A stretch of 64,000 nucleotides of DNA from positions 2,108,001 to 2,172,000 of the forward strand of contig NZ_WMDZ01000001.1 in the NCBI RefSeq assembly GCF_021735935.1. Direction: 5' to 3'. The position numbers and the translations under genes were made by a program. The notes beneath the pieces were generated by a model that ran no database searches, was not told the DNA's origin, and worked only from the letters and a program-made list of their open reading frames with translations. The stretch is from Sulfitobacter sp. M39. Its GTDB lineage: Bacteria; Pseudomonadota; Alphaproteobacteria; Rhodobacterales; Rhodobacteraceae. How positions within the stretch are numbered: position 1 is the first letter of the stretch; every line of letters begins with the position of its first letter. Shown one piece after another: positions 1 to 64,000 of this stretch.

Positions 1-1
1 A

Positions 2-697
2 CAGATACAAGAGGTTACCATCCCGCCGATGCGCATGGCCGACGCCGTGGCCGACGGGTTCGTCGATGCCTTCTGGGTCGGCGAGCCTTGGGGCGGCGTG
101 GCGGTTCAACGAAATGTCGCCCGGTTGATGATGGCAGGGCGGGATGTCTGGCAGTTCGCACCGGAAAAGGTTCTGGCCGCGCGTCACGACTGGATCGCGT
201 CCAACCCCGACAGCGTACGACGCCTGATGCGGTCGGTATATCAGGCCGCCGCATGGCTTGACGCGCCCAAGAACAAGCCGCTGGCCGTAGAGATTTTGGG
301 CCGCAGCGAACATCTAAGCGTGTCGCAAGACCTTATTGATCCCGCTTTGACAGGGCATATCGCACCGAGCCATAACGCCAACCCCATCGCCGTCGACCGT
401 TTTTTGCAATTCCACAACCATGCTGCATCATTTCCTTGGCGCAGCCAGGCAGCCTGGATCGCCCATCATCTTGGAGCCGACGCTGCGGGGATCGAAAAGG
501 CAAAGGCGTGCTTCCGCTCTGATCTGTACCGACAGAATCTGTCCGATATCGGGGCCGATATGCCCGGTGCCTCTGAAAAAGAGGAGGGCGCATTAACCAC
601 ACCAACAGCCGTTGCCTCGTCACGGGGGCAGATGGTTCTTTCGCCGGATGCCTTCTTTGACGGCAAGATGTTCGATTTCAGCGCAAACAAGCGATGA
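2..697 (+). CDS. nasS: NasS-like nitrate sensor / NrtA-family protein, 5' end cut off by the window
   Basis: The frame is open from the first bases, so about 230 C-terminal residues are seen and the start lies outside. The protein matches the periplasmic-binding fold of the NrtA/CmpA family, with motifs such as [11 protein letters not shown] and an APEKVL segment paralleling GEPWNQQAV and NPEKVFG in the downstream NrtA. It precedes nrtA and a leader with ANTAR-type hairpins. In Paracoccus and Azotobacter, NasS is a cytoplasmic NrtA homologue that holds the antiterminator NasT until nitrate or nitrite binds. The N terminus is absent, so lack of a signal peptide cannot be tested. A second periplasmic nitrate-binding protein is the alternative. 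Confidence 0.7.
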
Positions 698-736
698 AAT
701 ATCAGGCGCTCTCTGCACCGCCGCACGAAATGATGC

Positions 737-759
737 GGCAATGCAGAAAATTCATTGCC
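737..759. promoter_or_regulatory. Inverted repeat upstream of the nitrate operon leader
   Basis: GGCAATG (737-743) and CATTGCC (753-759) form perfect 7-bp arms around a 9-nt spacer. The repeat lies 40 bp after the nasS-like stop and just upstream of the candidate promoter. No T-run follows, so a protein-binding site is more likely than a terminator. The regulator is not known. Confidence 0.35.
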
Positions 760-761
760 TA

Positions 762-777
762 GGGGCCTGCCTTTGCG
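762..777 (+). promoter_or_regulatory. Candidate sigma-54 (-24/-12) promoter for the nitrate assimilation operon
   Basis: GG at 763-764 and TTGC at 773-776 have the spacing of a sigma-54 promoter (TGGCAC-N5-TTGC). The -24 element is only partly conserved (GGGGCC). Transcription would start near 788, just before the first leader hairpin at 795. NtrC/sigma-54 control of nitrate assimilation is common in proteobacteria. I found no convincing NtrC site in the short upstream stretch. Confidence 0.3.
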
Positions 778-794
778 CCAGCCTTGATCCCAAG

Positions 795-861
795 GGGCAA
801 CGTTGCCCGACATACTGCGCTGACCAATGCTGGTCGCACATCACTCAGAGCAATGCCGCTC
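795..861 (+). promoter_or_regulatory. Three tandem hexaloop hairpins: probable NasT (ANTAR) antitermination element
   Basis: Three short hairpins stand 26-27 nt apart. The first has stem GGGC/GCCC and loop AACGTT (795-808). The second has stem GACC/GGTC and loop AATGCT (822-835). The third has stem GAGC/GCTC and loop AATGCC (848-861). Every loop is six nucleotides with A at position 1 and G at position 4, the signature of RNAs bound by ANTAR-domain antiterminators such as NasT. The third hairpin shares bases with the 5' arm of the following terminator, so the two cannot form together. A pair of such hairpins is the usual arrangement; three is unusual. Confidence 0.7.
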
Positions 862-918
862 GTACGGAACACGGATCTCTTTCCCCCGTGGACCATACGT
901 GCGGCATTTTTTGTTTTT
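852..918 (+). terminator. Leader terminator (attenuator) upstream of nrtA
   Basis: AATGCCGC (852-859) pairs with GCGGCATT (901-908). Inner helices CGTA/TACG, GG/CC and CACGG/CCGTG extend the hairpin almost to its centre near 881. A T-rich tract follows at 907-918. It lies 30-40 bp before the nrtA start, inside the transcript, so it should stop transcription unless the overlapping hairpin at 848-861 is stabilised. This fits nitrate-dependent NasS/NasT antitermination. Confidence 0.75.
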
Positions 919-947
919 GCCCTTCGGGCGATGAAAGGAACCGACCC

Positions 948-2318
948 ATGAAGAACTCCCTTGCACTTCTGCTCGCCTCGACAAGTCTGCTGGCGACGGC
1001 GGCGTCGGCCGAAATGCTGGCGCTCGAGAAAGAGGAGCTGACCTTTGGCTTTATCAAGCTGACCGATATGGCACCTTTGGCCGTGGCCTACGAGCTGGGC
1101 TACTTTGAGGACGAAGGGCTTTTCGTCAGGCTTGAGGCGCAGGCCAACTGGAAAGTGCTGCTGGACGGCGTGATCGACGGCCAATTGGACGGCGCGCATA
1201 TGCTGGCGGGCCAACCGCTGGCGGCAACGATCGGCTATGGCACCAAAGCGCATATCATCACGCCCTTCTCGATGGACCTGAACGGCAATGCGATCACCGT
1301 TTCCAATGACATCTGGGACGAGATGAAGCCGAACGTGCCCACGATGGACGATGGTCGGCCGCAGCATCCCATCAGCGCCAGTGCTTTGGCTCCGGTGGTC
1401 GAAGGCTACAAGGACCGCGGCGAGCCGTTCAATATGGGCATGGTCTTTCCCGTTTCGACCCACAACTACGAGATACGCTATTGGCTCGCGGCTGGCGGCT
1501 TGAAGCCCGGCTATTACAGCTCGCAGGATATCTCGGGGCAGATTGATGCGGATGTTCTGCTGTCTGTGACGCCACCACCACAGATGCCTGCCACGATGGA
1601 AGCGGGAACCATCTCTGGCTACGCAGTGGGGGAGCCTTGGAACCAGCAAGCGGTTTTCAAAGGGATCGGCGTGCCGGTGATCACCGACTACGACATGTGG
1701 AAAAACAACCCCGAGAAGGTCTTTGGCATCACCGCCGAATTCGCCGAAGAAAACCCCAACACCACGCTGGCCTTGACCAAGGCATTGATCCGCGCCGCCA
1801 TGTGGCTGGACGAGAATGACAACGCCAACCGCGAGGAAGCGGTGGAGATGCTGTCGCGGTCCGAATACGTCGGCGCGGATGCCGAAGTGATCGCAAATTC
1901 AATGACCGGCTTTTTCGAGTTCGAAAAAGGGGATGTGCGCCCCGCCCCCGACTTCAACGTCTTCTTCCGCTACAATGCGACCTTTCCGTTCTATTCAGAC
2001 GCGATCTGGTATCTGACCCAGATGCGTCGCTGGGGCCAGATCGACGAGACAAAGCCGGATGAATGGTATTTCGAGACGGCTGCAGACGTGTATCGCCCGG
2101 ACATCTACCTGCAGGCCGCAAGGCTGCTGGTGGACAAAGGTATGGCCGACGAAGCGGCGTTTCCTTGGGATAGCGACGGCTTCAAAGCACCGACACCGGC
2201 TGCCGATATCATCGACGGGATCAGCTACGACGGACGCGCACCGAACGCCTATATCGACAGCCTGCCCATCGGTCTGAAGTCCGGTCAAACGGTCATCGAC
2301 AGCAAGGTCGAAGGCTAA
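948..2318 (+). CDS. nrtA: Nitrate ABC transporter substrate-binding protein NrtA
   Basis: A 456-residue periplasmic nitrate-binding protein of the NrtA/NasF family. A signal peptide ([21 protein letters not shown]) is followed by the mature domain, which begins [34 protein letters not shown] and [14 protein letters not shown] are typical of the nitrate/bicarbonate-binding branch. The ATG at 948 is chosen because it starts the signal peptide and has an AAAGGA ribosome site upstream. The same frame stays open far upstream without homology. First gene of the nrtAB-ATPase-nirBD-nasA-cysG operon, behind the attenuator leader. The Rhodobacterales version lacks the lipoprotein cysteine of cyanobacterial NrtA. 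Confidence 0.92.
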
Positions 2319-2325
2319 ACCCCGC

Positions 2326-2357
2326 CCCCGCGCTTTGCCACACCGTAAAGTGCGGGG
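2326..2357 (+). other. Intercistronic hairpin between nrtA and nrtB
   Basis: CCCGCGCTTT (2327-2336) pairs with AAAGTGCGGG (2347-2356), with one G-T wobble and a 10-nt loop; C2326-G2357 adds a pair. No T-run follows. Hairpins after a binding-protein gene commonly stabilise its mRNA, giving more binding protein than membrane subunits. Confidence 0.5.
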
Positions 2358-2398
2358 AGGGAGCCACTTTCATCAAAAGCAGCAATTGGACAGCCGAT

Positions 2399-3472
2399 AT
2401 GACCGCGATTGACACAAACACACTCGATATCGAAGCCCGCCGCGCGCGGCGCTTTGCCCGGATCAACAAGGCCGACGCATGGTTCAGCGTCTTTGGCCTG
2501 TCTTGGATGACACCGATCCTGAAAGCCGCCGCGGGGGATAATCCGCGCGCGCAGGCCGGCGAGATCTGGCGGCTTCTGGGCGTGCCGCTCTTGGCAATTG
2601 CGATCTTCCTGACCCTCTGGGCAAGCTTGGCCCCCAAGGTTCAAACCTCTCTCGGGGCTGTGCCCGGCCCTGCCCAAGTCTGGGAGCAGGTGGGCGAGTT
2701 GCATCAGGACGCCATCCGCGAGGGCGAACGCGAAGCCGCCTTCTACGAGCGGCAAGAGGCGCGCAACGCAAAGCATATCGCAAGTGGCAACACAGATCGT
2801 GTGCGTGATCGCGCCTATACAGGCAAGCCAACCTACTACGACCAGATCTGGACCTCGATCAAAACGGTGCTTTTCGGTTTTCTCATTGCGTCGATCGTTG
2901 CGATCCCATTGGGCATCGCTGCGGGCTTGTCTGTAACAGCGAATGCGGCGCTGAATCCGCTGATACAGATCTTCAAACCGGTCTCGCCACTGGCATGGCT
3001 GCCCATCGTGACCATGATCGTATCAGCCGTCTATAGCACCAATGACGGTATGTTCTCCAAGTCGTTCCTCATTTCGGCGATCACTGTTACGCTCTGCTCG
3101 CTCTGGCCCACGCTGATCAACACATCCCTTGGCGTCGCCAGCATCGACAAGGATCTTGTCAGCGTCAGTCGCGTGCTGAAAATGAATACCTATACCAAGA
3201 TCACCAAACTGGTGCTGCCCTCGGCGCTGCCATTGATCTTTACCGGGCTGCGGCTGTCGCTTGGTGTAGGCTGGATGGTTTTGATCGCGGCGGAAATGCT
3301 GGCGCAGAACCCCGGGCTTGGAAAGTTCGTCTGGGACGAATTCCAGAACGGCAGCTCGCAAAGTCTGGCGCGGATCATGGTCGCGGTGCTGACCATCGGC
3401 ATCATCGGCTTCCTTCTGGACCGTGTGATGTATGCGCTCCAGTCCATGTTCACCTTCTCGAATAACCGGTGA
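2399..3472 (+). CDS. nrtB: Nitrate ABC transporter permease NrtB
   Basis: A 357-residue inner-membrane permease of the NrtB/SsuC/TauC type. It has an N-terminal cytoplasmic segment and a first membrane helix near residues 60-80 (LLGVPLLAIAIFLTLWA). A hydrophilic loop follows, then the permease core with VLFGFLIASIVAIPLGI and the EAA-like loop TKITKLVLPSALPLIFTGLR that contacts the ATPase. It presumably works as a homodimer with the double-ATPase protein encoded next, whose alternative start overlaps its stop codon. Family length is usually 270-350, so the N terminus is at the long end. Confidence 0.9.
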   Translation: MTAIDTNTLDIEARRARRFARINKADAWFSVFGLSWMTPILKAAAGDNPRAQAGEIWRLLGVPLLAIAIFLTLWASLAPKVQTSLGAVPGPAQVWEQVGELHQDAIREGEREAAFYERQEARNAKHIASGNTDRVRDRAYTGKPTYYDQIWTSIKTVLFGFLIASIVAIPLGIAAGLSVTANAALNPLIQIFKPVSPLAWLPIVTMIVSAVYSTNDGMFSKSFLISAITVTLCSLWPTLINTSLGVASIDKDLVSVSRVLKMNTYTKITKLVLPSALPLIFTGLRLSLGVGWMVLIAAEMLAQNPGLGKFVWDEFQNGSSQSLARIMVAVLTIGIIGFLLDRVMYALQSMFTFSNNR

Positions 3473-5142
3473 TCGATATGGGTATCTTGAACTTCAACAA
3501 TGTCACCAAAACCTATGGCACCCAACCCGTTCTCAAGGACATCTCCCTTGAGGTTGCCGAAGGTGAATTCGTCGTCATCCTCGGGTTTTCGGGCACCGGC
3601 AAGACCACGTTGATCAATCTGATGGCGGGGCTTGAGCAGCCGACCTCGGGCAGCGTGACCTACAAGGGAAAGCCCATCACCGAACCGGGCCGCGAACGCG
3701 GTGTGATCTTTCAGAACTATTCGCTGATGCCGTGGCTGACGGTGCAGGGCAACGTCAGGCTTGCTGTCGATACGATGTTTCCTGATCTCTCCAAACTCGA
3801 ACGGGCGGCCAAGGTCGATCACTATGTCAACATGGTGGGCCTGTCCCATGCGGCCACGCGCCGCCCTGCTGAATTGTCCGGTGGGATGCGCCAGCGGGTC
3901 AATGTGGCACGCGCCCTGGCGATGGATCCCGAAATGCTGCTGCTGGATGAGCCGCTGTCGGCGCTCGACGCCCTGACCCGCGCCAATCTCGCGGATGAGA
4001 TCGAGGCGATCTGGGACGAAGACAAGAAAACTTGCGTCCTGATCACCAATGATGTGGATGAAGCGATCATTCTGGCGGATCGGATCATCGCCCTTAATCC
4101 GGACGGCACGCTTGGGGACGCATTCAAAGTCGACATTCCCCGCCCCCGCGACCGGATTGCGATGAACAATGACGCGGCATTCAAGGCGCTGCGTGGGCAG
4201 GTCACGACCTATCTGATGGACATCGGTATCGCGTCAAAGCTCGAAGGGTCGCGGATACTGCCTAACGTGACGCCGATACATGCGACCCCCGCTGCCATGG
4301 CCAAGGCGCAAGAGGGCGGTTTGGAAGAAAGATACCTGAATTTCTCGCAACTGGACAAAGTCTATCCAACGCCCAAGGGACCGCTGACCGTGGTCGAAAA
4401 CTTTGACCTCAAGATCAACAAGGGCGAATTCGTCTCGCTGATCGGGCATTCGGGCTGTGGGAAATCGACGGTTCTGACAATGGCGGCGGGGCTTAACCCG
4501 ATCTCGAAAGGGGCGATCAAGCTGGACGGGTGGAACGTCGAAGGCGCGGACCCGGAACGCGCGGTGGTCTTTCAGTCTCCTAATCTGTTCCCGTGGTTAT
4601 CCGCCAAGGAGAACGTCGCCATTGGTGTCGACAAGGTCTATCCCCGCGCGTCGCAGGCCGAGCGTCAGGACGTCGTCGAATACTACCTTGAACGGGTCGG
4701 GCTGGCCGACAGCATGGACAAGAATGCCGCCAGCCTGTCAAACGGGATGAAGCAGCGCGTGGGCATCGCGCGCGCCTTTGCGCTGTCGCCCAAACTACTG
4801 CTGCTGGATGAACCTTTCGGCATGCTTGACAGTCTCACCCGGTGGGAGCTTCAAGAAGTCCTGATGGAGGTCTGGTCGCGCACCAAAGTCACGGCGATCT
4901 GCGTGACCCATGACGTGGACGAGGCGATCTTGCTGGCCGACCGTGTTGTGATGATGACCAACGGTCCGCAAGCGACCATCGGCAAGATCACGGACGTAAA
5001 ACTGCCCCGTCCGCGCACGCGCAAGGCGCTGTTAGAACATCCCGATTACTATGCGTACCGGCAGGAAGTGCTCGATTTTCTTGAAGAATATGAACACGGC
5101 GCGAAACCGAAACCCAAAGCAAAACCCATAGCAGCGGAGTGA
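3469..5142 (+). CDS. Nitrate ABC transporter ATP-binding protein with two fused ATPase domains
   Basis: A 557-residue protein with two complete ABC ATPase modules. The first has Walker A GFSGTGKTT, signature LSGGMRQRVNVARAL and Walker B LLLDEPLSALD. The second has GHSGCGKST, LSNGMKQRVGIARAF and LLLDEPFGMLD. Cyanobacteria encode these as separate NrtC and NrtD, and NrtC also carries a nitrate-binding C-terminal domain that is absent here. The two cassettes should energise one NrtB dimer. The GTG at 3469 overlaps the nrtB stop; an ATG at 3478 in the same frame (MGILNFNN) is an equally good start. Nitrite or cyanate could also be substrates, but nirB follows directly. Confidence 0.88.
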   Translation: MIDMGILNFNNVTKTYGTQPVLKDISLEVAEGEFVVILGFSGTGKTTLINLMAGLEQPTSGSVTYKGKPITEPGRERGVIFQNYSLMPWLTVQGNVRLAVDTMFPDLSKLERAAKVDHYVNMVGLSHAATRRPAELSGGMRQRVNVARALAMDPEMLLLDEPLSALDALTRANLADEIEAIWDEDKKTCVLITNDVDEAIILADRIIALNPDGTLGDAFKVDIPRPRDRIAMNNDAAFKALRGQVTTYLMDIGIASKLEGSRILPNVTPIHATPAAMAKAQEGGLEERYLNFSQLDKVYPTPKGPLTVVENFDLKINKGEFVSLIGHSGCGKSTVLTMAAGLNPISKGAIKLDGWNVEGADPERAVVFQSPNLFPWLSAKENVAIGVDKVYPRASQAERQDVVEYYLERVGLADSMDKNAASLSNGMKQRVGIARAFALSPKLLLLDEPFGMLDSLTRWELQEVLMEVWSRTKVTAICVTHDVDEAILLADRVVMMTNGPQATIGKITDVKLPRPRTRKALLEHPDYYAYRQEVLDFLEEYEHGAKPKPKAKPIAAE

Positions 5143-5147
5143 GCGAT

Positions 5148-7574
5148 ATGACCCAGAAACTGATCGTCATCGGTGCAGGCATGGCCACGGGCCGCATGCT
5201 GGAGCATCTTTTTGACGCGGGCGCAGATTACGATGTGACACTGTTCAACGCAGAGCCTCGCGGGAACTACAACCGGATCATGCTGTCTCCGGTTTTGTCC
5301 GGCGACAAGACCTATGCAGAGATCGTGACCCATGATGACACATGGTACGCAGCGCAAGGCGTGACCTGTCGTTTCGGCGAACGCATCGCCACGATCGACC
5401 GTGCGGCCAAGACGGCGACCGCGCAAAATGGTGATGTGCTGCCTTATGACAAGCTGGTGTTCGGAACCGGGTCGAACCCGTTCATGATCCCGCTGCCAGG
5501 GCACGATTTGGAAGGGGTGATCGCCTACCGAGATCTGGAAGACACAACCCGCATGATGGATCTGGGGCCGGCCAATAAATGTGTGGTCATCGGCGGTGGC
5601 CTGCTGGGGCTAGAGGCTGCGGCAGGCATGGCCGCACGCGGTGTCGACGTCACCGTCGTGCATATCATGGGCCACCTGATGGAGCGACAGCTGGACGAGG
5701 CCGCGGGCTATCTGCTTCGCCGCGCATTGATTGACAAGGGGATCACCGTCAAATGCGCGGCCAATTCCAAGGAAATTCTAGGCGAAAACGGCCACGTCCG
5801 TGCGTTGCTGCTGGACGACGGGACAGAGCTGCCTTGCGATCTGTTGGTCATGGCCGTCGGGATCCGCCCCAATGTGCAGTTGGCCCAAGATACAGGGCTA
5901 GCGGTCGGCAAGGGGATCCATGTGGACGACCAGATGCTGACCTCTGACGCTGATGTGCTGGCTGTGGGTGAATGCGTCGAACATAACGGCGCGATCTTTG
6001 GTCTGGTGGCACCGCTCTACGACCAAGCCAAAGTTGCCGCGCAGACGCTGATGGGAGAGCAAGCGCAGTTCGTGCAAAAGGAAATCTCGACCAAACTCAA
6101 GGTCACGGGCTGCGACCTGTTCAGCGCGGGTGATTTCGCCGACGGGGAAGGGCGCGAGGATATCGTGTTTCGCGATCCGGCGCGCGGGGTCTACCGCCGT
6201 TTGGTGATCGAAAACAACATTGTGCTGGGTGCGGTGATGTATGGCGACACAGCCGACAGCAACTGGTTCTTTGGCCTGATACGCGACAAGACCGACATCG
6301 CGGACATGCGCGATACGCTGATTTTCGGCCCGGCCTACCAAGGGGGGACCCCCCTGGACCCTTTAGCAGCTGTTGCAGCCTTACCGCGTGACGCGGAGAT
6401 CTGTGGCTGCAACGGTATCTGCAAAGGACAAATTGAAGACGCCATCGCGGCGGGCGCCTCTGATCTGGGCGCGATCAAAGCGACGACCAAGGCCAGCGCA
6501 TCCTGCGGGACGTGCACCGGGCTGGTCGAACAGGTACTGGCGGTCACGCTGGGGGATGATTTCGTCTTGCCTGCGGCGGCGTCGATCTGCGGCTGCACCG
6601 ACATGACCCACGAAGATGTGCGGCGGATGATCAAGTCGCAGCGACTGACCTCGATGCCAGCAGTCTGGCAGGAATGCGGGTGGAAGACGCCCGACGGCTG
6701 CCATGTCTGCCGCCCTGCGTTGAACTTCTATCTGCTGGCTGATTGGCCGCTGGAATATCGCGATGATCCGCAATCGCGTTTCATCAACGAACGCAAACAC
6801 GCCAACATCCAGAAGGACGGCACCTACAGCGTCGTGCCCCGCATGTGGGGTGGGATCACCACGCCGGACGAACTGCGTGCTATTGCCGATGCGGCGGATA
6901 AATACATGGTGCCGACGGTCAAGGTCACCGGCGGGCAGCGGATTGACCTATTGGGCGTTAAAAGCGAAGACCTGCCAGACATCTGGGCCGATCTGAACGC
7001 GGCCGGCATGGTGTCAGGACATGCCTACTCCAAAGGGCTGCGCACGGTCAAAACTTGTGTCGGCACGGATCATTGCCGCTTTGGTACTCAGGACAGCACC
7101 GGTCTGGGCATCCAGCTTGAGAAAGAGCTCTGGGGGGCCTGGACGCCGCATAAGCTGAAACTCGGGGTGTCGGGCTGCCCGCGCAACTGCGCCGAAGCGA
7201 CCTGCAAGGATATCGGCGTCATCTGTGTCGACAGCGGCTATCAGATCAGCATCGGCGGGGCGGCCGGTATGGACGTCAGGGAAACCGAATTGCTGATCCA
7301 AGTGCCGACCGAGCAAGAAGCGATCAACGTGATCAAGGCGGTGACGCAGCTGTATCGCGAGAATGCCAAATACCTTGATCGCATCTACAAATGGATGGCC
7401 AAGGTCGGTCTGGACTGGATCAAGGAACGGGTTGCTGCCGAAGGCGACGCTTTGGTTGATCGCTTCGAGCTGAGCCAGACGATCTACCGCAAAGACCCGT
7501 GGGCCGAACACGTGACCCAGCAGGCCGAGCGCTACAAACCCCTTGCAAACCTGTCACTGGAGGCTGCTGAATGA
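5148..7574 (+). CDS. nirB: Assimilatory nitrite reductase [NAD(P)H], large subunit
   Basis: An 808-residue enzyme reducing nitrite to ammonium with six electrons from NAD(P)H. Domain order: FAD/NAD(P)H disulfide-oxidoreductase fold (VIGAGMATGRML near residue 5), two BFD-like [2Fe-2S] regions near residues 415-540 (CGCNGICKG...CGTCTG and CGCTDMTHED...CHVC), then the ferredoxin-like and siroheme/[4Fe-4S] domains. The cluster cysteines are in CVGTDHC (near 637-643) and CPRNC (near 676-680), the C-x5-C and C-x3-C pattern. ATG 5148 is preferred because GGAG stands about 8 nt before it; a GTG at 5139 is possible. cysG at the operon end supplies its siroheme. Confidence 0.95.
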   Translation: MTQKLIVIGAGMATGRMLEHLFDAGADYDVTLFNAEPRGNYNRIMLSPVLSGDKTYAEIVTHDDTWYAAQGVTCRFGERIATIDRAAKTATAQNGDVLPYDKLVFGTGSNPFMIPLPGHDLEGVIAYRDLEDTTRMMDLGPANKCVVIGGGLLGLEAAAGMAARGVDVTVVHIMGHLMERQLDEAAGYLLRRALIDKGITVKCAANSKEILGENGHVRALLLDDGTELPCDLLVMAVGIRPNVQLAQDTGLAVGKGIHVDDQMLTSDADVLAVGECVEHNGAIFGLVAPLYDQAKVAAQTLMGEQAQFVQKEISTKLKVTGCDLFSAGDFADGEGREDIVFRDPARGVYRRLVIENNIVLGAVMYGDTADSNWFFGLIRDKTDIADMRDTLIFGPAYQGGTPLDPLAAVAALPRDAEICGCNGICKGQIEDAIAAGASDLGAIKATTKASASCGTCTGLVEQVLAVTLGDDFVLPAAASICGCTDMTHEDVRRMIKSQRLTSMPAVWQECGWKTPDGCHVCRPALNFYLLADWPLEYRDDPQSRFINERKHANIQKDGTYSVVPRMWGGITTPDELRAIADAADKYMVPTVKVTGGQRIDLLGVKSEDLPDIWADLNAAGMVSGHAYSKGLRTVKTCVGTDHCRFGTQDSTGLGIQLEKELWGAWTPHKLKLGVSGCPRNCAEATCKDIGVICVDSGYQISIGGAAGMDVRETELLIQVPTEQEAINVIKAVTQLYRENAKYLDRIYKWMAKVGLDWIKERVAAEGDALVDRFELSQTIYRKDPWAEHVTQQAERYKPLANLSLEAAE

Positions 7575-7906
7575 CGAGCTGGATTGATATCGCAGCGCTT
7601 GATGATGTGCCACAGCGCGGTGCGCGGATGATCAAGACCGCGCTTGGCTGTGTCGCGGTGTTCCGCACGGCTGAGGATGAAGTCTTCGCGCTTGATAATG
7701 CCTGTCCGCACAGGGCGGGGCCGCTGGCCGAAGGCATCGTCCATGGCAAATCCGTAACCTGCCCGCTGCATAACTGGGTGTTCTCGCTCGAGACCGGAGA
7801 GGCGCAGGGCGCGGACGAGGGCCGTGTCGCGACCTATCCGGCGCGGGTGGAAAGCGGGCGCATCCTGCTGGACCGGACGTTCCTGCAAGCGCGGAGCGCC
7901 GCATGA
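7571..7906 (+). CDS. nirD: Nitrite reductase [NAD(P)H], small subunit
   Basis: A 111-residue Rieske-like protein that associates with NirB. Both cluster motifs are intact: CPHRAGPLAEG (C-x-H) and CPLHNW (C-x2-H), around residues 41-66. In many NirD proteins the ligands are lost and the subunit is structural; here a [2Fe-2S] centre looks possible. It overlaps nirB (ATGA) and nasA (ATGA), so the three are probably translationally coupled. Confidence 0.93.
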   Translation: MTSWIDIAALDDVPQRGARMIKTALGCVAVFRTAEDEVFALDNACPHRAGPLAEGIVHGKSVTCPLHNWVFSLETGEAQGADEGRVATYPARVESGRILLDRTFLQARSAA

Positions 7907-10479
7907 CCCTAACGCGCACCACTTGCCCTTATTGCGGTGTCGGTTGCGGTGTGCTGGCGGCTTCCGATGGCACGATCAAGGGCGATCCGGATCATCCGGC
8001 GAACTTCGGGCGGTTATGCTCCAAAGGCGCTGCCTTGGGGGAAACCATTGATCTGGACGGGCGGCTTCTGCATCCGCAGATCAACGGGGCGCAGGCGGAT
8101 TGGGATACCGCGCTTGATCTGGTGGCGCAAAAATTCAGCGATGCCATCGCAACGCATGGGCCGGAAAGCGTGGCTTTTTACGCCTCGGGCCAGATGCTGA
8201 CCGAAGACTATTATGTCGCCAACAAGCTGATGAAGGGGTTCATCGGGGCGGCCAATATCGACACGAATTCACGTCTGTGCATGGCGTCCTCTGTCGCCGG
8301 ACACAAGCGTGCCTTCGGCACTGATACCGTTCCCGGCACCTATGAAGATTTGGAACAGGCCGATCTGGTCGTGCTTGTCGGCTCCAATCTGGCGTGGTGT
8401 CATCCGGTTTTGCACCAGCGTATTGCCGCAGCGAAAGAAGCGCGCCCCCATATGCGGATCGTCAATGTCGATCCGCGTCGCACGGCCACCTGCGATCTGG
8501 CGGATGTGCATCTGAGGATCGTCCCCGACGGGGATGTTGCCTTGTTCAACGGGTTGCTGGCCTATCTGGCAGAGACCGGAAAACGCGACACGTCCTATAC
8601 GGAAAACCATGTGAATGGGCTGGAAGCGGCACTGGTGGCTGCGCAGGCCAGTGATCCGGCGGACAGCGGGCTAAATGCTCAGGAACTGGCTGATTTCTAT
8701 GCGCTTTGGGCAAACACGCCCAAAGTCGTCACCGCGTACTCCCAAGGCGTCAACCAATCGGTCTGCGGCACAGACAAAGTGAACGCGATCCTGAATTGCC
8801 ATCTGGCCACAGGACGCATCGGCAAGGCGGGGATGGGCCCGTTCTCATTGACCGGCCAGCCCAATGCCATGGGCGGACGCGAGGTCGGCGGTCTGGCCAA
8901 TATGCTGGCCAATCACCTCGATCTGGAAAATGAGGCACACCGGGATACGGTACGGACTTTTTGGCAAAGCCCGACGATCTGCACCAAACCGGGGCTAAAG
9001 GCTGTCGATCTTTTCGAAGCCTGTGCCGACGGGCGGATCAAGGCACTGTGGGTCATATCCACCAACCCCGCGGTGTCGCTGCCCGATGCCGATGGCGTGG
9101 CAGCAGCAATTGCAAATGTGCCCTTTGTTGTTACGTCTGACATCATGGAGAAGACGGATACCAACGATCTGGCGAATGTCCTGCTGCCCGCCACGGGCTG
9201 GGGTGAAAAAGACGGCACCGTGACCAACTCAGAACGCCGCATTTCGCGCCAGCGCGCCTTTCTACCCGCCCCCGGTGAGGCGCGGCCCGACTGGAAGATC
9301 ATCAGCGACGTGGCCACGCGTATGGGGTTTGCGGATGCCTTTTCCTATGGCTCATCCGCAGATGTCTTTGCCGAATATGTCGCGCTTGATCAGGCGGCTT
9401 CGGCCTTCCCGCGCGACCTTGATCTGAGCATTTTTGCCGATGCGGATTACGCGAAAATGGTGCCGACCCAATGGCCGCGCAACGGGGCGCGTTTCTTTGC
9501 CGACGGGCAATATTATCATCCTGACGGGAAGGCGCAGATGGTTGCCGTGACATCGCCCGTGTCGCAGAACTCACGCTTTACGCTCAATACCGGACGGAAC
9601 CGCGACCAGTGGCACACGATGACGCGTACGGGTAAATCGGCGCGGCTTGGGGCACATCTGGCCGAACCCTATGTAGAGATTAACCCAGTTGATGCCGCCG
9701 CGTTGGGGGCACTCCCCGGAGCGTTGATCGCGCTGCAAAACAGCCGTGGTCGCGTTTTGATGCGCGCGTTGATCACCCCGCGCGTCGTCCAAGGCGCGTT
9801 GTTCGCGCCAATGCACTGGACACGTCAGCGCAGCACCGCGGGCACGGTCAATAGCGTCATGACGCCGCTGACCGATCCGATTTCAGGTCAACCCGCCTTG
9901 AAGGCCAGCGCGGTCACTGCCGAGGTTTTTAAGGCCAAATGGTATGGCTTTCTGGCAAGCGTCGCGGAACCCGCGCCGCAAACCGCCTATGCCGCCGTGG
10001 CCCGCACCAATACCGGCTGGCAGGCAGAGCTGGCGGGCAGCAAAAACCCCGAGGATTGGGAGGCCCAGGCCCGCCTTCTGACGGGGCAGGCGGAGGGTGA
10101 TCTGTCGCTCCAGTCCGACGCGGCAACCGGCGGCGTTCGGATTGCGATAACCAAGGGCGGGCGGATCACCGGGCTGCTTTTCGTATCCCCCAATCCGGTG
10201 GTCGTATCGCGCGGTGCGATTATCGCGCTGCTCGGGACGGACACATCGGCGTTGGCGGCGCTCGCTGGGCGCAACTCCTCTGACCGGCCGGACCCGGGTG
10301 CTACGGTCTGTGCCTGTTTTGATGTGGGGCGCAACACCTTGCTGGCCGCGATCGCCGGCGGGGCCTCTACCGTCGCGGCCTTGGGCGATGCCACCTGCGC
10401 GGGGACAAACTGCGGGTCGTGCAAACCCGAACTCGCAGTGCTGTTGGATCAAGCCTTGCAACGGATGGCCGCAGAATGA
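7903..10479 (+). CDS. nasA: Assimilatory nitrate reductase catalytic subunit
   Basis: An 858-residue molybdenum enzyme that reduces nitrate to nitrite in the cytoplasm. CPYCGVGCGV near residues 6-15 starts the [4Fe-4S]-binding domain and is followed by the bis-MGD oxidoreductase core. Residues from about 800 form a BFD-like [2Fe-2S] domain (CACFDVGRN...CAGTNCGSC), as in Klebsiella NasA. It has no Tat signal, as expected for an assimilatory enzyme. No separate NasB/NasC electron-transfer gene is seen within the operon. It overlaps nirD and the next gene by four bases each. Confidence 0.94.
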   Translation: MTLTRTTCPYCGVGCGVLAASDGTIKGDPDHPANFGRLCSKGAALGETIDLDGRLLHPQINGAQADWDTALDLVAQKFSDAIATHGPESVAFYASGQMLTEDYYVANKLMKGFIGAANIDTNSRLCMASSVAGHKRAFGTDTVPGTYEDLEQADLVVLVGSNLAWCHPVLHQRIAAAKEARPHMRIVNVDPRRTATCDLADVHLRIVPDGDVALFNGLLAYLAETGKRDTSYTENHVNGLEAALVAAQASDPADSGLNAQELADFYALWANTPKVVTAYSQGVNQSVCGTDKVNAILNCHLATGRIGKAGMGPFSLTGQPNAMGGREVGGLANMLANHLDLENEAHRDTVRTFWQSPTICTKPGLKAVDLFEACADGRIKALWVISTNPAVSLPDADGVAAAIANVPFVVTSDIMEKTDTNDLANVLLPATGWGEKDGTVTNSERRISRQRAFLPAPGEARPDWKIISDVATRMGFADAFSYGSSADVFAEYVALDQAASAFPRDLDLSIFADADYAKMVPTQWPRNGARFFADGQYYHPDGKAQMVAVTSPVSQNSRFTLNTGRNRDQWHTMTRTGKSARLGAHLAEPYVEINPVDAAALGALPGALIALQNSRGRVLMRALITPRVVQGALFAPMHWTRQRSTAGTVNSVMTPLTDPISGQPALKASAVTAEVFKAKWYGFLASVAEPAPQTAYAAVARTNTGWQAELAGSKNPEDWEAQARLLTGQAEGDLSLQSDAATGGVRIAITKGGRITGLLFVSPNPVVVSRGAIIALLGTDTSALAALAGRNSSDRPDPGATVCACFDVGRNTLLAAIAGGASTVAALGDATCAGTNCGSCKPELAVLLDQALQRMAAE

Positions 10480-11411
10480 GCCTGGCCCCCTATGTCCGGA
10501 TCGTGGCGCGCGGCAAGGGGCGTGCCCGCGCTATGACCCTGGCCGAGGCTCAGGACGCCATGGCGCTGATCTTACGCGGTGATGCGGCCCCAGAAGCAGT
10601 CGGCGCGCTGTTAATGGTCATGCGTCTGCGCGGCGAAACGCCCGAAGAGATCGCTGGTTTCACCGCAGCATTGCGCGCCCATGTGACGGGGACGCTTGCC
10701 CCGGCAGACCTTGATTGGCCATCCTATGCCGCCGGTCGCAGTCGAGGCACCCCCTTGTTTCTGCTGGCTGCACGGCTTGTGGGGCAGGCGGGGTATTCCA
10801 TTTCCATGCACGGGTGGAATTCACATCAATCCGCTTCTGCGTCGGTACGCGAAGCGATTGATCTGGCGGGGCCTGATGTGACCTATACGCCGTTGGAAAC
10901 GCTTTGCCCCGCAGCGTTCAAGCTGCTGAACCTGCGCGACGTCCTTGGCCTTAGGTCGTGCTTCAACACGGTGTTGCGCATGTGGAACCCGTCGGGGGCT
11001 GCAGCAACGGTGCAAGGCGTGTTTCATCCATCCTACCGTAGCCTACAAGCACAGGCGGCGCAGATGTTGGGCCAGCAAGACCTGAGTATTATCAAAGGCG
11101 GTGGCGGCGAATTCGAACGCCATCCCTCAAAGGAGATTGCCGTGTTCGGTCTGCGCAACGGCGCGCATCTCCAACAGCCCGCCGCGCCACTGCTAGAAGA
11201 CACGCGTCGCCTGCATGAAGCGGGGGATATCCCTGATTTGCGCGGCTTGTGGCACGGGCACTGCGCCGATCCTTTTGCGGTGGCAACAATTACCGGTACA
11301 GCTGCGCTTGCGCTTTGGACGCTCAGGGCGGCCCCCACAATGACCGAAGCAGAACATATGGCGCGCGACCTTTGGAACCAGCGTCATCACACAGAAAGCC
11401 AAAGCTCATGA
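10476..11411 (+). CDS. TrpD2/YbiB-like glycosyltransferase-family protein in the nitrate operon
   Basis: A 311-residue protein resembling anthranilate phosphoribosyltransferase. It has an N-terminal helical domain (LILRGDAAPEAVGALLMVMRLRGETPEEI, given here only as an alignment anchor in two parts: LILRGDAAPEAVGALL and MRLRGETPEEI) and a C-terminal fold with IIKGGGGEFERHPSKE. Trp-pathway TrpD motifs are altered, placing it with TrpD2/YbiB proteins; E. coli YbiB binds nucleic acid without known transferase activity. The ATG at 10476 overlaps the nasA stop and the gene's own stop overlaps cysG, so it is co-translated with nitrate genes. No tryptophan genes are nearby. Its role in nitrate assimilation is unknown. 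Confidence 0.75.
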   Translation: MSLAPYVRIVARGKGRARAMTLAEAQDAMALILRGDAAPEAVGALLMVMRLRGETPEEIAGFTAALRAHVTGTLAPADLDWPSYAAGRSRGTPLFLLAARLVGQAGYSISMHGWNSHQSASASVREAIDLAGPDVTYTPLETLCPAAFKLLNLRDVLGLRSCFNTVLRMWNPSGAAATVQGVFHPSYRSLQAQAAQMLGQQDLSIIKGGGGEFERHPSKEIAVFGLRNGAHLQQPAAPLLEDTRRLHEAGDIPDLRGLWHGHCADPFAVATITGTAALALWTLRAAPTMTEAEHMARDLWNQRHHTESQSS

Positions 11412-12811
11412 AGACATTTCCCATGTTCTTGCAAATGGCAGGACGCCGCGTTGTCATCATCGGCGGAGGCGAACAGGCAGCACAAAAGGCCAGGCTGATC
11501 CTCAAAACCGAAGCTCAGGTCGAGATTTGGGCACCCGGCCTTGATCCCGAGCTCTCGGCGCTTGCTGCCTGCGGTCGTGTCCGTCATCAGACGGGGCCCA
11601 TCACGCCGGAAACGACATCGGGCACCGCGCTGACCTTTATTGCGACAGGCTGTCCGGGGGCCGATATGGCCCTGCATGCGCTGGCAAAGCAGGGCGGCGC
11701 GACAGTCAACGTTGTCGACCAGCCGCAGCTATGCGATGCTATCACCCCGTCAATCGTCGATCGCGATCCTGTCGTCGTTGCCATCGGCACCGAAGGGACG
11801 GCCCCCGTTCTGGCACGCCAGATCAAGACAAAGATGGAACAGCTTCTTGAGCCGCGGCTTGGTGATCTGGCAGCCCTTGCCGGTCGCATGCGAACAGAGG
11901 CCGCCGCTCGCCTTGGACCACGTGCACGCCGCGATCTGTGGCGGTGGGTTTTTAACGACAGCCCGCGCCGTTTGTTCACCAGCGGAGCCGAACGCGACGC
12001 GACAAAGCTGATCAAGGCGGCGATCAAGACAGGCGATTTCGGGGCCACCCCCCGCGGCAGCGTCAGCCTTGTCGGTGCGGGCCCAGGGTCCAAGGATCTG
12101 ATCACCCTGCGCGGTGTGCAGCGTTTGCAAGAGGCGGACGTGATCTATTACGACCGGTTGCTTGACCCCGACATTTTAGAACTGGCGCGACGGGACGCCG
12201 AACGGATTTACGTGGGCAAAGCACCCGGCTGTCACAGCTGGCCGCAAGAGAAAATCACGCAGACGCTGGTATCCGCCGCCAAACGGGGCCAGCGGGTCGT
12301 GCGATTGAAATGTGGGGATCCCGGCGTCTTTGGCCGCAGCACCGAAGAGATCGAGGCGCTGCAAGAACATGGTATCGACTACGACATCGTCCCCGGTGTG
12401 ACAGCCGCCTTAGCAGCAGCGGCGAGCATCGGAGAAAGCCTCACCGACAGGGGCAATATCGATACGCTGATGATCACGACGGGCCACCGGCGCGACGGAT
12501 ATACTGTACCCGACCCGATCAAGGATATCAGGCCGGGCACATGCGTCGCGCTTTATATGGCCGTTGGTGCCGCGCCCCAAATCACAAAGCAGCTTGAGAC
12601 GCAGCACCCCGGCGTTCCGTTCGACGTTAAGGTCGTCGCAAAGGCTCAGCGCATGGGGCAGGTGGTTGTGCGATGCCTCTTGGGCGAGCTGCCTCAGACA
12701 CTGGAAGCTCACGGCATCGCGGGAGAAGCCATGCTGTTCATTTGTTGGTCCCGCGCGGTACCAAAAGCCGTATCGGCGAACCCATGTCACCAGATGCTTC
12801 GCCACGTCTAG
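11408..12811 (+). CDS. cysG: Siroheme synthase (multifunctional CysG)
   Basis: A 467-residue three-activity enzyme. The N-terminal half is precorrin-2 dehydrogenase/sirohydrochlorin ferrochelatase, with NAD-binding VVIIGGGEQAAQKA near residue 15. The C-terminal half is SAM-dependent uroporphyrinogen-III methyltransferase (SLVGAGPGSKDLITLRG near 219, LKCGDPGVFGR near 300). Length matches E. coli CysG (457). It makes the siroheme required by NirB and is the last gene of the operon. ATG 11408 overlaps the preceding stop. A GC-rich hairpin (GCCCC/GGGGC, near 12813-12831) follows, without a clear T-run. Confidence 0.95.
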   Translation: MKTFPMFLQMAGRRVVIIGGGEQAAQKARLILKTEAQVEIWAPGLDPELSALAACGRVRHQTGPITPETTSGTALTFIATGCPGADMALHALAKQGGATVNVVDQPQLCDAITPSIVDRDPVVVAIGTEGTAPVLARQIKTKMEQLLEPRLGDLAALAGRMRTEAAARLGPRARRDLWRWVFNDSPRRLFTSGAERDATKLIKAAIKTGDFGATPRGSVSLVGAGPGSKDLITLRGVQRLQEADVIYYDRLLDPDILELARRDAERIYVGKAPGCHSWPQEKITQTLVSAAKRGQRVVRLKCGDPGVFGRSTEEIEALQEHGIDYDIVPGVTAALAAAASIGESLTDRGNIDTLMITTGHRRDGYTVPDPIKDIRPGTCVALYMAVGAAPQITKQLETQHPGVPFDVKVVAKAQRMGQVVVRCLLGELPQTLEAHGIAGEAMLFICWSRAVPKAVSANPCHQMLRHV

Positions 12812-12873
12812 CGCCCCTCAGTGATGGGGGCAGCGACGGTGTGGCGGATTCGTAAGCCCCGCCAGTTTCGTCG

Positions 12874-13593
12874 CTACGGCACCAATCCTGCCAACATTCG
12901 CCGGTATTCGGTGGGATTTGACAGAGCGACGCTGCCGACGGGGAGGCCAAGCAAACGGTCGCAGATGCCACCTTCGGACCGAAGTCGTGCGTCTAGCGTA
13001 TCGACTGCGGCATCGAGGTCGCGCTGGCTTGCCAATGCAAACACCTTGATAAGAACCTCGCCCCGGCCTTGTGAAAGGCTTAACATCAATTCAGCGGTCA
13101 GCCCCGCATCAACGGGATCGAATGTCCCTTCGTCGATACCCGCTTTGATGATCGTCTCAAGAACGGGCATCACGACAGCGGCCTCGGCATCGCATATTCG
13201 GCGATAGGGAATTTCGTTTCCGGGACGAGAAAAAATCTGCACGAACCCCCGAAGCGCGTCGACGTTATCGGCCGTCCATTGTGCTGCACCGTTTAGCAAA
13301 CCGTTCAACTTGGTAAGCGCATCCCCGTCAGTGTGGTTCACCGCGGCTTCAGTGGTCTGGATCGCCTGTTCCGTCATGCGGGCGATAAGGCCGGTCAGCA
13401 GGTCTTCTTTTGCAGCAAAGTGGTGGTAAAAGCCGCCGCGGGAAATGCCTGCTGTGTCCTGAACATCCGCGATGGTGACGCTGTCCCAACCCTGTTTCAT
13501 GAAGAGCGATTGGGCGGCATCAAGGATCATATCGCGCCGCGCTTCGGGGGCCATGCGCACGCGGCTCTCGGCTTTTGTTGTGTGCTTTGCCAA
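12874..13593 (-). CDS. TetR/AcrR-family transcriptional regulator
   Basis: A 239-residue repressor-type regulator with the N-terminal helix-turn-helix around residues 20-62 (ILDAAQSLFMKQGWDSVTI, then ISRGGFYHHFAAKEDLL). It is divergent from the RND efflux genes, the usual arrangement for an AcrR-like local repressor. The start is TTG at 13593, supported by GGAG 8 nt upstream; an internal ATG (MAPEARRD) at 13553 is the alternative. The effector cannot be read from sequence. Confidence 0.88.
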   Translation of the reverse strand: MAKHTTKAESRVRMAPEARRDMILDAAQSLFMKQGWDSVTIADVQDTAGISRGGFYHHFAAKEDLLTGLIARMTEQAIQTTEAAVNHTDGDALTKLNGLLNGAAQWTADNVDALRGFVQIFSRPGNEIPYRRICDAEAAVVMPVLETIIKAGIDEGTFDPVDAGLTAELMLSLSQGRGEVLIKVFALASQRDLDAAVDTLDARLRSEGGICDRLLGLPVGSVALSNPTEYRRMLAGLVP

Positions 13594-13943
13594 TGCGATG
13601 ACTCCGTTGTCCTACTGGTCGCCATACTGGTCATGGGTCGGTTGTTACTTAGGTTCGTGCGGATCGCAGGTCAATGAGGGGCACCGCTTGACCGCGATAG
13701 ATCGGGCTGTGGCGGGCGCAAACGCTTAAGAAATTTGACAGGCCGGAAGTGTGGCCCAGCTAGCGTGGTAAGTTCTGGGTGCCTTTACGTCATATTGAAA
13801 TTTACGGTGCATCGTCTATTTCAGCCTTACAGACTGCTGGTCTGTTCCCGAAATGCATTATATAGTGCGACTTCTTTGACCGACTGCGCATATGTTACGC
13901 ATGTTAAAAAGAGTCTGTGTGTGAGAGTGAAGGCCAACTGAAA
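13594..13943. other. Divergent regulatory region between tetR and the efflux operon
   Basis: This 350-bp stretch has no convincing gene. TACTGGTC occurs twice, at 13613-13620 and 13625-13632 (12-bp period), just upstream of the tetR start. Two imperfect dyads occur toward the efflux genes: CAGAC/GTCTG (13830-13844) and TGCG/CGCA (13885-13901). It probably holds both promoters and the TetR operator. Confidence 0.55.
13830..13866 (+). promoter_or_regulatory. Candidate promoter/operator of the RND efflux operon
   Basis: TATAGT at 13861-13866 can serve as a -10 element. The -35 region 17 bp upstream (13838-13843) is weak and lies within the inverted repeat CAGAC-N5-GTCTG (13830-13844). A dyad over a -35 box is where an AcrR-type repressor would act. 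Confidence 0.3.
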
Positions 13944-15152
13944 ATGAGCGACAGCGAAAACAAAGAGCAATTGTCTTTCGAGGACGATAAAGGCGCGTCG
14001 CGGTCGGCGTGGATTGCCGCGGCTTTGGTTGTCGCCATCGTCGGCTGGATGGGCAGCGGGTATATCCTGCCCTCGGGTGACCAAGACGCAGAGCAAGCTG
14101 AAACTGCCCCCGCCAAGCCCGTTGCTGTGGCGGTTGAAAAGTCGACGCCTCAACAGGTCACGATATCCTTTCAGGCGGAAGGGCAGGCGCAACCCGACCG
14201 CGATACGTCGATCCGCGCCGAGGCGTCAGGCGACGTCGTGGATGTCTTGGTGATGGAGGGGGAAGAGGTCGAGGGCGGCGCGGTGATTGCTCGGCTCTCT
14301 GCGACGGGAGCTCAGGCGGATTTATCTCGGGCACGCGAAGAATTCGCCCGTGCGGACCGAGAGTTCAAAAACGCAACTGAGCTTTTGAACAGAGGGGTGG
14401 CGACTGCCGATCGGGTCAGCCAAGCGCGCGCCACGCTTGCCGCCGCCGAGGCGTCCGTGACCGCAGCGGAAGAAGCGATAGAGGCGCTTGTTATCACGGC
14501 CCCGTTCACCGGACGTGTCGAAGAGCTGTCACTTGATGCGGGTGAGTTTATTCAAGCGGGTGCCGAAGTCGGGCGCATCGTTGATAATCGGCCGCTTACA
14601 GTCGCGTTGCAGGTGCCACAGCAGGCGCTTGGTCAGATCAAAAGCGGCCAGACGGCGACGGTGAATTTCATCACCGGAGAAGAGCGTGAAGGCAACGTGA
14701 GCTTTGTCAGCACGGCTGCAAATGCCGAAACCCGCACGTTCCTCACCAAGATCACCGTGCCGAACGAAGACGGTGCCATTCCCGCCGGTATTTCCGCGGA
14801 AATTCGAATCCCGACGGGGTCGACAAGCGCGCATTTCGTGCAGCCCTCTACGATATCGCTTAGCCCAGAGGGGCGCTTGGGCGTCAAAACCGTTGATGAG
14901 AATGATATGGTTGTGTTCACCCCCATTCGCATCGTACGGGCAGAGATCGATGGCCTGTATATAAGCGGCCTGTCGGACGCGGTGCGGATCATCACTGTGG
15001 GTCAGGGGTTCGTGAACGAGGGCGAAAAGGTGGCACCGTCGTTGCAGACCAAGGCGGATGAAGGTGAGGAAAACAGTACCCCTCAAGATGGGCAGCCCGC
15101 GCTTCCCATTCCCGATAGTGACGCGGCAAGCGACGAAGGGCAGCGGGAATGA
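13944..15152 (+). CDS. RND efflux membrane fusion (periplasmic adaptor) protein
   Basis: A 402-residue HlyD/AcrA-type adaptor. It has a single N-terminal membrane anchor (AWIAAALVVAIVGWMGSGY, near residues 23-41). Lipoyl-like halves surround a coiled-coil hairpin (ARADREFKNATELLNRG... AAEASVTAAEEAIEAL), and a beta-barrel domain follows. It links the inner-membrane pump to an outer-membrane channel, whose gene is not in the window. ATG 13944 is preferred, with GAAGG upstream; a GTG at 13917 adds nine residues. Its stop overlaps the pump gene. Confidence 0.9.
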   Translation: MSDSENKEQLSFEDDKGASRSAWIAAALVVAIVGWMGSGYILPSGDQDAEQAETAPAKPVAVAVEKSTPQQVTISFQAEGQAQPDRDTSIRAEASGDVVDVLVMEGEEVEGGAVIARLSATGAQADLSRAREEFARADREFKNATELLNRGVATADRVSQARATLAAAEASVTAAEEAIEALVITAPFTGRVEELSLDAGEFIQAGAEVGRIVDNRPLTVALQVPQQALGQIKSGQTATVNFITGEEREGNVSFVSTAANAETRTFLTKITVPNEDGAIPAGISAEIRIPTGSTSAHFVQPSTISLSPEGRLGVKTVDENDMVVFTPIRIVRAEIDGLYISGLSDAVRIITVGQGFVNEGEKVAPSLQTKADEGEENSTPQDGQPALPIPDSDAASDEGQRE

Positions 15153-18100
15153 ATACGATTATTGACGGCGCATTCTCGCGTGGCCGTGTCGTTCTGATGG
15201 TGCTTTTGATGCTCTTGGGGGTAGGCGCGGTGGCCTATGTCGCCATCCCCAAAGAAGCCAACCCCGAGGTGCCTTTACCGCTTGTTTACGTCTCTACGGG
15301 CCTTGAAGGGATCAGCCCGTCTGATGCCGAACGCCTGCTGATCGAGCCGATGGAATCCGAATTCGCCGCGATTGCCGGGCTTGAGAAGATCCAAAGCAAT
15401 GCGTCCGAAGGCTATGCGAATGTCCAGCTTGAGTTCACCCCCGGCGGAGATATCGACGAAGCGCTGCGCAAAGTCCGGGAAGCCGCAGACAGGGTCGAGG
15501 GCGATTTGCCCGAAGATGCCTATGACCTCACAGTGACAGAGATCAACACCGCGCTCTTCCCGATTATCACCGCGCTCATTTCAGGGCCGGTGCCGGAAAG
15601 AACGCTGAACGCCATCGCCGATGACGCTCAAGAAGCCATCGAAGGGCTTTCCGGCGTTCTCGAGGTCGAGATTGGTGGCGCGCGGGATGAATTCCTTGAG
15701 GTGCTGATCGACCCGACGGTGTTCCAAACCTACAACCTGAGCTTTGACGAGCTAATCGGCCAGCTTCAGCGGAACAACCGTTTGATTGCGGCGGGGGCCA
15801 TTGAGACGGGGGGCGGCCGCATCGTGCTCAAGGTGCCGGGCCTGATCGAGGACCTGCAAGACGTCATGGAAATTCCGGTAAAGGTGCGCGGAAATACGGT
15901 GGTGACATTCGAAGACGTCGCAACCGTCCGCCGCACCTTCCAAGATCCGACGGGCTACGCGCGCATCGACGGGCAACCGGCGCTTGCGCTTGAGGTGAAA
16001 AAGCGGTCCGGAGCGAATATCATCGAAACAGTCGCGGCGACGCGTGCGGCGCTGGAAGAGCTGCGCAAGGATTGGCCCGAAAGCATCGAGGTAACCTACC
16101 TGCAAGATCAGTCCGAGCAGGTAGAGACGTTGCTGAGCGACCTGGAGGCAAACGTCATTGCAGCGGTTTTGCTTGTTATGATCGTCATCGTGGCTGCCCT
16201 TGGCCTTCGGTCGGCGATCCTTGTCGGACTTGCCATTCCGGGGGCGTTTCTGGTGGGGGTAACGGCCCTTTGGACGATGGGGTTCACGATGAATATCGTG
16301 GTTCTCTTTTCGCTGATTTTGGTCGTCGGGATGCTGGTCGATGGGGCCATCGTAACGGTCGAGCTCGCGGACCGTCGTCTGCAAGAGGGGGATGATGCGC
16401 AAACCGCCTATGCCTATGCCGCCAAGCGCATGGCGTGGCCGATCATCGCCTCAACCGCCACGACGTTAAGCGTATTTTTCCCGCTGCTGTTCTGGACCGG
16501 CATGGTCGGCGAGTTCATGAAGTTCCTGCCGATTACCGTGATCCTGACCCTGTTCGCGTCCCTTTTCATGGCGCTCATCTTCATCCCTGTACTGGGTGGC
16601 CTCATCGGGAAACGCCAGCCGCAAAATGCGGCGGCCAAACGTGCGCTAAGCGAAGCTGAAAAAGGCGACCCACGGCGCATTGGCGGGCTGACCGGGGCTT
16701 ATGTCCGTGTGTTGGAATGGGCAATCCTCAGACCCGGCGCTACGGCGTTGCTGGCGCTTGCCATGCTGCTTGGCAGCTTTGGTCTATACGGGCAGTTCGG
16801 CACCGGCCTGTCGTTCTTCCCCTCGGTAGAGCCCGAGTTCATGCAGGTGCAGGTGCTTGCCCGTGACAACTTCTCTATCTACGAACGTGACGCGTTGGTG
16901 CGCAGAGTTGAGCAGCGATTGATGGGCTACGATGAAGTGGCCACCGTCTATGCCCGATCCACGATGAGCGCAGGGCAAGGCAGCGAAGAAACCATCGGTA
17001 CGATACAGCTTGAGCTCACCGAATGGGACAGGCGGCGCGCGGCAGAAGCCATCGGCACCGATATCCGGCGTGATGTCGCAGACATTGCGGGCATTGATGT
17101 TCAGGTCCAGACCGAAAGCGGCGGTCCCACCGCTGGCAAGCCGATCAACCTTCAGATCGCGGCGCGCAATCCGGCCGTGCAGGGCGACGCTGTCGCGCAG
17201 GTCTTGTCCATCATGGAGCAGATCGGCGGCTTCACGGATGTGACCGATACGCTGCCGCTTCCGGGGGTAGAGGTGTCCATCCGCGTGAACCGGGCGGAAG
17301 CCGCGCGATATGGCGCTGATGTCAGTCTTTTGGGGCAGGCCGTTCAACTGCTGACCCAAGGGATCGCCGTCGCGGATTACCGGCCCGAGGACGCGGACGG
17401 AGAGCTGGATATCCGCGTACGTTTCCCGGCCGAGGAACGGTCTTTGTCAGAGCTTGGAAACCTGCGCGTTCCCACCTCTGCCGGTTTGGTGCCGATCTCA
17501 AACTTTGTCACCTTTGAACCGGTTGAACGGACGGGCACGATCACACGTGTCGATGAAAAGCGCGTAGTGACGATAGAGGCAAATGTCGCACCCGGTTTGT
17601 TGGTCAACGATCAGGTGACGGCTTTGCAACAAGCCCTGGACGCCGCGGATTTGCCCGACGGGGTCAGCTATAGCTTCGCAGGCGAGGCGCAGGACCAGAC
17701 CGAAGCGATGGTGTTCCTTGTTGGTGCCTTCGTGGCCGCGATTGTTTTGATGCTGGTGATCCTCGTTCTTCAGTTCAATAGCTTCTACCAAGCCTTCGTC
17801 GTGATGAGCGCGATCATCTTCTCGGTCGCGGGTGTTTTGCTTGGCTTGATCGTCACGGGGCGCCCTTTTGGCGTTGTGATGGGGGGCATCGGGATTATCG
17901 CGCTGGCGGGCATCGTGGTGAACAACAACATTGTTCTGATTGATACCTACAATGATCTACGATCCTCTGGCATGAACCCGCGAGAGGCCGCCTTGCGCAC
18001 AGGCGCACAACGTTTGCGGCCTGTTCTTCTGACATCAATTACCACGGCGCTTGGCCTGATGCCGATGGTGCTGGGGGCCAACCTGAATTTCTTTACGCGC

Positions 18101-18322
18101 GAAATCGTCTTTGGCGCGCCATCGACCCAATACTGGACCGAACTGTCGAGCGCGATTGTAGGTGGTCTGGTTGTTGCGACCCTTCTGACCCTCATCCTGA
18201 CACCTGCCATGCTGATGTTTGGACAAAAGCAAAGCTTGCAAGGGGACGAGGCAACGCGAGCGGAACGGCCGAGGAGAATGGGGCTGCCAAAATTTCTACG
18301 GCGAAAGCAGACAGAACCGTGA
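15149..18322 (+). CDS. RND multidrug efflux transporter (AcrB/HAE1-type pump)
   Basis: A 1057-residue inner-membrane pump of the usual RND length, with 12 predicted membrane helices in two groups (after an N-terminal helix, then residues 330-480, and 540-560 with 860-1030). The TM4 motif reads VVGMLVDGAIVTVE: one of the two adjacent aspartates of AcrB (VDDAIVVVE) is glycine, as in several environmental RND branches. GIVVNNNIVLIDTYNDLR in the C-terminal repeat is typical. With the adaptor encoded just before, it exports hydrophobic compounds. Substrate is unknown; the divergent TetR gene probably regulates it. Confidence 0.92.
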   Translation: MNTIIDGAFSRGRVVLMVLLMLLGVGAVAYVAIPKEANPEVPLPLVYVSTGLEGISPSDAERLLIEPMESEFAAIAGLEKIQSNASEGYANVQLEFTPGGDIDEALRKVREAADRVEGDLPEDAYDLTVTEINTALFPIITALISGPVPERTLNAIADDAQEAIEGLSGVLEVEIGGARDEFLEVLIDPTVFQTYNLSFDELIGQLQRNNRLIAAGAIETGGGRIVLKVPGLIEDLQDVMEIPVKVRGNTVVTFEDVATVRRTFQDPTGYARIDGQPALALEVKKRSGANIIETVAATRAALEELRKDWPESIEVTYLQDQSEQVETLLSDLEANVIAAVLLVMIVIVAALGLRSAILVGLAIPGAFLVGVTALWTMGFTMNIVVLFSLILVVGMLVDGAIVTVELADRRLQEGDDAQTAYAYAAKRMAWPIIASTATTLSVFFPLLFWTGMVGEFMKFLPITVILTLFASLFMALIFIPVLGGLIGKRQPQNAAAKRALSEAEKGDPRRIGGLTGAYVRVLEWAILRPGATALLALAMLLGSFGLYGQFGTGLSFFPSVEPEFMQVQVLARDNFSIYERDALVRRVEQRLMGYDEVATVYARSTMSAGQGSEETIGTIQLELTEWDRRRAAEAIGTDIRRDVADIAGIDVQVQTESGGPTAGKPINLQIAARNPAVQGDAVAQVLSIMEQIGGFTDVTDTLPLPGVEVSIRVNRAEAARYGADVSLLGQAVQLLTQGIAVADYRPEDADGELDIRVRFPAEERSLSELGNLRVPTSAGLVPISNFVTFEPVERTGTITRVDEKRVVTIEANVAPGLLVNDQVTALQQALDAADLPDGVSYSFAGEAQDQTEAMVFLVGAFVAAIVLMLVILVLQFNSFYQAFVVMSAIIFSVAGVLLGLIVTGRPFGVVMGGIGIIALAGIVVNNNIVLIDTYNDLRSSGMNPREAALRTGAQRLRPVLLTSITTALGLMPMVLGANLNFFTREIVFGAPSTQYWTELSSAIVGGLVVATLLTLILTPAMLMFGQKQSLQGDEATRAERPRRMGLPKFLRRKQTEP

Positions 18323-18372
18323 TGAACCGCAGTAAATTTTAGGGCACGCTCCCTCTTTGGGGTTGGACCCTT

Positions 18373-19068
18373 AGCTCTGTTTCACTCGGTGAAATACTTG
18401 GATTGAAGAGGTTCAACCTAGTCCCTTGGGGGCAGGCTCATAGCCAGAGTATGACGGTTGCTGCGAGGGCGATTGCGGAGAGGAATACGGTTGGCGATCT
18501 GTCGTAGCGGGTTGCGATGCGCCGTCAATCCTTGAGCTTGCCGAACATTCTCTCGATGCGATTACGTCGCTTGTAGCGGCGCTTGTCATACTTGACGATG
18601 TTCTTGCGCGTCTTGCGGCCTGAAATGCGATGCTTTTTGCCCTTGTCCACAAGGGCTTCACGGAACCAATCAGCATCGTACCCTCTATCAGCGCGGAGCC
18701 ATTTAGCCTTAGGCAAATCATTCATCAAGGCGGCTGCACCAGTTTTGTCACTAACTTTTCCCGCTGTAATGAAGCGGCGGATTGGTCGTCTGCTGGTGTC
18801 GGTGATTGCGTGCAACTTGGTATTTGCGATGTACGTGCCGGTTCGGCTATGCGCGTGGCGTCATCTGTCGGCGAAGGGTCGATCTTCATGAGCGCAGTCT
18901 GCACCCATCTTGACAGTTAAACCCAGACCACAATTTTGCGACAGCCCTCATGCGAGTAGATTTTGAAGACGGAGGGACAGGTGGGCGCCATATCACCCAC
19001 ATCGAAGGTGGCGAGGCCGTGTCGACCTTTTCTAAAAGGCGGAGAGATTTGGGGAGTGAAACAGAGCC
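18373..19068 (-). mobile_element. Remnant of an IS5-family (IS427-like) insertion sequence
   Basis: The ends are near-perfect inverted repeats: AGCTCTGTTTCACTC at 18373-18387, and the complement GGCTCTGTTTCACTC at 19054-19068. Between them lies the C-terminal half of an IS5-type transposase reading on the minus strand. The element is about 700 bp, shorter than the 830-880 bp usual for this group, and the N-terminal transposase half is not recognisable, so it carries an internal deletion. It sits between the RND pump and tcuB. Confidence 0.8.
18438..18815 (-). pseudogene. IS5-family transposase fragment, broken
   Basis: The readable part (from about KLHAITDT at 18817) carries DRGYDADWFREAL and YDKRRYKRRNRIERMFGKLKD, the C-terminal DDE-transposase signature of IS427-type elements. 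A TGA at 18525-18527 replaces the tryptophan of the usual KDWRR motif. The same frame then continues RRIATRYDRSPTVFL to the natural WL-stop at 18440. Upstream, the N-terminal half is missing or frameshifted. It is inactive on two counts. Confidence 0.85.
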
Positions 19069-19101
19069 TGTCCATCCATTCAGTGGTGCTAGCCCAGATA
19101 G

Positions 19102-20169
19102 TTAGCCCCCCTCACGCCGCTGCGCATCCCGTACCAAAGCCGCCATTCGGTAAAACCCATGTGCCATTTTGGTAAAAGGTGTCAGCAGAAAGAACGCGAG
19201 CACAGCGCCGAGGTGAATAACCAACAGGCCCGGCATCCAGTCAGAACCGCTTGCCGCATAGAGCAACAGCCCGCTCAGCCCGACAAACCCTAGCAACCCG
19301 GTAAAGGCAATCTCTCCGCCAAAAGCGTTGGTCGCACCGAGCGATTTGTCCGACCGCAACTTCAGCCAGACCATTTTGCTACAGCCCAACACCAATAGAA
19401 CACCGCCCGACAGTCCAAGGATTTTGGGGGCGGAGAACAGCCCGTAAGGAGCGGGCATACCAAGCAGGTAATGCATCAGCGTCGCCACACTGGTCGAGGC
19501 AAAGCACAACAGAAAGCCGTACATGATCGCCTGATGCGCATAGCGGCGGGCATGGGTGAAACGGTCTTCGTCTTCAAAGTTGCAACCGTCGCCGTGACCA
19601 CCCTTGAGGTTGCGCATATTCGCGATTGAGGCGATGGCCCCGCGCAGATGGCGCAGACGAACCGGGGCACCGCCGACTGTTTGCCAGTAACGGCGCAACC
19701 CGATGGCAATGCTCGCCAGCGGAAACAGAAAGGCGGGCAAAAAGATCGCCACCATCGCATTGTGAGACAGCACCGCATAGAAACCTTCGCCCCCTGCACC
19801 GGCCAGCGCACGGGCGGCCCAGAACAGCAAGGCAAAGCCCAACACGGTGGCGAGCACAATCGCGAGGCCGTTTTTCTGGAAGGCTTTTCCGGCGGCACGG
19901 GGAAAGGCAAACTCTTCCCAACTGTCTTGGCGCAGATCGGCCAAGGCTTGGGGCAGGTTCAGGTCAAACTCATGCGGGGCGGTGTACTGGCAGGCGTAGT
20001 AGCAGCCCCGGCAGTTGTGGCAAAGGTTCGCCAGTTGCGTCAGATCCCCGTCAGAAAAGGCGCGTTCGGCCTGAAGGGCAGGGAAGACCGAACAGTAGCC
20101 TTCGCAATAGCGGCAGGCGTTGCAGATTTCGGCCTGACGGCGTGCCTCTTGGAGTAGATCAATTTGCAT
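19102..20169 (-). CDS. tcuB: Tricarballylate utilisation protein TcuB
   Basis: A 355-residue iron-sulfur membrane protein. Two cysteine clusters near the N terminus (CNACRYCEGYC at residues 18-28 and CHNCRGCYYAC at 50-60) hold [4Fe-4S] centres. Several membrane helices follow (for example IVLATVLGFALLFWAARAL). In Salmonella, TcuB reoxidises the FAD of TcuA and passes electrons to the quinone pool. Its start overlaps the end of tcuA by 11 bp, so the pair is coupled. The related CitB name is also used for this family. Confidence 0.9.
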   Translation of the reverse strand: MQIDLLQEARRQAEICNACRYCEGYCSVFPALQAERAFSDGDLTQLANLCHNCRGCYYACQYTAPHEFDLNLPQALADLRQDSWEEFAFPRAAGKAFQKNGLAIVLATVLGFALLFWAARALAGAGGEGFYAVLSHNAMVAIFLPAFLFPLASIAIGLRRYWQTVGGAPVRLRHLRGAIASIANMRNLKGGHGDGCNFEDEDRFTHARRYAHQAIMYGFLLCFASTSVATLMHYLLGMPAPYGLFSAPKILGLSGGVLLVLGCSKMVWLKLRSDKSLGATNAFGGEIAFTGLLGFVGLSGLLLYAASGSDWMPGLLVIHLGAVLAFFLLTPFTKMAHGFYRMAALVRDAQRREGG

Positions 20170-21544
20170 GGGCTGCGGCCTCCTTGCCTGCGATACGTCC
20201 GAAGACGGTGCCGATGGTCATGCCAAACCCGGCAAGATACCCTTGGCCCAAGATTGAGCCCGCCATTGTTTCGCCCGCCGCCCAGAGGTTGCTGACAGGG
20301 CGGTCGCCGATGGAGCATTGCGCGTTTTCATCCACCTTCAGCCCGAGATAGGTAAAGGTGACGCCGGTGCGCAGCGAATAGCCGTAGAACGGCGGCTCGG
20401 TGATTGGCCGCGCCCAATTGGTCTTGGGCGGGGTGAGACCCGTGGTCGCCACGGCATCAAGCTCGGTGGGGTGGAAGGCACTTTGATCGCCGCAGGCTTC
20501 GTTGAACCCGGCCACGGTGTGCTCAAGCGCATCAGCGGGCAGGCCCATCTTACCCGCCAGTTCCGCCAGCGTATCGGCTTTGATTGGGGGGAAGACCGAA
20601 GGCATGAACAGGTTCAGCGACTTCGCGTCGATGATGACATAGCCAACCTGATCGGGCTGCGCGGCCACCAGTCGGCCCCAGATGGCGTAGCGTTTGGGCC
20701 AGACATCCTCGCCCTCATCATAGAACCGCTGCGCATCTTTGTTCACGACGATGGAGAAGGGCACGCAGTCCAGCCGCGTCACGATCCCGCCGTCGAACTT
20801 TGGCGCGCGTCCGTCAATCGCGACGGCGTGACACTGGGTCGGGTCGCCCACCTGTGCGATGCCTTGGTCCAGCAGGTCCGCCAATACCACGCCGCGGTTA
20901 TAGGGCGTGCCCCGGATCAGGAAGTTCTTCGCCGCGGGCCCCCATGCGCGCGCGAGCCAGTCGGTGTCGGCCTGAAAGCCGCCAGAGGCCACGACGACGG
21001 ATTTGGGGGAGAGGCTCTTGGCGGCCCCCTCATGCGTATAGTCCACCCGCGTCACCCGGTCGCCGTCCAGTTCGAGATGGGTCACGGCGGCGTCATAAAG
21101 CACATCCACGCCCAATCCATGGGCGGTGCGGTAATAGGCATTCACAAGGCTTTTGCCACCGCCACGGAAGAAGGCGTTGGTGCGGGCAAGGGACAGGGTG
21201 CCCGAGAGCGAAGGCTGAAACCGCACGCCATGTTCTTCCATCCACGGCAGGCATTCCTCAGAGGTACGGATGGCGAGGCGCGCAAGATGTTCATCGGTCT
21301 TGCCACCCGTCACCTTCATCAGATCGGCGAGGTATTCCTCTTCCGTGTAGCTCTCGACCAGCGGCCCCAGTGGCCCGTGGTGCATGCAGCGGAAGTTACG
21401 GGTGTGGCGCGAATTGCCGCCCCGGTAGGGTTTTGGCGCGGTCTCAAGGATCAGCACGCGGGCGCCGTCTTCGGCGGCGGTGATCGCGGCACAAAGCGCC
21501 GCATTGCCGCCACCGATCACGACAATATCGTAAGCTTCGGTCAC
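20159..21544 (-). CDS. tcuA: FAD-dependent tricarballylate dehydrogenase TcuA
   Basis: A 461-residue flavoprotein of the fumarate reductase/succinate dehydrogenase group. The FAD-binding motif is at the N terminus (VIGGGNAALCAAITAAEDGA), followed by PYRGGNSRHTRNFR. A second nucleotide-contact region near the C terminus reads NLWAAGETMAGSILGQGYLAG. The Salmonella enzyme oxidises tricarballylate to cis-aconitate. It is in the order gntR-tcuA-tcuB, with its start 4 bp into the gntR stop. The substrate is inferred from the family; a related tricarboxylate is possible. Confidence 0.9.
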   Translation of the reverse strand: MTEAYDIVVIGGGNAALCAAITAAEDGARVLILETAPKPYRGGNSRHTRNFRCMHHGPLGPLVESYTEEEYLADLMKVTGGKTDEHLARLAIRTSEECLPWMEEHGVRFQPSLSGTLSLARTNAFFRGGGKSLVNAYYRTAHGLGVDVLYDAAVTHLELDGDRVTRVDYTHEGAAKSLSPKSVVVASGGFQADTDWLARAWGPAAKNFLIRGTPYNRGVVLADLLDQGIAQVGDPTQCHAVAIDGRAPKFDGGIVTRLDCVPFSIVVNKDAQRFYDEGEDVWPKRYAIWGRLVAAQPDQVGYVIIDAKSLNLFMPSVFPPIKADTLAELAGKMGLPADALEHTVAGFNEACGDQSAFHPTELDAVATTGLTPPKTNWARPITEPPFYGYSLRTGVTFTYLGLKVDENAQCSIGDRPVSNLWAAGETMAGSILGQGYLAGFGMTIGTVFGRIAGKEAAAHAN

Positions 21545-22221
21545 AGCAGGTCTCCGTCATATGTCTCATCACGCGAGGGCTGCGCGCGCAGGGCGCGAAC
21601 CCGGACCCGCTGGGCCGCTTCGATATGCGCACGCATCGCCGCTTCGGCGAGGGCGGCATCGCGGGCCTTGATCGCGTCGAGAACGCCAAAGTGCTCCTCC
21701 ACCGCATTCTCGGCGCGGGCAGGGTCGGTCAGCGTCGTCGGTCCGAGGATCATCAGCGTCTTTTGCAGCGTGTGGATCGACCGGGTTAGGAAACGGTTTT
21801 TCGCGGCGTCCAGAAGCGCTGCGTGAAACTGACGGTTGAGGGTGAAAGCCTCGGGCACGTTGCCCAAGGTGGCGAGCTGCTGGTTCATGTCCTGAAGCTC
21901 TTCGATCTCGATGTCCGAGGCGGCGCGGGCGGCCAACCGTGCGGCGGTGCCCTCCAACACGGCGCGCATCTCGTAAAGCTCCATCACCTCGGCATAGTCT
22001 AGCGTGCGGATGCTCGCCCCTTGGCGGGGGATATGCGCCACGACGCCATCAGCTTCCAACTGGCGGATCGCTTCACGCACGGGGGTGCGAGAAACGCCCA
22101 AGCGTTCGGCCAACTCTGTTTCACGGAGGCGGTCGCCGGGATTCAGCCGTCCGGCGCGTAGCTCATCCATCAGTTGAGCATAGGCAGAGTTGCCCTGTGG
22201 TGTGCGGTCTTCTTCGCTCAT
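21541..22221 (-). CDS. GntR-family transcriptional regulator (FCD/FadR type)
   Basis: A 226-residue regulator with a winged HTH near residues 15-75 (RLGVSRTPVREAIRQLEADG) and a C-terminal all-helical FCD effector domain with metal-site-like histidines. It is the first gene of gntR-tcuA-tcuB and diverges from the AbrB-like gene. The inverted repeat at 22241-22272 is its probable operator. ATG 22221 has an AGGGG ribosome site. The frame is open further upstream but runs through the operator without homology. It is likely a repressor released by the tricarboxylate substrate. Confidence 0.88.
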   Translation of the reverse strand: MSEEDRTPQGNSAYAQLMDELRAGRLNPGDRLRETELAERLGVSRTPVREAIRQLEADGVVAHIPRQGASIRTLDYAEVMELYEMRAVLEGTAARLAARAASDIEIEELQDMNQQLATLGNVPEAFTLNRQFHAALLDAAKNRFLTRSIHTLQKTLMILGPTTLTDPARAENAVEEHFGVLDAIKARDAALAEAAMRAHIEAAQRVRVRALRAQPSRDETYDGDLL

Positions 22222-22240
22222 AAACGCCCCTACGATCACT

Positions 22241-22272
22241 ATTGCATACAGATGGATACAATAGTATGCAAT
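22241..22272. promoter_or_regulatory. Probable GntR operator between gntR-tcuAB and the AbrB-like gene
   Basis: ATTGCATAC (22241-22249) and GTATGCAAT (22264-22272) are perfect 9-bp inverted arms. A third, related half-site GGATACAAT (22254-22262) lies between them. FadR-subfamily regulators typically bind ATTGTATACAAT-like dyads. The position between two divergent starts suits control of both genes. Confidence 0.65.
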
Positions 22273-22309
22273 ACAGGTCAAGCCCGGAAGAAAAAGTGAA
22301 TTGAACCCT

Positions 22310-23356
22310 ATGCGCCTCTCCCAACCGACCCGCCGTCGTGCGCTGACCTTGATCCTCGCCGCGGCTGGCACTTTGCTCTTTTGGGGGCTTGATCTACCAC
22401 TACCCTTCCTTTTCGGGCCGATGGCCGCCTGCCTTATCGCGGCATTGTCGAACGTGCCGATCAAAGGCTTCGGCCAAGTCTCAGTCGCGGCGCGCACGAT
22501 CCTTGGTGTGGCGGTGGGGGCCTCGATCACACCCGATCTGTTCCACCAACTGCCCCAGATGGCGATGTCGGTGGCGCTGGTCCCGGTCTTTATCGCGCTG
22601 ATCGGGGTTATCGGTGTCCCTTTCTTTCGGCACGTTTGGGGGTTCGACGCGCCGACGGCCTATTACGCCGCGATGCCGGGCGGCTTGCAGGACATGGTGA
22701 TCTTTGGCACCGAAGCGGGGGGCGATCCTCGGGCGCTGTCATTGATCCACGCCACGCGGGTGCTGTTTATCGTCACCCTTGCGCCTGCTTTCCTGACGCT
22801 GGCATACGGGGCAGGGCTGACCAATCCCATCGGCGCGCCGGTAACGGAACTGCCGGTGGGGGAGATGGCCTTGATGGCCGCGGCAGCCCTGATCGGCTGG
22901 AAAGGAGGAGAGAGGATCGGCCTATTTGGCGCGTCCATCCTTGGCCCCATGATTGTGACCGCCGTTCTGTCACTGGCCGGCCAAATCCACAGCCGCCCGC
23001 CAGCCGAGGCCATCCTTGCCGCGCAGTTCTTTATCGGCTGCGGGATCGGCGTGCATTTTCTGGGCGTGACATGGGCTGAGCTGACGCGGGTGGTGCTGGC
23101 GGGCATCGCCTATGTACTGGTGCTCGCCGTCTTGGCCGCAGGTTTCACCGGCCTCGTCACTTGGGCCGGATTGGGCGATCCGGTCGAGGCATTCCTTGCC
23201 TTCGCGCCGGGCGGGCAGGCCGAGATGACGGTGCTGGCCATCGTGACCGGTGCGGATTTGGGCTTTGTCATCACGCACCACCTGACCCGCATCGTGCTGG
23301 TGATCGTCGGCGCGCCGCTGGTCGCGGGGTTTATGGCGCGTAGACGGAAGGGTTGA
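22310..23356 (+). CDS. AbrB-family membrane protein (putative transporter)
   Basis: A 348-residue integral membrane protein with about ten hydrophobic helices arranged as two similar halves. Each half has a PGG motif: YYAAMPGGLQDMVIFGTEAG and FLAFAPGGQAEMTVLAIVTG. This is the membrane AbrB duplication family, often annotated as putative ammonia monooxygenase without evidence. It lies divergent to gntR-tcuAB and may move a carboxylate or a by-product; the function is unproven. ATG 22310 is chosen; a TTG at 22301 with GGAAG upstream is possible. Its 3' end overlaps the convergent dehydrogenase by 26 bp. Confidence 0.78.
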   Translation: MRLSQPTRRRALTLILAAAGTLLFWGLDLPLPFLFGPMAACLIAALSNVPIKGFGQVSVAARTILGVAVGASITPDLFHQLPQMAMSVALVPVFIALIGVIGVPFFRHVWGFDAPTAYYAAMPGGLQDMVIFGTEAGGDPRALSLIHATRVLFIVTLAPAFLTLAYGAGLTNPIGAPVTELPVGEMALMAAAALIGWKGGERIGLFGASILGPMIVTAVLSLAGQIHSRPPAEAILAAQFFIGCGIGVHFLGVTWAELTRVVLAGIAYVLVLAVLAAGFTGLVTWAGLGDPVEAFLAFAPGGQAEMTVLAIVTGADLGFVITHHLTRIVLVIVGAPLVAGFMARRRKG

Positions 23357-24305
23357 TCATATGGATCGGAGCGCCCGCTGCATAGGCGTTCACCTGTTCG
23401 AAGATATCCGCGAATTGCTTGTCGAATTCATCCTCGGTGACAAAGCCGATATGCGGGGTGGCGATCAGTTTGGGGTGCGAGAGCAGCGGGTCATTGGGTT
23501 CCGTTAGCGGCTCCCGGTCAAAGACATCCACCGCCGCCGCGCCGAGATGCCCGGCGTTAAGCGCTTGCAGAAGCGCGCCTTCGGCAATCAGCCCGGCGCG
23601 GGAGGTGTTCACCAGTACCGCGCGGGGCGACATGGCGCTGAGGTCTTCCGCGGTGACACTGCCGCGGGTTTCAGGGGTAAGCCGGAGATGCAGAGAGACC
23701 ACGTCGCATGTCCCGAAAAACGACGCGCGATCCTCGGCGACGGTTTCACCATCGGCCTTGGCCCGCGCGCGCCCGGCCTCGGAACTCCACCAGATGACCT
23801 CCATCCCGAAGGCGCGGGCATAGTCCGCCACCACACGCCCAATGCGCCCATAGCCATAAAGCCCCAGTCGCCGCCCGCGCAGGCTGCGTCCGACGCCCAT
23901 CTGCCAGTTGCCCGCCTTCACGCTCGCCATCTGCTGCGGCAGTTGCCGCATGGCTGAAAGGATCAGCGCAAAGGTTAGCTCCGCCGCCGCATGGTTGGCC
24001 CGATCCGTACCTTTGTTTGAACACAGCAGCACGCCCTGATCGGTGCAGGCCGCGACGTCGACATGCGGATAGGCACCGCGCTGTGAGATCAGGCGCAGGT
24101 TTGGCAGGCGCTCCAGCAACCCCGGCGTCACCTTGGTCCGCTCGCGAAAGAGTACGATGCAGTCGGCATCCTGCAAACGGTCGGCCAAGATCGCCTCGTC
24201 AGGCTGATGGTCCGTCCAGACGGTGACATCATGCCCCGCCAGCAGGTCAAAGCAGGGCAACCCGCGCAGGGTGTCGAACCAGTCGTCGAGGATATGAACC
24301 TTCAT
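23331..24305 (-). CDS. D-2-hydroxyacid dehydrogenase family protein
   Basis: A 324-residue NAD(P)-dependent dehydrogenase of the D-isomer-specific 2-hydroxyacid family. The Rossmann motif GLYGYGRIGRVVADYARAFG is near residue 150. The catalytic Arg (VNTSRAGL), Glu (DREPL) and His (TPHIGF) appear in the expected order. It could interconvert a 2-oxo and a 2-hydroxy acid in the tricarboxylate pathway; the substrate is unknown. ATG 24305 has AGGG upstream; a GTG three codons earlier is possible. Confidence 0.85.
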   Translation of the reverse strand: MKVHILDDWFDTLRGLPCFDLLAGHDVTVWTDHQPDEAILADRLQDADCIVLFRERTKVTPGLLERLPNLRLISQRGAYPHVDVAACTDQGVLLCSNKGTDRANHAAAELTFALILSAMRQLPQQMASVKAGNWQMGVGRSLRGRRLGLYGYGRIGRVVADYARAFGMEVIWWSSEAGRARAKADGETVAEDRASFFGTCDVVSLHLRLTPETRGSVTAEDLSAMSPRAVLVNTSRAGLIAEGALLQALNAGHLGAAAVDVFDREPLTEPNDPLLSHPKLIATPHIGFVTEDEFDKQFADIFEQVNAYAAGAPIHMINPSVYAP

Positions 24306-24315
24306 CCCGGGCACC

Positions 24316-24474
24316 CTATGCGGAAAGCGCGTTGATCGCTTTGCTGACCCGCTCGTGTAGGATCAGCAGATCGGGGTCGCGGTCTTTCTGCGTATTGAGG
24401 CTGGCGATCAGCTCGGCACGCAGTTTTTCCAGATCACGGCGGGCGGTTTTGATTTTCTCGTAATTGGTCATCAT
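24316..24474 (-). CDS. Small 52-residue helical protein of unknown function
   Basis: A short frame from ATG 24474 (or the adjacent ATG 24471) to TAG 24316, reading MMTNYEKIKTARRDLEKL and ending VSKAINALSA. It is rich in charged residues with heptad-like leucines (LEKLRAELIASL), suggesting one or two amphipathic helices. A GAGAAG ribosome site precedes it. It fits tightly between uspA (7 bp) and the dehydrogenase (10 bp) on the same strand, so it is probably a real operon member. No function can be assigned. Confidence 0.6.
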   Translation of the reverse strand: MMTNYEKIKTARRDLEKLRAELIASLNTQKDRDPDLLILHERVSKAINALSA

Positions 24475-24481
24475 TCGCTTC

Positions 24482-25297
24482 TCAATGGGACAATAAAACG
24501 GGGATTTTGATCTTTTCCAGCACCTCGGCGGTCACGCCGCCAAGGAAATCTTCGCGAAACTTGGAGTGTTCATAGGCACCGAGCACCAGCAGCGAGGGGT
24601 CATGGCGCTCGCAATAGGAAAGCAGAGTCTGTGACACCGGATGGGTTGTCGGAAAGTCCTCATGCACCGCTTCGACGCCGTGGCGGTCGAGGTGGGTCAT
24701 CAGATCGGTGATCGGCCAGGATGTGCGTTTGCCCACCGTCAGAACGCTGACACGGCCATCGACCTCAAGCAAGCGCAGGCTGTCCGACAGCGCTCGCGCG
24801 GCGGCGCGCCCGCCGTCCCATGCCAGCGCCGCGTGGCTGTGCTGCGCGCCTGCGTCATAGCCCGCGGGGACCACGATCACCGGACGCCCTGATTGCAGCG
24901 CGATCCGGTCTGGGTGGTGGGTCACATGGGCATCATCGCTTTCGGCCCGGGCGCCGACGATCAGCATGTCGTAATAGCGCGCGCCTTCTGAAAGCAGCGT
25001 GTCGACGCGGCCTGTCTCTTCGCGAAAATCCAGCGCGTCGCCCAGGTCAAGCTCGGGGCGTAGTTCCTCAAACCGGCGGGTGACCTCGGCCAAGATTTCG
25101 CTATTGGCTGCTTCCAATAGGGCGCGGGCCTCTTCGGGGATCCAGCGCGAACGACGGTCGATCACCTCATGCGCGGTATGCGCAAGGATCCCCGTCACAT
25201 GTGCGCCGCGCCGTTTCGCGAGCGAGGCCGCATAGCGCAGCGCGGCGACGGAGGCGTCGGAGCCGTTGAAGGCGACAAGCAGGTTCATCACGGGCAT
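24482..25297 (-). CDS. Universal stress protein (UspA family, two domains)
   Basis: A 271-residue tandem Usp protein. The first domain starts MNLLVAFNGSDASVAALRYA. The second ends with LVLGAYEHSKFREDFLGGVT followed by PVLLSH, the G-2x-G-9x-G(S/T)-like nucleotide loop region. Such proteins bind ATP or act as stress-linked modulators; several are encoded with transporters. ATG 25297 overlaps the prpF stop region and has GAGGG upstream; the longer frame has no homology. Confidence 0.85.
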   Translation of the reverse strand: MPVMNLLVAFNGSDASVAALRYAASLAKRRGAHVTGILAHTAHEVIDRRSRWIPEEARALLEAANSEILAEVTRRFEELRPELDLGDALDFREETGRVDTLLSEGARYYDMLIVGARAESDDAHVTHHPDRIALQSGRPVIVVPAGYDAGAQHSHAALAWDGGRAAARALSDSLRLLEVDGRVSVLTVGKRTSWPITDLMTHLDRHGVEAVHEDFPTTHPVSQTLLSYCERHDPSLLVLGAYEHSKFREDFLGGVTAEVLEKIKIPVLLSH

Positions 25298-25298
25298 G

Positions 25299-26387
25299 TC
25301 AGCGACCCTCCCATATGCGTGAGGGGACAAAAACGCAGCCATCCGCCAGCTTACGCGCCGTCCGCAGCAACCCGGCGGAGTTCAGCGCGAAGCCGTCCGA
25401 CGTGTCGTAATCCACCAGCACGTCGATCGTGCCAGAGGCATGTTCGAGCACCACATCAGCGGGGCTTTGGCCGGGACGCTCAAGCAGACCGTCTGCCACA
25501 CTGCCGGGGGTGAGCGCACAGGAGGCAAGGCATTGCGCCCCGGTCACCGCCATCGAGGGGTGCGTGTTCCACGGCATGAAATAGCGCGTCGCGATGGTGC
25601 CGCCGTTCTGGGCTGGTGCCAGCAGACCGAACTTGGGCGTGACGGATTTCGACACGTCTCCCATGCCCATGGCGGCCCCGGCCTGAAGGCGGATGGCTTC
25701 CATACGGGCAAAGAAATCCTTGTTCGCGTCTAGCTCGGCGACGCTCTCATACCCCGTCAGGCCAAAGTCCTCCGCGCGGGCAATGACCATCGGCATGGCC
25801 ACATCCATGCAGGTGACGTCGATCCCGTCAAAGGTATCGCGGATGTTGCCCGTGGGCAAAAACGCCCCGGTCGAAGAGCCGACGACGCCCATAAAGTTCA
25901 ACGCGATAGCGGCACCGGCACCGGGCACGCCCGCAATCTCGGTGTCGCCGTCATAGGTGAGCACGCCACCGGGCGTCAGTACTTTGGAGAGCACCTTGGC
26001 CCCGGTGTTGACGGCGTGGATTTTGACATCCGTTACATCGCCGGTGGGCTGGACGAGGCCCAATTCCACCGCCGCAGGGCCAACACCCGACAGGATGTTT
26101 CCGCAGGTCGGTTTGAAATCGACCAGCCGATCCTCGACCGAGACTTGGGCAAAGAAATAGTCCACGTCGGCCCAGTCATCGTCAGAAGGCGAGAGCATCG
26201 CGACTTTGGTGGTGACCGCCGCGCCGCCACCGAGGCCGTCGATGTTCAGCGGATGGCCCGAGCCCACCACGGCGAGCAGCACTTCGGCCAGCGTTTCGCG
26301 GTCCTCCGGCAGATCCGCGCGGTTGAAGTATGGCCCCCGCGAGGTGCCGCCGCGCATGAAGAGATAAGGGATAGCTGTCTGTGTCAT
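25299..26387 (-). CDS. PrpF-family isomerase (aconitate/4-oxalomesaconate type)
   Basis: A 362-residue member of the PrpF/GalD group with the diaminopimelate-epimerase fold. It starts IPYLFMRGGTSRGPYF, with the catalytic-type Cys in DFKPTCGNILSGVGPAAVE. PrpF isomerises 2-methyl-trans-aconitate to the cis form, and GalD tautomerises 4-oxalomesaconate. Beside tcuAB and a tricarboxylate transporter, a trans/cis-aconitate role is an attractive inference. The start lies 11 bp after the tctA-B stop. No prpBCD or gal genes are present, so the classical pathways are not supported here. Confidence 0.85.
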   Translation of the reverse strand: MTQTAIPYLFMRGGTSRGPYFNRADLPEDRETLAEVLLAVVGSGHPLNIDGLGGGAAVTTKVAMLSPSDDDWADVDYFFAQVSVEDRLVDFKPTCGNILSGVGPAAVELGLVQPTGDVTDVKIHAVNTGAKVLSKVLTPGGVLTYDGDTEIAGVPGAGAAIALNFMGVVGSSTGAFLPTGNIRDTFDGIDVTCMDVAMPMVIARAEDFGLTGYESVAELDANKDFFARMEAIRLQAGAAMGMGDVSKSVTPKFGLLAPAQNGGTIATRYFMPWNTHPSMAVTGAQCLASCALTPGSVADGLLERPGQSPADVVLEHASGTIDVLVDYDTSDGFALNSAGLLRTARKLADGCVFVPSRIWEGR

Positions 26388-26398
26388 CTCTAAACTCC

Positions 26399-28429
26399 TC
26401 AGTTCAGCGGCCAGGGCAGATCGACTGCGCCTTGCAGCAGACCCGGCGGGAAATCACGGTTGAGCGCACCGGCCATGACGCACATCAGCGCGATGCCGCA
26501 GGCCGTCAGGATCAGGGTTTTCGGCCAATGCGCCTGTGCACGAACCCGCAGGAAGCTGATCAAAAAGCCCAAGAGCGCGAGGATGAAGCCGACGAAGTAG
26601 GTCGCGACGATCAACCCCACGAACCACGCGAGCGTGCTCCAGAGGCCATAGGGCGCATCAGCGTCCTCACCCGAGACTTCCTTGTCGGCAAAGATCGCAT
26701 CGTTTTCGGGACGCAGGATCATCTGCACCAGCAAGATCAGCAGCGCAGCCAAGGCGATGCCCCCTACAACCAGCGGCACGATCTTGTCGGTCATGTTGTA
26801 GTCGGGGATCAGCGACGCATTGATCAGCGCGGCCACGACGTAACCCATGATGATCAGCAAAAAGACCAACGGCGCGCGTTTGGAGCCGGACTGAACATCG
26901 CCCTCGGCCATGATCGACTTGGCCTGACGCAGACCCAGCACGACAGAGACCACGGTGATGATTAGCAGCACGATGACGATGGGGGAGAAGACATACTCCA
27001 TGCCTTCCTCAAAAGATTTGCGGAACCGGAACGATGCGATCTGGAAGGCTTGGTTCGAGAATTTCTCGACCGGGTTGGACAGCACGAAACCGATCAGGAA
27101 GGCGGGGCGCGACCAGTCAAAGCGGCGCAGGAAGATGCCGATCAGTCCGATTGCAAATAGCGCGAGGATGTCTTCGAAGTTCTGCCCCGACTGGAACGCC
27201 GCGAAGGAGATCAGCATAAAAAGGAAAGGCGCAAGGTAGGTGAAGCGGATCGTGGTCAGCTTGGCGATGCCGCCCGAGGCCGCGATACACAGCAGCGTGC
27301 CCACAACATTGGCCAGCGCCAGCAGCCAGACGATGGAATAAGTGATGTCGAGATTGTCGCGCAGCATCGAGGGGCCGACTTCGATCTCGCCGGAACCTAG
27401 CAGGGCGATGGCACCGATGAAAATCGCCATGGAGCCAGAACCGGGAATGCCGAAGAGCAGGGTAGGGACCAAGCCGCCGCCCTCTTTCGCGTTGTTCGAG
27501 CTTTCCGGCCCGATCACGCCGCGCACTTCGCCTTTGCCGAAGTTCGATTTGTCTTTCGTCGTTTGAACCGCGTGCCCGTAGGCGATCCAGTCAACCACCG
27601 ATCCGCCAAGGCCGGGGATAACGCCGACGACCACGCCGATCAGCGAACAGCGCACCGACAGCCATTTATTGGCAACCCAATCGCGCACGCCTTCACCCCA
27701 GCCCGCGCCGAGTTTGGCTTCTTTGGAAATCGCCCGGTCTTGGCGCAGAAGCGATACGATCTCTGGCACGGCAAAAATGCCAAGGCCGACGATCACCAGT
27801 TTCAACCCGTCCGTCAGGTAGGGGATGTCATAGGTCGCCATGCGCAGTGAGCCGCCCGCATCAGCCTCACCGATGGTGCCGATCAGCAGGCCGAGGCCCG
27901 CGGCCGCCAGACCTTTGAGCGCCACGCGCCCGGCCAGCACCGCGACCATCGACAGACCGAGGATCGAAATCATCAACATCTCGGGCAGGCCGAAGGACAG
28001 CACGATGGGACGCGCCACAACGATGAACAACGTCAGGAATGCCGCGCCGACCAGCCCGCCGAAAAGGGATGACGTGAAAGCCGCCGAAAGGGCCCGCGCG
28101 GCTTGTCCCTTTTTGGCCATTGGAAACCCGTCAAGCACTGTGGCTTGGCTGGCCGAAGACCCTGGAATGCCCATGAGGACCGAGGCGAAAGTGTCTGAGG
28201 TTGGTACCACCGCGACCATGCCGATCATCAATGCTAGACCCAGCACCGGGTCCATGCCGAACATGAAGGGCAAGAGCAGCGACAATCCCGCGATCCCTCC
28301 GAGGCCGGGAAAGACCCCGACAGCCAGGCCCATGACGACGCCTAACACCAGATATCCCAGTACTACAGGTTGCAAAATTAGAGCCCATGCCTGGCCAAGC
28401 GCAGGCAGAGCGGTTGCGAACAGATCCAT
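26399..28429 (-). CDS. Tripartite tricarboxylate transporter permease, TctA-TctB fusion
   Basis: A 676-residue membrane protein. Residues 1-500 are a TctA permease with the typical VMGLAVGVFPGLGGIAGLSL and GVIPGLGGSVVDWIAYGHAV repeats. Residues from about 510 to the end form four further helices like the small subunit TctB, which is normally a separate protein of about 150 residues. No other tctB is present nearby, supporting a true fusion. With TctC it imports a carboxylate using the ion gradient. Confidence 0.9.
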   Translation of the reverse strand: MDLFATALPALGQAWALILQPVVLGYLVLGVVMGLAVGVFPGLGGIAGLSLLLPFMFGMDPVLGLALMIGMVAVVPTSDTFASVLMGIPGSSASQATVLDGFPMAKKGQAARALSAAFTSSLFGGLVGAAFLTLFIVVARPIVLSFGLPEMLMISILGLSMVAVLAGRVALKGLAAAGLGLLIGTIGEADAGGSLRMATYDIPYLTDGLKLVIVGLGIFAVPEIVSLLRQDRAISKEAKLGAGWGEGVRDWVANKWLSVRCSLIGVVVGVIPGLGGSVVDWIAYGHAVQTTKDKSNFGKGEVRGVIGPESSNNAKEGGGLVPTLLFGIPGSGSMAIFIGAIALLGSGEIEVGPSMLRDNLDITYSIVWLLALANVVGTLLCIAASGGIAKLTTIRFTYLAPFLFMLISFAAFQSGQNFEDILALFAIGLIGIFLRRFDWSRPAFLIGFVLSNPVEKFSNQAFQIASFRFRKSFEEGMEYVFSPIVIVLLIITVVSVVLGLRQAKSIMAEGDVQSGSKRAPLVFLLIIMGYVVAALINASLIPDYNMTDKIVPLVVGGIALAALLILLVQMILRPENDAIFADKEVSGEDADAPYGLWSTLAWFVGLIVATYFVGFILALLGFLISFLRVRAQAHWPKTLILTACGIALMCVMAGALNRDFPPGLLQGAVDLPWPLN

Positions 28430-28457
28430 CGCACCGACCTCGAAATGTTAGATTAAA

Positions 28458-28489
28458 GGGGGGGGGGGCCCCGGGGCGCGCCCGGGGCC
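28458..28489 (-). other. GC hairpin and 11-G tract between tctC and tctA-B
   Basis: GGCCCCGGG (28467-28475) and CCCGGGGCC (28481-28489) make a perfect 9-bp stem with a 5-nt loop. A run of 11 G (28458-28468) adjoins it, read as C in the transcript. No U-tract follows on the minus strand. The position between binding-protein and permease genes suits partial termination or mRNA protection of tctC. The homopolymer is also prone to slippage or sequencing error. Confidence 0.6.
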
Positions 28490-28502
28490 GTGGGGGTCTC
28501 GC

Positions 28503-29579
28503 TTACTTCAGCGAAACGCCGTAGGCTTCTTGCAGCCAGTTGGTCACAAAGGCTTTCGCCTCTGCAGAGACGGTCGTGCCGCGTTGCGTCGCCTTTGCCG
28601 CGCCTTCGCCTACGAAGACGGGGTATTTCCCGACACGTTTCTCGGAGATTTTGGCAAAGTCGTCGCGGTTGCGCACCGCGTCAAAGGCCGTCGTGTAGGT
28701 CGCGATCACATCGTTAGGTGTGCCTGCGGGCAGGAAAGCAATCTTTTGAACCGGGAAACCTGCGATAAAGAAGGCTTTCCATGCGTCCCAAGCCTCACCT
28801 TCGGTGGCGCAGCCTTCGGTGGCTTCGCAGACTTCCTTAAAGGTCAGGATGTCGGGGAAAGTGGGGTCACGAACGATGTTGCCATCGTCGTCAAGTGCGC
28901 CCCACGTCATCATCGGCACGGCCTGACCCTTTTCGACCAGATCGGCAGAGGCCCCGAGGTAGCTTGACGAGGTCTGATAGTCGATCGTGGCTTCGCCGCG
29001 CTCGAACATCAGACGGCCATCGCCACGGCCCTTGATGCCGAAAACAGGCTCTACGTTCATGCCCAGCATTTCCCATGCCAGCAGCGGCACGAGGTCAAGG
29101 CGCGTGGCACCCTGTGAACCATAGATAAAGCTGATGTCTTTGAGGTTATTGGCAGTGCCGTCGAACTCTTCACCATCCGTGGGGTTCAGATAGGCAACGC
29201 CCCCGGTGCCCGATGCCATGACAGGCTTCCAATCGCTGTACTCGTACCGCACACGCGGATCGTCCAGCAGGTAGGGGAACTGGGTCGAACCGGAGGTGCC
29301 GAAGAGGACCGTGCCCTCGTCATGCTCTTGCTCTTGGAACCAGTTGGCACCTTTGGTCGAACCAGCACCGGGCATGAACTTGACCACGACGGTGGGGTTG
29401 CCCGGAAGTTCTTCGGACAAAAGTGGCGCAAAGAAGTTGGCCCATTTGGCCGAGCCGCCGGTTTCCGAGAAGGGGATAACCCACTCGATTGTCTTGCCAG
29501 CAAAGTCGACCTCGGCCAGCGCCGGGGCGGCGAGGCAAGCAGCAGATACAGCGGTTGCGGCGAAATACTTGATAGTCAT
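28503..29579 (-). CDS. tctC: Tripartite tricarboxylate transporter substrate-binding protein TctC
   Basis: A 358-residue periplasmic protein with a signal peptide (MTIKYFAATAVSAACLAAPALA, cleaved after ALA near residue 22) followed by a TctC/Bug fold: IEWVIPFSETGGSAKWANFF, MPGAGSTKGANWF. It captures the carboxylate for TctA-B. It is slightly longer than typical Bug proteins (about 320). First gene of tctC-tctAB-prpF-usp and divergent from tctD. Confidence 0.88.
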   Translation of the reverse strand: MTIKYFAATAVSAACLAAPALAEVDFAGKTIEWVIPFSETGGSAKWANFFAPLLSEELPGNPTVVVKFMPGAGSTKGANWFQEQEHDEGTVLFGTSGSTQFPYLLDDPRVRYEYSDWKPVMASGTGGVAYLNPTDGEEFDGTANNLKDISFIYGSQGATRLDLVPLLAWEMLGMNVEPVFGIKGRGDGRLMFERGEATIDYQTSSSYLGASADLVEKGQAVPMMTWGALDDDGNIVRDPTFPDILTFKEVCEATEGCATEGEAWDAWKAFFIAGFPVQKIAFLPAGTPNDVIATYTTAFDAVRNRDDFAKISEKRVGKYPVFVGEGAAKATQRGTTVSAEAKAFVTNWLQEAYGVSLK

Positions 29580-29690
29580 TGGTGTCCTCCCGTAGACATT
29601 CTGTATCGGTCAGACTTTCACGTCTGCCGTAATTCGTATTTGTTTCAGGGACGAATCCCTCCTCCAACACGGGCACACTGCCTTTCCAAC

Positions 29691-29708
29691 CTTGCGCGAA
29701 ACTTGCGC
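29691..29708. promoter_or_regulatory. Candidate TctD binding site: 11-bp-spaced direct repeats
   Basis: CTTGCGC occurs at 29691-29697 and again at 29702-29708, one helical turn apart, in the tctC/tctD intergenic region. OmpR-type response regulators bind such direct repeats. A dyad GATTAA/TTAATC (29714-29728) directly abuts the tctD start. Confidence 0.45.
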
Positions 29709-29728
29709 ATCAGGATTAAGTTTTAATC

Positions 29729-30400
29729 ATGCGCATAGCAGTCATCGAAGACAATGAGGCTCTGGCACAGGGAATTGCCCATCGCTTACGCGATCGGGGC
29801 CATGCGGTGGACCTGCTGCATGACGGGGAAGATGCTGACATTTTCCTGCGTCACGAGGGGGCAGACCTGATCGTGCTGGATTGTAACTTGCCCGGTTGTG
29901 ACGGGCTGGAGGTTCTAAGGCGACTGCGGCGCCGTGGCGATGGCACGCCGGTGATCCTGCTGACTGCACGGGCTGAAACATCAGAGCGGGTTGCCGGGCT
30001 GGATGCCGGAGCCGATGATTACCTGACCAAACCCTTCGAGATGGATGAATTAGAGGCGCGACTGCGGGCTATGGCGCGGCGAAAGAACCTTGAATTCGCC
30101 GCCCGCGACGCGATTGGCCCCTTGGTCTTTGATCGCACAAACCGTCAATTGTTGAAAAATGAGGAGCCATTGGCTTTCCCCCGCAAAGAGTTGGCGACGC
30201 TGGAATGCCTGCTGGAACGGCGCGGGCGGATCGTGTCAAAATCCCAACTGATCACCCATGTCTATGGCACCGGGGCCGAGCAGGAAGACAGCGCAATCGA
30301 GCCGCATGTCTCGCGTCTTCGCAAACGGTTAGAGCCCTTCGGCATCCGCATCAAAGCTGCCCGTGGGCTGGGCTATATGCTTGAGGTCGACAGCGCATGA
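29729..30400 (+). CDS. tctD: Response regulator TctD (OmpR family)
   Basis: A 223-residue two-component regulator. The receiver domain (residues 1-115) has the phosphoacceptor Asp in LIVLDCNLPGCDGLE (about residue 51) and Lys in LTKPFEM. A winged-helix DNA-binding domain follows, ending AARGLGYMLEV. It is divergent from tctC and overlaps tctE (ATGA), the usual arrangement for tricarboxylate-transport control. No strong Shine-Dalgarno stands immediately before the ATG; AGGA is 13 nt away. Confidence 0.9.
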   Translation: MRIAVIEDNEALAQGIAHRLRDRGHAVDLLHDGEDADIFLRHEGADLIVLDCNLPGCDGLEVLRRLRRRGDGTPVILLTARAETSERVAGLDAGADDYLTKPFEMDELEARLRAMARRKNLEFAARDAIGPLVFDRTNRQLLKNEEPLAFPRKELATLECLLERRGRIVSKSQLITHVYGTGAEQEDSAIEPHVSRLRKRLEPFGIRIKAARGLGYMLEVDSA

Positions 30401-31755
30401 CCGCGATGTCGCTGCGCTCTAGGCTTTTCATGCTGATCCTGCCGCCGCTGTTGCTGCTCTCTATCATTCTGGGGTTCTGGCGCTTTGAGGTGGCGCAGCG
30501 CACTTCTGAAACTCTGTTTGACCGGAGCTTGCTGGCCGCAGCGCTGGCGATCTCCCGCGATGTGGCGATTTCGGGCGGGGATGCGCTGTCCCCCAGCACG
30601 CGGGATTTCCTATCGGACGCCGGGGGCGGGGAGCTTTTTTATCACGTCACGGGGCCGGGGGGCATCTACATCACTGGCTACGCCTATCCTCCCGTCTCTG
30701 GCAGTCGCGCGAGCGAGGATCGGTTGAACTACACGATGGCTGAGTATCGGGGTGAGCCTGTGCGCGTCTTGCGGATGACGGAAAGCACGACGATCGGCAA
30801 CCTGACCGGCGACACGATCGTCACAGTCTGGCAAAGGGACAGTGATCGCAACGCCTTTGCCGCCGCATTGGCGCGGCGCGCTGCTGCTTTAATCGCCAGC
30901 CTGATGGCGGCACTAGCCTTGGTGGTCTGGTTCGGCGTGAAAGTCGGCCTGCGCCCCTTGAACGATCTGCAGGACGCGATCCAGCATCGATCTCCAGACG
31001 ATCTGGGCGATATCCGCCGCCCGGTACCGGCAGAGGTCGTCGGAATTGTCGCGACGTTGAACCGGCTTTTCGAGCAGGTGCGGCAAAGCATTGAGGATCA
31101 TCAGGTTTTCATCTCTAACGCGGCGCATCAGTTGCGTAATCCCGCATCGGCACTGTTGTCGCTGGCCGAAGTTTTGCCCGATGTCAGCGACCCGCAAGAA
31201 CGTCGCCTGCGCGAACGTGAATTGATCGCCGCCGCCCGTAAATCGGCGCGGCTCGCCAATCAGTTGTTGTCTCTGGAACGGTTGCGTTACGACGAGACAC
31301 CAACATTCGATGCCCTTGAACTCAACGCTGTCGCTGCCGAAGTCTGCAGTGACTTCGCCCCGACGGTCCTGTCGCGGGACATCGGCTTTGGCTTTGAGCC
31401 ATATCTGGCCCCTTTGCCGGTGAATGGCGATAGCGTGCTGCTGGGTGAGGCGATCACCAATTTACTTGAAAACGCGCTATCCCATGGTGGTCCAGGCCTC
31501 TCCGCGATCCGCGTGAGCACCGTGGCCGAGGGGCGATATGCGGTGCTGACCGTCGAAGACGATGGCATTGGTATTCCGGAAGGCAGCGGACAGGCAGCGT
31601 TTCAGAGGTTTGGTCAATTGAGCGAAGGGGAGGGCAGCGGCCTTGGCCTTGCTATCGTCCAAGATGTTCTGCGTCGTCATGGCGGGGAAGTCGATCTGTT
31701 GCTGCAGGAGAAGGGACTGGCCGTCGTGCTACGACTTCCCTTGATCCATCAGTGA
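30397..31755 (+). CDS. tctE: Sensor histidine kinase TctE
   Basis: A 452-residue membrane kinase. It has an N-terminal helix (LFMLILPPLLLLSIILGFW), a periplasmic TctE-type sensing domain (about residues 35-155), a second helix (AALIASLMAALALVVWFGV), a HAMP-like region, the H-box FISNAAHQLRNPASALL, and an ATPase domain with DDGIGIPEGSG and GEGSGLGLAIV. It senses the carboxylate and phosphorylates TctD. Confidence 0.9.
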   Translation: MTAMSLRSRLFMLILPPLLLLSIILGFWRFEVAQRTSETLFDRSLLAAALAISRDVAISGGDALSPSTRDFLSDAGGGELFYHVTGPGGIYITGYAYPPVSGSRASEDRLNYTMAEYRGEPVRVLRMTESTTIGNLTGDTIVTVWQRDSDRNAFAAALARRAAALIASLMAALALVVWFGVKVGLRPLNDLQDAIQHRSPDDLGDIRRPVPAEVVGIVATLNRLFEQVRQSIEDHQVFISNAAHQLRNPASALLSLAEVLPDVSDPQERRLRERELIAAARKSARLANQLLSLERLRYDETPTFDALELNAVAAEVCSDFAPTVLSRDIGFGFEPYLAPLPVNGDSVLLGEAITNLLENALSHGGPGLSAIRVSTVAEGRYAVLTVEDDGIGIPEGSGQAAFQRFGQLSEGEGSGLGLAIVQDVLRRHGGEVDLLLQEKGLAVVLRLPLIHQ

Positions 31756-31829
31756 TCACAAGCGCTTGGCGGCTCTCTCCACGATTATAAACACTATCTC
31801 TTGAAGTGCAGAGCAATGGCATCTGCGAT

Positions 31830-32699
31830 TCATCGCAGCCCTTTGCCAAGGTGATCAAGCAGCAGCCGCACTTTTGGTGAAAGATGACGGTTCTGCGGAT
31901 AGATCGCCCAGATGCCATCGTCCGGCGCGCGGTACTCGTCTAACACAGAGATCAAACGCCCGGCCTGAAGTTCAGCCTCGACATAGTAATCAGGCAACTG
32001 GATGATCCCCAGGTTCTTCAATGCTGCATCAACCAGCGCCGCACCACTGTTGCAGCGCAAATTACCCTTCACCCGGATATGCCGTGTCGTCGCTTTCTCC
32101 TGAAACCGCCAATAGCTCAAAGTGCCCTGAAGACAGTTGTGCGCATCAAGATCGGACAGGCTTCGGGGGGTTCCGTGAGCGGCAAGGTATTCCGGCGCAG
32201 CGCAGGTGTAATGCCTGCGGGAAGCCAACCGCTTTGCCATCATGGAGCTGTCTTCCAACTCTCCCAGCCGGATCGCGAGATCATAGCTTTCGGCCACAAG
32301 GTCGAGCAGCTGATTGGTCAGCCTAAGGTTGACCTCAAGATCAGGATAGCATTGCACAAAGTCGTTCACCAAGGGTGCGATGCGGTTCTCGCCAAACGTC
32401 ACTGGTGCGGTAAGGTTCAGCCGACCCTTCGGGCTCTGATGCAGATCGGCAATCGCGCGCTCGGCTTCGGCCAGCCCATCGAGCACCTGCCGGCAATGGT
32501 TATAATACACCTGACCCGTCTCTGTGATCGAGACCTTTCGTGTGGTGCGGTAGAACAGCTTGGTGTTCAATCGCGCCTCAAGCGCGCCGATCTGGCGGCT
32601 GACCTGCGCCGTGGAAATCCCCAAGCTGTTGGCGGCAGCTGTAAAGCTTTGGGCTTCAGCGACGGCCACAAATTCTGATACTCCCTCCCAACTCAGCAT
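31830..32699 (-). CDS. LysR-family transcriptional regulator
   Basis: A 289-residue regulator with an N-terminal winged HTH (FTAAANSLGISTAQVSRQIG, then LFYRTTRKVSIT) and a two-lobed substrate-binding domain with the CrgA/DsdC-like PKGRLNLTAPVTFGENRIAP. Start at ATG 32699 with GGAAGGA upstream. Divergent from the formaldehyde dehydrogenase gene across a region with two dyads, so it may regulate it. Confidence 0.88.
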   Translation of the reverse strand: MLSWEGVSEFVAVAEAQSFTAAANSLGISTAQVSRQIGALEARLNTKLFYRTTRKVSITETGQVYYNHCRQVLDGLAEAERAIADLHQSPKGRLNLTAPVTFGENRIAPLVNDFVQCYPDLEVNLRLTNQLLDLVAESYDLAIRLGELEDSSMMAKRLASRRHYTCAAPEYLAAHGTPRSLSDLDAHNCLQGTLSYWRFQEKATTRHIRVKGNLRCNSGAALVDAALKNLGIIQLPDYYVEAELQAGRLISVLDEYRAPDDGIWAIYPQNRHLSPKVRLLLDHLGKGLR

Positions 32700-32731
32700 G
32701 ATGATCCTTCCAAGTTTATTGCGGCACACCC

Positions 32732-32747
32732 ATTACCATTTCGTAAT
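32732..32747. promoter_or_regulatory. LysR-type dyad upstream of the lysR gene
   Basis: ATTAC (32732-32736) and GTAAT (32743-32747) are inverted arms with a 6-nt spacer, giving a T-N11-A pattern as recognised by LysR proteins. It lies 33 bp upstream of the divergent lysR start. TTTTCGAAAA, a perfect palindrome, follows at 32753-32762. Confidence 0.45.
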
Positions 32748-32785
32748 AGTCTTTTTCGAAAAGTCATGATTATCGCCAATGGGAA

Positions 32786-33979
<1,194 letters not shown>

Positions 33980-34085
33980 CTGTCGACATGGCCGTGTTAC
34001 GTTTTGTGTAGCTTGGCCAGGATGCCGCAGGCGGGCGCGGGCACCTTCGAACAGGAACATATCGGAAGCGAGGTTTTTGGACCGT

Positions 34086-34994
34086 TCACATGCTCGTTTG
34101 CTGAGTCATCTGCTTTGCTTCCCACTCCGCCACAAAGCGTACAAAAAGCAAGGTCAGGCTCTCGCGGCGCGACGTGTCCGGCCAGACGGCAAAGGTGCCA
34201 AGTGGGCGCAAGTGCCAGTCAGGGAGCAGACGCACCAACATGCCATCGGCCTCTCCCTGGGCGGCAAGATGCTCGGGCAGGACGGTGGCACCGAGGTTCT
34301 GCAAGGTGAGATGGTTCAGGGCATCGATGCTGTCCACTTCCATACGGGACTGGCCAGTCACCTTCGCCGTGACACCCCCCGGGCCGTGCAGCGTGGTCAC
34401 GTCAGAGCGGTGCTTGTAACGCAGCCAGTCCCAGTCCTCCATCTCGGATGGATGCGACGGGCGGGGTCGGGTCGCAGCATAGCCCGTTCCGGCCACCAGC
34501 GCGCGTGCGCTCTCGCCCAATTTGCGCGACATCATCGAACTGTCATCCAGCCAGCCCGCGCGAAAGTTGACGTCGAACCCGTCGTCCAACAAATCCATGC
34601 GCGCATCGGTAAAGCTAACCGACAGCGCAACAAGCGGGTGACCCCGGACAAATTCGGCGATGGCCGTGGCGAGCGTGGATGTGGACATATAAGCAGGCAT
34701 CGACACGCGCAACGCACCCACCGGTTCGAGCGAGAGCGCGTTGAGCTCATTCAGGCCGTTTTCGGCACTGCGCAGCATTTCCGCCACGCGAGCATAGAAC
34801 ATCCGCCCTTCGTTGGTCAGCGCAATCTTGCGCGTCGTCCGGTAAAGAAGTGTGACACCAAGAAAGGTCTCAAGCTCTGACACGGTTTCGCTCACGCGCG
34901 ACGGCGCAAGCCCGATGGCCTTGGCGGCCCCCCGAAACGACCCCTCATCGACGACCCGTGCGAAGATCGCCATATGGCGCAGATGCTCGATCAT
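34086..34994 (-). CDS. LysR-family transcriptional regulator
   Basis: A 302-residue regulator. The HTH lies in FRGAAKAIGLAPSRVSETVS, followed by LLYRTTRKIALTNEGRMFY and a substrate-binding domain with VGALRVSMPAYMSTSTLATA. It diverges from the DUF2218 gene 95 bp away, suggesting it controls the stress-type group 35090-36940. Convergent with the dehydrogenase gene. Confidence 0.88.
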   Translation of the reverse strand: MIEHLRHMAIFARVVDEGSFRGAAKAIGLAPSRVSETVSELETFLGVTLLYRTTRKIALTNEGRMFYARVAEMLRSAENGLNELNALSLEPVGALRVSMPAYMSTSTLATAIAEFVRGHPLVALSVSFTDARMDLLDDGFDVNFRAGWLDDSSMMSRKLGESARALVAGTGYAATRPRPSHPSEMEDWDWLRYKHRSDVTTLHGPGGVTAKVTGQSRMEVDSIDALNHLTLQNLGATVLPEHLAAQGEADGMLVRLLPDWHLRPLGTFAVWPDTSRRESLTLLFVRFVAEWEAKQMTQQTSM

Positions 34995-35089
34995 TGTTCT
35001 ATCAGTCCGAATTATGACTTCTGATTTCCGTGAATACCCCGATCAGTGTCGCGAGGATAGATGTTGGTTGCAAGACAAGGAGCGACAAT

Positions 35090-35377
35090 ATGAATGCGAA
35101 CACATTTTTCACCACACCGAACGCGGAACGCTATCTGGGTACACTGTGCAAACATTTCGGCCACAAAGTCCCGGTTTCACATAAGCCCGGCTTCGGACGG
35201 ATCGAGCTGCCCTTCGGGCAATGCGACCTTCGTGCTGATGAGACCGGTTTCCACCTGAGCATCACAGCACCAGATCAGCCGAAACTGGACAAAGCCGCTA
35301 AAGTGATCTCCAGCCATCTGGACCGCTTCGCTTTTCGCGAAAATCCCAAGCTGGATTGGCAAGTCGCAGCGGCGTGA
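35090..35377 (+). CDS. DUF2218 family protein
   Basis: A 95-residue cytoplasmic protein (ANTFFTTPNAERYLGTLCKH, HKPGFGRIELPFGQCDL, LDRFAFRENPKLDW) of the DUF2218 family, often found near siderophore or redox genes. The biochemical role is unknown. ATG 35090 is supported by AAGGAG 7 nt upstream. First of a collinear group with the SnoaL-like and NmrA-like genes. Confidence 0.8.
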   Translation: MNANTFFTTPNAERYLGTLCKHFGHKVPVSHKPGFGRIELPFGQCDLRADETGFHLSITAPDQPKLDKAAKVISSHLDRFAFRENPKLDWQVAAA

Positions 35378-35536
35378 CCTCCGCGCGCAAGCCTCGGCCA
35401 CCTCGGGATCCGACGCCGTTCCGCTGGTGCCCAGTGCCCTTGGTCCGGTGCTTTGGATCATCGCCCTTGCGCTCTCGACCATCGCATTGAAAATGCGCAC
35501 CGCTTTCGCAACATCAACCAACATAGAGGCCATTCA

Positions 35537-36028
35537 ATGAACCGCAGAACACTATTGAAAACTTCGCTGGGCGCATCGCTCGCGATCATTCTTGGACAAC
35601 ACGCAGGAGCACAGACAATGGACGAACAGACACAAGCCAGCTTTGACACCGTGATGGGCTTTATGGGCGCTATGGGATCGGGTGACATGGAGACAATGGG
35701 CAAGTTGATGGCCGATGATATGGTCTGGCACAACGAAGGCGACGCCAGCCTGCCTTGGATCGGCGGCGCGGAGGGTAAAGAGAACGTCTTTGCATTCCTC
35801 GGTGTCTTCTCCGAGAATTTCCAGACCACCGAATGGGAAAACACCGATGCCTTCGCCTCGGGTGACACTGTGGCCGTCTTTGGCAAGATGAACGGCGTCA
35901 CGGCTCATTCAGGCAAAGAGATCGGCGAATTCACCTTTGCTTTGCGCGCCAAGGTTCGCGATGGTCAAGTCGTGCTGTGGCATTGGTTCGAGGACAGCTT
36001 TGCGGTGAGCCAAGCCTATCACGGCTAA
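35537..36028 (+). CDS. Exported SnoaL-like (NTF2-fold) protein
   Basis: A 163-residue protein. The N terminus MNRRTLLKTSLGASLAIILG resembles a Tat signal, with cleavage probable after AGAQ. The rest is an NTF2/SnoaL-like domain (VMGFMGAMGSGDMETMGKL, DMVWHNEGD, FEDSFAVSQAYHG) that typically forms a cone-shaped ligand pocket. No enzymatic activity can be assigned. It belongs with the flanking DUF2218 and NmrA-like genes. Confidence 0.78.
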   Translation: MNRRTLLKTSLGASLAIILGQHAGAQTMDEQTQASFDTVMGFMGAMGSGDMETMGKLMADDMVWHNEGDASLPWIGGAEGKENVFAFLGVFSENFQTTEWENTDAFASGDTVAVFGKMNGVTAHSGKEIGEFTFALRAKVRDGQVVLWHWFEDSFAVSQAYHG

Positions 36029-36091
36029 GCCGGAACCTTATGGCAGAGCCGCCCGAGGCTCTGCCTTCATACCGAGCAGTGAGGACTTATC

Positions 36092-36940
36092 ATGACGACA
36101 TATGCTGTAACCGCCGTATCCGGCCAGCTTGGCCGCGAGATCGCCCGCAAGCTTATCGATCTGCCGGGCGATGCACCCGTGATCGGGCTTGCCCGCACGC
36201 CCGAGAATGTCTCCGATTTGGCGATTGATGTGCGCCCCGGCGATTATGACCAGCCCGAACAGTTGGAAACCTCGCTCAAAGGTGTCGATGCGCTGGTGAT
36301 TTTGTCCGGCATGGCCCCGCCCGAAGACCGCATCCAGCAGCACCGCAACGTGATCAACGCCGCCCGCGCGGCGGGTGTGAAAAAGCTGGTCTACACCAGC
36401 ATCATCGGCCCCGAGGATGGCACGCGCTTTTCGCCGGTGGTGCAAAGCAACCGCCAAACCGAAAAGGACATCAAGGCCAGCGGTCTGGATTGGGCGATCG
36501 GGCGCAACGGGATCTATATCGAGCCGGACGTTGAATATATCGACAGCTACAAGGCGCGCGGCGAGATCGCCAACAGCGCTGGCAACGGCAAATGCGGCTA
36601 TACCACGCGCTCGGAACTGGCCCATGCCTATGCAGCGCTGCTGACAAAGGATGACCTGAATGGCGGCACTTTCGACCTTAACGGCACGCCGATCACGCAG
36701 GAAACGCTGGTAGGCTATCTTAACAGCGCCTTCGGCACCAATCTGACCTACCGCGAGATGACACCCGAGGATTTCGTCGCCGACCGCAGCGCTGAACTGG
36801 GTGATTTCCTCGGCCCGATCATCGGCGGCATCTACGAAGGCATCCGCAAAGGCGTCTACGACCGCCCCGGCGATTATGCCGCTGTCACCGGACGCCCACA
36901 TCAATCGTGGGGTGATTATTTCACCGCGCTCACGGCCTGA
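36092..36940 (+). CDS. NmrA-like NAD(P)-binding oxidoreductase
   Basis: A 282-residue atypical short-chain dehydrogenase. The N-terminal nucleotide motif is VTAVSGQLGREIARKLIDLP, and KLVYTSIIGPEDGTRFSPV follows near residue 97. The family includes NADPH:quinone oxidoreductase 2 (QorB) and NmrA sensors. Last gene of the small stress-type group; a role in quinone or electrophile reduction is inferred. Confidence 0.83.
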   Translation: MTTYAVTAVSGQLGREIARKLIDLPGDAPVIGLARTPENVSDLAIDVRPGDYDQPEQLETSLKGVDALVILSGMAPPEDRIQQHRNVINAARAAGVKKLVYTSIIGPEDGTRFSPVVQSNRQTEKDIKASGLDWAIGRNGIYIEPDVEYIDSYKARGEIANSAGNGKCGYTTRSELAHAYAALLTKDDLNGGTFDLNGTPITQETLVGYLNSAFGTNLTYREMTPEDFVADRSAELGDFLGPIIGGIYEGIRKGVYDRPGDYAAVTGRPHQSWGDYFTALTA

Positions 36941-37102
36941 AGACCGCGGTAGGGGCCAAATGCAATGCACGGCGTGCAGCCGCCAAGAAAGCCGAGATAG
37001 GTGAGCGAGCCGATCACCTGTTTTTGCATCCCCAAAGATGGGAGCGTGAACCGGCACGTCCCGCTGCCCCGCCGCATCAAAAACGCGGCGAGGCAAGTGA
37101 GG

Positions 37103-38284
37103 CTATTCGGCAGCGACGGCTTGGGGCACTGCCCCGTTCAGGCGGCCTGACAAGCGCACCAAAACGATCCCGACAACCACCACTCCGGCAGCAATGTAGG
37201 GGGCAGCCGCAAGGCCGATACCTTCGACGACCAGCCCACCGGCCCATGCGCCGCCTGCGATGCCAAGGTTGAAGGCTCCGATGTTCAGGCCAGACGCCAC
37301 ATCCACCGCACCGGGTGAGACTTCGCGTGCGATTTGCACGACATAGGATTGCAGTGGCGGCACGTTGGCAAAGGCAAACCCGCCCCAGAAGGCCGCAACC
37401 GCGATGGCTGCAATCGGGTTGGTGAGGAACGCGCCCAATGCAACCAGTGATATCGCAAGGCCGGCAAAGATCACCGTGAGGGACGCCACTGCCCCGATCC
37501 GGTCAGCCAGTTTGCCGCCAGCGATGTTACCCACTGCGACAGATGCACCGTAGAGCAGCAACACCACACTAACCGCGCCTGCAGATAGGCCAGTGACTTC
37601 GTTCAGCATCGGCGCAAGGAAGGTGAAGGCGATGAAGTTGCCACCATAGCCGACAGCCGTGATCAGATAGACCAGCAACAGACGCGGCGAGGTCAGCACC
37701 TGCAACTGCGCCTTGATTCCTGCCGAGGCAGCTTTGGTCAGATTGACAGGCACTAAGATGGCAGAAGCAATAAAACCGATCACGCCAAGCGCAACAACGC
37801 CAAGGAAGGTCGACTGCCAGCCAAAGTTCTGGCCGATGAACGTCCCCAATGGAACACCCGTCACCAGCGCGACCGTCAGACCAAGGAACACCAGCGCGAT
37901 GGCTGAGCTTTCCTTTTCAGGCTCCACAAGATCGGTGGCGATGGTCGAGGCGATGGCAAAGAACACGCCATGCGCGAGACCCGTGATAAAGCGCGCAGCG
38001 ACAAGGCTGCCGTAATCCGGCGCGAAGGCTGCATAAGCGTTCCCAAGTGTGAACAGCCCCAGCAAGAGCAGCAACAGCGTCTTGCGCGGCACGCGGTCTG
38101 CCATGGCGGTTAGCACTGGCGCGCCGATGGTCACGCCAAGCGCATAGAGGCTAACCAACAGGCCAGCGGAAGGAATGGAAACGCCAAGATCGGCGGCGAT
38201 GGTGGGAAGCAAGCCGACGATAACGAACTCGGTCGTTCCGACGGCAAAAGCGCTGATGGTCAGCGCCCAAAGGGCAAGGGGCAT
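37103..38284 (-). CDS. MFS transporter (AraJ/sugar-efflux type)
   Basis: A 393-residue, 12-helix major facilitator, starting LALWALTISAFAVGTTEFVI as in drug:H+ antiporter-1 members such as AraJ and YdhP. The inter-helix motif TAMADRVPRKTLL is present. ATG 38284 has GGAG 8 nt upstream. It is divergent from a LysR gene that probably controls it. Likely an exporter; substrate unknown. A GC hairpin (CGCCGC/GCGGCG, 37070-37090) follows the stop without a T-run. Confidence 0.87.
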   Translation of the reverse strand: MPLALWALTISAFAVGTTEFVIVGLLPTIAADLGVSIPSAGLLVSLYALGVTIGAPVLTAMADRVPRKTLLLLLLGLFTLGNAYAAFAPDYGSLVAARFITGLAHGVFFAIASTIATDLVEPEKESSAIALVFLGLTVALVTGVPLGTFIGQNFGWQSTFLGVVALGVIGFIASAILVPVNLTKAASAGIKAQLQVLTSPRLLLVYLITAVGYGGNFIAFTFLAPMLNEVTGLSAGAVSVVLLLYGASVAVGNIAGGKLADRIGAVASLTVIFAGLAISLVALGAFLTNPIAAIAVAAFWGGFAFANVPPLQSYVVQIAREVSPGAVDVASGLNIGAFNLGIAGGAWAGGLVVEGIGLAAAPYIAAGVVVVGIVLVRLSGRLNGAVPQAVAAE

Positions 38285-38395
38285 CGGGTTTCTCCAATAA
38301 ATTTGATGTCGACGCCGTATATGCCAGCGGCTATCTATTGCGAGAACAGACAAGTTTGGAATGGATCATTGCAGAAACCGCACGAATTGTTGCGC

Positions 38396-39265
38396 ATGGT
38401 GGATTTGGCGGCTTTCGTCGGGATCGTCGATGATGGCGGCTTTGCTGAATCCGCGCGGCGCAGAGGGGTATCGGCCTCAACACTCAGCCGGTCAGTGTCG
38501 CGGCTGGAAGAGCAGTTGAAAGTCACACTCCTGCGCCGGACTACGCGGTCCATCGAGATCACCCCCGAAGGCGCTGCTGTTCTGGCTGAGGCGCGCGAGA
38601 TTTTGGATCGCAGTGAAGCCCTGCAAGAGATAGCAACCAGCGGACAGGCCCCCGCCGGACCGCTGCGGGTGAATGCGCCTGTGCCTTACGTCCTGCATGT
38701 CCTTGCCCCGCGGTTGGCCGAGTTTCGTGCGGAGTACCCCGGCATCCAGCTGTCGATCGATATGACCGATGCCCTGGTGGACCTTATCGGCAGTCACGCG
38801 GACGTTGCCATCAGGCTTGGCCAGCTACCCGATAGCGACATGTTGCATCGTCCCTTGGGGTGCACAGCTTGGAAATTAGTTGCTGCGCAGGAGTACCTTG
38901 ATCGCAAAGGCTGGCCAAAAACACCAACCGACCTCGCAAAGCTGGAGCAAGTGCGCTTTGCGGCACCAGATCATATCAACACGCTGCGCTTTGCTGGTCT
39001 GCCCACCCCCGTGACGGTCCCCACCGCCCTGACCGCAGGCAATGGGGAGGCCGTGCGTCAGATGGTATTAGGCGGTCTGGGCATCGCGCGTTTTTCCGAT
39101 TTCATGATCGCTGACGATATCAAGGCGGGCCGATTGGTTGAGCTTTTTCCGGGCCAGCTTGACGCCACCCCGCTGGATATTTCAGCCCTCTACCTTACCC
39201 GCGTCTCGGGGCTGCGCCGGTTGGGTGTTTTTCTGGATTGGTTGGGGACCATTGATGGATGTTAA
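38396..39265 (+). CDS. LysR-family transcriptional regulator
   Basis: A 289-residue regulator: MVDLAAFVGIVDDGGFAESA, HTH GVSASTLSRSVSRLEEQLKV, then LLRRTTRSIEITPEGA and the effector-binding domain. ATG 38396 matches conserved starts, though no strong ribosome site precedes it and in-frame TTG codons lie just upstream. It is divergent from the MFS exporter gene. Confidence 0.87.
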   Translation: MVDLAAFVGIVDDGGFAESARRRGVSASTLSRSVSRLEEQLKVTLLRRTTRSIEITPEGAAVLAEAREILDRSEALQEIATSGQAPAGPLRVNAPVPYVLHVLAPRLAEFRAEYPGIQLSIDMTDALVDLIGSHADVAIRLGQLPDSDMLHRPLGCTAWKLVAAQEYLDRKGWPKTPTDLAKLEQVRFAAPDHINTLRFAGLPTPVTVPTALTAGNGEAVRQMVLGGLGIARFSDFMIADDIKAGRLVELFPGQLDATPLDISALYLTRVSGLRRLGVFLDWLGTIDGC

Positions 39266-39821
39266 GTTACACAAGTCCCCATGGATCAAGCATTACTTCA
39301 CCCCAAAGCCGCCAGCGTCGAAACATTCGACCGGGGCACCTTGGAACAGTCAGTATCTAGGTCCGCGCCAAGACTGATAAGGCTGTGTAATTCCGGACAA
39401 ACGGCAAGCGCGTTGAAGCGGAGTTTGGTCCGTAGACAGCCCAGTATAAAGTTTGTTCGGTTAATCCGTGTTAGACGGGTATCACCTCGCGGCCCGCACT
39501 GGAACAGCACGTGCCGCTCAAACGCCGCTTATCCGAAAGCAACGGCTCTGAACACCCGACCATTAAGGTGGTGAATATGTGGAATCTTGAAGTGAACAAT
39601 TGTTTGACTGATCAAAGGAAGCAATTCCTCGCGCAATCTTGCGCCGGAGAAGAGGTTTCTTCGACTAACATGGGCGGTATTTAATGCGCCGGACGTGTCC
39701 CAAGATGCGTCCCAAATCGGGACCCAAACTTGATGACCCCGGCAGGAAGAGCTGTAACAGCACGAAGAGCTATAACTTTATAGGTTTTACTGCTGTATTC
39801 TCAAAATCAACTTAAGTGTAA
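39266..39821. other. Gene-free stretch next to tRNA-Ser
   Basis: No gene is supported here. A short plus-strand frame ending at about 39734 reads FLRLTWAVFNAPDVSQD and ends GTQT-stop. It looks like the tail of a longer protein but has no start and no recognised family. A GTCCC/GGGAC hairpin (39709-39723) lies within it. Its place beside the 3' end of a tRNA suggests an old, eroded integration site, which is only an inference. Confidence 0.4.
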
Positions 39822-39911
39822 TGGCGGAGAGACAGGGATTCGAACCCTGGGAACCCGTGAAGGCTCAACGGTTTTCGAGACCGCCCCGTTCGACCACTCC
39901 GGCACCTCTCC
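39822..39911 (-). tRNA. tRNA-Ser (anticodon CGA)
   Basis: A 90-nt class II tRNA on the minus strand. The acceptor GGAGAGG pairs with TCTCTCC, followed by G and an encoded CCA (39822-39824). The anticodon loop is CTCGAAA, giving CGA, which reads UCG. A long variable arm and a T-loop GGTTCGAATCC are present. Confidence 0.95.
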
Positions 39912-40058
39912 GCATCGGTGTGGTGCGTCCGTTTAGGATGGATTTTGCGGGGTGGCAAGGGGGGCTAGGCCAGTTTTCGCGGACACGGGGAATTTCATTG
40001 CTGACAGATGGGTTTCGCCTAAGTTCTTGGGGTGGATCAACTTGAAAGGAATGCCCTG

Positions 40059-40901
40059 ATGCGCCGACTGTCCCGTTTGCCGTTAACTTTATGTTTTGGA
40101 TTGGCGGTCATGGTGTCGCTGATTGCACCGATGGCACGGGCCGCCGACAGGGAAAGGGTCGATGCATTTTTAGAAGTCACAGGTTTTGATGTCGCCCTTG
40201 AAAGCATCCGGCTGTCTGCAAATTCCGCGCCACAAATGCTGGGGATTGATGCGGATGCCTTCGGCTCTGAATGGTCGCGTCTGGTGCGCGAGGTATTCGA
40301 GACGGATTTAATGCTGGACATGGGGGCCGGTATTCTCGCGCAGGCGCTCAGCGATGATGCGCTGGAACATGCGTCGGATTTCTACGCCAGCGATCTGGGC
40401 CAACGCCTGGTTGCCGCTGAAAACGCCTCGCATATGGAGGAAGACGACGCCGCGAAGGCAGAGGCGGGTGATGCGATCCTGAATGGGCTGCGCGGGATCG
40501 ATTCTCCGCGTGTGGATCTGTTGGCGCGTCTTAACGGGGCAAGCGATGTCGAAGAGAGCTCGATCAAGGCGCTGCAAGAGGTGCAGATCCGTTTCCTGAT
40601 GGCAGCGGCAGGCGCGGGTGTGATCGAATTGCAGATGGAAGAACCCGACCTGCGCGAAGCGATGCGTGCACAAGAGCCCGAGATGCGCGCCTCTATTAAA
40701 GTGAATGCGCTGGCGGGGGCGGCCTATACCTATCAGGCGTTCTCGGATGAAGAGGTGCTGGTCTACGCCAAAGCGCTGGAAGATCCGCAGATGCAGGAGG
40801 TCTACGCACTGATGAACGCCGTGCAGTTCGAGATCATGGCGAACCGGTTTGAAGAGGTCGCACAGCGGCTTGGCACCATGCAACCCAGTCAGGACCTGTA
40901 A
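40059..40901 (+). CDS. Exported DUF2059 domain protein
   Basis: A 280-residue protein with a signal peptide (LTLCFGLAVMVSLIAPMARA, cut near residue 27). It has the DUF2059 signature ASDFYASDLGQRLVAAENAS around residues 105-125 and a second related helix pair toward the end (FSDEEVLVYAKALEDPQMQE). Mostly helical and acidic. ATG 40059 has GAAAGGA 8 nt upstream. Two bases separate it from a similar gene. Function unknown; probably periplasmic. Confidence 0.75.
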   Translation: MRRLSRLPLTLCFGLAVMVSLIAPMARAADRERVDAFLEVTGFDVALESIRLSANSAPQMLGIDADAFGSEWSRLVREVFETDLMLDMGAGILAQALSDDALEHASDFYASDLGQRLVAAENASHMEEDDAAKAEAGDAILNGLRGIDSPRVDLLARLNGASDVEESSIKALQEVQIRFLMAAAGAGVIELQMEEPDLREAMRAQEPEMRASIKVNALAGAAYTYQAFSDEEVLVYAKALEDPQMQEVYALMNAVQFEIMANRFEEVAQRLGTMQPSQDL

Positions 40902-40903
40902 CC

Positions 40904-41713
40904 ATGCGCGCCTTTGTTCTTGCTGCTGGCATGTGGATGCTGGCGCTGCCGCTGTGGGCCGACGCGCGGTCAACCGTGCTGGTGGATGTCCTGCGTCTTG
41001 GCGAGCTGGCCGAGATTTTGCAGCGCGAGGGGTTGGAGAACGCGGAAACGCTTGATCGCGATATGCTGGGCGGGCAGGGCGGCGCGGGGTGGGCGCTGCA
41101 GGTGCGTGCCATCTACAACCCCGAACGGATCGTCGAAACCCTGCGCGGGGCATTGGATGCGGGCTTGCAAGGGCAGGCCCGCGAGGATGTCATTGCCTTT
41201 TTCGCGCAAGACACGGGCGCAAGGATCATCACGCTCGAGAACGAGGCCCGCGCCGCCATCACCGACCCCGAGGTGGAAGACGCCGCCCGTAAAGGTTTCC
41301 ATGACTTTGAGGGCAGCAACGACCCACGTCTGGCGCAGATCACCACATTGATCGACAGTGGCGATATGATCGATCGCAATGTCACCGCAGCGATGAATTC
41401 CAACTTTCAATTCATGCGTGGGATGGCAGATGGCAACGCGCTACAGATGACAGAGGCCGAGATGCTGGCAGACGTGGCGCAGCAGCAAGAAGAGATCGCG
41501 CAAGACACGCGCGGCTGGCTTTATGGCTATCTGCTGCTGGCGTATTCTCCGCTGGAGGATGCAGAGCTCGACCGCTATATCGCCTTTGCGCAAAGCGATG
41601 CGGGGCGCAGCCTGAATACAGCGCTGTTCGAGGGCTTTGGCACCGCGTACGAAGACGTGTCCTATGCCCTTGGTCGCGCAATTGCTTTGAACATGGTGGC
41701 CGAGGAATTATAG
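40904..41713 (+). CDS. Exported DUF2059-like protein, paralogue of the preceding gene
   Basis: A 269-residue protein with a signal peptide (MRAFVLAAGMWMLALPLWADA). The C-terminal part, LDRYIAFAQSDAGRSLNTAL, matches the DUF2059 pattern of its neighbour. REDVIAFFAQDTGARIITLE is an N-terminal copy of the same helix pair. The two genes are in one operon and of similar length, suggesting a duplicated pair. Function unknown. Confidence 0.72.
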   Translation: MRAFVLAAGMWMLALPLWADARSTVLVDVLRLGELAEILQREGLENAETLDRDMLGGQGGAGWALQVRAIYNPERIVETLRGALDAGLQGQAREDVIAFFAQDTGARIITLENEARAAITDPEVEDAARKGFHDFEGSNDPRLAQITTLIDSGDMIDRNVTAAMNSNFQFMRGMADGNALQMTEAEMLADVAQQQEEIAQDTRGWLYGYLLLAYSPLEDAELDRYIAFAQSDAGRSLNTALFEGFGTAYEDVSYALGRAIALNMVAEEL

Positions 41714-41761
41714 CCAGCCGCACCGCCTCTGCGATAAGTCCCGCGAGGCCCGTGCTGGCCC

Positions 41762-41790
41762 TTGACATCAGGGGGGCGGTGCATCATACG
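41762..41790 (+). promoter_or_regulatory. Probable sigma-70 promoter of rplU-rpmA
   Basis: TTGACA (41762-41767) is a perfect -35 element. CATACG (41785-41790) after a 17-bp spacer is the -10. A transcript starting near 41797 would have a 140-nt leader before rplU. Confidence 0.6.
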
Positions 41791-41807
41791 GCAAGCCTCA
41801 ACCTAAG

Positions 41808-41904
41808 GGTGCCCGTTTCGGGTGCCTTTGTTATTTCATGAACATCCCGAAACGGGATGCGCTGTCCGAGGTGGGCCAAGGCCCGACAAACTCCCGAACG
41901 GGGA
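41808..41904 (+). promoter_or_regulatory. Structured 5' leader of rplU with alternative pairings
   Basis: Hairpin A (GGTGCCCG/CGGGTGCC, 41808-41826, loop TTT) is followed by TTTGTT and resembles a terminator. Hairpin B (ATCCCG/CGGGAT, 41844-41858) follows. Segment 41812-41822 is the exact 11-nt reverse complement of 41846-41856, so A and B can be replaced by one long-range helix. Two more small hairpins lie at 41873-41884 and 41893-41902. The layout suits attenuation or autoregulation by L21. Confidence 0.5.
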
Positions 41905-41936
41905 CCACAGGATGCGGAAACAGTAAAGGAAGACGC

Positions 41937-42650
41937 ATGTTTGCGGTCATCAAGACAGGCGGCAAGCAGTACAAAGTTCAATCCGGCGATATGCTGCGGG
42001 TAGAACGTTTGGCTGCTGACGCGGGCGAAACAGTCCAATTCAACGAAGTTCTCATGCTGGGCGGCGATTCCCCCAAGCTGGGTGCTCCTTTGGTCGCAGG
42101 GGCCGGCGTTCAAGCCGAGGTCGTCGATCAGATCAAGGGCGAGAAAGTCATTCACTTCGTCAAGCGCCGCCGGAAGCACTCTTCCAAGCGTACCAAAGGC
42201 CACCGTCAAAAGCTGACACTGGTCAAGATCGGCGAGATCCTGTCGTCCGGCGCGGATAAATCCGACGTCAAAGCGGCAATCGGCACCGGTTCCGTCAGCG
42301 CTGCTGCCGTGACAGCCATGGAAGAGCGTTATGCGCTGAACAAAACCGATCAGGCCGAAATGGCCAAGCGCGTAAAAAACAACCAGGCCGAAGAAAAATC
42401 GGCTAAGCCTGCCAAGGCGAAGAAGGCTAAAGCTGCACCCGCAGCCGAAGGTGCCGACGATCTGAGCAAGATCTCCGGTGTTGGCCCCGTCATCGTTGGC
42501 AAGCTGAACGGTGAAGGCATCACAACCTTCGCACAGATCGCTGCTTGGACAGACGCTGACGTCGAAGCTATCGAAGAGAAACTGTCGTTCAAAGGTCGCG
42601 TCGGTCGTGAAGACTGGATCGCACAGGCCAAAGAACTCGCAAAAGGCTAA
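41937..42650 (+). CDS. rplU: 50S ribosomal protein L21 with C-terminal helix-hairpin-helix extension
   Basis: A 237-residue protein. Residues 1-103 are a standard L21 ([38 protein letters not shown]). It continues through a Lys/Ala-rich linker (near 145-165) into a helix-hairpin-helix-like domain, [21 protein letters not shown]21 is normally about 103 residues. Extended forms are known in Rhodobacterales; the extra domain may bind rRNA. Start ATG 41937 has AAAGGA upstream. Cotranscribed with rpmA. Confidence 0.93.
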
Positions 42651-42662
42651 GGAGAGACACCA

Positions 42663-42932
42663 ATGGCACATAAAAAAGCAGGCGGCTCATCCCGTAACGG
42701 CCGCGACTCAGCAGGTCGTCGTCTTGGCGTGAAAAAATATGGCGGCGAAGCTGTCATCCCCGGTAACATTCTGGTGCGTCAGCGCGGTACAAAGTACTGG
42801 CCCGCTGAAGGCGTTGGCATGGGCAAGGATCACACGATCTTCGCAACCGTTGATGGTAAGGTCCAGTTCCACAAGGGGCTGAAGAACCGTACGTTTATCT
42901 CGGTCCTGCCAGCGGCAGAAGCCGCAGAATAA
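42663..42932 (+). CDS. rpmA: 50S ribosomal protein L27
   Basis: An 89-residue L27 ([40 protein letters not shown]). The N-terminal tail reaches the peptidyl-transferase centre. It needs no N-terminal processing, unlike the Firmicute form. GGAGA stands upstream, and a strong terminator follows. Confidence 0.96.
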
Positions 42933-42959
42933 GCCGCACCCGAGAGGTTTGAAAATTTA

Positions 42960-42994
42960 GGGATCGGCGGAAACGCCGGTCCCTTTTCTTTTTT
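42960..42994 (+). terminator. Rho-independent terminator of rplU-rpmA
   Basis: GGGATCGGCG (42960-42969) pairs fully with CGCCGGTCCC (42974-42983), with one T-G wobble and a GAAA tetraloop. TTTTCTTTTTT follows. Confidence 0.93.
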
Positions 42995-43030
42995 GTCGCC
43001 CAATGTTCACTCAAGAAGGGAGGGGCCGTT

Positions 43031-43627
43031 ATGTCACGATCAAACCGCCCCGAGCTGAGCGATGGCATCATCCGCCTGCGCGCGCCCGAACACCGCGACA
43101 TCGACGCCCGTTTCAAGCTTGGAAACACGCCCGAAATCCACCACATGTTCGGGGCAGAGCTGAACGCAGTGCCGGTGATGACCAAGGCACTGGCCGAACG
43201 CTGGTATGAAACGCAGCAGGTTGAACCGCTGGCCTGGGTCATCGAACATCGCGGCAAGATGATCGGTGCGCTGCGCCTGCACAGTCTTCGTCCGTGGGAT
43301 GCCAGCGCCGATGTCGCGATCGGCATTCTCGCCCCCAAGAAACTGGGGAAGGGGTTGGGCACGCGCGCGCTGCATCTGCTTGCGGCCCACGCCTTTGGCT
43401 CGCTGTCGCTGCACCGCCTCTCTGCCCGTGTGCTCGACATCAACGAACGCGCTGCGGCCTGTTTCACCAAAGTCGGCTTTGCCGCCGAAGGGCGTGCGCG
43501 GCAGTCGTCTTTTCTGGGGGGCGAATGGCACGACAACCTGTTGTTCGGGCTAATCAAACCTGATTATGTTCCGCCCGTCTATGACGCCAAGCCGCGGCAA
43601 AAGCGCAAGAAGAAGAGCCAGTCATGA
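43031..43627 (+). CDS. GNAT-family N-acetyltransferase (RimJ/RimL type)
   Basis: A 198-residue acetyltransferase. The fold signature is seen in IRLRAPEHRDIDARF, AIGILAPKKLGKGLGTRAL (acetyl-CoA loop) and NERAAACFTKVGFAAEGRAR. The C terminus is a basic tail (RQKRKKKSQS). The substrate, protein or small molecule, is unknown. It overlaps the following lysE-like gene by 4 bp. Confidence 0.85.
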   Translation: MSRSNRPELSDGIIRLRAPEHRDIDARFKLGNTPEIHHMFGAELNAVPVMTKALAERWYETQQVEPLAWVIEHRGKMIGALRLHSLRPWDASADVAIGILAPKKLGKGLGTRALHLLAAHAFGSLSLHRLSARVLDINERAAACFTKVGFAAEGRARQSSFLGGEWHDNLLFGLIKPDYVPPVYDAKPRQKRKKKSQS

Positions 43628-44226
43628 GCGTCGCCCTGACATCCTTTATCGTCTTTGCTGCAAGCCAGATCGGCACACCCGGACCGGCGAATATGGCGTT
43701 GATGGCCACTGGCGCGCGCTTCGGCTTTCGCGCGGCAGTACCTTTTGTCGCGGGCGTGGCCCTTGGCAAACAGCTGGTGATCTGGCCAGTGGGTTTCGGG
43801 TTGATGCAACTGGCCGACCGCGCGCCGGGGGTTTTCGTCGCGCTGAAATTCGCCTCGGCCGCCTATATCATCTGGCTGGCGTGGAAGGTTGCGAACCTGC
43901 GGTTGGGGCAGGGCGCACGAACCGAGGCTGCGCCGGGCTTTCTGGCCGGGCTGATCGTCCACCCGCTGAACCCCAAGGCCTGGGCGATGATCGTGGGCAG
44001 CTTCACGGCCTTCATCGCGCCCGGCACACCTGCGCTGGCGGCGACGGCCACGGTGGCCGCCGTGCTGCTGGGATGCCAGATCGTGCTGCATCCCTTGTGG
44101 ACGCTAGCCGGTGCGGGGATCGCAAAGACGGTCGCAGGCACCGTTTGGGAGAAATATTTGATGTGGACCTTGGCCGCTTTGACGGTGGCCTCTGTCTTGT
44201 TCGTGCTGTTCGGAGGAGGGACATAA
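43624..44226 (+). CDS. LysE/RhtB-family amino-acid exporter
   Basis: A 200-residue membrane protein with about six helices and the family motif near the start: FIVFAASQIGTPGPANMALM. NPKAWAMIVGSF is a second conserved element. Exports an amino acid or related metabolite; substrate not readable. Translationally coupled to the acetyltransferase before it. Confidence 0.87.
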   Translation: MSVALTSFIVFAASQIGTPGPANMALMATGARFGFRAAVPFVAGVALGKQLVIWPVGFGLMQLADRAPGVFVALKFASAAYIIWLAWKVANLRLGQGARTEAAPGFLAGLIVHPLNPKAWAMIVGSFTAFIAPGTPALAATATVAAVLLGCQIVLHPLWTLAGAGIAKTVAGTVWEKYLMWTLAALTVASVLFVLFGGGT

Positions 44227-44228
44227 CG

Positions 44229-44765
44229 ATGGAAGATTTAACAGTGTCGCAACAGCAAGTGATTGAAACAGAACGGTTTGACCTGCGCCCTGTGCGCATG
44301 TCGGATCGTGGGATGATCGAACATTATGCCAGCGATCCACGGGTTGCGATGCGCACCGCATCCATTCCGCACCCGCTGCCGCCCGGCGTGATCGAAAGCT
44401 TCATCACCCGCGCCACCAGCACCCCCCGGACGGAAGATGTCTGGGTGATGGACGGGCTGAAAACCGGCGGCTCCGAGGTGATGGGCGTGATTTCCCTCAT
44501 CCGGATGGACCGCGATCAATCCGAAGTCGGCTATTGGGTCGCCCCGGCGTTCTGGAATACGCATCTCGCGTCCGAGGCCGTGCAGGCGCTGGTGCAGGCC
44601 AACCCGCTGCGCAACAAAAATATGTTCGCCTCGGTGTTTCGCGACAACCCTGCCTCTGCCAAAGTGTTGACAAATGCGGGCTTCCGCTATCTTGGCAATG
44701 CGGAAACCTATTGTCTGGCACGCGAGACCTGCGTACCAACCTGGACGTATAGCCATAAACTATGA
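44229..44765 (+). CDS. GNAT-family N-acetyltransferase (RimL type)
   Basis: A 178-residue acetyltransferase: ETERFDLRPVRMSDRGMIEH, SEVGYWVAPAFWNTHLASEA and NPASAKVLTNAGFRYLGNAE. The frame is open far upstream but only residues from ATG 44229 have homology. Two bases separate it from the LysE-like gene; obgE follows closely. Substrate unknown. Confidence 0.82.
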   Translation: MEDLTVSQQQVIETERFDLRPVRMSDRGMIEHYASDPRVAMRTASIPHPLPPGVIESFITRATSTPRTEDVWVMDGLKTGGSEVMGVISLIRMDRDQSEVGYWVAPAFWNTHLASEAVQALVQANPLRNKNMFASVFRDNPASAKVLTNAGFRYLGNAETYCLARETCVPTWTYSHKL

Positions 44766-46927
<2,162 letters not shown>

Positions 46928-47006
46928 CGTCCAAATGGTTTAAAATCCTCGCCGAAGGCTTTAGGTAGAGGGCAACCCGAAATGACAAAAAAGCAGTAAT
47001 TAGGCT

Positions 47007-48284
47007 ATGACCTTGGATATGACACAGACAGACGACATTCCCGCGTTGATGGCGGATATTGGCGCGCGCGCCAAAGCCGCCGCCGCGACATTGGGCTTTG
47101 CCAGTGCCGACCAAAAGCAGACCGCGCTTGAAAAAGCCGCCGACGCGTTGATGGCCAGCAGCGCCGATATTCTGGACGCGAACGCCAAAGATCTGGAGTT
47201 TGGCCGCGACAAGGGTCTCTCTGACGCGATGATGGATCGGCTCTTGCTGGACGATGCGCGCATCAGCGCCATCGCCGACAGCCTACGCAGCATCGCCGCA
47301 CAGGATGATCCCGTGGGGCAGGTGCTGACCGAATGGGATCAGCCGACGGGCCTGAACATCCAGCGCGTGCGCACGCCTTTGGGTGTCATCGGCGTGATCT
47401 ATGAATCGCGCCCGAATGTGACCGCGGATGCCGGTGCGCTTTGCCTCAAAGCGGGCAATGCCGTGATCCTACGGGGCGGCTCCGAAAGCTTCCATTCCTC
47501 GCGCGCGATCCATGCCGCCTTGAAACAGGGGCTCGAAGCCGCTGATCTGCCTGCGGATTCAATCCAGCTGGTGCCCACGCGCGACCGCGCCGCAGTGAGC
47601 GAGATGCTGACCATGACCGACACGATTGATGTGATCGTCCCGCGCGGCGGCAAGGGGCTGGTCGGGCTGGTGCAGCGCGAAGCGCGGGTCCCGGTCTTTG
47701 CCCACCTCGAAGGCATCGTGCACATCTATATCGACGAAAACGCCGACCCCGAGAAGGTTTTGAAAGTCGTTCTGAACGCCAAGACCCGCCGCACCGGCAT
47801 TTGCGGCTCGGCTGAATGCCTGCTGATCCACGAGAAAGTGGCGCGGACGATTGGCAAGGGCGTGATCAAGGCGCTGCTGGACGCTGGCGTCGAAGTGCGC
47901 GCCGATGGCGCCCTGACCGAGATCGAAGGCACCGTGCCTGCCACGGCGGATGATTGGGGCCACGAATACCTCGATATGATCATCGCCGCGAAAACCGTGG
48001 GCAGCATCGACGATGCGATCACCCATATCCGCACCTACGGCTCGAACCACACCGATTGCATCATCACCGAAGACGATGCGGCGGCGACCAAATTCATGAC
48101 GCGGCTGGATTCTGCGATCCTGATGCACAATGCGTCCACCCAATTCGCCGATGGTGGAGAGTTTGGCATGGGTGCCGAAATCGGGATTGCCACCGGCAAG
48201 ATGCACGCGCGCGGGCCCGTTGGTGCCGAACAGCTGACCAGCTTCAAGTATCTGGTGCGCGGCGATGGGGCTGTGCGCAGCTAA
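47007..48284 (+). CDS. proA: Gamma-glutamyl phosphate reductase
   Basis: A 425-residue NADPH-dependent enzyme, second step of proline synthesis, of the aldehyde dehydrogenase superfamily. [31 protein letters not shown] and the catalytic Cys in [14 protein letters not shown] are present. An ATG at 47019 (MTQTDDIP) is an alternative start. Its last 4 bp overlap the convergent chpT. Confidence 0.95.
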
Positions 48285-48883
48285 GCCGTGATCCCAAGGG
48301 TGATGGTTGTTTCTGTCACAATGGACGTTAACTGTTGCCCGCTGTCTTTCACGATGGCGGGCAACAGCCCGAACTGGACCTGCGACGCGACCAGACGCTC
48401 TGCCCGAGACTGCCCCGCCAGCACGCCCCAAAGCGCGGCGTTGATGCTTAGCCGGTCGGCCGTGCCGGTGATGTCCCACCCCGCATCGCGGTGATCTATG
48501 TTGATCTGCCCACCGTAGGGCATCCCCGTTTCCAGACATAGAAGGCTCAGGAACACCATCCGCAGCGCGTTGCGCGGCGCGGCGACGCCGTCGGGCCAAG
48601 CTACCTGCCATTTGGACTGAGCATATAGATCACGCAGGATACCGCTGGTTTCTTGGGCAGGGACAGGCTGCGCGTCGCCCGCGCCGAAAGCCACGCGAAA
48701 GAACCGCAGCCGCGCACTGGCGTTGCGCACGCTTTCATCGATCAGCGCGACTTCGGAGCTCATATTCATGCCCGACATCAAAAGCAGCTCAAGCCCATTG
48801 TTGATCGCGCCAACCGGCGATATCAGGTCATGACAGATGCGGCTGCCGATCAAGGCGGCGAGATCAACGTCGGTTTCAACCAT
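48281..48883 (-). CDS. chpT: Histidine phosphotransferase ChpT
   Basis: A 200-residue protein with a degenerate histidine-kinase architecture. The phosphorylated His is in [20 protein letters not shown] (about residue 19); a modified ATPase-like C-terminal domain follows. In Caulobacter ChpT passes phosphate from CckA to CtrA and CpdR; in Rhodobacterales this relay controls motility and gene transfer agents. The gene is alone on the minus strand. Confidence 0.87.
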
Positions 48884-48951
48884 GGGACACCCCCTTAATA
48901 GCTGGCCCTAAATAGCGGGCTCCCACACCGCGCCGCAGAAAGGACGTACGC

Positions 48952-49155
48952 TTGGAAGACCTGAATGCGATACTGACACCCGGAATGCTTGTACGCCACC
49001 CCGCACATCCCGATTGGGGCGTGGGGCAAGTGCAAAGCAATATCAGCGGCAAGGTCACTGTAAACTTCCGCAGCGAGGGCAAGATCGTGGTCGATAGTCA
49101 TCGGGTGATGCTCACCCCCGTCTTTGATGAAGGCTCTTCGTTAGCAAATCGTTAA
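48952..49155 (+). CDS. DUF3553 family small protein
   Basis: A 67-residue protein: LTPGMLVRHPAHPDWGVGQV and KVTVNFRSEGKIVVDSHRV, a small beta-barrel like the CarD/UvrD C-terminal fold of DUF3553. Start TTG 48952 with AAAGGA 8 nt upstream. Divergent from chpT. Function unknown; a nucleic-acid contact is plausible from the fold. Confidence 0.8.
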   Translation: MEDLNAILTPGMLVRHPAHPDWGVGQVQSNISGKVTVNFRSEGKIVVDSHRVMLTPVFDEGSSLANR

Positions 49156-49254
49156 TTTTTTGCCGAAAACCACCGCGACGCGGGGCAAGCATTGCGCAAC
49201 AGGCGGCAACTGCCTATTTATCCGCGTGATTGCGACCGGAGACGAAACCAGCCC

Positions 49255-50019
49255 ATGACCATTGCAAAAGCGGCAGAGTTCGAAGTCCGTCTGGCGCGTA
49301 CCCAAGCGGATCTTCATGCGGCACAGCGGCTGCGGTATGACGTCTTTGTCACCGAGCTAGGGGCGGGCGGGCCTTTGGTGGACCACGACAACCGGCGAGA
49401 GGTCGACCAATACGACGATTTCGTGGACCATTTGCTGCTTATTGATCGCAAAACCCAGCAAACTGTCGGCGTGTACCGGCTGATCCGCCGCGATATGGCG
49501 GATCGGGCAGGCGGGTTCTATTCGGAAAACGAATATGATCTGACCGCGCTCAAATCCTCTGGCCGCGAGATACTCGAGCTCGGGCGGTCCTGCCTGCATC
49601 CGTCCTATCGCGGCGGCATCGCCATGCACCAGCTTTGGGCGGGGCTTGCCTCTTATGTGGCGGAACACGGGATAGAGATCCTTTTTGGCGTCGCGAGCTT
49701 TCATGGCACCCAGGCCGAGGCATTGGCGCAGCCATTGTCGCTGCTGCATCACTCCTACCTCGCGCCGCCCGATCTACGCGTCACCGCCTTGCCAGAGGCA
49801 TGCCAAGAGATGAACCTGATCCCCGCCGACATCTTGAACCGGCGTCAGGCGATGGTGCAGATGCCCAGCCTGATCAAAGCCTATCTGCGGCTTGGCGGAT
49901 GTGTGGGTGAGGGGGCCTTTATCGACCATGACTTCAACACGACGGATGTGCTTTTGATGCTCGACACCGCCCGGCTCAGCGAACGACAGGCCAAGATCTA
50001 CAGCGGACAGCAAGGATGA
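49255..50019 (+). CDS. olsB: L-ornithine N-acyltransferase OlsB (first step of ornithine lipid synthesis)
   Basis: A 254-residue GNAT-superfamily enzyme: EVRLARTQADLHAAQRLRYD, EILELGRSCLHPSYRGG and GVASFHGTQAEALAQPLSLL. It transfers a 3-hydroxyacyl chain from acyl carrier protein to ornithine. ATG 49255 is preferred. It overlaps olsA (ATGA), the usual pairing. Ornithine lipids replace phospholipids under phosphate limitation, a possible link to the pho genes in this window. Confidence 0.88.
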   Translation: MTIAKAAEFEVRLARTQADLHAAQRLRYDVFVTELGAGGPLVDHDNRREVDQYDDFVDHLLLIDRKTQQTVGVYRLIRRDMADRAGGFYSENEYDLTALKSSGREILELGRSCLHPSYRGGIAMHQLWAGLASYVAEHGIEILFGVASFHGTQAEALAQPLSLLHHSYLAPPDLRVTALPEACQEMNLIPADILNRRQAMVQMPSLIKAYLRLGGCVGEGAFIDHDFNTTDVLLMLDTARLSERQAKIYSGQQG

Positions 50020-50870
50020 GCGCGGCCTGGGACAGCGCCGACCACCCGGCACCGGTATCCGTCGGGCCGCTTGGCTGGGTGCTGATGCTGCTGCGTGGGA
50101 TGGTGCTGGCGACGGTGGTTCTTGTGGGGCTGGTGATCCTCCTGACGATCCGCCTGTTTGAACGTCCGCTCTATGGCCAGGGCCGCCCCGTGACCCCGCA
50201 TATCACCCAGATCGTCTGCAAAATCGCATTCTGGATCATGGGGTTACGCCGCGCGGTTATCGGCACCCCGATGCGCCACAGGGGCGCTGTCGTCGCCAAT
50301 CACACCAGCTGGCTTGATATCTTCAGCTTGAACGCGGCGCAGCGGATATACTTTGTGTCCAAGTCCGAAGTCGCCAGCTGGCCCGGCATTGGCTGGCTCG
50401 CCAAGGCGACGGGCACGTTGTTTATCGAACGCAACCCGAAACACGCGCGCAAACAGACCGAGGTGTTCCAACAGCGCTTGCTCGACAACCACCGGCTGTT
50501 GTTCTTCCCCGAAGGCACCAGCACCGATGGCCTGCAGGTCTTGCCGTTCAAGACCACGCTTTTCCAGTCCTTCTTCGCGCCCGAACTGCGCGACGTGATC
50601 TGGGTGCAGCCTGTGACCGTGCGCTATACCGCTCCCGATGGGACCGATCCGCGTTTCTACGGCTGGTGGGGCGACATGAGCTTTGGCGGGCATCTGCTGC
50701 GCACCTTGGCGTCCCTGCGGCAGGGGCAGGTGACGACGATCTATCACACGCCGCTGGCTGTCGCCGATTTCGAGAACCGCAAGGCCTTGGCCAAAGCCTG
50801 CGAAGCGCAGGTGCGCGCGGCCCATCCCTCGGCGGGGTTTGCAGCGTCAAACCCTGCTGAATTACGCTGA
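50016..50870 (+). CDS. olsA: Lyso-ornithine lipid O-acyltransferase OlsA (PlsC family)
   Basis: A 284-residue membrane acyltransferase. An N-terminal helix (MVLATVVLVGLVILLTI) is followed by the catalytic NHTSWLD (H-x4-D) and FPEGTSTDG motifs of the PlsC family. It adds the second acyl chain in ornithine lipid synthesis. Coupled to olsB; a generic 1-acylglycerol-3-phosphate acyltransferase is the alternative. Confidence 0.87.
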   Translation: MSAAWDSADHPAPVSVGPLGWVLMLLRGMVLATVVLVGLVILLTIRLFERPLYGQGRPVTPHITQIVCKIAFWIMGLRRAVIGTPMRHRGAVVANHTSWLDIFSLNAAQRIYFVSKSEVASWPGIGWLAKATGTLFIERNPKHARKQTEVFQQRLLDNHRLLFFPEGTSTDGLQVLPFKTTLFQSFFAPELRDVIWVQPVTVRYTAPDGTDPRFYGWWGDMSFGGHLLRTLASLRQGQVTTIYHTPLAVADFENRKALAKACEAQVRAAHPSAGFAASNPAELR

Positions 50871-50908
50871 TATAGGGCCCAAGGGCGCTAAAACATGCAC
50901 CTTGGACC

Positions 50909-50937
50909 TTGCGAAGCGTGAAAATCCGGACTATACG
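50909..50937 (+). promoter_or_regulatory. Probable sigma-70 promoter of rpsB-tsf
   Basis: TTGCGA (50909-50914), a 17-bp spacer, and TATACG (50932-50937). A start near 50944 gives a leader of about 115 nt. The leader can form AACCC/GGGTT (50949-50965), and an outer helix CCGGTT (50998-51003)/AACCGG (51040-51045) that ends at the ribosome site AAAGG (51046-51050). Confidence 0.6.
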
Positions 50938-51059
50938 CGCGTCACTTAAACCCGCAGTCGGGGTTGGGCCTTTGAGGGAGAAATCCTTGAACGTCCGCCG
51001 GTTGGTCCCATTCCGGGATCGAGACCCCCGACGAGGCAAAACCGGAAAGGTATAAAGAC

Positions 51060-51929
51060 ATGGCTCTTCCTGAGTTCTCCATGCGCCAACTGCTTGAAGC
51101 AGGCGTACACTTTGGTCACCAAACACAGCGCTGGAACCCACGCATGGGTCCGTTCATCTACGGCGCGCGTAACGGCATCCACATCATGGACCTGACACAG
51201 ACTGTTCCAATGCTGGACCAGGCACTGCAAGTCATCCGTGACACCGTCGCCAAAGGCGGCAGCATTCTTTTCGTTGGCACCAAGCGTCAGGCTGCACAGC
51301 CGATCGCAGAAGCCGCAGAGAAATGCGCACAGTACTACATGAACCACCGTTGGTTGGGCGGCACGCTGACAAACTGGCAGACCGTTTCCAAATCCATCCA
51401 GCGCCTGAAGTCCATCGACGAACAGTCCGAGCGTGGCTTCTCCGGTCTGACCAAGAAAGAGCGTCTTGGCATGGAACGTGACCAAGCGAAGCTGGAAGCA
51501 TCGCTGGGTGGTATCCGTGAAATGGGCGGTCGCCCTGACCTGATCTTCGTCATCGACGTGAAAAAAGAAGCACTGGCCGTGGCCGAAGCGAACAAACTGG
51601 GCATTCCGGTTATCGCTGTTGTCGACACCAACTGCTCCCCCGACGGGATCGACTACATCATCCCGGGCAACGACGACGCCGCCCGCGCGATCCACATGTA
51701 TTGCGATCTGGCCGCACGTGCAGCACTTGACGGTATGTCCGCGCAGCTGGGTGCCGCAGGTGTTGATATCGGTGCGATGGAAGAAGCGCCCGAAGAAGAA
51801 GCCCTGATCGACGGTGGTGTCGAAGTTGGCAACGCTTCGGAAGAAACCGTTTCGAACGACGCAATGGCAAAAGACGCACCTCTGGATATCGAATCCAAGA
51901 AGGAAACGCTGGCCGACGCCAAGTCGTAA
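51060..51929 (+). CDS. rpsB: 30S ribosomal protein S2
   Basis: A 289-residue S2 ([54 protein letters not shown]). The core ends near residue 230. An acidic, Glu-rich tail of about 55 residues follows and makes it longer than E. coli S2 (241), as is common in Rhodobacterales. Cotranscribed with tsf. Confidence 0.96.
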
Positions 51930-51942
51930 GCGACGCGAAAGA

Positions 51943-51975
51943 GACGGGCAGGGGGCATGTTTCCCTCTGCCTGTC
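51943..51975 (+). other. Hairpin between rpsB and tsf
   Basis: Thirteen bases (51943-51955) pair with 51963-51975, including two G-T wobbles, around a 7-nt loop. No T-run follows. It could cause partial termination or RNase processing; E. coli rpsB-tsf has an analogous intergenic structure. Confidence 0.6.
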
Positions 51976-52055
51976 ACAAAACCATTACATGATTGAGACA
52001 GTGGTGCAGGACGCTCTGCCCCTCAATTTATCCCAATTCAAGGAGAACCAAAGCG

Positions 52056-52931
52056 ATGGCAATCACAGCATCCATGGTCAAAGAACTGCGCGACACAACC
52101 GGTGCCGGCATGATGGACGCGAAAAAAGCGTTGACTGAAACAGATGGCGACATGGAAGCAGCCGTTGACTGGCTGCGCACCAAGGGTCTGGCGAAAGCAG
52201 CCAAGAAATCCGGCCGCACCGCAGCCGAGGGCCTTGTTGCCGTTAAAGTCGAAGGCGGCCACGGTGTTGCTGTCGAAGTGAACTCCGAAACCGACTTCGT
52301 TGGCAAAAACGCCGACTTCCAGAAAATGGTTTCCGGCATCGCTGACGTTGCAACCGGTGTGTCCGACGTTGACGCGCTGAACGCGGCTGACATGGGCGGC
52401 AAGCCCGTTTCCACCGTCATCACCGACGCCATTGCGAAAATCGGCGAGAACATGTCGGTGCGCCGCATGCAGTCCATCGATGGGGATCAGGTCGTGTCCT
52501 ATGTGCACAACGCTGTAGCACCCGGCATGGGCAAAATCGGTGTTCTGGTCGCAATGACCGGCGGCAACGAAGAGCTGGGCAAACAGATCGCGATGCACAT
52601 CGCCGCTGTGAACCCTGCGTCCTTGTCCGAAGCGGATCTGGACCCAGCTGTTGTTGAAAAAGAAAAGCAGGTTCAAATGGACATCGCACGCGAGTCCGGC
52701 AAGCCAGAAGCCGTGATCGAGAAAATGATCACCGGCCGTATGCAGAAATACATGTCCGAAGTGACACTGCTGAACCAGGCATTCGTTGTGAACCCCGACC
52801 TGACCGTCGGCAAAGCCGCAGAAGAAGCTGGCGCGACCATCACCGGTTTCGTTCGTCTTGAAGTTGGCGAAGGCATCGAAGTCGTCAAAGAAGACTTCGC
52901 AGCAGAAGTTGCAAAAGCCGCCAAAGGCTAA
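52056..52931 (+). CDS. tsf: Translation elongation factor Ts
   Basis: A 291-residue guanine-nucleotide exchange factor for EF-Tu. [20 protein letters not shown] and the TDFV motif ([16 protein letters not shown]) are present. ATG 52056 has AAGGAG upstream. The longer frame upstream is non-coding leader. A strong terminator follows. Confidence 0.96.
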
Positions 52932-52952
52932 GCTGTCACACAGCAGATGAGG

Positions 52953-52990
52953 AAAAGGGCGAGGGTGCATCAGCACCTTCGCCCTTTTTT
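52953..52990 (+). terminator. Rho-independent terminator of rpsB-tsf
   Basis: AAGGGCGAGGGTGC (52955-52968) and GCACCTTCGCCCTT (52973-52986) form a 14-bp stem with one G-T pair and an ATCA loop, followed by TTTTTT. Confidence 0.94.
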
Positions 52991-53019
52991 ATTATAAATC
53001 AGATACTAAGCGATGAAAC

Positions 53020-53457
53020 CTAATCCTTTAGGTGAGTTTTCAGCGCATCCAATGCCATCAGATAACCCTGCGCACCAAACCCGCAGATCTGACCCAGAGC
53101 CACTGGTGCAATGTAAGACCGGTGCCGGAATTCTTCGCGGGCGTGGATGTTGCTCAGGTGTACTTCGACCACCGGCAGCTCGACCGAGGCGATCGCATCC
53201 ATCAGCGCAATCGACGTATGGGTATAGGCACCGGCATTCAGCACAATCCCGGCATGTTTGCCTTTGGCCGCGTGGATCAGATCGATCAGCGCGCCTTCGT
53301 GGTTGGACTGCTCAAACGCCACATCAAACCCAAGCGCCTTCGCTTTCTCGCGGCACAGCGTCTCGACATCGGCCAAAGTCGTCTTGCCATAGACCTCGGG
53401 CTGGCGCGTGCCCAGCAGGTTCAGGTTCGGACCGTTCAGGATCAGAATGGATGTCAT
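53020..53457 (-). CDS. aroQ: Type II 3-dehydroquinate dehydratase
   Basis: A 145-residue shikimate-pathway enzyme. [20 protein letters not shown] carries the catalytic Tyr, [15 protein letters not shown] and [19 protein letters not shown] complete the active site. Dodecameric in other bacteria. Minus strand, convergent with tsf. Confidence 0.95.
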
Positions 53458-53517
53458 AGCGATGGCCTTGTTGTTGCGATGTGGTGGCGCAGACGTAGCA
53501 TAGGCGTCCTGACGTCG

Positions 53518-53916
53518 TTAGTCTTTCTTTTCAGGGTATTCGACCGGACCACCGTGTTTTTCCCAAGTAGAAAAACCTTCGCGCAGATGCGCCGCGTCAA
53601 AGCCCATGTCTTGCAGCGTCGCCGTAGTGATCGCAGAGCGCCAGCCAGAGGCGCAGTGAAAGACAAAGGTTTTGTCCTGACCAAAGATCTCTTTGAAGTA
53701 CGGGCTGTCAGGGTCGACCCAGAATTCGATCATGCCGCGCGGTGCATGAAAGCTGCCAGGGATATAGCCGCTGCGCTGGCGTTCACGGATATCGCGCAGA
53801 TCAACGACAACAACATCCGGATCCGTCAGCATGGCCATCAGATCAGGCGTTTCGATCTCGCGGATACGTGCACGGGCAGCGGCGACCATATCCGCCGAAG
53901 ACATCTTGAGCGTCAT
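53518..53916 (-). CDS. Rhodanese-domain protein
   Basis: A 132-residue single rhodanese domain. VVVDLRDIRERQRSGYIPGS and the active-site Cys in FVFHCASGWRSAITTATLQD (CASGWR loop) are intact, so sulfurtransferase activity is likely. No signal peptide. Natural substrate unknown. Confidence 0.87.
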   Translation of the reverse strand: MTLKMSSADMVAAARARIREIETPDLMAMLTDPDVVVVDLRDIRERQRSGYIPGSFHAPRGMIEFWVDPDSPYFKEIFGQDKTFVFHCASGWRSAITTATLQDMGFDAAHLREGFSTWEKHGGPVEYPEKKD

Positions 53917-54082
53917 ATTCTTCCTTTCGTTCAGCAGCCGCCATATAGCGCCGATCGCTTACAGTTGCATCGGCTTGGCGCATGTGGATTATGGCACGCA
54001 GAACATCGGGGTAAAGCAAGAAGCCGCGCGGATGGGAGAATGAATTAACTGGATGAAGAATCTCCTTTTTATACGCATTTTC

Positions 54083-54100
54083 AGTGCGTTACAGCGCACT
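54083..54100. promoter_or_regulatory. Inverted repeat upstream of the fumarylacetoacetase-family gene
   Basis: AGTGCGTTACAGCGCACT has perfect 6-bp arms around TTACAG. It stands in an AT-rich stretch about 105 bp upstream of the start codon at 54205 and may be an operator. GCGCATGCGC, a perfect palindrome, occurs near 54170-54179. Confidence 0.4.
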
Positions 54101-54204
54101 TTAACAGCAAAACATCACCATCAGCACACTATTTATTCACATAATACTGATTATAGGCACTAGATTGGGCGCATGCGCACCCCTCACAAACACAGGATTA
54201 GCTA

Positions 54205-55044
54205 ATGAAACTCTGCCGTATCGAAACCCCTGACGGGATAAAACCTGCGATGATTGACGCAGATGGCGCCGCGCGCGATCTGACGCAGCATCTGACGGAT
54301 ATCGAGCTTGCTACGATGGCACCCGCAGCGCTGGACCAGCTGCGCGATGTGGACGTCACGGCGTTGCCTGTCATCACGGGCCGTTTTGCCCCTGTGATCA
54401 ATGACATACGTCGTATTCTGTGTATCGGGCTGAATTACTCCGACCACGCGGCCGAAGCTGGCATGGATGTGCCCGATCACCCGATCCTGTTTAGCAAACT
54501 CTGCGCGGCCACCGGTGCCAACGACCCGATCATCATCCCCAAGGATTCCGAGAAAACCGATTGGGAAGTTGAACTTGCGGTCGTTATCGGCACCAAGGCA
54601 CAGCATGTGTCCGAGGCCGACGCGCTGTCCCATGTGGCGGGTTATGCGAGCTTCAACGACGTGTCAGAGCGCGCTTTTCAGATCGAATTCGGCGGTCAGT
54701 GGGTCAAGGGCAAGTCCTGCGACAGCTTCGCGCCCATTGGCCCGTATCTGGCGACCGCAGACGAGGTGCCGGACCCGCAGAACCTTGATCTATGGCTTGA
54801 TGTGAACGGCACCCGTCGCCAGACTGGCAATACCCGCACGATGGTCTTCTCGGTGGCCGAGATTATCTCTTTCCTCAGCCGTTTCATGACCTTACTGCCC
54901 GGAGACGTGATCGCCACCGGCACTCCGCCCGGCGTTGGCATGGGCTTTAAGCCGCCGGTGTATCTGCAACCGGGCGATGTTGTTGAACTGGGCATCGAAG
55001 GCCTGGGCGATCAACGCCAAGAAGTCATCAAATTCAACGGGTAA
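54205..55044 (+). CDS. Fumarylacetoacetate hydrolase family protein
   Basis: A 279-residue FAH-family hydrolase. The metal site is in DWEVELAVVIG, and ILCIGLNYSDHAAEAGM and VIATGTPPGVGMGF are present. Members include 2-keto-4-pentenoate hydratase-like enzymes, ureidoglycolate lyase and oxaloacetate decarboxylases; the substrate cannot be told. Convergent with phoB, 5 bp apart. Confidence 0.87.
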   Translation: MKLCRIETPDGIKPAMIDADGAARDLTQHLTDIELATMAPAALDQLRDVDVTALPVITGRFAPVINDIRRILCIGLNYSDHAAEAGMDVPDHPILFSKLCAATGANDPIIIPKDSEKTDWEVELAVVIGTKAQHVSEADALSHVAGYASFNDVSERAFQIEFGGQWVKGKSCDSFAPIGPYLATADEVPDPQNLDLWLDVNGTRRQTGNTRTMVFSVAEIISFLSRFMTLLPGDVIATGTPPGVGMGFKPPVYLQPGDVVELGIEGLGDQRQEVIKFNG

Positions 55045-55049
55045 GCGCC

Positions 55050-55739
55050 CTACCCTAATGCATAACCTGCACCGCGCACCGTGCGGATTGGGTCATCGCC
55101 ACCGTGAGATGTTAGCGCCTTGCGCAGCCGCGCGATGTGCACATCCACGGTGCGCGTATCAACGTAGATATCGCGCCCCCAGACATGATCCAGCAGTTGA
55201 TCGCGGCTAAACACACGGCCCGGACGCTCTAACAGGGTCACCAACAAACGGTACTCTGTGGGACCGAGCTTCAACTCATTTGCGGCGCGGTTCACGCGGT
55301 GGCGTTCCGTGTCCAGCGTGATATCGGCATAGCTCAGCGCCGCGCCCGAGGATGCCGGGCGCACCCGGCGTAATTGAGTACGCACACGAGCCATGAGCTC
55401 GCGCATGGAATAGGGTTTGACGACGTAGTCATCGGCCCCCGTCTCTAACCCGCGCACGGTGTCCACCTCTTCCGACCGTGCCGAGAGCATGATCACGGGG
55501 ATATTGCGCGTATCCTCGCGGGTCTTGAGCTGTCGGCACACCTCGATCCCGCTGAGCAGCGGCATCATCCAATCCAGAATAATCAGATCCGGCAGCGCCT
55601 CTGCCACCAGCAGGATCGCTTCTTCGCCATTCTCGGCCCGCCTCACGTCAAACCCCTCGGATTCAAGGTTATACGCCAGAATTTCGCGCTGTGCGGGTTC
55701 GTCTTCCACCAACAGGATCTGGGGCTGCGCCGCCGACAT
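55050..55739 (-). CDS. phoB: Phosphate regulon response regulator PhoB
   Basis: A 229-residue OmpR-family regulator. The receiver domain has Asp in LIILDWMMPLLSGIEVCRQL and Lys in VVKPYSM. The winged-helix domain carries GPTEYRLLVTLLERPGRVFS and RTVRGAGYAL. Last gene of phoR-pstSCAB-phoU-phoB; activates pst when phosphorylated by PhoR. Confidence 0.93.
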   Translation of the reverse strand: MSAAQPQILLVEDEPAQREILAYNLESEGFDVRRAENGEEAILLVAEALPDLIILDWMMPLLSGIEVCRQLKTREDTRNIPVIMLSARSEEVDTVRGLETGADDYVVKPYSMRELMARVRTQLRRVRPASSGAALSYADITLDTERHRVNRAANELKLGPTEYRLLVTLLERPGRVFSRDQLLDHVWGRDIYVDTRTVDVHIARLRKALTSHGGDDPIRTVRGAGYALG

Positions 55740-55743
55740 GGTT

Positions 55744-56451
55744 CTACCCCTTCAGCTTGGTGGAGGTGTTATCCGCCTTTGGGCGGTCCTCGTCCGGATG
55801 GGTGCCGGTCACCAGATAGACGACCTGTTCCGCGATTGATGTGACCAGGTCGCCCATGCGTTCCACGTTTTTCGCGATGAAATGCAGGTGCATACACGAT
55901 GTAATGTTGCGCGGGTCTTCCATCATGAAGGTGAGGAATTCACGGAACAGCGCGTTGTACATCTGGTCGACGTCTTCATCGCGTGCGATCACGTCCATTG
56001 CCAGTTCAGCGTCGCGCTGCACATAGGAATCCAGCGCGTCCTTGAGCATGGATTCGACGGTTTTACACATGCGGCGGATGGCACCGGCGCTATCGGCTAC
56101 TGCAGGAAGCTGTGCGAGAACTGAATTACGTTTGGCCATGTTTTTCGCATAGTCGCCAATACGTTCCAAGCTGGCGCTGATCTTGATCACACTCAAAATC
56201 AACCGCAGGTCCACGGCTGTGGGGGCGCGCAGGGCGATGATGCGGGCGGCGCGTTCGTTGATCAGCTCTTCGAGCGCGTCAATCGCCTTGTCCCCGCCGC
56301 GGACCTGATCGGCCAGCTCTTCGTCGCGGGTTTCCAGCGATTGTGCGGCAAGGCGAATGGCATCTTCGACCATGCCACCCATTTTCATGATCTGTGCCTG
56401 AACGCTTTCGAGGTCACGGTCAAAGGCAGAGGCAATGTGTTGATCTTGCAT
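55744..56451 (-). CDS. phoU: Phosphate transport regulator PhoU
   Basis: A 235-residue protein of two similar three-helix bundles. The metal-binding signatures SLERIGDYAKNMA and NVERMGDLVTSIAEQV are present. It relays PstSCAB transport status to PhoR and prevents activation in high phosphate. Four bp separate it from phoB and 5 bp from pstB. Confidence 0.95.
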   Translation of the reverse strand: MQDQHIASAFDRDLESVQAQIMKMGGMVEDAIRLAAQSLETRDEELADQVRGGDKAIDALEELINERAARIIALRAPTAVDLRLILSVIKISASLERIGDYAKNMAKRNSVLAQLPAVADSAGAIRRMCKTVESMLKDALDSYVQRDAELAMDVIARDEDVDQMYNALFREFLTFMMEDPRNITSCMHLHFIAKNVERMGDLVTSIAEQVVYLVTGTHPDEDRPKADNTSTKLKG

Positions 56452-56456
56452 GATAC

Positions 56457-57254
56457 TTATCCAATCCGGCCAGTGATGTAGCTTTCCGTCCGAGGGTCTT
56501 CGGGCGACGTGAAAATTTTGTCGGTCTCGCCGAACTCCACCAGATTGCCAAGGTGGAAGAACGCTGTTTTCTGGCTCACCCGTGCGGCCTGCTGCATGGA
56601 GTGTGTGACGATCACGACCGAATAGTCCTGACGCAGCTCGTCGATCAGCTCTTCGACCTGGGCGGTCGCGATCGGGTCAAGCGCGGAACAGGGTTCATCC
56701 ATCAGCAGCACTTCGGGTTCGGTCGCAACGGCACGGGCGATGCACAGACGTTGCTGTTGCCCGCCTGAAAGGCCAGTGCCGGGCGCGTGCAGACGGTCCT
56801 TGACCTCGTTCCAGATGGCACCGCGTTTCAGGGCGCGTTCAACGATATCGTCAAGCTCGGACTTATTGCGGGCCAGACCGTGGATACGGGGGCCATAGGC
56901 AACGTTGTCGTAGATCGATTTGGGGAACGGGTTCGGCTTTTGGAACACCATGCCGACCTTGGCGCGCAGTTGCACCGGATCGACCGCGCTGTCGTAGATG
57001 TCTTCGCCGTCGATCAGGATATCGCCCTTGACAGTGCAGATATCAATCGTGTCGTTCATCCGGTTGATACACCGCAGGAAAGTCGATTTCCCGCAGCCTG
57101 ATGGACCGATGAAGGCGGTGACGGTTTTGTCTTGAATATCGACAGAGACATCCTTGATCGCGTGGGTGTCCCCGTAGAAAACCTGCACGTTGCGGGCGGC
57201 GATTTTTGTTTGGTTCGTTGTCACGTCCGTCTCCGAAATTACGTTGTCTTTCAT
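56457..57254 (-). CDS. pstB: Phosphate ABC transporter ATP-binding protein PstB
   Basis: A 265-residue ATPase with Walker [21 protein letters not shown], signature [18 protein letters not shown] and Walker [20 protein letters not shown] 57254 has AAAGG 7 nt upstream; an in-frame ATG at 57269, just after the pstA stop, would add five residues. Confidence 0.94.
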
Positions 57255-57271
57255 AGCCTTGCCTTTCATTC

Positions 57272-58612
57272 TTACCAGCGCCGCTCGAACCGGCGCCGCA
57301 GCATTACGGCGATGGCGTTCATGGTGATCAAAAAGACCAGCAAGATGATGATACCGCCCCAGGCGCGTTCATAGAACGCTGGATCGGCGCGTTTGGCCCA
57401 TTCGTAGATCTGCGCCGGCATGGCGGAGTTCGGGTCCATCAGCCCCGATGCGATGCCGTCGGGCGGGTTCGACGCGATGAAGCCCACCATGCCGATCAGC
57501 AGCAACGGGGCCGTTTCACCAAGCGCCTGCGCCAGACCGATGATTGTGCCAGTGAGGATACCCGGAGCAGCCAAGGGCAGCACGTGGTGGAACACCGATT
57601 GCATTTTTGATGCCCCTACCCCCAGTGCCGCGTCACGGATGCTGGGTGGGACAGATTTCAGCGAGGCGCGGGTCGAGATGATGATCGTCGGCAGTGTCAT
57701 CAGCGTCAGCACCAGTCCACCCACCAGCGGGGCCGAGTTTGGCAGGTGCATATAGTTGATGAAGACCGCCAGACCCAGAATACCGAAGACAATCGACGGT
57801 ACCGCCGCGAGGTTAGAGATATTCACCTCGATGATATCGGTCAGCAGGTTCTTGGGGGCGAACTCTTCAAGGTAGATCGATGCGGCCACCCCGATGGGCA
57901 GCGCCAGTGCCAGCACCACCAGCATCATAAAGAGCGAGCCAAGCATCGAGACCCCCATGCCCGCCGCCTCGGGTCGGGCGTCAGACGCATCGGCACCTGT
58001 GATGAAATCGAGGTTGAAGCGTTTCTCAAGCGCCCCATCTGCGACAAGGGCGTCCACCAGATCAAGCTGCTCTGCGCTGATGCTTTTGTCGTTGGCGATG
58101 CTGTCGCGCGTGACGCGGCCCTTCATATAGCCATCGACGCGGCTGTTGGTCAGGAATTCAAACTCGACCGCGGTGCCGATAAGCTCGGGGTTATCCAGCA
58201 CAAAGTCACGCAGCTGTGCCGCCGCATCCTTGGACAGGATACCCGCCATCGCCTTGGGCTTTAGGTCCGTGGTAATACCGGTCTCGGCCACCTTAGCCTC
58301 GAGCGCGGCGGCCATCAGCGGCGCGTAGCCGAAGGTCGATACCTTCTTGATCTCGTCCAGATTACGGTTGCCGTTCTTGTCCAGCTTTTCCTCAAGCAGT
58401 TGCACGTTCAGCGTCAGGAACGTCTGTTGAAAGGCCCCTGCGCCGCGACCGATGATCGTGGTCAGCAAGATTGCCAGCATCAGCAGGCCCACGGCGATTG
58501 CGGCGATACCGTAGGATTTGAAACGGGCCTCGGCGCGGTTGCGTTTGACGGTGCGCGCGTCGGGCTTCAGCAGCGAATGGCGCGGCGTTGCGGTGTTGGG
58601 CATGTCGGTCAT
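57272..58612 (-). CDS. pstA: Phosphate ABC transporter permease PstA (long form)
   Basis: A 446-residue permease. After the first helix ([19 protein letters not shown]) comes a periplasmic region of about 180 residues (DUF3333 type), then the usual permease core with [20 protein letters not shown] as the ATPase-contact loop. E. coli PstA is 296 residues; the long form is common in alphaproteobacteria. Overlaps pstC by 4 bp. Confidence 0.92.
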
Positions 58613-60108
58613 TCGTACTGCTCCCGGTATTTGCGCACGATATAAAGCGCCAGAACGTTCAGCCCCAAGGTCAGCACGAACAGCGTCAGACCAAGGGCAA
58701 AGGCGACCAGCGTTTCAGGGCTGGCAAAGTCGGTATCCCCGGTCAGCTGGCTGACGATACGGGTGGTGATGGTTGTCATCGCTTCCAGCGGGTTGCCCGA
58801 GATGCGGGCGATGGCCCCTGCCCCCAGCACAACGATCATCGTCTCGCCGATGGCCCGGCTCGCGGCGAGAAGCACAGCCCCCACGATCCCCGGCAAAGCG
58901 GCAGGCATCACGACCTGGCGGATGGTTTCGGAATGGGTCGCGCCCAAGCCAAATGACCCGTCGCGCATCGACTGCGGCACAGCGTTGATGATATCGTCGC
59001 TGAGGGAGGAAACGAAAGGGATCAACATGATGCCCATGACCAGCCCCGCCGTCAGGACCGATGTCGCCCCGCTCATCCAGTCGACACCCAGCAGACCATT
59101 CTCGCCGCGGCCAAAGATGTTCACAAGGAACGGCCCCACCGTCAGCAAGGCAAAAAGACCGTAAACAATCGTCGGAATACCGGCGAGGATCTCCAGCAAA
59201 GGCTTGGCGAAAGAGCGTACTTTGTTGTTAGCGTATTCCGACAGGTAGATCGCGGCAAAGAGACCGATGGGCACGGCCACCAGCAGCGCGATGATCGAGA
59301 TATAGAGCGTCCCCCAAAGCAGCGGCAGGATCGACAGGTCACTGTCCCCGCGGAAGTTCGGGGCCCATGTGGTGCCCAGAAAGAAATCCTGCCACGGGTG
59401 TAGGCGGAAGAAGTTCAGCGTCTCGAACAGCATCGACAGGACGATCCCCACGGTGGTCAGGATCGCCAGCGACGCGGCGAGCACCAGCAACCCCAGCAGA
59501 AAGCGTTCCACCGTATTGCGCGCGCGAAAATCGGCCCGTGCGGTGCGCATCGCGATGAACAGACCGGCCAGCGCCAAAACAGAGATCACCGCGATCATCA
59601 GCCAGCGGCCGGTGTACTCCATCGACCGGTAGCGCTGCGCGGCGGCCAGCACCTCTGGCGTCACGTCAGACCCAAGCGCCACGCCCGTGCCCGCCAGCAG
59701 CGCGCGCACGTCGGTGCCGGTCACGTCCAGATCACGGGCGCTTTGCGCATCCAACGCGCCTGACTGCACGGCCGCGTCCAGCCCGTTGGCCACGCGGCGC
59801 ACGTCGCTCATCACCAGATTGACCGAAGAGCCTTCGTTGACGGCGCTTTGCGGGATCATGTCGATGACCGCGTTCTGGATCAGCATCGGCTGTACCAGCA
59901 TCCAGATCGCCAGCACAAACAGCGCCGGAATGGCGGTGAGCATGGCGGCGTTATAGCCGTAGTAATTCGGAAGGGAGTGCAGCTTGCGCGCATCGCCCGA
60001 GACGGACGACATGGCCCGGCTGCGCACCAGACCATAGGCAAGGACTGTTAATATCAAAACAACGGCAACTAAGAGCGTGGTAGATCCCACATTGAAAATA
60101 TCGCGCAT
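58609..60108 (-). CDS. pstC: Phosphate ABC transporter permease PstC (long form)
   Basis: A 499-residue permease. It has an N-terminal membrane section, a periplasmic insert (about residues 75-165) and a permease core with VMPAALPGIVGAVLLAASRA. Longer than E. coli PstC (319), matching the long PstA. Start ATG 60108, after the pstS-pstC terminator-like hairpin. Confidence 0.92.
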   Translation of the reverse strand: MRDIFNVGSTTLLVAVVLILTVLAYGLVRSRAMSSVSGDARKLHSLPNYYGYNAAMLTAIPALFVLAIWMLVQPMLIQNAVIDMIPQSAVNEGSSVNLVMSDVRRVANGLDAAVQSGALDAQSARDLDVTGTDVRALLAGTGVALGSDVTPEVLAAAQRYRSMEYTGRWLMIAVISVLALAGLFIAMRTARADFRARNTVERFLLGLLVLAASLAILTTVGIVLSMLFETLNFFRLHPWQDFFLGTTWAPNFRGDSDLSILPLLWGTLYISIIALLVAVPIGLFAAIYLSEYANNKVRSFAKPLLEILAGIPTIVYGLFALLTVGPFLVNIFGRGENGLLGVDWMSGATSVLTAGLVMGIMLIPFVSSLSDDIINAVPQSMRDGSFGLGATHSETIRQVVMPAALPGIVGAVLLAASRAIGETMIVVLGAGAIARISGNPLEAMTTITTRIVSQLTGDTDFASPETLVAFALGLTLFVLTLGLNVLALYIVRKYREQYE

Positions 60109-60169
60109 GGTGGCCCCCGGTCGCAGCCTGTGTCAGGCTATCATTGTTTGGAAAGTATCAGTCGGCAGC

Positions 60170-60203
60170 AAAAATCCGGAGGCACCTCGCAGCGCCTCCG
60201 GAT
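60170..60203 (-). terminator. Terminator-like hairpin between pstS and pstC
   Basis: ATCCGGAGGC and GCCTCCGGAT (60174-60183 and 60194-60203) are perfect 10-bp arms with a 10-nt loop, followed on the minus strand by TTTTTG. It should terminate part of the transcripts, leaving more pstS than pstCAB mRNA. Confidence 0.88.
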
Positions 60204-60216
60204 CGTCAGACAGGGT

Positions 60217-61257
60217 TTAGGAACCGCTGCCCATTACAGTTTCTTCAGCAACAACCGACTGTGTTTTCGCCAGTTCTGGGTCGGAGACCAGACCGTATTC
60301 AGCCAAAGGACCGTCTGGGCCAGCAATCTCGTCTGCCACGAAGAACTCGGCATATTCTTTCAGGCCGGGGATCACGCCGATATGCGCTTTCTTGACGTAG
60401 AAGAACAGCGGGCGGGATACGGGGTAGTCGCCGCTCGAGATGGTTTCAACGGTGGGCTCAATGCCGCCCATGTTGGCGACGGTCAGCTTGTCGGTGTTGT
60501 TCTCGTAGAAGGCCAGACCAAAGACGCCGATGCCGTCTTTGTTGCTTTCGATGCGGGCCAGCGTTTCGGTGTAGTCACCGTCGATGTCGACGGACAGACC
60601 ATCGGTGCGCAGCGCGATACATGCTTTTTCAGCGGCTTTCTTGTCGTCGCCATTCGCGGCCTTGAACGCTTCGAAGTCGCCGGTTTCTTCACAACCTGCC
60701 AGGATCACTTTTTCTTCGAAAACTTCGCGCGTGCCGTGCTTGGTACCGGGGATGTAGGCCTGGATCGGCTGCTCGGGGAAGCTGGCATTGACGTCGGACC
60801 ACATCTTGTTGGGGTTCGCTACGATCTCGCCGTCGACAACGACTTCGGCGGACAGGGCTTTGTACCAGTCTTCGGGGGTGAATTCGAATGTGTTGCCATT
60901 GATGTCGGAGGCAAAGACGATGCCGTCATAGCCGATCTGGACTTCGATGATGTCGGTCACACCGTTCGCGGCGCAGGCTTCGACTTCGGAGCTTTTGATC
61001 TGGCGCGAGGCGTTTGCCACGTCGATTGTGTTCTCGCCAACACCTTCACAAAAACGCTTCAGACCCGCCGAGGAACCACCGGATTCAACAACAGGTGTCG
61101 GGAAATCGAAGTTTTCGCCAAAGGCTTCGGCAACGATGGACGCATAGGGCAGAACAGTGGAGGAACCGGCAACCTGTACCTGATCACGCGCGGCAGCGGC
61201 GGTTGCGGATACGGCGGCAATGGCCAGCGCGGAAGTGGTGAGTTTAACGAGCGACAT
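60217..61257 (-). CDS. pstS: Phosphate-binding periplasmic protein PstS
   Basis: A 346-residue substrate-binding protein with a signal peptide (LTTSALAIAAVSATAAAA). The phosphate site includes QVAGSSTVLPYASIVAEAFG and VESGGSSAGLKRFCEG. ATG 61257 has AGGAG upstream; the longer frame includes promoter DNA. First of the pst genes, 83 bp after the Pho box. Confidence 0.94.
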   Translation of the reverse strand: MSLVKLTTSALAIAAVSATAAAARDQVQVAGSSTVLPYASIVAEAFGENFDFPTPVVESGGSSAGLKRFCEGVGENTIDVANASRQIKSSEVEACAANGVTDIIEVQIGYDGIVFASDINGNTFEFTPEDWYKALSAEVVVDGEIVANPNKMWSDVNASFPEQPIQAYIPGTKHGTREVFEEKVILAGCEETGDFEAFKAANGDDKKAAEKACIALRTDGLSVDIDGDYTETLARIESNKDGIGVFGLAFYENNTDKLTVANMGGIEPTVETISSGDYPVSRPLFFYVKKAHIGVIPGLKEYAEFFVADEIAGPDGPLAEYGLVSDPELAKTQSVVAEETVMGSGS

Positions 61258-61339
61258 GATGTCTCCTGTCAGCTTAGATTTGTCTGACCACCCCCATGGT
61301 GATCTTGCCGCACCAATAGGCGGGCGACACTGAGCTTTT

Positions 61340-61367
61340 GTGACAGTCATGTTACAGTTTTATGACA
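61340..61367 (-). promoter_or_regulatory. Pho box with three PhoB half-sites upstream of pstS
   Basis: On the minus strand TGTCAT, TGTAAC and TGTCAC occur at exact 11-bp intervals (61367-61362, 61356-61351, 61345-61340) with AT-rich spacers, matching CTGTCAT-type PhoB direct repeats. It lies 83 bp before the pstS start. Confidence 0.85.
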
Positions 61368-61409
61368 CGGACGGAAATTGTAATTTCTTTTTGACCAAAA
61401 TGCGCCCGA

Positions 61410-62453
61410 TCACGCCACATCCATAGGCAATATCACCGTGAATCGCGCCCCATCCCCCAGATCAGAGGTAATTTTCAGCCGTCCACGGTGCCGGTTCAGG
61501 ATATGTTTTACAATCGCCAGCCCCAGCCCCGTACCGCCAAGCGCGCGGCTGCGGTGGCTGTCGGCGCGGTAGAAGCGTTCGGTCAGGCGCGGCAGGTGCA
61601 CAGCGTCGATCCCCGGCCCGTGGTCGCGGATGGTGACCCGCACCGCAGGCCCGCGCAGCGACGGGTCGCGCAAGGTCGTCTCGACCGAGATTTCGACGTC
61701 TTTGCCCACGCCCCCATACTTGATGCCGTTCTCAATAAGGTTCGTGAACACCTGCAACAGCTGGTCCGTATCCCCCATCAAGGGCAGCGGATCGTCCCCC
61801 ATAGTCGCCACCAACGTCACATTCGCCTCTACGGCCAAGGGGTTGAGGTTGCGCATGGTCGATTGCAGCACATAGCGCAGATCGACCTTATCCGTCGGGC
61901 GCACCCGTTCGTCCGATTCGACGCGGGACAGCGACAGCAGATCGCCCACGAGCCGGTTCATGCGCTCGGCCTCTCCGGTCATAATCCCCAGAAACCGGTC
62001 CCGTGCGGGGGCGTCGTCACGCGCAGGACCGCGTAGGGTTTCAATGAACCCCATCATCGCCGTCAGCGGGGTGCGCAATTCGTGGCTGACGTTGGCAACA
62101 AAATCGCGGCGCATCTGGCTGGCGTTGGTGACCTGTGTGATGTCTTGAAAGCTCAGCAAGACGTAATCCATGCCGGTCACCTTTCGGACGTGCACCCGAA
62201 AGGTCGTGTCATTGCCATTGTCGCTGGCCAGATATTGCGCCTCGCGCGGGGTATCATCCTGTTGGCATTGTTCGACCGCATCGACCACCGCCGGCTGGCG
62301 CAACACGTTGATGTAATGGCGGTCCAGCGCGCCACGGCCCAGCAGGGCTTGGGCCGGCGCATTCATCGCGACGATACGTTCGGCGCGATCAACGGCAAGT
62401 GTAGGCAAAGGCAGCGCTGCCAGCAGATCCGGCAGATGCGGGCGCAGAACCAT
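61410..62453 (-). CDS. phoR: Phosphate regulon sensor histidine kinase PhoR (without membrane helices)
   Basis: A 347-residue kinase. A PAS domain covers about residues 10-110 (LPTLAVDRAERIVAMNAPAQ). The H-box FVANVSHELRTPLTAMMGF and ATPase motifs (DHGPGID, GGTGLGLAIVKHIL) follow. No N-terminal membrane helices are seen in this frame; E. coli PhoR has them. It is upstream of pstS on the same strand, so it would signal from the cytoplasm or through PhoU/PstB. Confidence 0.9.
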   Translation of the reverse strand: MVLRPHLPDLLAALPLPTLAVDRAERIVAMNAPAQALLGRGALDRHYINVLRQPAVVDAVEQCQQDDTPREAQYLASDNGNDTTFRVHVRKVTGMDYVLLSFQDITQVTNASQMRRDFVANVSHELRTPLTAMMGFIETLRGPARDDAPARDRFLGIMTGEAERMNRLVGDLLSLSRVESDERVRPTDKVDLRYVLQSTMRNLNPLAVEANVTLVATMGDDPLPLMGDTDQLLQVFTNLIENGIKYGGVGKDVEISVETTLRDPSLRGPAVRVTIRDHGPGIDAVHLPRLTERFYRADSHRSRALGGTGLGLAIVKHILNRHRGRLKITSDLGDGARFTVILPMDVA

Positions 62454-62455
62454 GT

Positions 62456-62977
62456 TCAGACGGGTTTTAGCTGGCTGGCAAAGCGCCGCGCGTTGTCTTG
62501 GTAGTGTTTCGCGCTGGCTGTCAGCCCCGCAATCGCCGCCGCGTCCAGATCACGCACAACCTTGCCCGGTGCGCCCATCACAAGCGACCCGTCCGGGATC
62601 ACCTTGTTTTCAGTAATCAACGCCCCTGCCCCGATCAGGCAATTCTTGCCGATCTTGGCCCCGTTCAGGATCGTCGCCCCCATTCCCACCAGCGAGTTAT
62701 CCCCGATGGTACAGCCGTGCAGCATGACCTTGTGACCGATCGTACAGTTCTCCCCCACGGTCAGCGGGCAGCCCGGGTCCGTATGAAAGACGCAGTTTTC
62801 CTGCACATTACTGCCCTTGCCCACGAGGATCAGCTCGTTATCGCCGCGCAGCGTACAGCCGAACCAGACAGAGGCATCTGCCTCGAGCGTCACATTCCCG
62901 ATGACATTAGCATCAGGGGCGACCCATGCATCCGCGTGAACCTGCGGGGTGATATCGGCCAAAGCGTAAAGCGTCAT
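62456..62977 (-). CDS. Gamma-carbonic anhydrase-like hexapeptide-repeat protein
   Basis: A 173-residue left-handed beta-helix protein ([40 protein letters not shown]). Zinc-type histidines are in VFHTD and IGHKVMLHG. The family includes YrdA/CaiE-like proteins; anhydrase activity is variable. Between phoR and gmk with short spacing. Confidence 0.88.
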
Positions 62978-63615
62978 TTCGTGTCCTCGAATTCTGATTG
63001 CAGCGCGCGCACATGATCCACCAGTTTCGGCTGCTGCGAAAGGCGCAATCTTTCGGCGGTGATGATCGACTTCAGCTTGGCCTCTGTTTCGGTCAGGTCA
63101 TCATTGACCAGCACGTAGTCGTAACCGTCCCAATGGCTGATCTCGTCCCAGCTTTTCTCCATCCGCAAAGCGATGGTATCGGGGGCGTCCTGACCACGGG
63201 TTTCCAGACGCCGCCGCAGTTCTTTGATCGAGGGCGGCAGGATAAAGATCGACAGCACGTGCTGCTTGAGCGTCGAGTTGCTGATCTGCTGCGCGCCCTG
63301 CCAATCCACGTCGAACAGCACGTCGCGGCCGCTGTCGATCGCCTTTTGCACCGGTCCCTTGGGCGAGCCGTAATAGTTGTTGAAGACGCGGGCGTGCTCC
63401 AGCATATCGCCATCGTTCACCATGGCGCGGAAATCATCCTCGGCTGTGAAAAAGTAGTCCTTGCCGTCTTCCTCGCCGACACGCGGTGCGCGGGTGGTGG
63501 CCGAAACAGAGAATTCAAGCGAGGTATCCCAATCGCGCAGCTTGCGGGCCAGCGTCGATTTACCCGCCCCCGAGGGCGAGCTGAGGATGATCAATAGGCC
63601 GCGTCGGTCGCTCAT
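62974..63615 (-). CDS. gmk: Guanylate kinase
   Basis: A 213-residue enzyme phosphorylating GMP to GDP. P-loop [20 protein letters not shown]-binding [20 protein letters not shown]. It overlaps the following gene by 4 bp and sits 3 bp after the yicC-like gene, a common yicC-gmk pairing. Confidence 0.95.
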
Positions 63616-63618
63616 GTC

Positions 63619-64000
63619 TTACTCCACATTTTGCACTTGTTCGCGCATCTGGTCTATCACCGCCTTCAAGGCCAGCCCGATCTGGGTCAGCGCGGTGTTT
63701 TGTGCCTTGGAGCACAGTGTATTGGCCTCGCGGTTGAACTCCTGCATCAGGAAATCCAGCTTGCGCCCCACGGCCCCGTCCTGCGCCAGCAAGGCGCGGG
63801 CGGCATCCACATGGGCGTGCAGGCGGTCGATCTCTTCGGTGATGTCGGATTTGACGGCGATCAGCGCCAGTTCCTGCGCCAGCCGGTCAGCGTCCACACC
63901 TTCGGCATTGTCCAGCACCCGCGTAAGATTGCGTTGCAACGTCTGTGCCATCTCGTCCTTGCGCGTCTCGGCCAGCGCGGCGGCCTGTGTCGTCAGCTCT
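63619..64000 (-). CDS. YicC-family protein, 5' part beyond the window
   Basis: The C-terminal 126 or so residues are present, reading in from the window edge. The conserved YicC end is seen: IDRLHAHVDAARALL, GRKLDFLMQEFNREANTLCS and SKAQNTALTQIGLALKAVID. The family includes an endoribonuclease. Cotranscribed with gmk. Confidence 0.9.
   Translation of the reverse strand, partial: ELTTQAAALAETRKDEMAQTLQRNLTRVLDNAEGVDADRLAQELALIAVKSDITEEIDRLHAHVDAARALLAQDGAVGRKLDFLMQEFNREANTLCSKAQNTALTQIGLALKAVIDQMREQVQNVE

What the first reader, a model, noticed from the sequence alone, without database searches (positions are those of the whole stretch)
795..918. Three-hairpin ANTAR leader wired to a terminator before nrtA
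Three evenly spaced hairpins (26-27 nt apart) each carry a hexaloop with A1 and G4, the known ANTAR-target signature, and the third shares bases with the 5' arm of a long terminator. NasT-type leaders are described with two such hairpins. A third, in a Rhodobacterales operon that also carries a NasS-like gene, could change the stoichiometry or give graded control.
Basis: partly seen in the sequence, partly recalled or inferred. Interest (0 to 1): 0.7.

Follow-up and report, generated by a model that had tools for sequence, protein, structure and literature searches.

The report
Three-hairpin nitrate-operon RNA switch
The RNA leader of this marine bacterium's nitrate-uptake operon carries three, not the textbook two, look-alike hairpins for the nitrate-released protein NasT, and relatives across its family keep a three-hairpin layout, which suggests that the accepted two-hairpin picture of this switch is incomplete.

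Summary
Window 795-861 holds three hexaloop hairpins with A1 and G4 (loop starts 799, 826, 852); no other such triple lies in the window, and 0 of 5000 shuffles give one. The third shares its loop and 3' arm with a strong terminator. nasT and nasS lie directly upstream, so this is very probably a NasT antitermination leader. The middle hairpin, H2, is the departure from the two-hairpin scheme. H2 also covaries in the window's 57-member clade. With its loop chosen by folding alone, G4 is kept in 109 of 131 leaders, against about 15 in shuffles. A strict A1/G4 hexaloop in H2 is commoner than chance (43 of 142) but not the rule. A second alphaproteobacterial family has three strict hexaloops in 16 of 26 loci. 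Against: a third family has widely spaced pairs with no stable middle hairpin (5 of 5). Verdict: a new, conserved variant of the ANTAR dual-hairpin antiterminator. That NasT binds all three hairpins, or is relayed between them, is inferred and untested.

The parts
795..808 (+). H1: upstream ANTAR-type hairpin, GGGC(AACGTT)GCCC, hexaloop A1/G4
   Evidence: sequence; per-leader shuffle p about 0.01; family-wide covariation score 0.678 vs 0.237 shuffled
821..836 (+). H2: middle ANTAR-type hairpin, (U)GACC(AAUGCU)GGUC(G), hexaloop A1/G4
   Evidence: sequence; H2 covaries in the window's clade; loop G4 kept in 109 of 131 leaders vs about 15 shuffled; alone p=0.11
848..861 (+). H3: antiterminator hairpin, GAGC(AAUGCC)GCUC, hexaloop A1/G4; loop and 3' arm are also the terminator 5' arm
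   Evidence: sequence, folds, alignment A1
852..912 (+). intrinsic terminator: stem 852-908, T run 907-912
1..697 (+). 3' part of nasS (nitrate sensor, NrtA-like); the whole gene is L001:1677-2822, preceded by nasT L001:1096-1680 outside the window
   Evidence: the name nasS rests on its place behind nasT and its homologues next to ANTAR genes in the records
948..2318 (+). nrtA-like substrate-binding protein, first gene behind the leader
   Evidence: ORF from the ATG at 948; only weak SsuA_fam similarity, 29.2 bits, below that model's cut-off of 163.5; 34% identical to NasS over NasS residues 6-305
2399..3472 (+). nrtB-like nitrate ABC permease
   Evidence: TIGR01183 1.8e-45, below its curated cut-off (155.2 vs 209.05 bits)
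3469..5142 (+). fused nrtC/D-type ATPase, two ABC domains
   Evidence: TIGR01184 9.9e-180
5139..7574 (+). nirB, nitrite reductase large subunit
   Evidence: TIGR02374 2.3e-250
7571..7906 (+). nirD, nitrite reductase small subunit
   Evidence: TIGR02378 8.2e-30
7903..10479 (+). molybdoenzyme, by context the assimilatory nitrate reductase (nasA/nasC type)
   Evidence: best hit TIGR01591 Fdh-alpha 1.1e-127, then NF047855 NasC 1.1e-112, both below their cut-offs

Best explanation
A NasT-dependent transcription attenuator in front of nrtA-nrtB-nrtCD-nirB-nirD-nas, with three ANTAR hairpins in a row. Without nitrate, NasS holds NasT, the 3' half of H3 pairs into the terminator, and transcription stops at 907-912. 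With nitrate, NasT is freed, loads on H1 and/or H2 as they leave the polymerase, and is passed to H3 in time to stabilise it against the terminator. The H1-H3 linker (809-847, 39 nt) is longer than spacings known to work in EutV leaders. H1-H2 and H2-H3 are each close to ordinary two-hairpin spacing, so H2 most likely works as a stepping stone, or second landing site, rather than as filler. Shown: the hairpins, their conservation and covariation, the H3/terminator exclusion by folding, and nearby nasT/nasS. Inferred from relatives: nitrate release of NasT, antitermination. Inferred here only: the role of H2.
For: Genome: ANTAR gene 1.6e-22 next to nasS, directly upstream. NasT aligns with EutV and NasR and keeps the EutV RNA contacts R142, K143, K149, E160, Y164 and M172 (K147 is R; N173, R175, R177 differ) by the alignment, with a two-residue numbering offset that I inferred. 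H3 and the terminator exclude each other in folding. An H1-H3 pair with terminator was picked in 97 of 110 leaders (a few, such as L016, L082 and L103, look misassigned). H1 covariation; H1 beats shuffles at p<=0.05 in 83 of 97. H2: covariation 0.398 vs 0.198 shuffled and at most 0.151 slid, 57 leaders, sequence-only alignment; gap folds -8.6 vs -5.9 kcal/mol shuffled; G4 109/131, purine-1 plus G4 105/131 (shuffled means 15.4 and 7.8), strict A1/G4 hexaloop 43/142 (shuffled mean 1.9, maximum 5 in 40 sets). Spacing: H1-H2 is 27-29 in 46 of 87 and H2-H3 is 19-22 in 53 of 87, against 18-24 for 7 of the 11 pairs found outside the family. A second family has three strict hexaloops in 16 of 26 loci, with covariation. 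Literature: NasT binds nasA leader RNA and is released from NasS by nitrate in Paracoccus (PMC3795266, abstract and passages); adding 20 nt between EutV hairpins abolishes antitermination, and a hand-over from P1 to P2 is proposed (PMC8934654, passages).
Against: H2's loop is loose: A or G at position 1, 7-nt loops in 38 of 131, no G4 in 22 of 131. On alignment A1, where the window's clade is misaligned, the H2 pairs score above shuffles (0.161 vs 0.112) but below the same structure slid by one column (0.216), and RNAalifold on A1 omits H2. Singly, only 18 of 90 gaps reach p<=0.05. In family f13, 5 of 19 loci have pairs 47-51 nt apart and none of these 5 has a stable middle hairpin (gap folds 0.0 to -4.1 kcal/mol), so wide spacing may work without H2. 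I saw no binding or transcription data for this organism.
Confidence: 0.6

Rival explanations
1. H2 is only a structural spacer: it folds the long linker so that H1 and H3, the true NasT pair, come to a workable distance. NasT does not touch H2.
For: H1 and H3 loops are mostly A1/G4 (A1 in 134 and 138 of 142), H2 often is not (H1 and H3 were selected for A or G at position 1 and G4, so this is partly by construction); the gap folds better than shuffles.
Against: A spacer need not keep G4: 109 of 131 vs about 15 in shuffles, and G4 is the base flipped into the ANTAR domain in EutV (PMC8934654, passages). The other family has strict A1/G4 in the hairpin next to the antiterminator as well as in the outer one.
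Confidence: 0.22
2. H2-H3 is the ordinary dual-hairpin target, at ordinary spacing, and H1 is an added upstream landing site that raises local NasT concentration.
For: H2-H3 spacing (26 in the window, mode 21 in the family) is nearest to the 18-24 seen in 7 of 11 pairs elsewhere; in L141 and L153 H2 is strict A1/G4 while H1 has G1.
Against: H1 is better conserved and more strongly covarying than H2, unlike a dispensable extra.
Confidence: 0.25
3. An ordinary dual-hairpin leader with a third hairpin by chance.
For: Short hairpins are common: 143 A1/G4 hexaloop hairpins in the window on both strands; window H2 alone p=0.11.
Against: 0 of 5000 shuffles give the triple; H1 and H2 both covary across genera.
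Confidence: 0.03
4. The inverted repeats act as DNA sites for a protein rather than as RNA.
For: Inverted repeats can be operators; NtrC control of nas genes is known in Paracoccus (PMC5424462, passages).
Against: Hairpin stems vary by compensatory change while loop letters stay, the pattern of RNA; H3 overlaps a terminator on the transcribed strand.
Confidence: 0.02

Closest known systems
ANTAR dual-hairpin antiterminator (EutV/eutP, NasR/nasF, AmiR/amiE; PMC3369931, PMC3369936, PMC8934654)
   Same: Hexaloops with A1 and G4, stems of at least 3 bp, last hairpin overlaps the terminator, ANTAR protein encoded next door, nitrogen-metabolism operon.
   Different: Three hairpins instead of two; outer pair 39 nt apart (809-847), beyond the 5-12 nt of E. 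faecalis eut leaders (PMC3369931, passages) and the 2-25 nt used for actinobacterial ANTAR RNAs (PMC8164766, passages).
NasS-NasT control of nas genes in Paracoccus denitrificans (PMC3795266, PMC5424462; passages)
   Same: nasT-nasS-leader-structural gene order; leader hairpin needed for nitrate induction.
   Different: The passages that I read name two mutated hairpins, HI and HII; I could not map them. The P. denitrificans leader in L283 has AACGGC, AATGAT and GACGAT hexaloops 25 and 23 nt apart, but I saw no T-run terminator overlapping the third.
EutX / Rli55 sRNA (as mentioned in PMC8934654, passage)
   Same: A dual hexaloop motif plus one additional single hexaloop with G4: the only printed case of three such loops that I met.
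   Different: A small RNA said to sequester EutV, not an operon leader with three evenly spaced hairpins.

Membership tests
ANTAR target RNA (dual-hairpin antiterminator) | At least two hairpins with hexaloop A1 and G4, stems of at least 3 bp | tested here: met
ANTAR target RNA (dual-hairpin antiterminator) | Last hairpin overlaps and excludes an intrinsic terminator | tested here: met
   by folding only
ANTAR target RNA (dual-hairpin antiterminator) | Exactly two hairpins at short linker | tested here: not met
   three hairpins; linkers H1-H2 about 12-13 nt and H2-H3 about 11-12 nt, H1-H3 39 nt; hence filed as a variant
ANTAR target RNA (dual-hairpin antiterminator) | Cognate ANTAR protein in the genome | tested here: met
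   an ANTAR gene lies next door; that it is the cognate one is inferred from position
ANTAR target RNA (dual-hairpin antiterminator) | ANTAR protein binds it and prevents termination | not testable with these tools
   no experiment
NasS-NasT system | nasT next to nasS, upstream of nitrate genes | tested here: met
NasS-NasT system | Nitrate dissociates NasS from NasT | not testable with these tools
   known in P. denitrificans (PMC3795266, abstract and passages)
Any Rfam 15 family | Covariance-model match at gathering score | tested here: not met
   window: only a tRNA at 39825-39911; 650-1000 down to E=10: three weak hits between 675 and 769, none on the hairpins; 20 relatives: only a tRNA

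The most novel reading that the evidence does not exclude
Alphaproteobacterial NasT leaders form a separate class of ANTAR target, a three-hairpin ladder, in which NasT dimers step or load from H1 through H2 to the antiterminator H3. It arose or was kept in at least two families, and the 'dual hexaloop' definition misses it.
Probability: 0.35. Interest if true: 0.7.

Novelty: new variant of a known kind. Interest (0 to 1): 0.55.

Why it matters
How an ANTAR dimer uses two hairpins that it apparently cannot hold at once is an open question (PMC8934654 proposes a hand-over). A natural three-rung version with a rung that varies between genera (A1, G1, 6 or 7 nt) gives a ready set of variants for testing hand-over against simultaneous binding. 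It also means that searches built on the dual-hairpin rule and linker limits may mis-annotate NasT targets in a large marine bacterial family. Practical weight is modest: the regulator, signal and output are already known in kind.

Tried and rejected
Rejected: H1 as the non-conserved extra (searches show the opposite). Chance triple. Another copy in this genome: model R1 gives only this leader at E 3.5e-5; the next three (E 0.35, 0.80, 3.6) look like chance, L136 lying inside a reading frame on the opposite strand and L137 between two convergent reading frames (L138 not checked for ORFs). RNAalifold on A1 found H1 and H3 but not H2, and the H2-only count on A1 was weak, because A1 misaligns H2 in the window's clade; A4 was made for that clade. 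Sigma-70 promoter scan of 640-1000: 0 found. Class and phylum searches: of 36 NasS-query loci held from outside the family, 11 gave a hairpin pair with terminator; in the rest no leader was recognised within the 1.5-kb flanks. Seven further outside hits were not fetched.

Rows dropped before counts: of 122 family genomes with a NasS match I took 110. A1 uses 88 of 90 segments (L016 and L081 left out, hairpins misassigned), from 97 of 110 leaders with H3. The 142 set is 190 leaders (110 plus the best 80 named loci) minus 32 without H3 or H1 minus 16 duplicates. H1 and H3 were selected for purine-1/G4 loops and a stem, so their loop counts are not evidence; H2 was not so selected. opens inner pairs until the loop has at least 6 nt before reading position 4; shuffles went through the same steps. 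Shuffled controls of the pair counts do not keep relatedness. Tree: quick method, SH-aLRT only, NasS protein, some long branches. On re-checking for this report I folded the f13 gaps and lowered the main confidence from 0.62 to 0.60 for that.

Papers: PMC5424462, PMC3369931, PMC6759348, PMC8164766, PMC8934654, PMC3795266: found passages (with abstract text where these held the terms); PMC3369936: first of two parts of the text; PMC7496416 and the rest: search listing only. Statement that I found no three-hairpin ANTAR leader in print rests on searches, 88 of an open-licence library; supplements and subscription papers (for example Azotobacter and Pseudomonas NasT work, recalled) were not seen.

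Full report
WHAT IS THERE. The window begins inside nasS (stop at 697) and the next gene is an nrtA-like substrate-binding protein starting at 948. Between them are three hairpins with hexaloops that start with A and have G at position 4: 795-808, 822-835 and 848-861, loop starts 27 and 26 nt apart. Only one such triple exists on either strand of the 64 kb, and 0 of 5000 dinucleotide shuffles of 698-947 reproduce it. The loop and 3' arm of the third hairpin are also the 5' arm of a terminator, 852-908 with T run 907-912. The fold of 845-914 is -32.9 kcal/mol (z -5.64) against -4.0 for the third hairpin alone; in the fold of 789-914 the first two hairpins stay and the third is replaced by the terminator. 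The 77-nt stretch 789-865 alone forms the three hairpins but is not unusually stable (z -1.20).

GENOME CONTEXT. The window is G000:C1:2108001-2172000. One of the two ANTAR genes found in the genome lies immediately upstream: nasT at L001:1096-1680, overlapping nasS at L001:1677-2822. The order is nasT-nasS-leader-nrtA-nrtB-nrtCD-nirB-nirD-nas. NasT matches Rv1626, EutV, NasR and AmiR. By that alignment it keeps residues that contact the flipped G4 in EutV (R142, E160, Y164), also K143, K149 and M172; K147 is R; N173, R175 and R177 differ (residue names from PMC8934654, with a two-residue offset that I inferred). The nearest named relatives of this nasS include an uncultured Rhodobacteraceae bacterium (81%), Litoreibacter, Loktanella, Octadecabacter and Yoonia.

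RELATIVES. NasS was found in 122 of 295 family genomes. I took 110 leaders, one per genome. A hairpin pair H1-H3 with terminator was picked in 97 of 110, loop distance 45-56 in 84 of the 97; a few picks look wrong. With H3 fixed, H1 beats shuffles at p<=0.05 in 83 of 97 leaders. Sequence-only alignment of 88: H1 covariation score 0.678, shuffled 0.237, slid at most 0.214, and 6 of 7 pairs with changes on both sides.

THE MIDDLE HAIRPIN. In many relatives H2 is not a textbook ANTAR loop. To avoid picking loops by motif, I folded only the stretch between H1 and H3 in 142 distinct leaders and read the loop of the main hairpin. 131 have a 6- or 7-nt loop. Position 4 is G in 109 and position 1 is a purine as well in 105; 40 sets of shuffled gaps gave means of 15.4 and 7.8 (maxima 25 and 12). 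A strict A1/G4 hexaloop occurs in 43 of 142 (shuffled mean 1.9, maximum 5). Mean gap energy is -8.6 against -5.9 kcal/mol. On a NasS tree the window lies in a 57-row clade (SH-aLRT 100) where H2 is an A1/G4 hexaloop in 26 and a G1/G4 hexaloop in 22; in the group of 79 beside it (SH-aLRT 82) the commonest state is a 7-nt loop with G4 (31 of 79). On a sequence-only alignment of the 57, H2 pairs covary: 0.398, shuffled 0.198, slid at most 0.151. Results against: the window's own H2 is unremarkable alone (p=0.11), only 18 of 90 gaps reach p<=0.05 singly, on the broad alignment A1 the H2 pairs score below the structure slid by one column (0.161 vs 0.216), and RNAalifold on A1 omits H2.

SPACING. 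From loop start to loop start, H1-H2 is 27-29 in 46 of 87 and H2-H3 is 19-22 in 53 of 87 leaders. Outside the family, 11 of 36 NasS-query loci gave a recognisable pair with terminator: 18-24 in seven and 41-49 in four. So H1-H3 in this family is about twice the usual distance, with a third ANTAR-like hairpin at about the usual distance. In E. faecalis eut leaders the linker is 5-12 nt, lengthening to 14 nt cut induction drastically (PMC3369931, passages), and adding 20 nt abolished antitermination in vitro (PMC8934654, passages).

OTHER FAMILIES. In the family of G571 (f66, unnamed, same class), 16 of 26 loci have three strict A1/G4 hexaloop hairpins at about -55, -22 and 0, three more have a pair, and seven have none. 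Most of these genomes are of one genus. In L261 the leader lies between nasT and nasS. On 19 aligned leaders 97.5% of cells pair (covariation 0.279, shuffled 0.136, slid at most 0.150), and the outermost helix has 9 and 6 double changes at two of its pairs. In family f13, 9 of 19 loci show a pair, one of them (L238) a strict triple. Five have the wide spacing of 47-51, and none of these five has a stable middle hairpin (gap folds 0.0 to -4.1 kcal/mol). That speaks against H2 being required whenever spacing is wide.

HOW IT MOST LIKELY WORKS. Known for P. denitrificans: NasS and NasT separate on nitrate, and NasT binds the nasA leader (PMC3795266, abstract and passages); replacing hairpin HI of that leader in the chromosome abolished growth on nitrate (PMC5424462, passages). 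Known for EutV: two binding sites per RNA, a dimer at each hexaloop, and a proposed hand-over from a recruitment hairpin to the antiterminator hairpin (PMC8934654, passages). Put together with the anatomy here: freed NasT loads on H1 and H2 during transcription and is handed to H3, which then blocks the terminator. Shown here: structures, conservation, exclusion of H3 by the terminator in folding, neighbouring regulator genes. Inferred: binding, hand-over, nitrate response. I hold the leader's identity as a NasT attenuator at about 0.93 and direct NasT contact with H2 at about 0.6.

KNOWN OR NEW. No Rfam 15 family matches the leader at gathering score or the 20 relatives' loci searched, and the three weak hits at E up to 10 do not lie on the hairpins. 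Ten paper searches listed no description of a three-hairpin ANTAR leader that I could recognise; the nearest is a remark that the EutX small RNA has one additional hexaloop besides its dual motif (PMC8934654). The library lacks most subscription papers and I could not see supplements. I file it as a new variant of a known kind.

Noticed in passing
window 713-746: Imperfect inverted repeat CTGCACCGCCGCA (713-725) / TGCGGCAATGCAG (734-746) just after the nasS stop; similar TGCAGCA-type repeats stand at about the same place in several relatives (by eye). Possibly a DNA operator or part of a nasS-nrtA promoter.
   Followed up: no
L002:1099-1698 (G000:C1 near 1227328): A second ANTAR gene lies between a substrate-binding-protein-like gene and a DppC-like permease gene, resembling an AmiC/AmiR-type amide or peptide operon (names from reading the translations, not from a family search).
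   Followed up: partly
G055 (same genus as the window): The one genus-mate searched has no NasS match at 1e-30, so the nas operon seems patchy within the genus.
   Followed up: no
L141 and L153 leaders: H1 loop has G1 (GAAGGT, GATGTT) while H2 is a strict A1/G4 hexaloop (AATGGC, AATGAT), as if the two upstream hairpins could trade the strict role.
   Followed up: partly
L283 (Paracoccus denitrificans), 129-183 after the nasS stop: Three ANTAR-like hexaloops AACGGC, AATGAT, GACGAT 25 and 23 nt apart, but no obvious T-run terminator overlapping the third; the experimental organism may differ from most of its family.
   Followed up: partly
L109 leader, and L095, L096, L102: A subgroup with a differently built third hairpin (TGGC(AACGAC)GCCA type); L095, L096 and L102 have a CCGC(AAAGAT)GCGG-type middle hairpin, L109 GGCCGC(AAGGGC)GCGGCC; again three strict hexaloops.
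   Followed up: no
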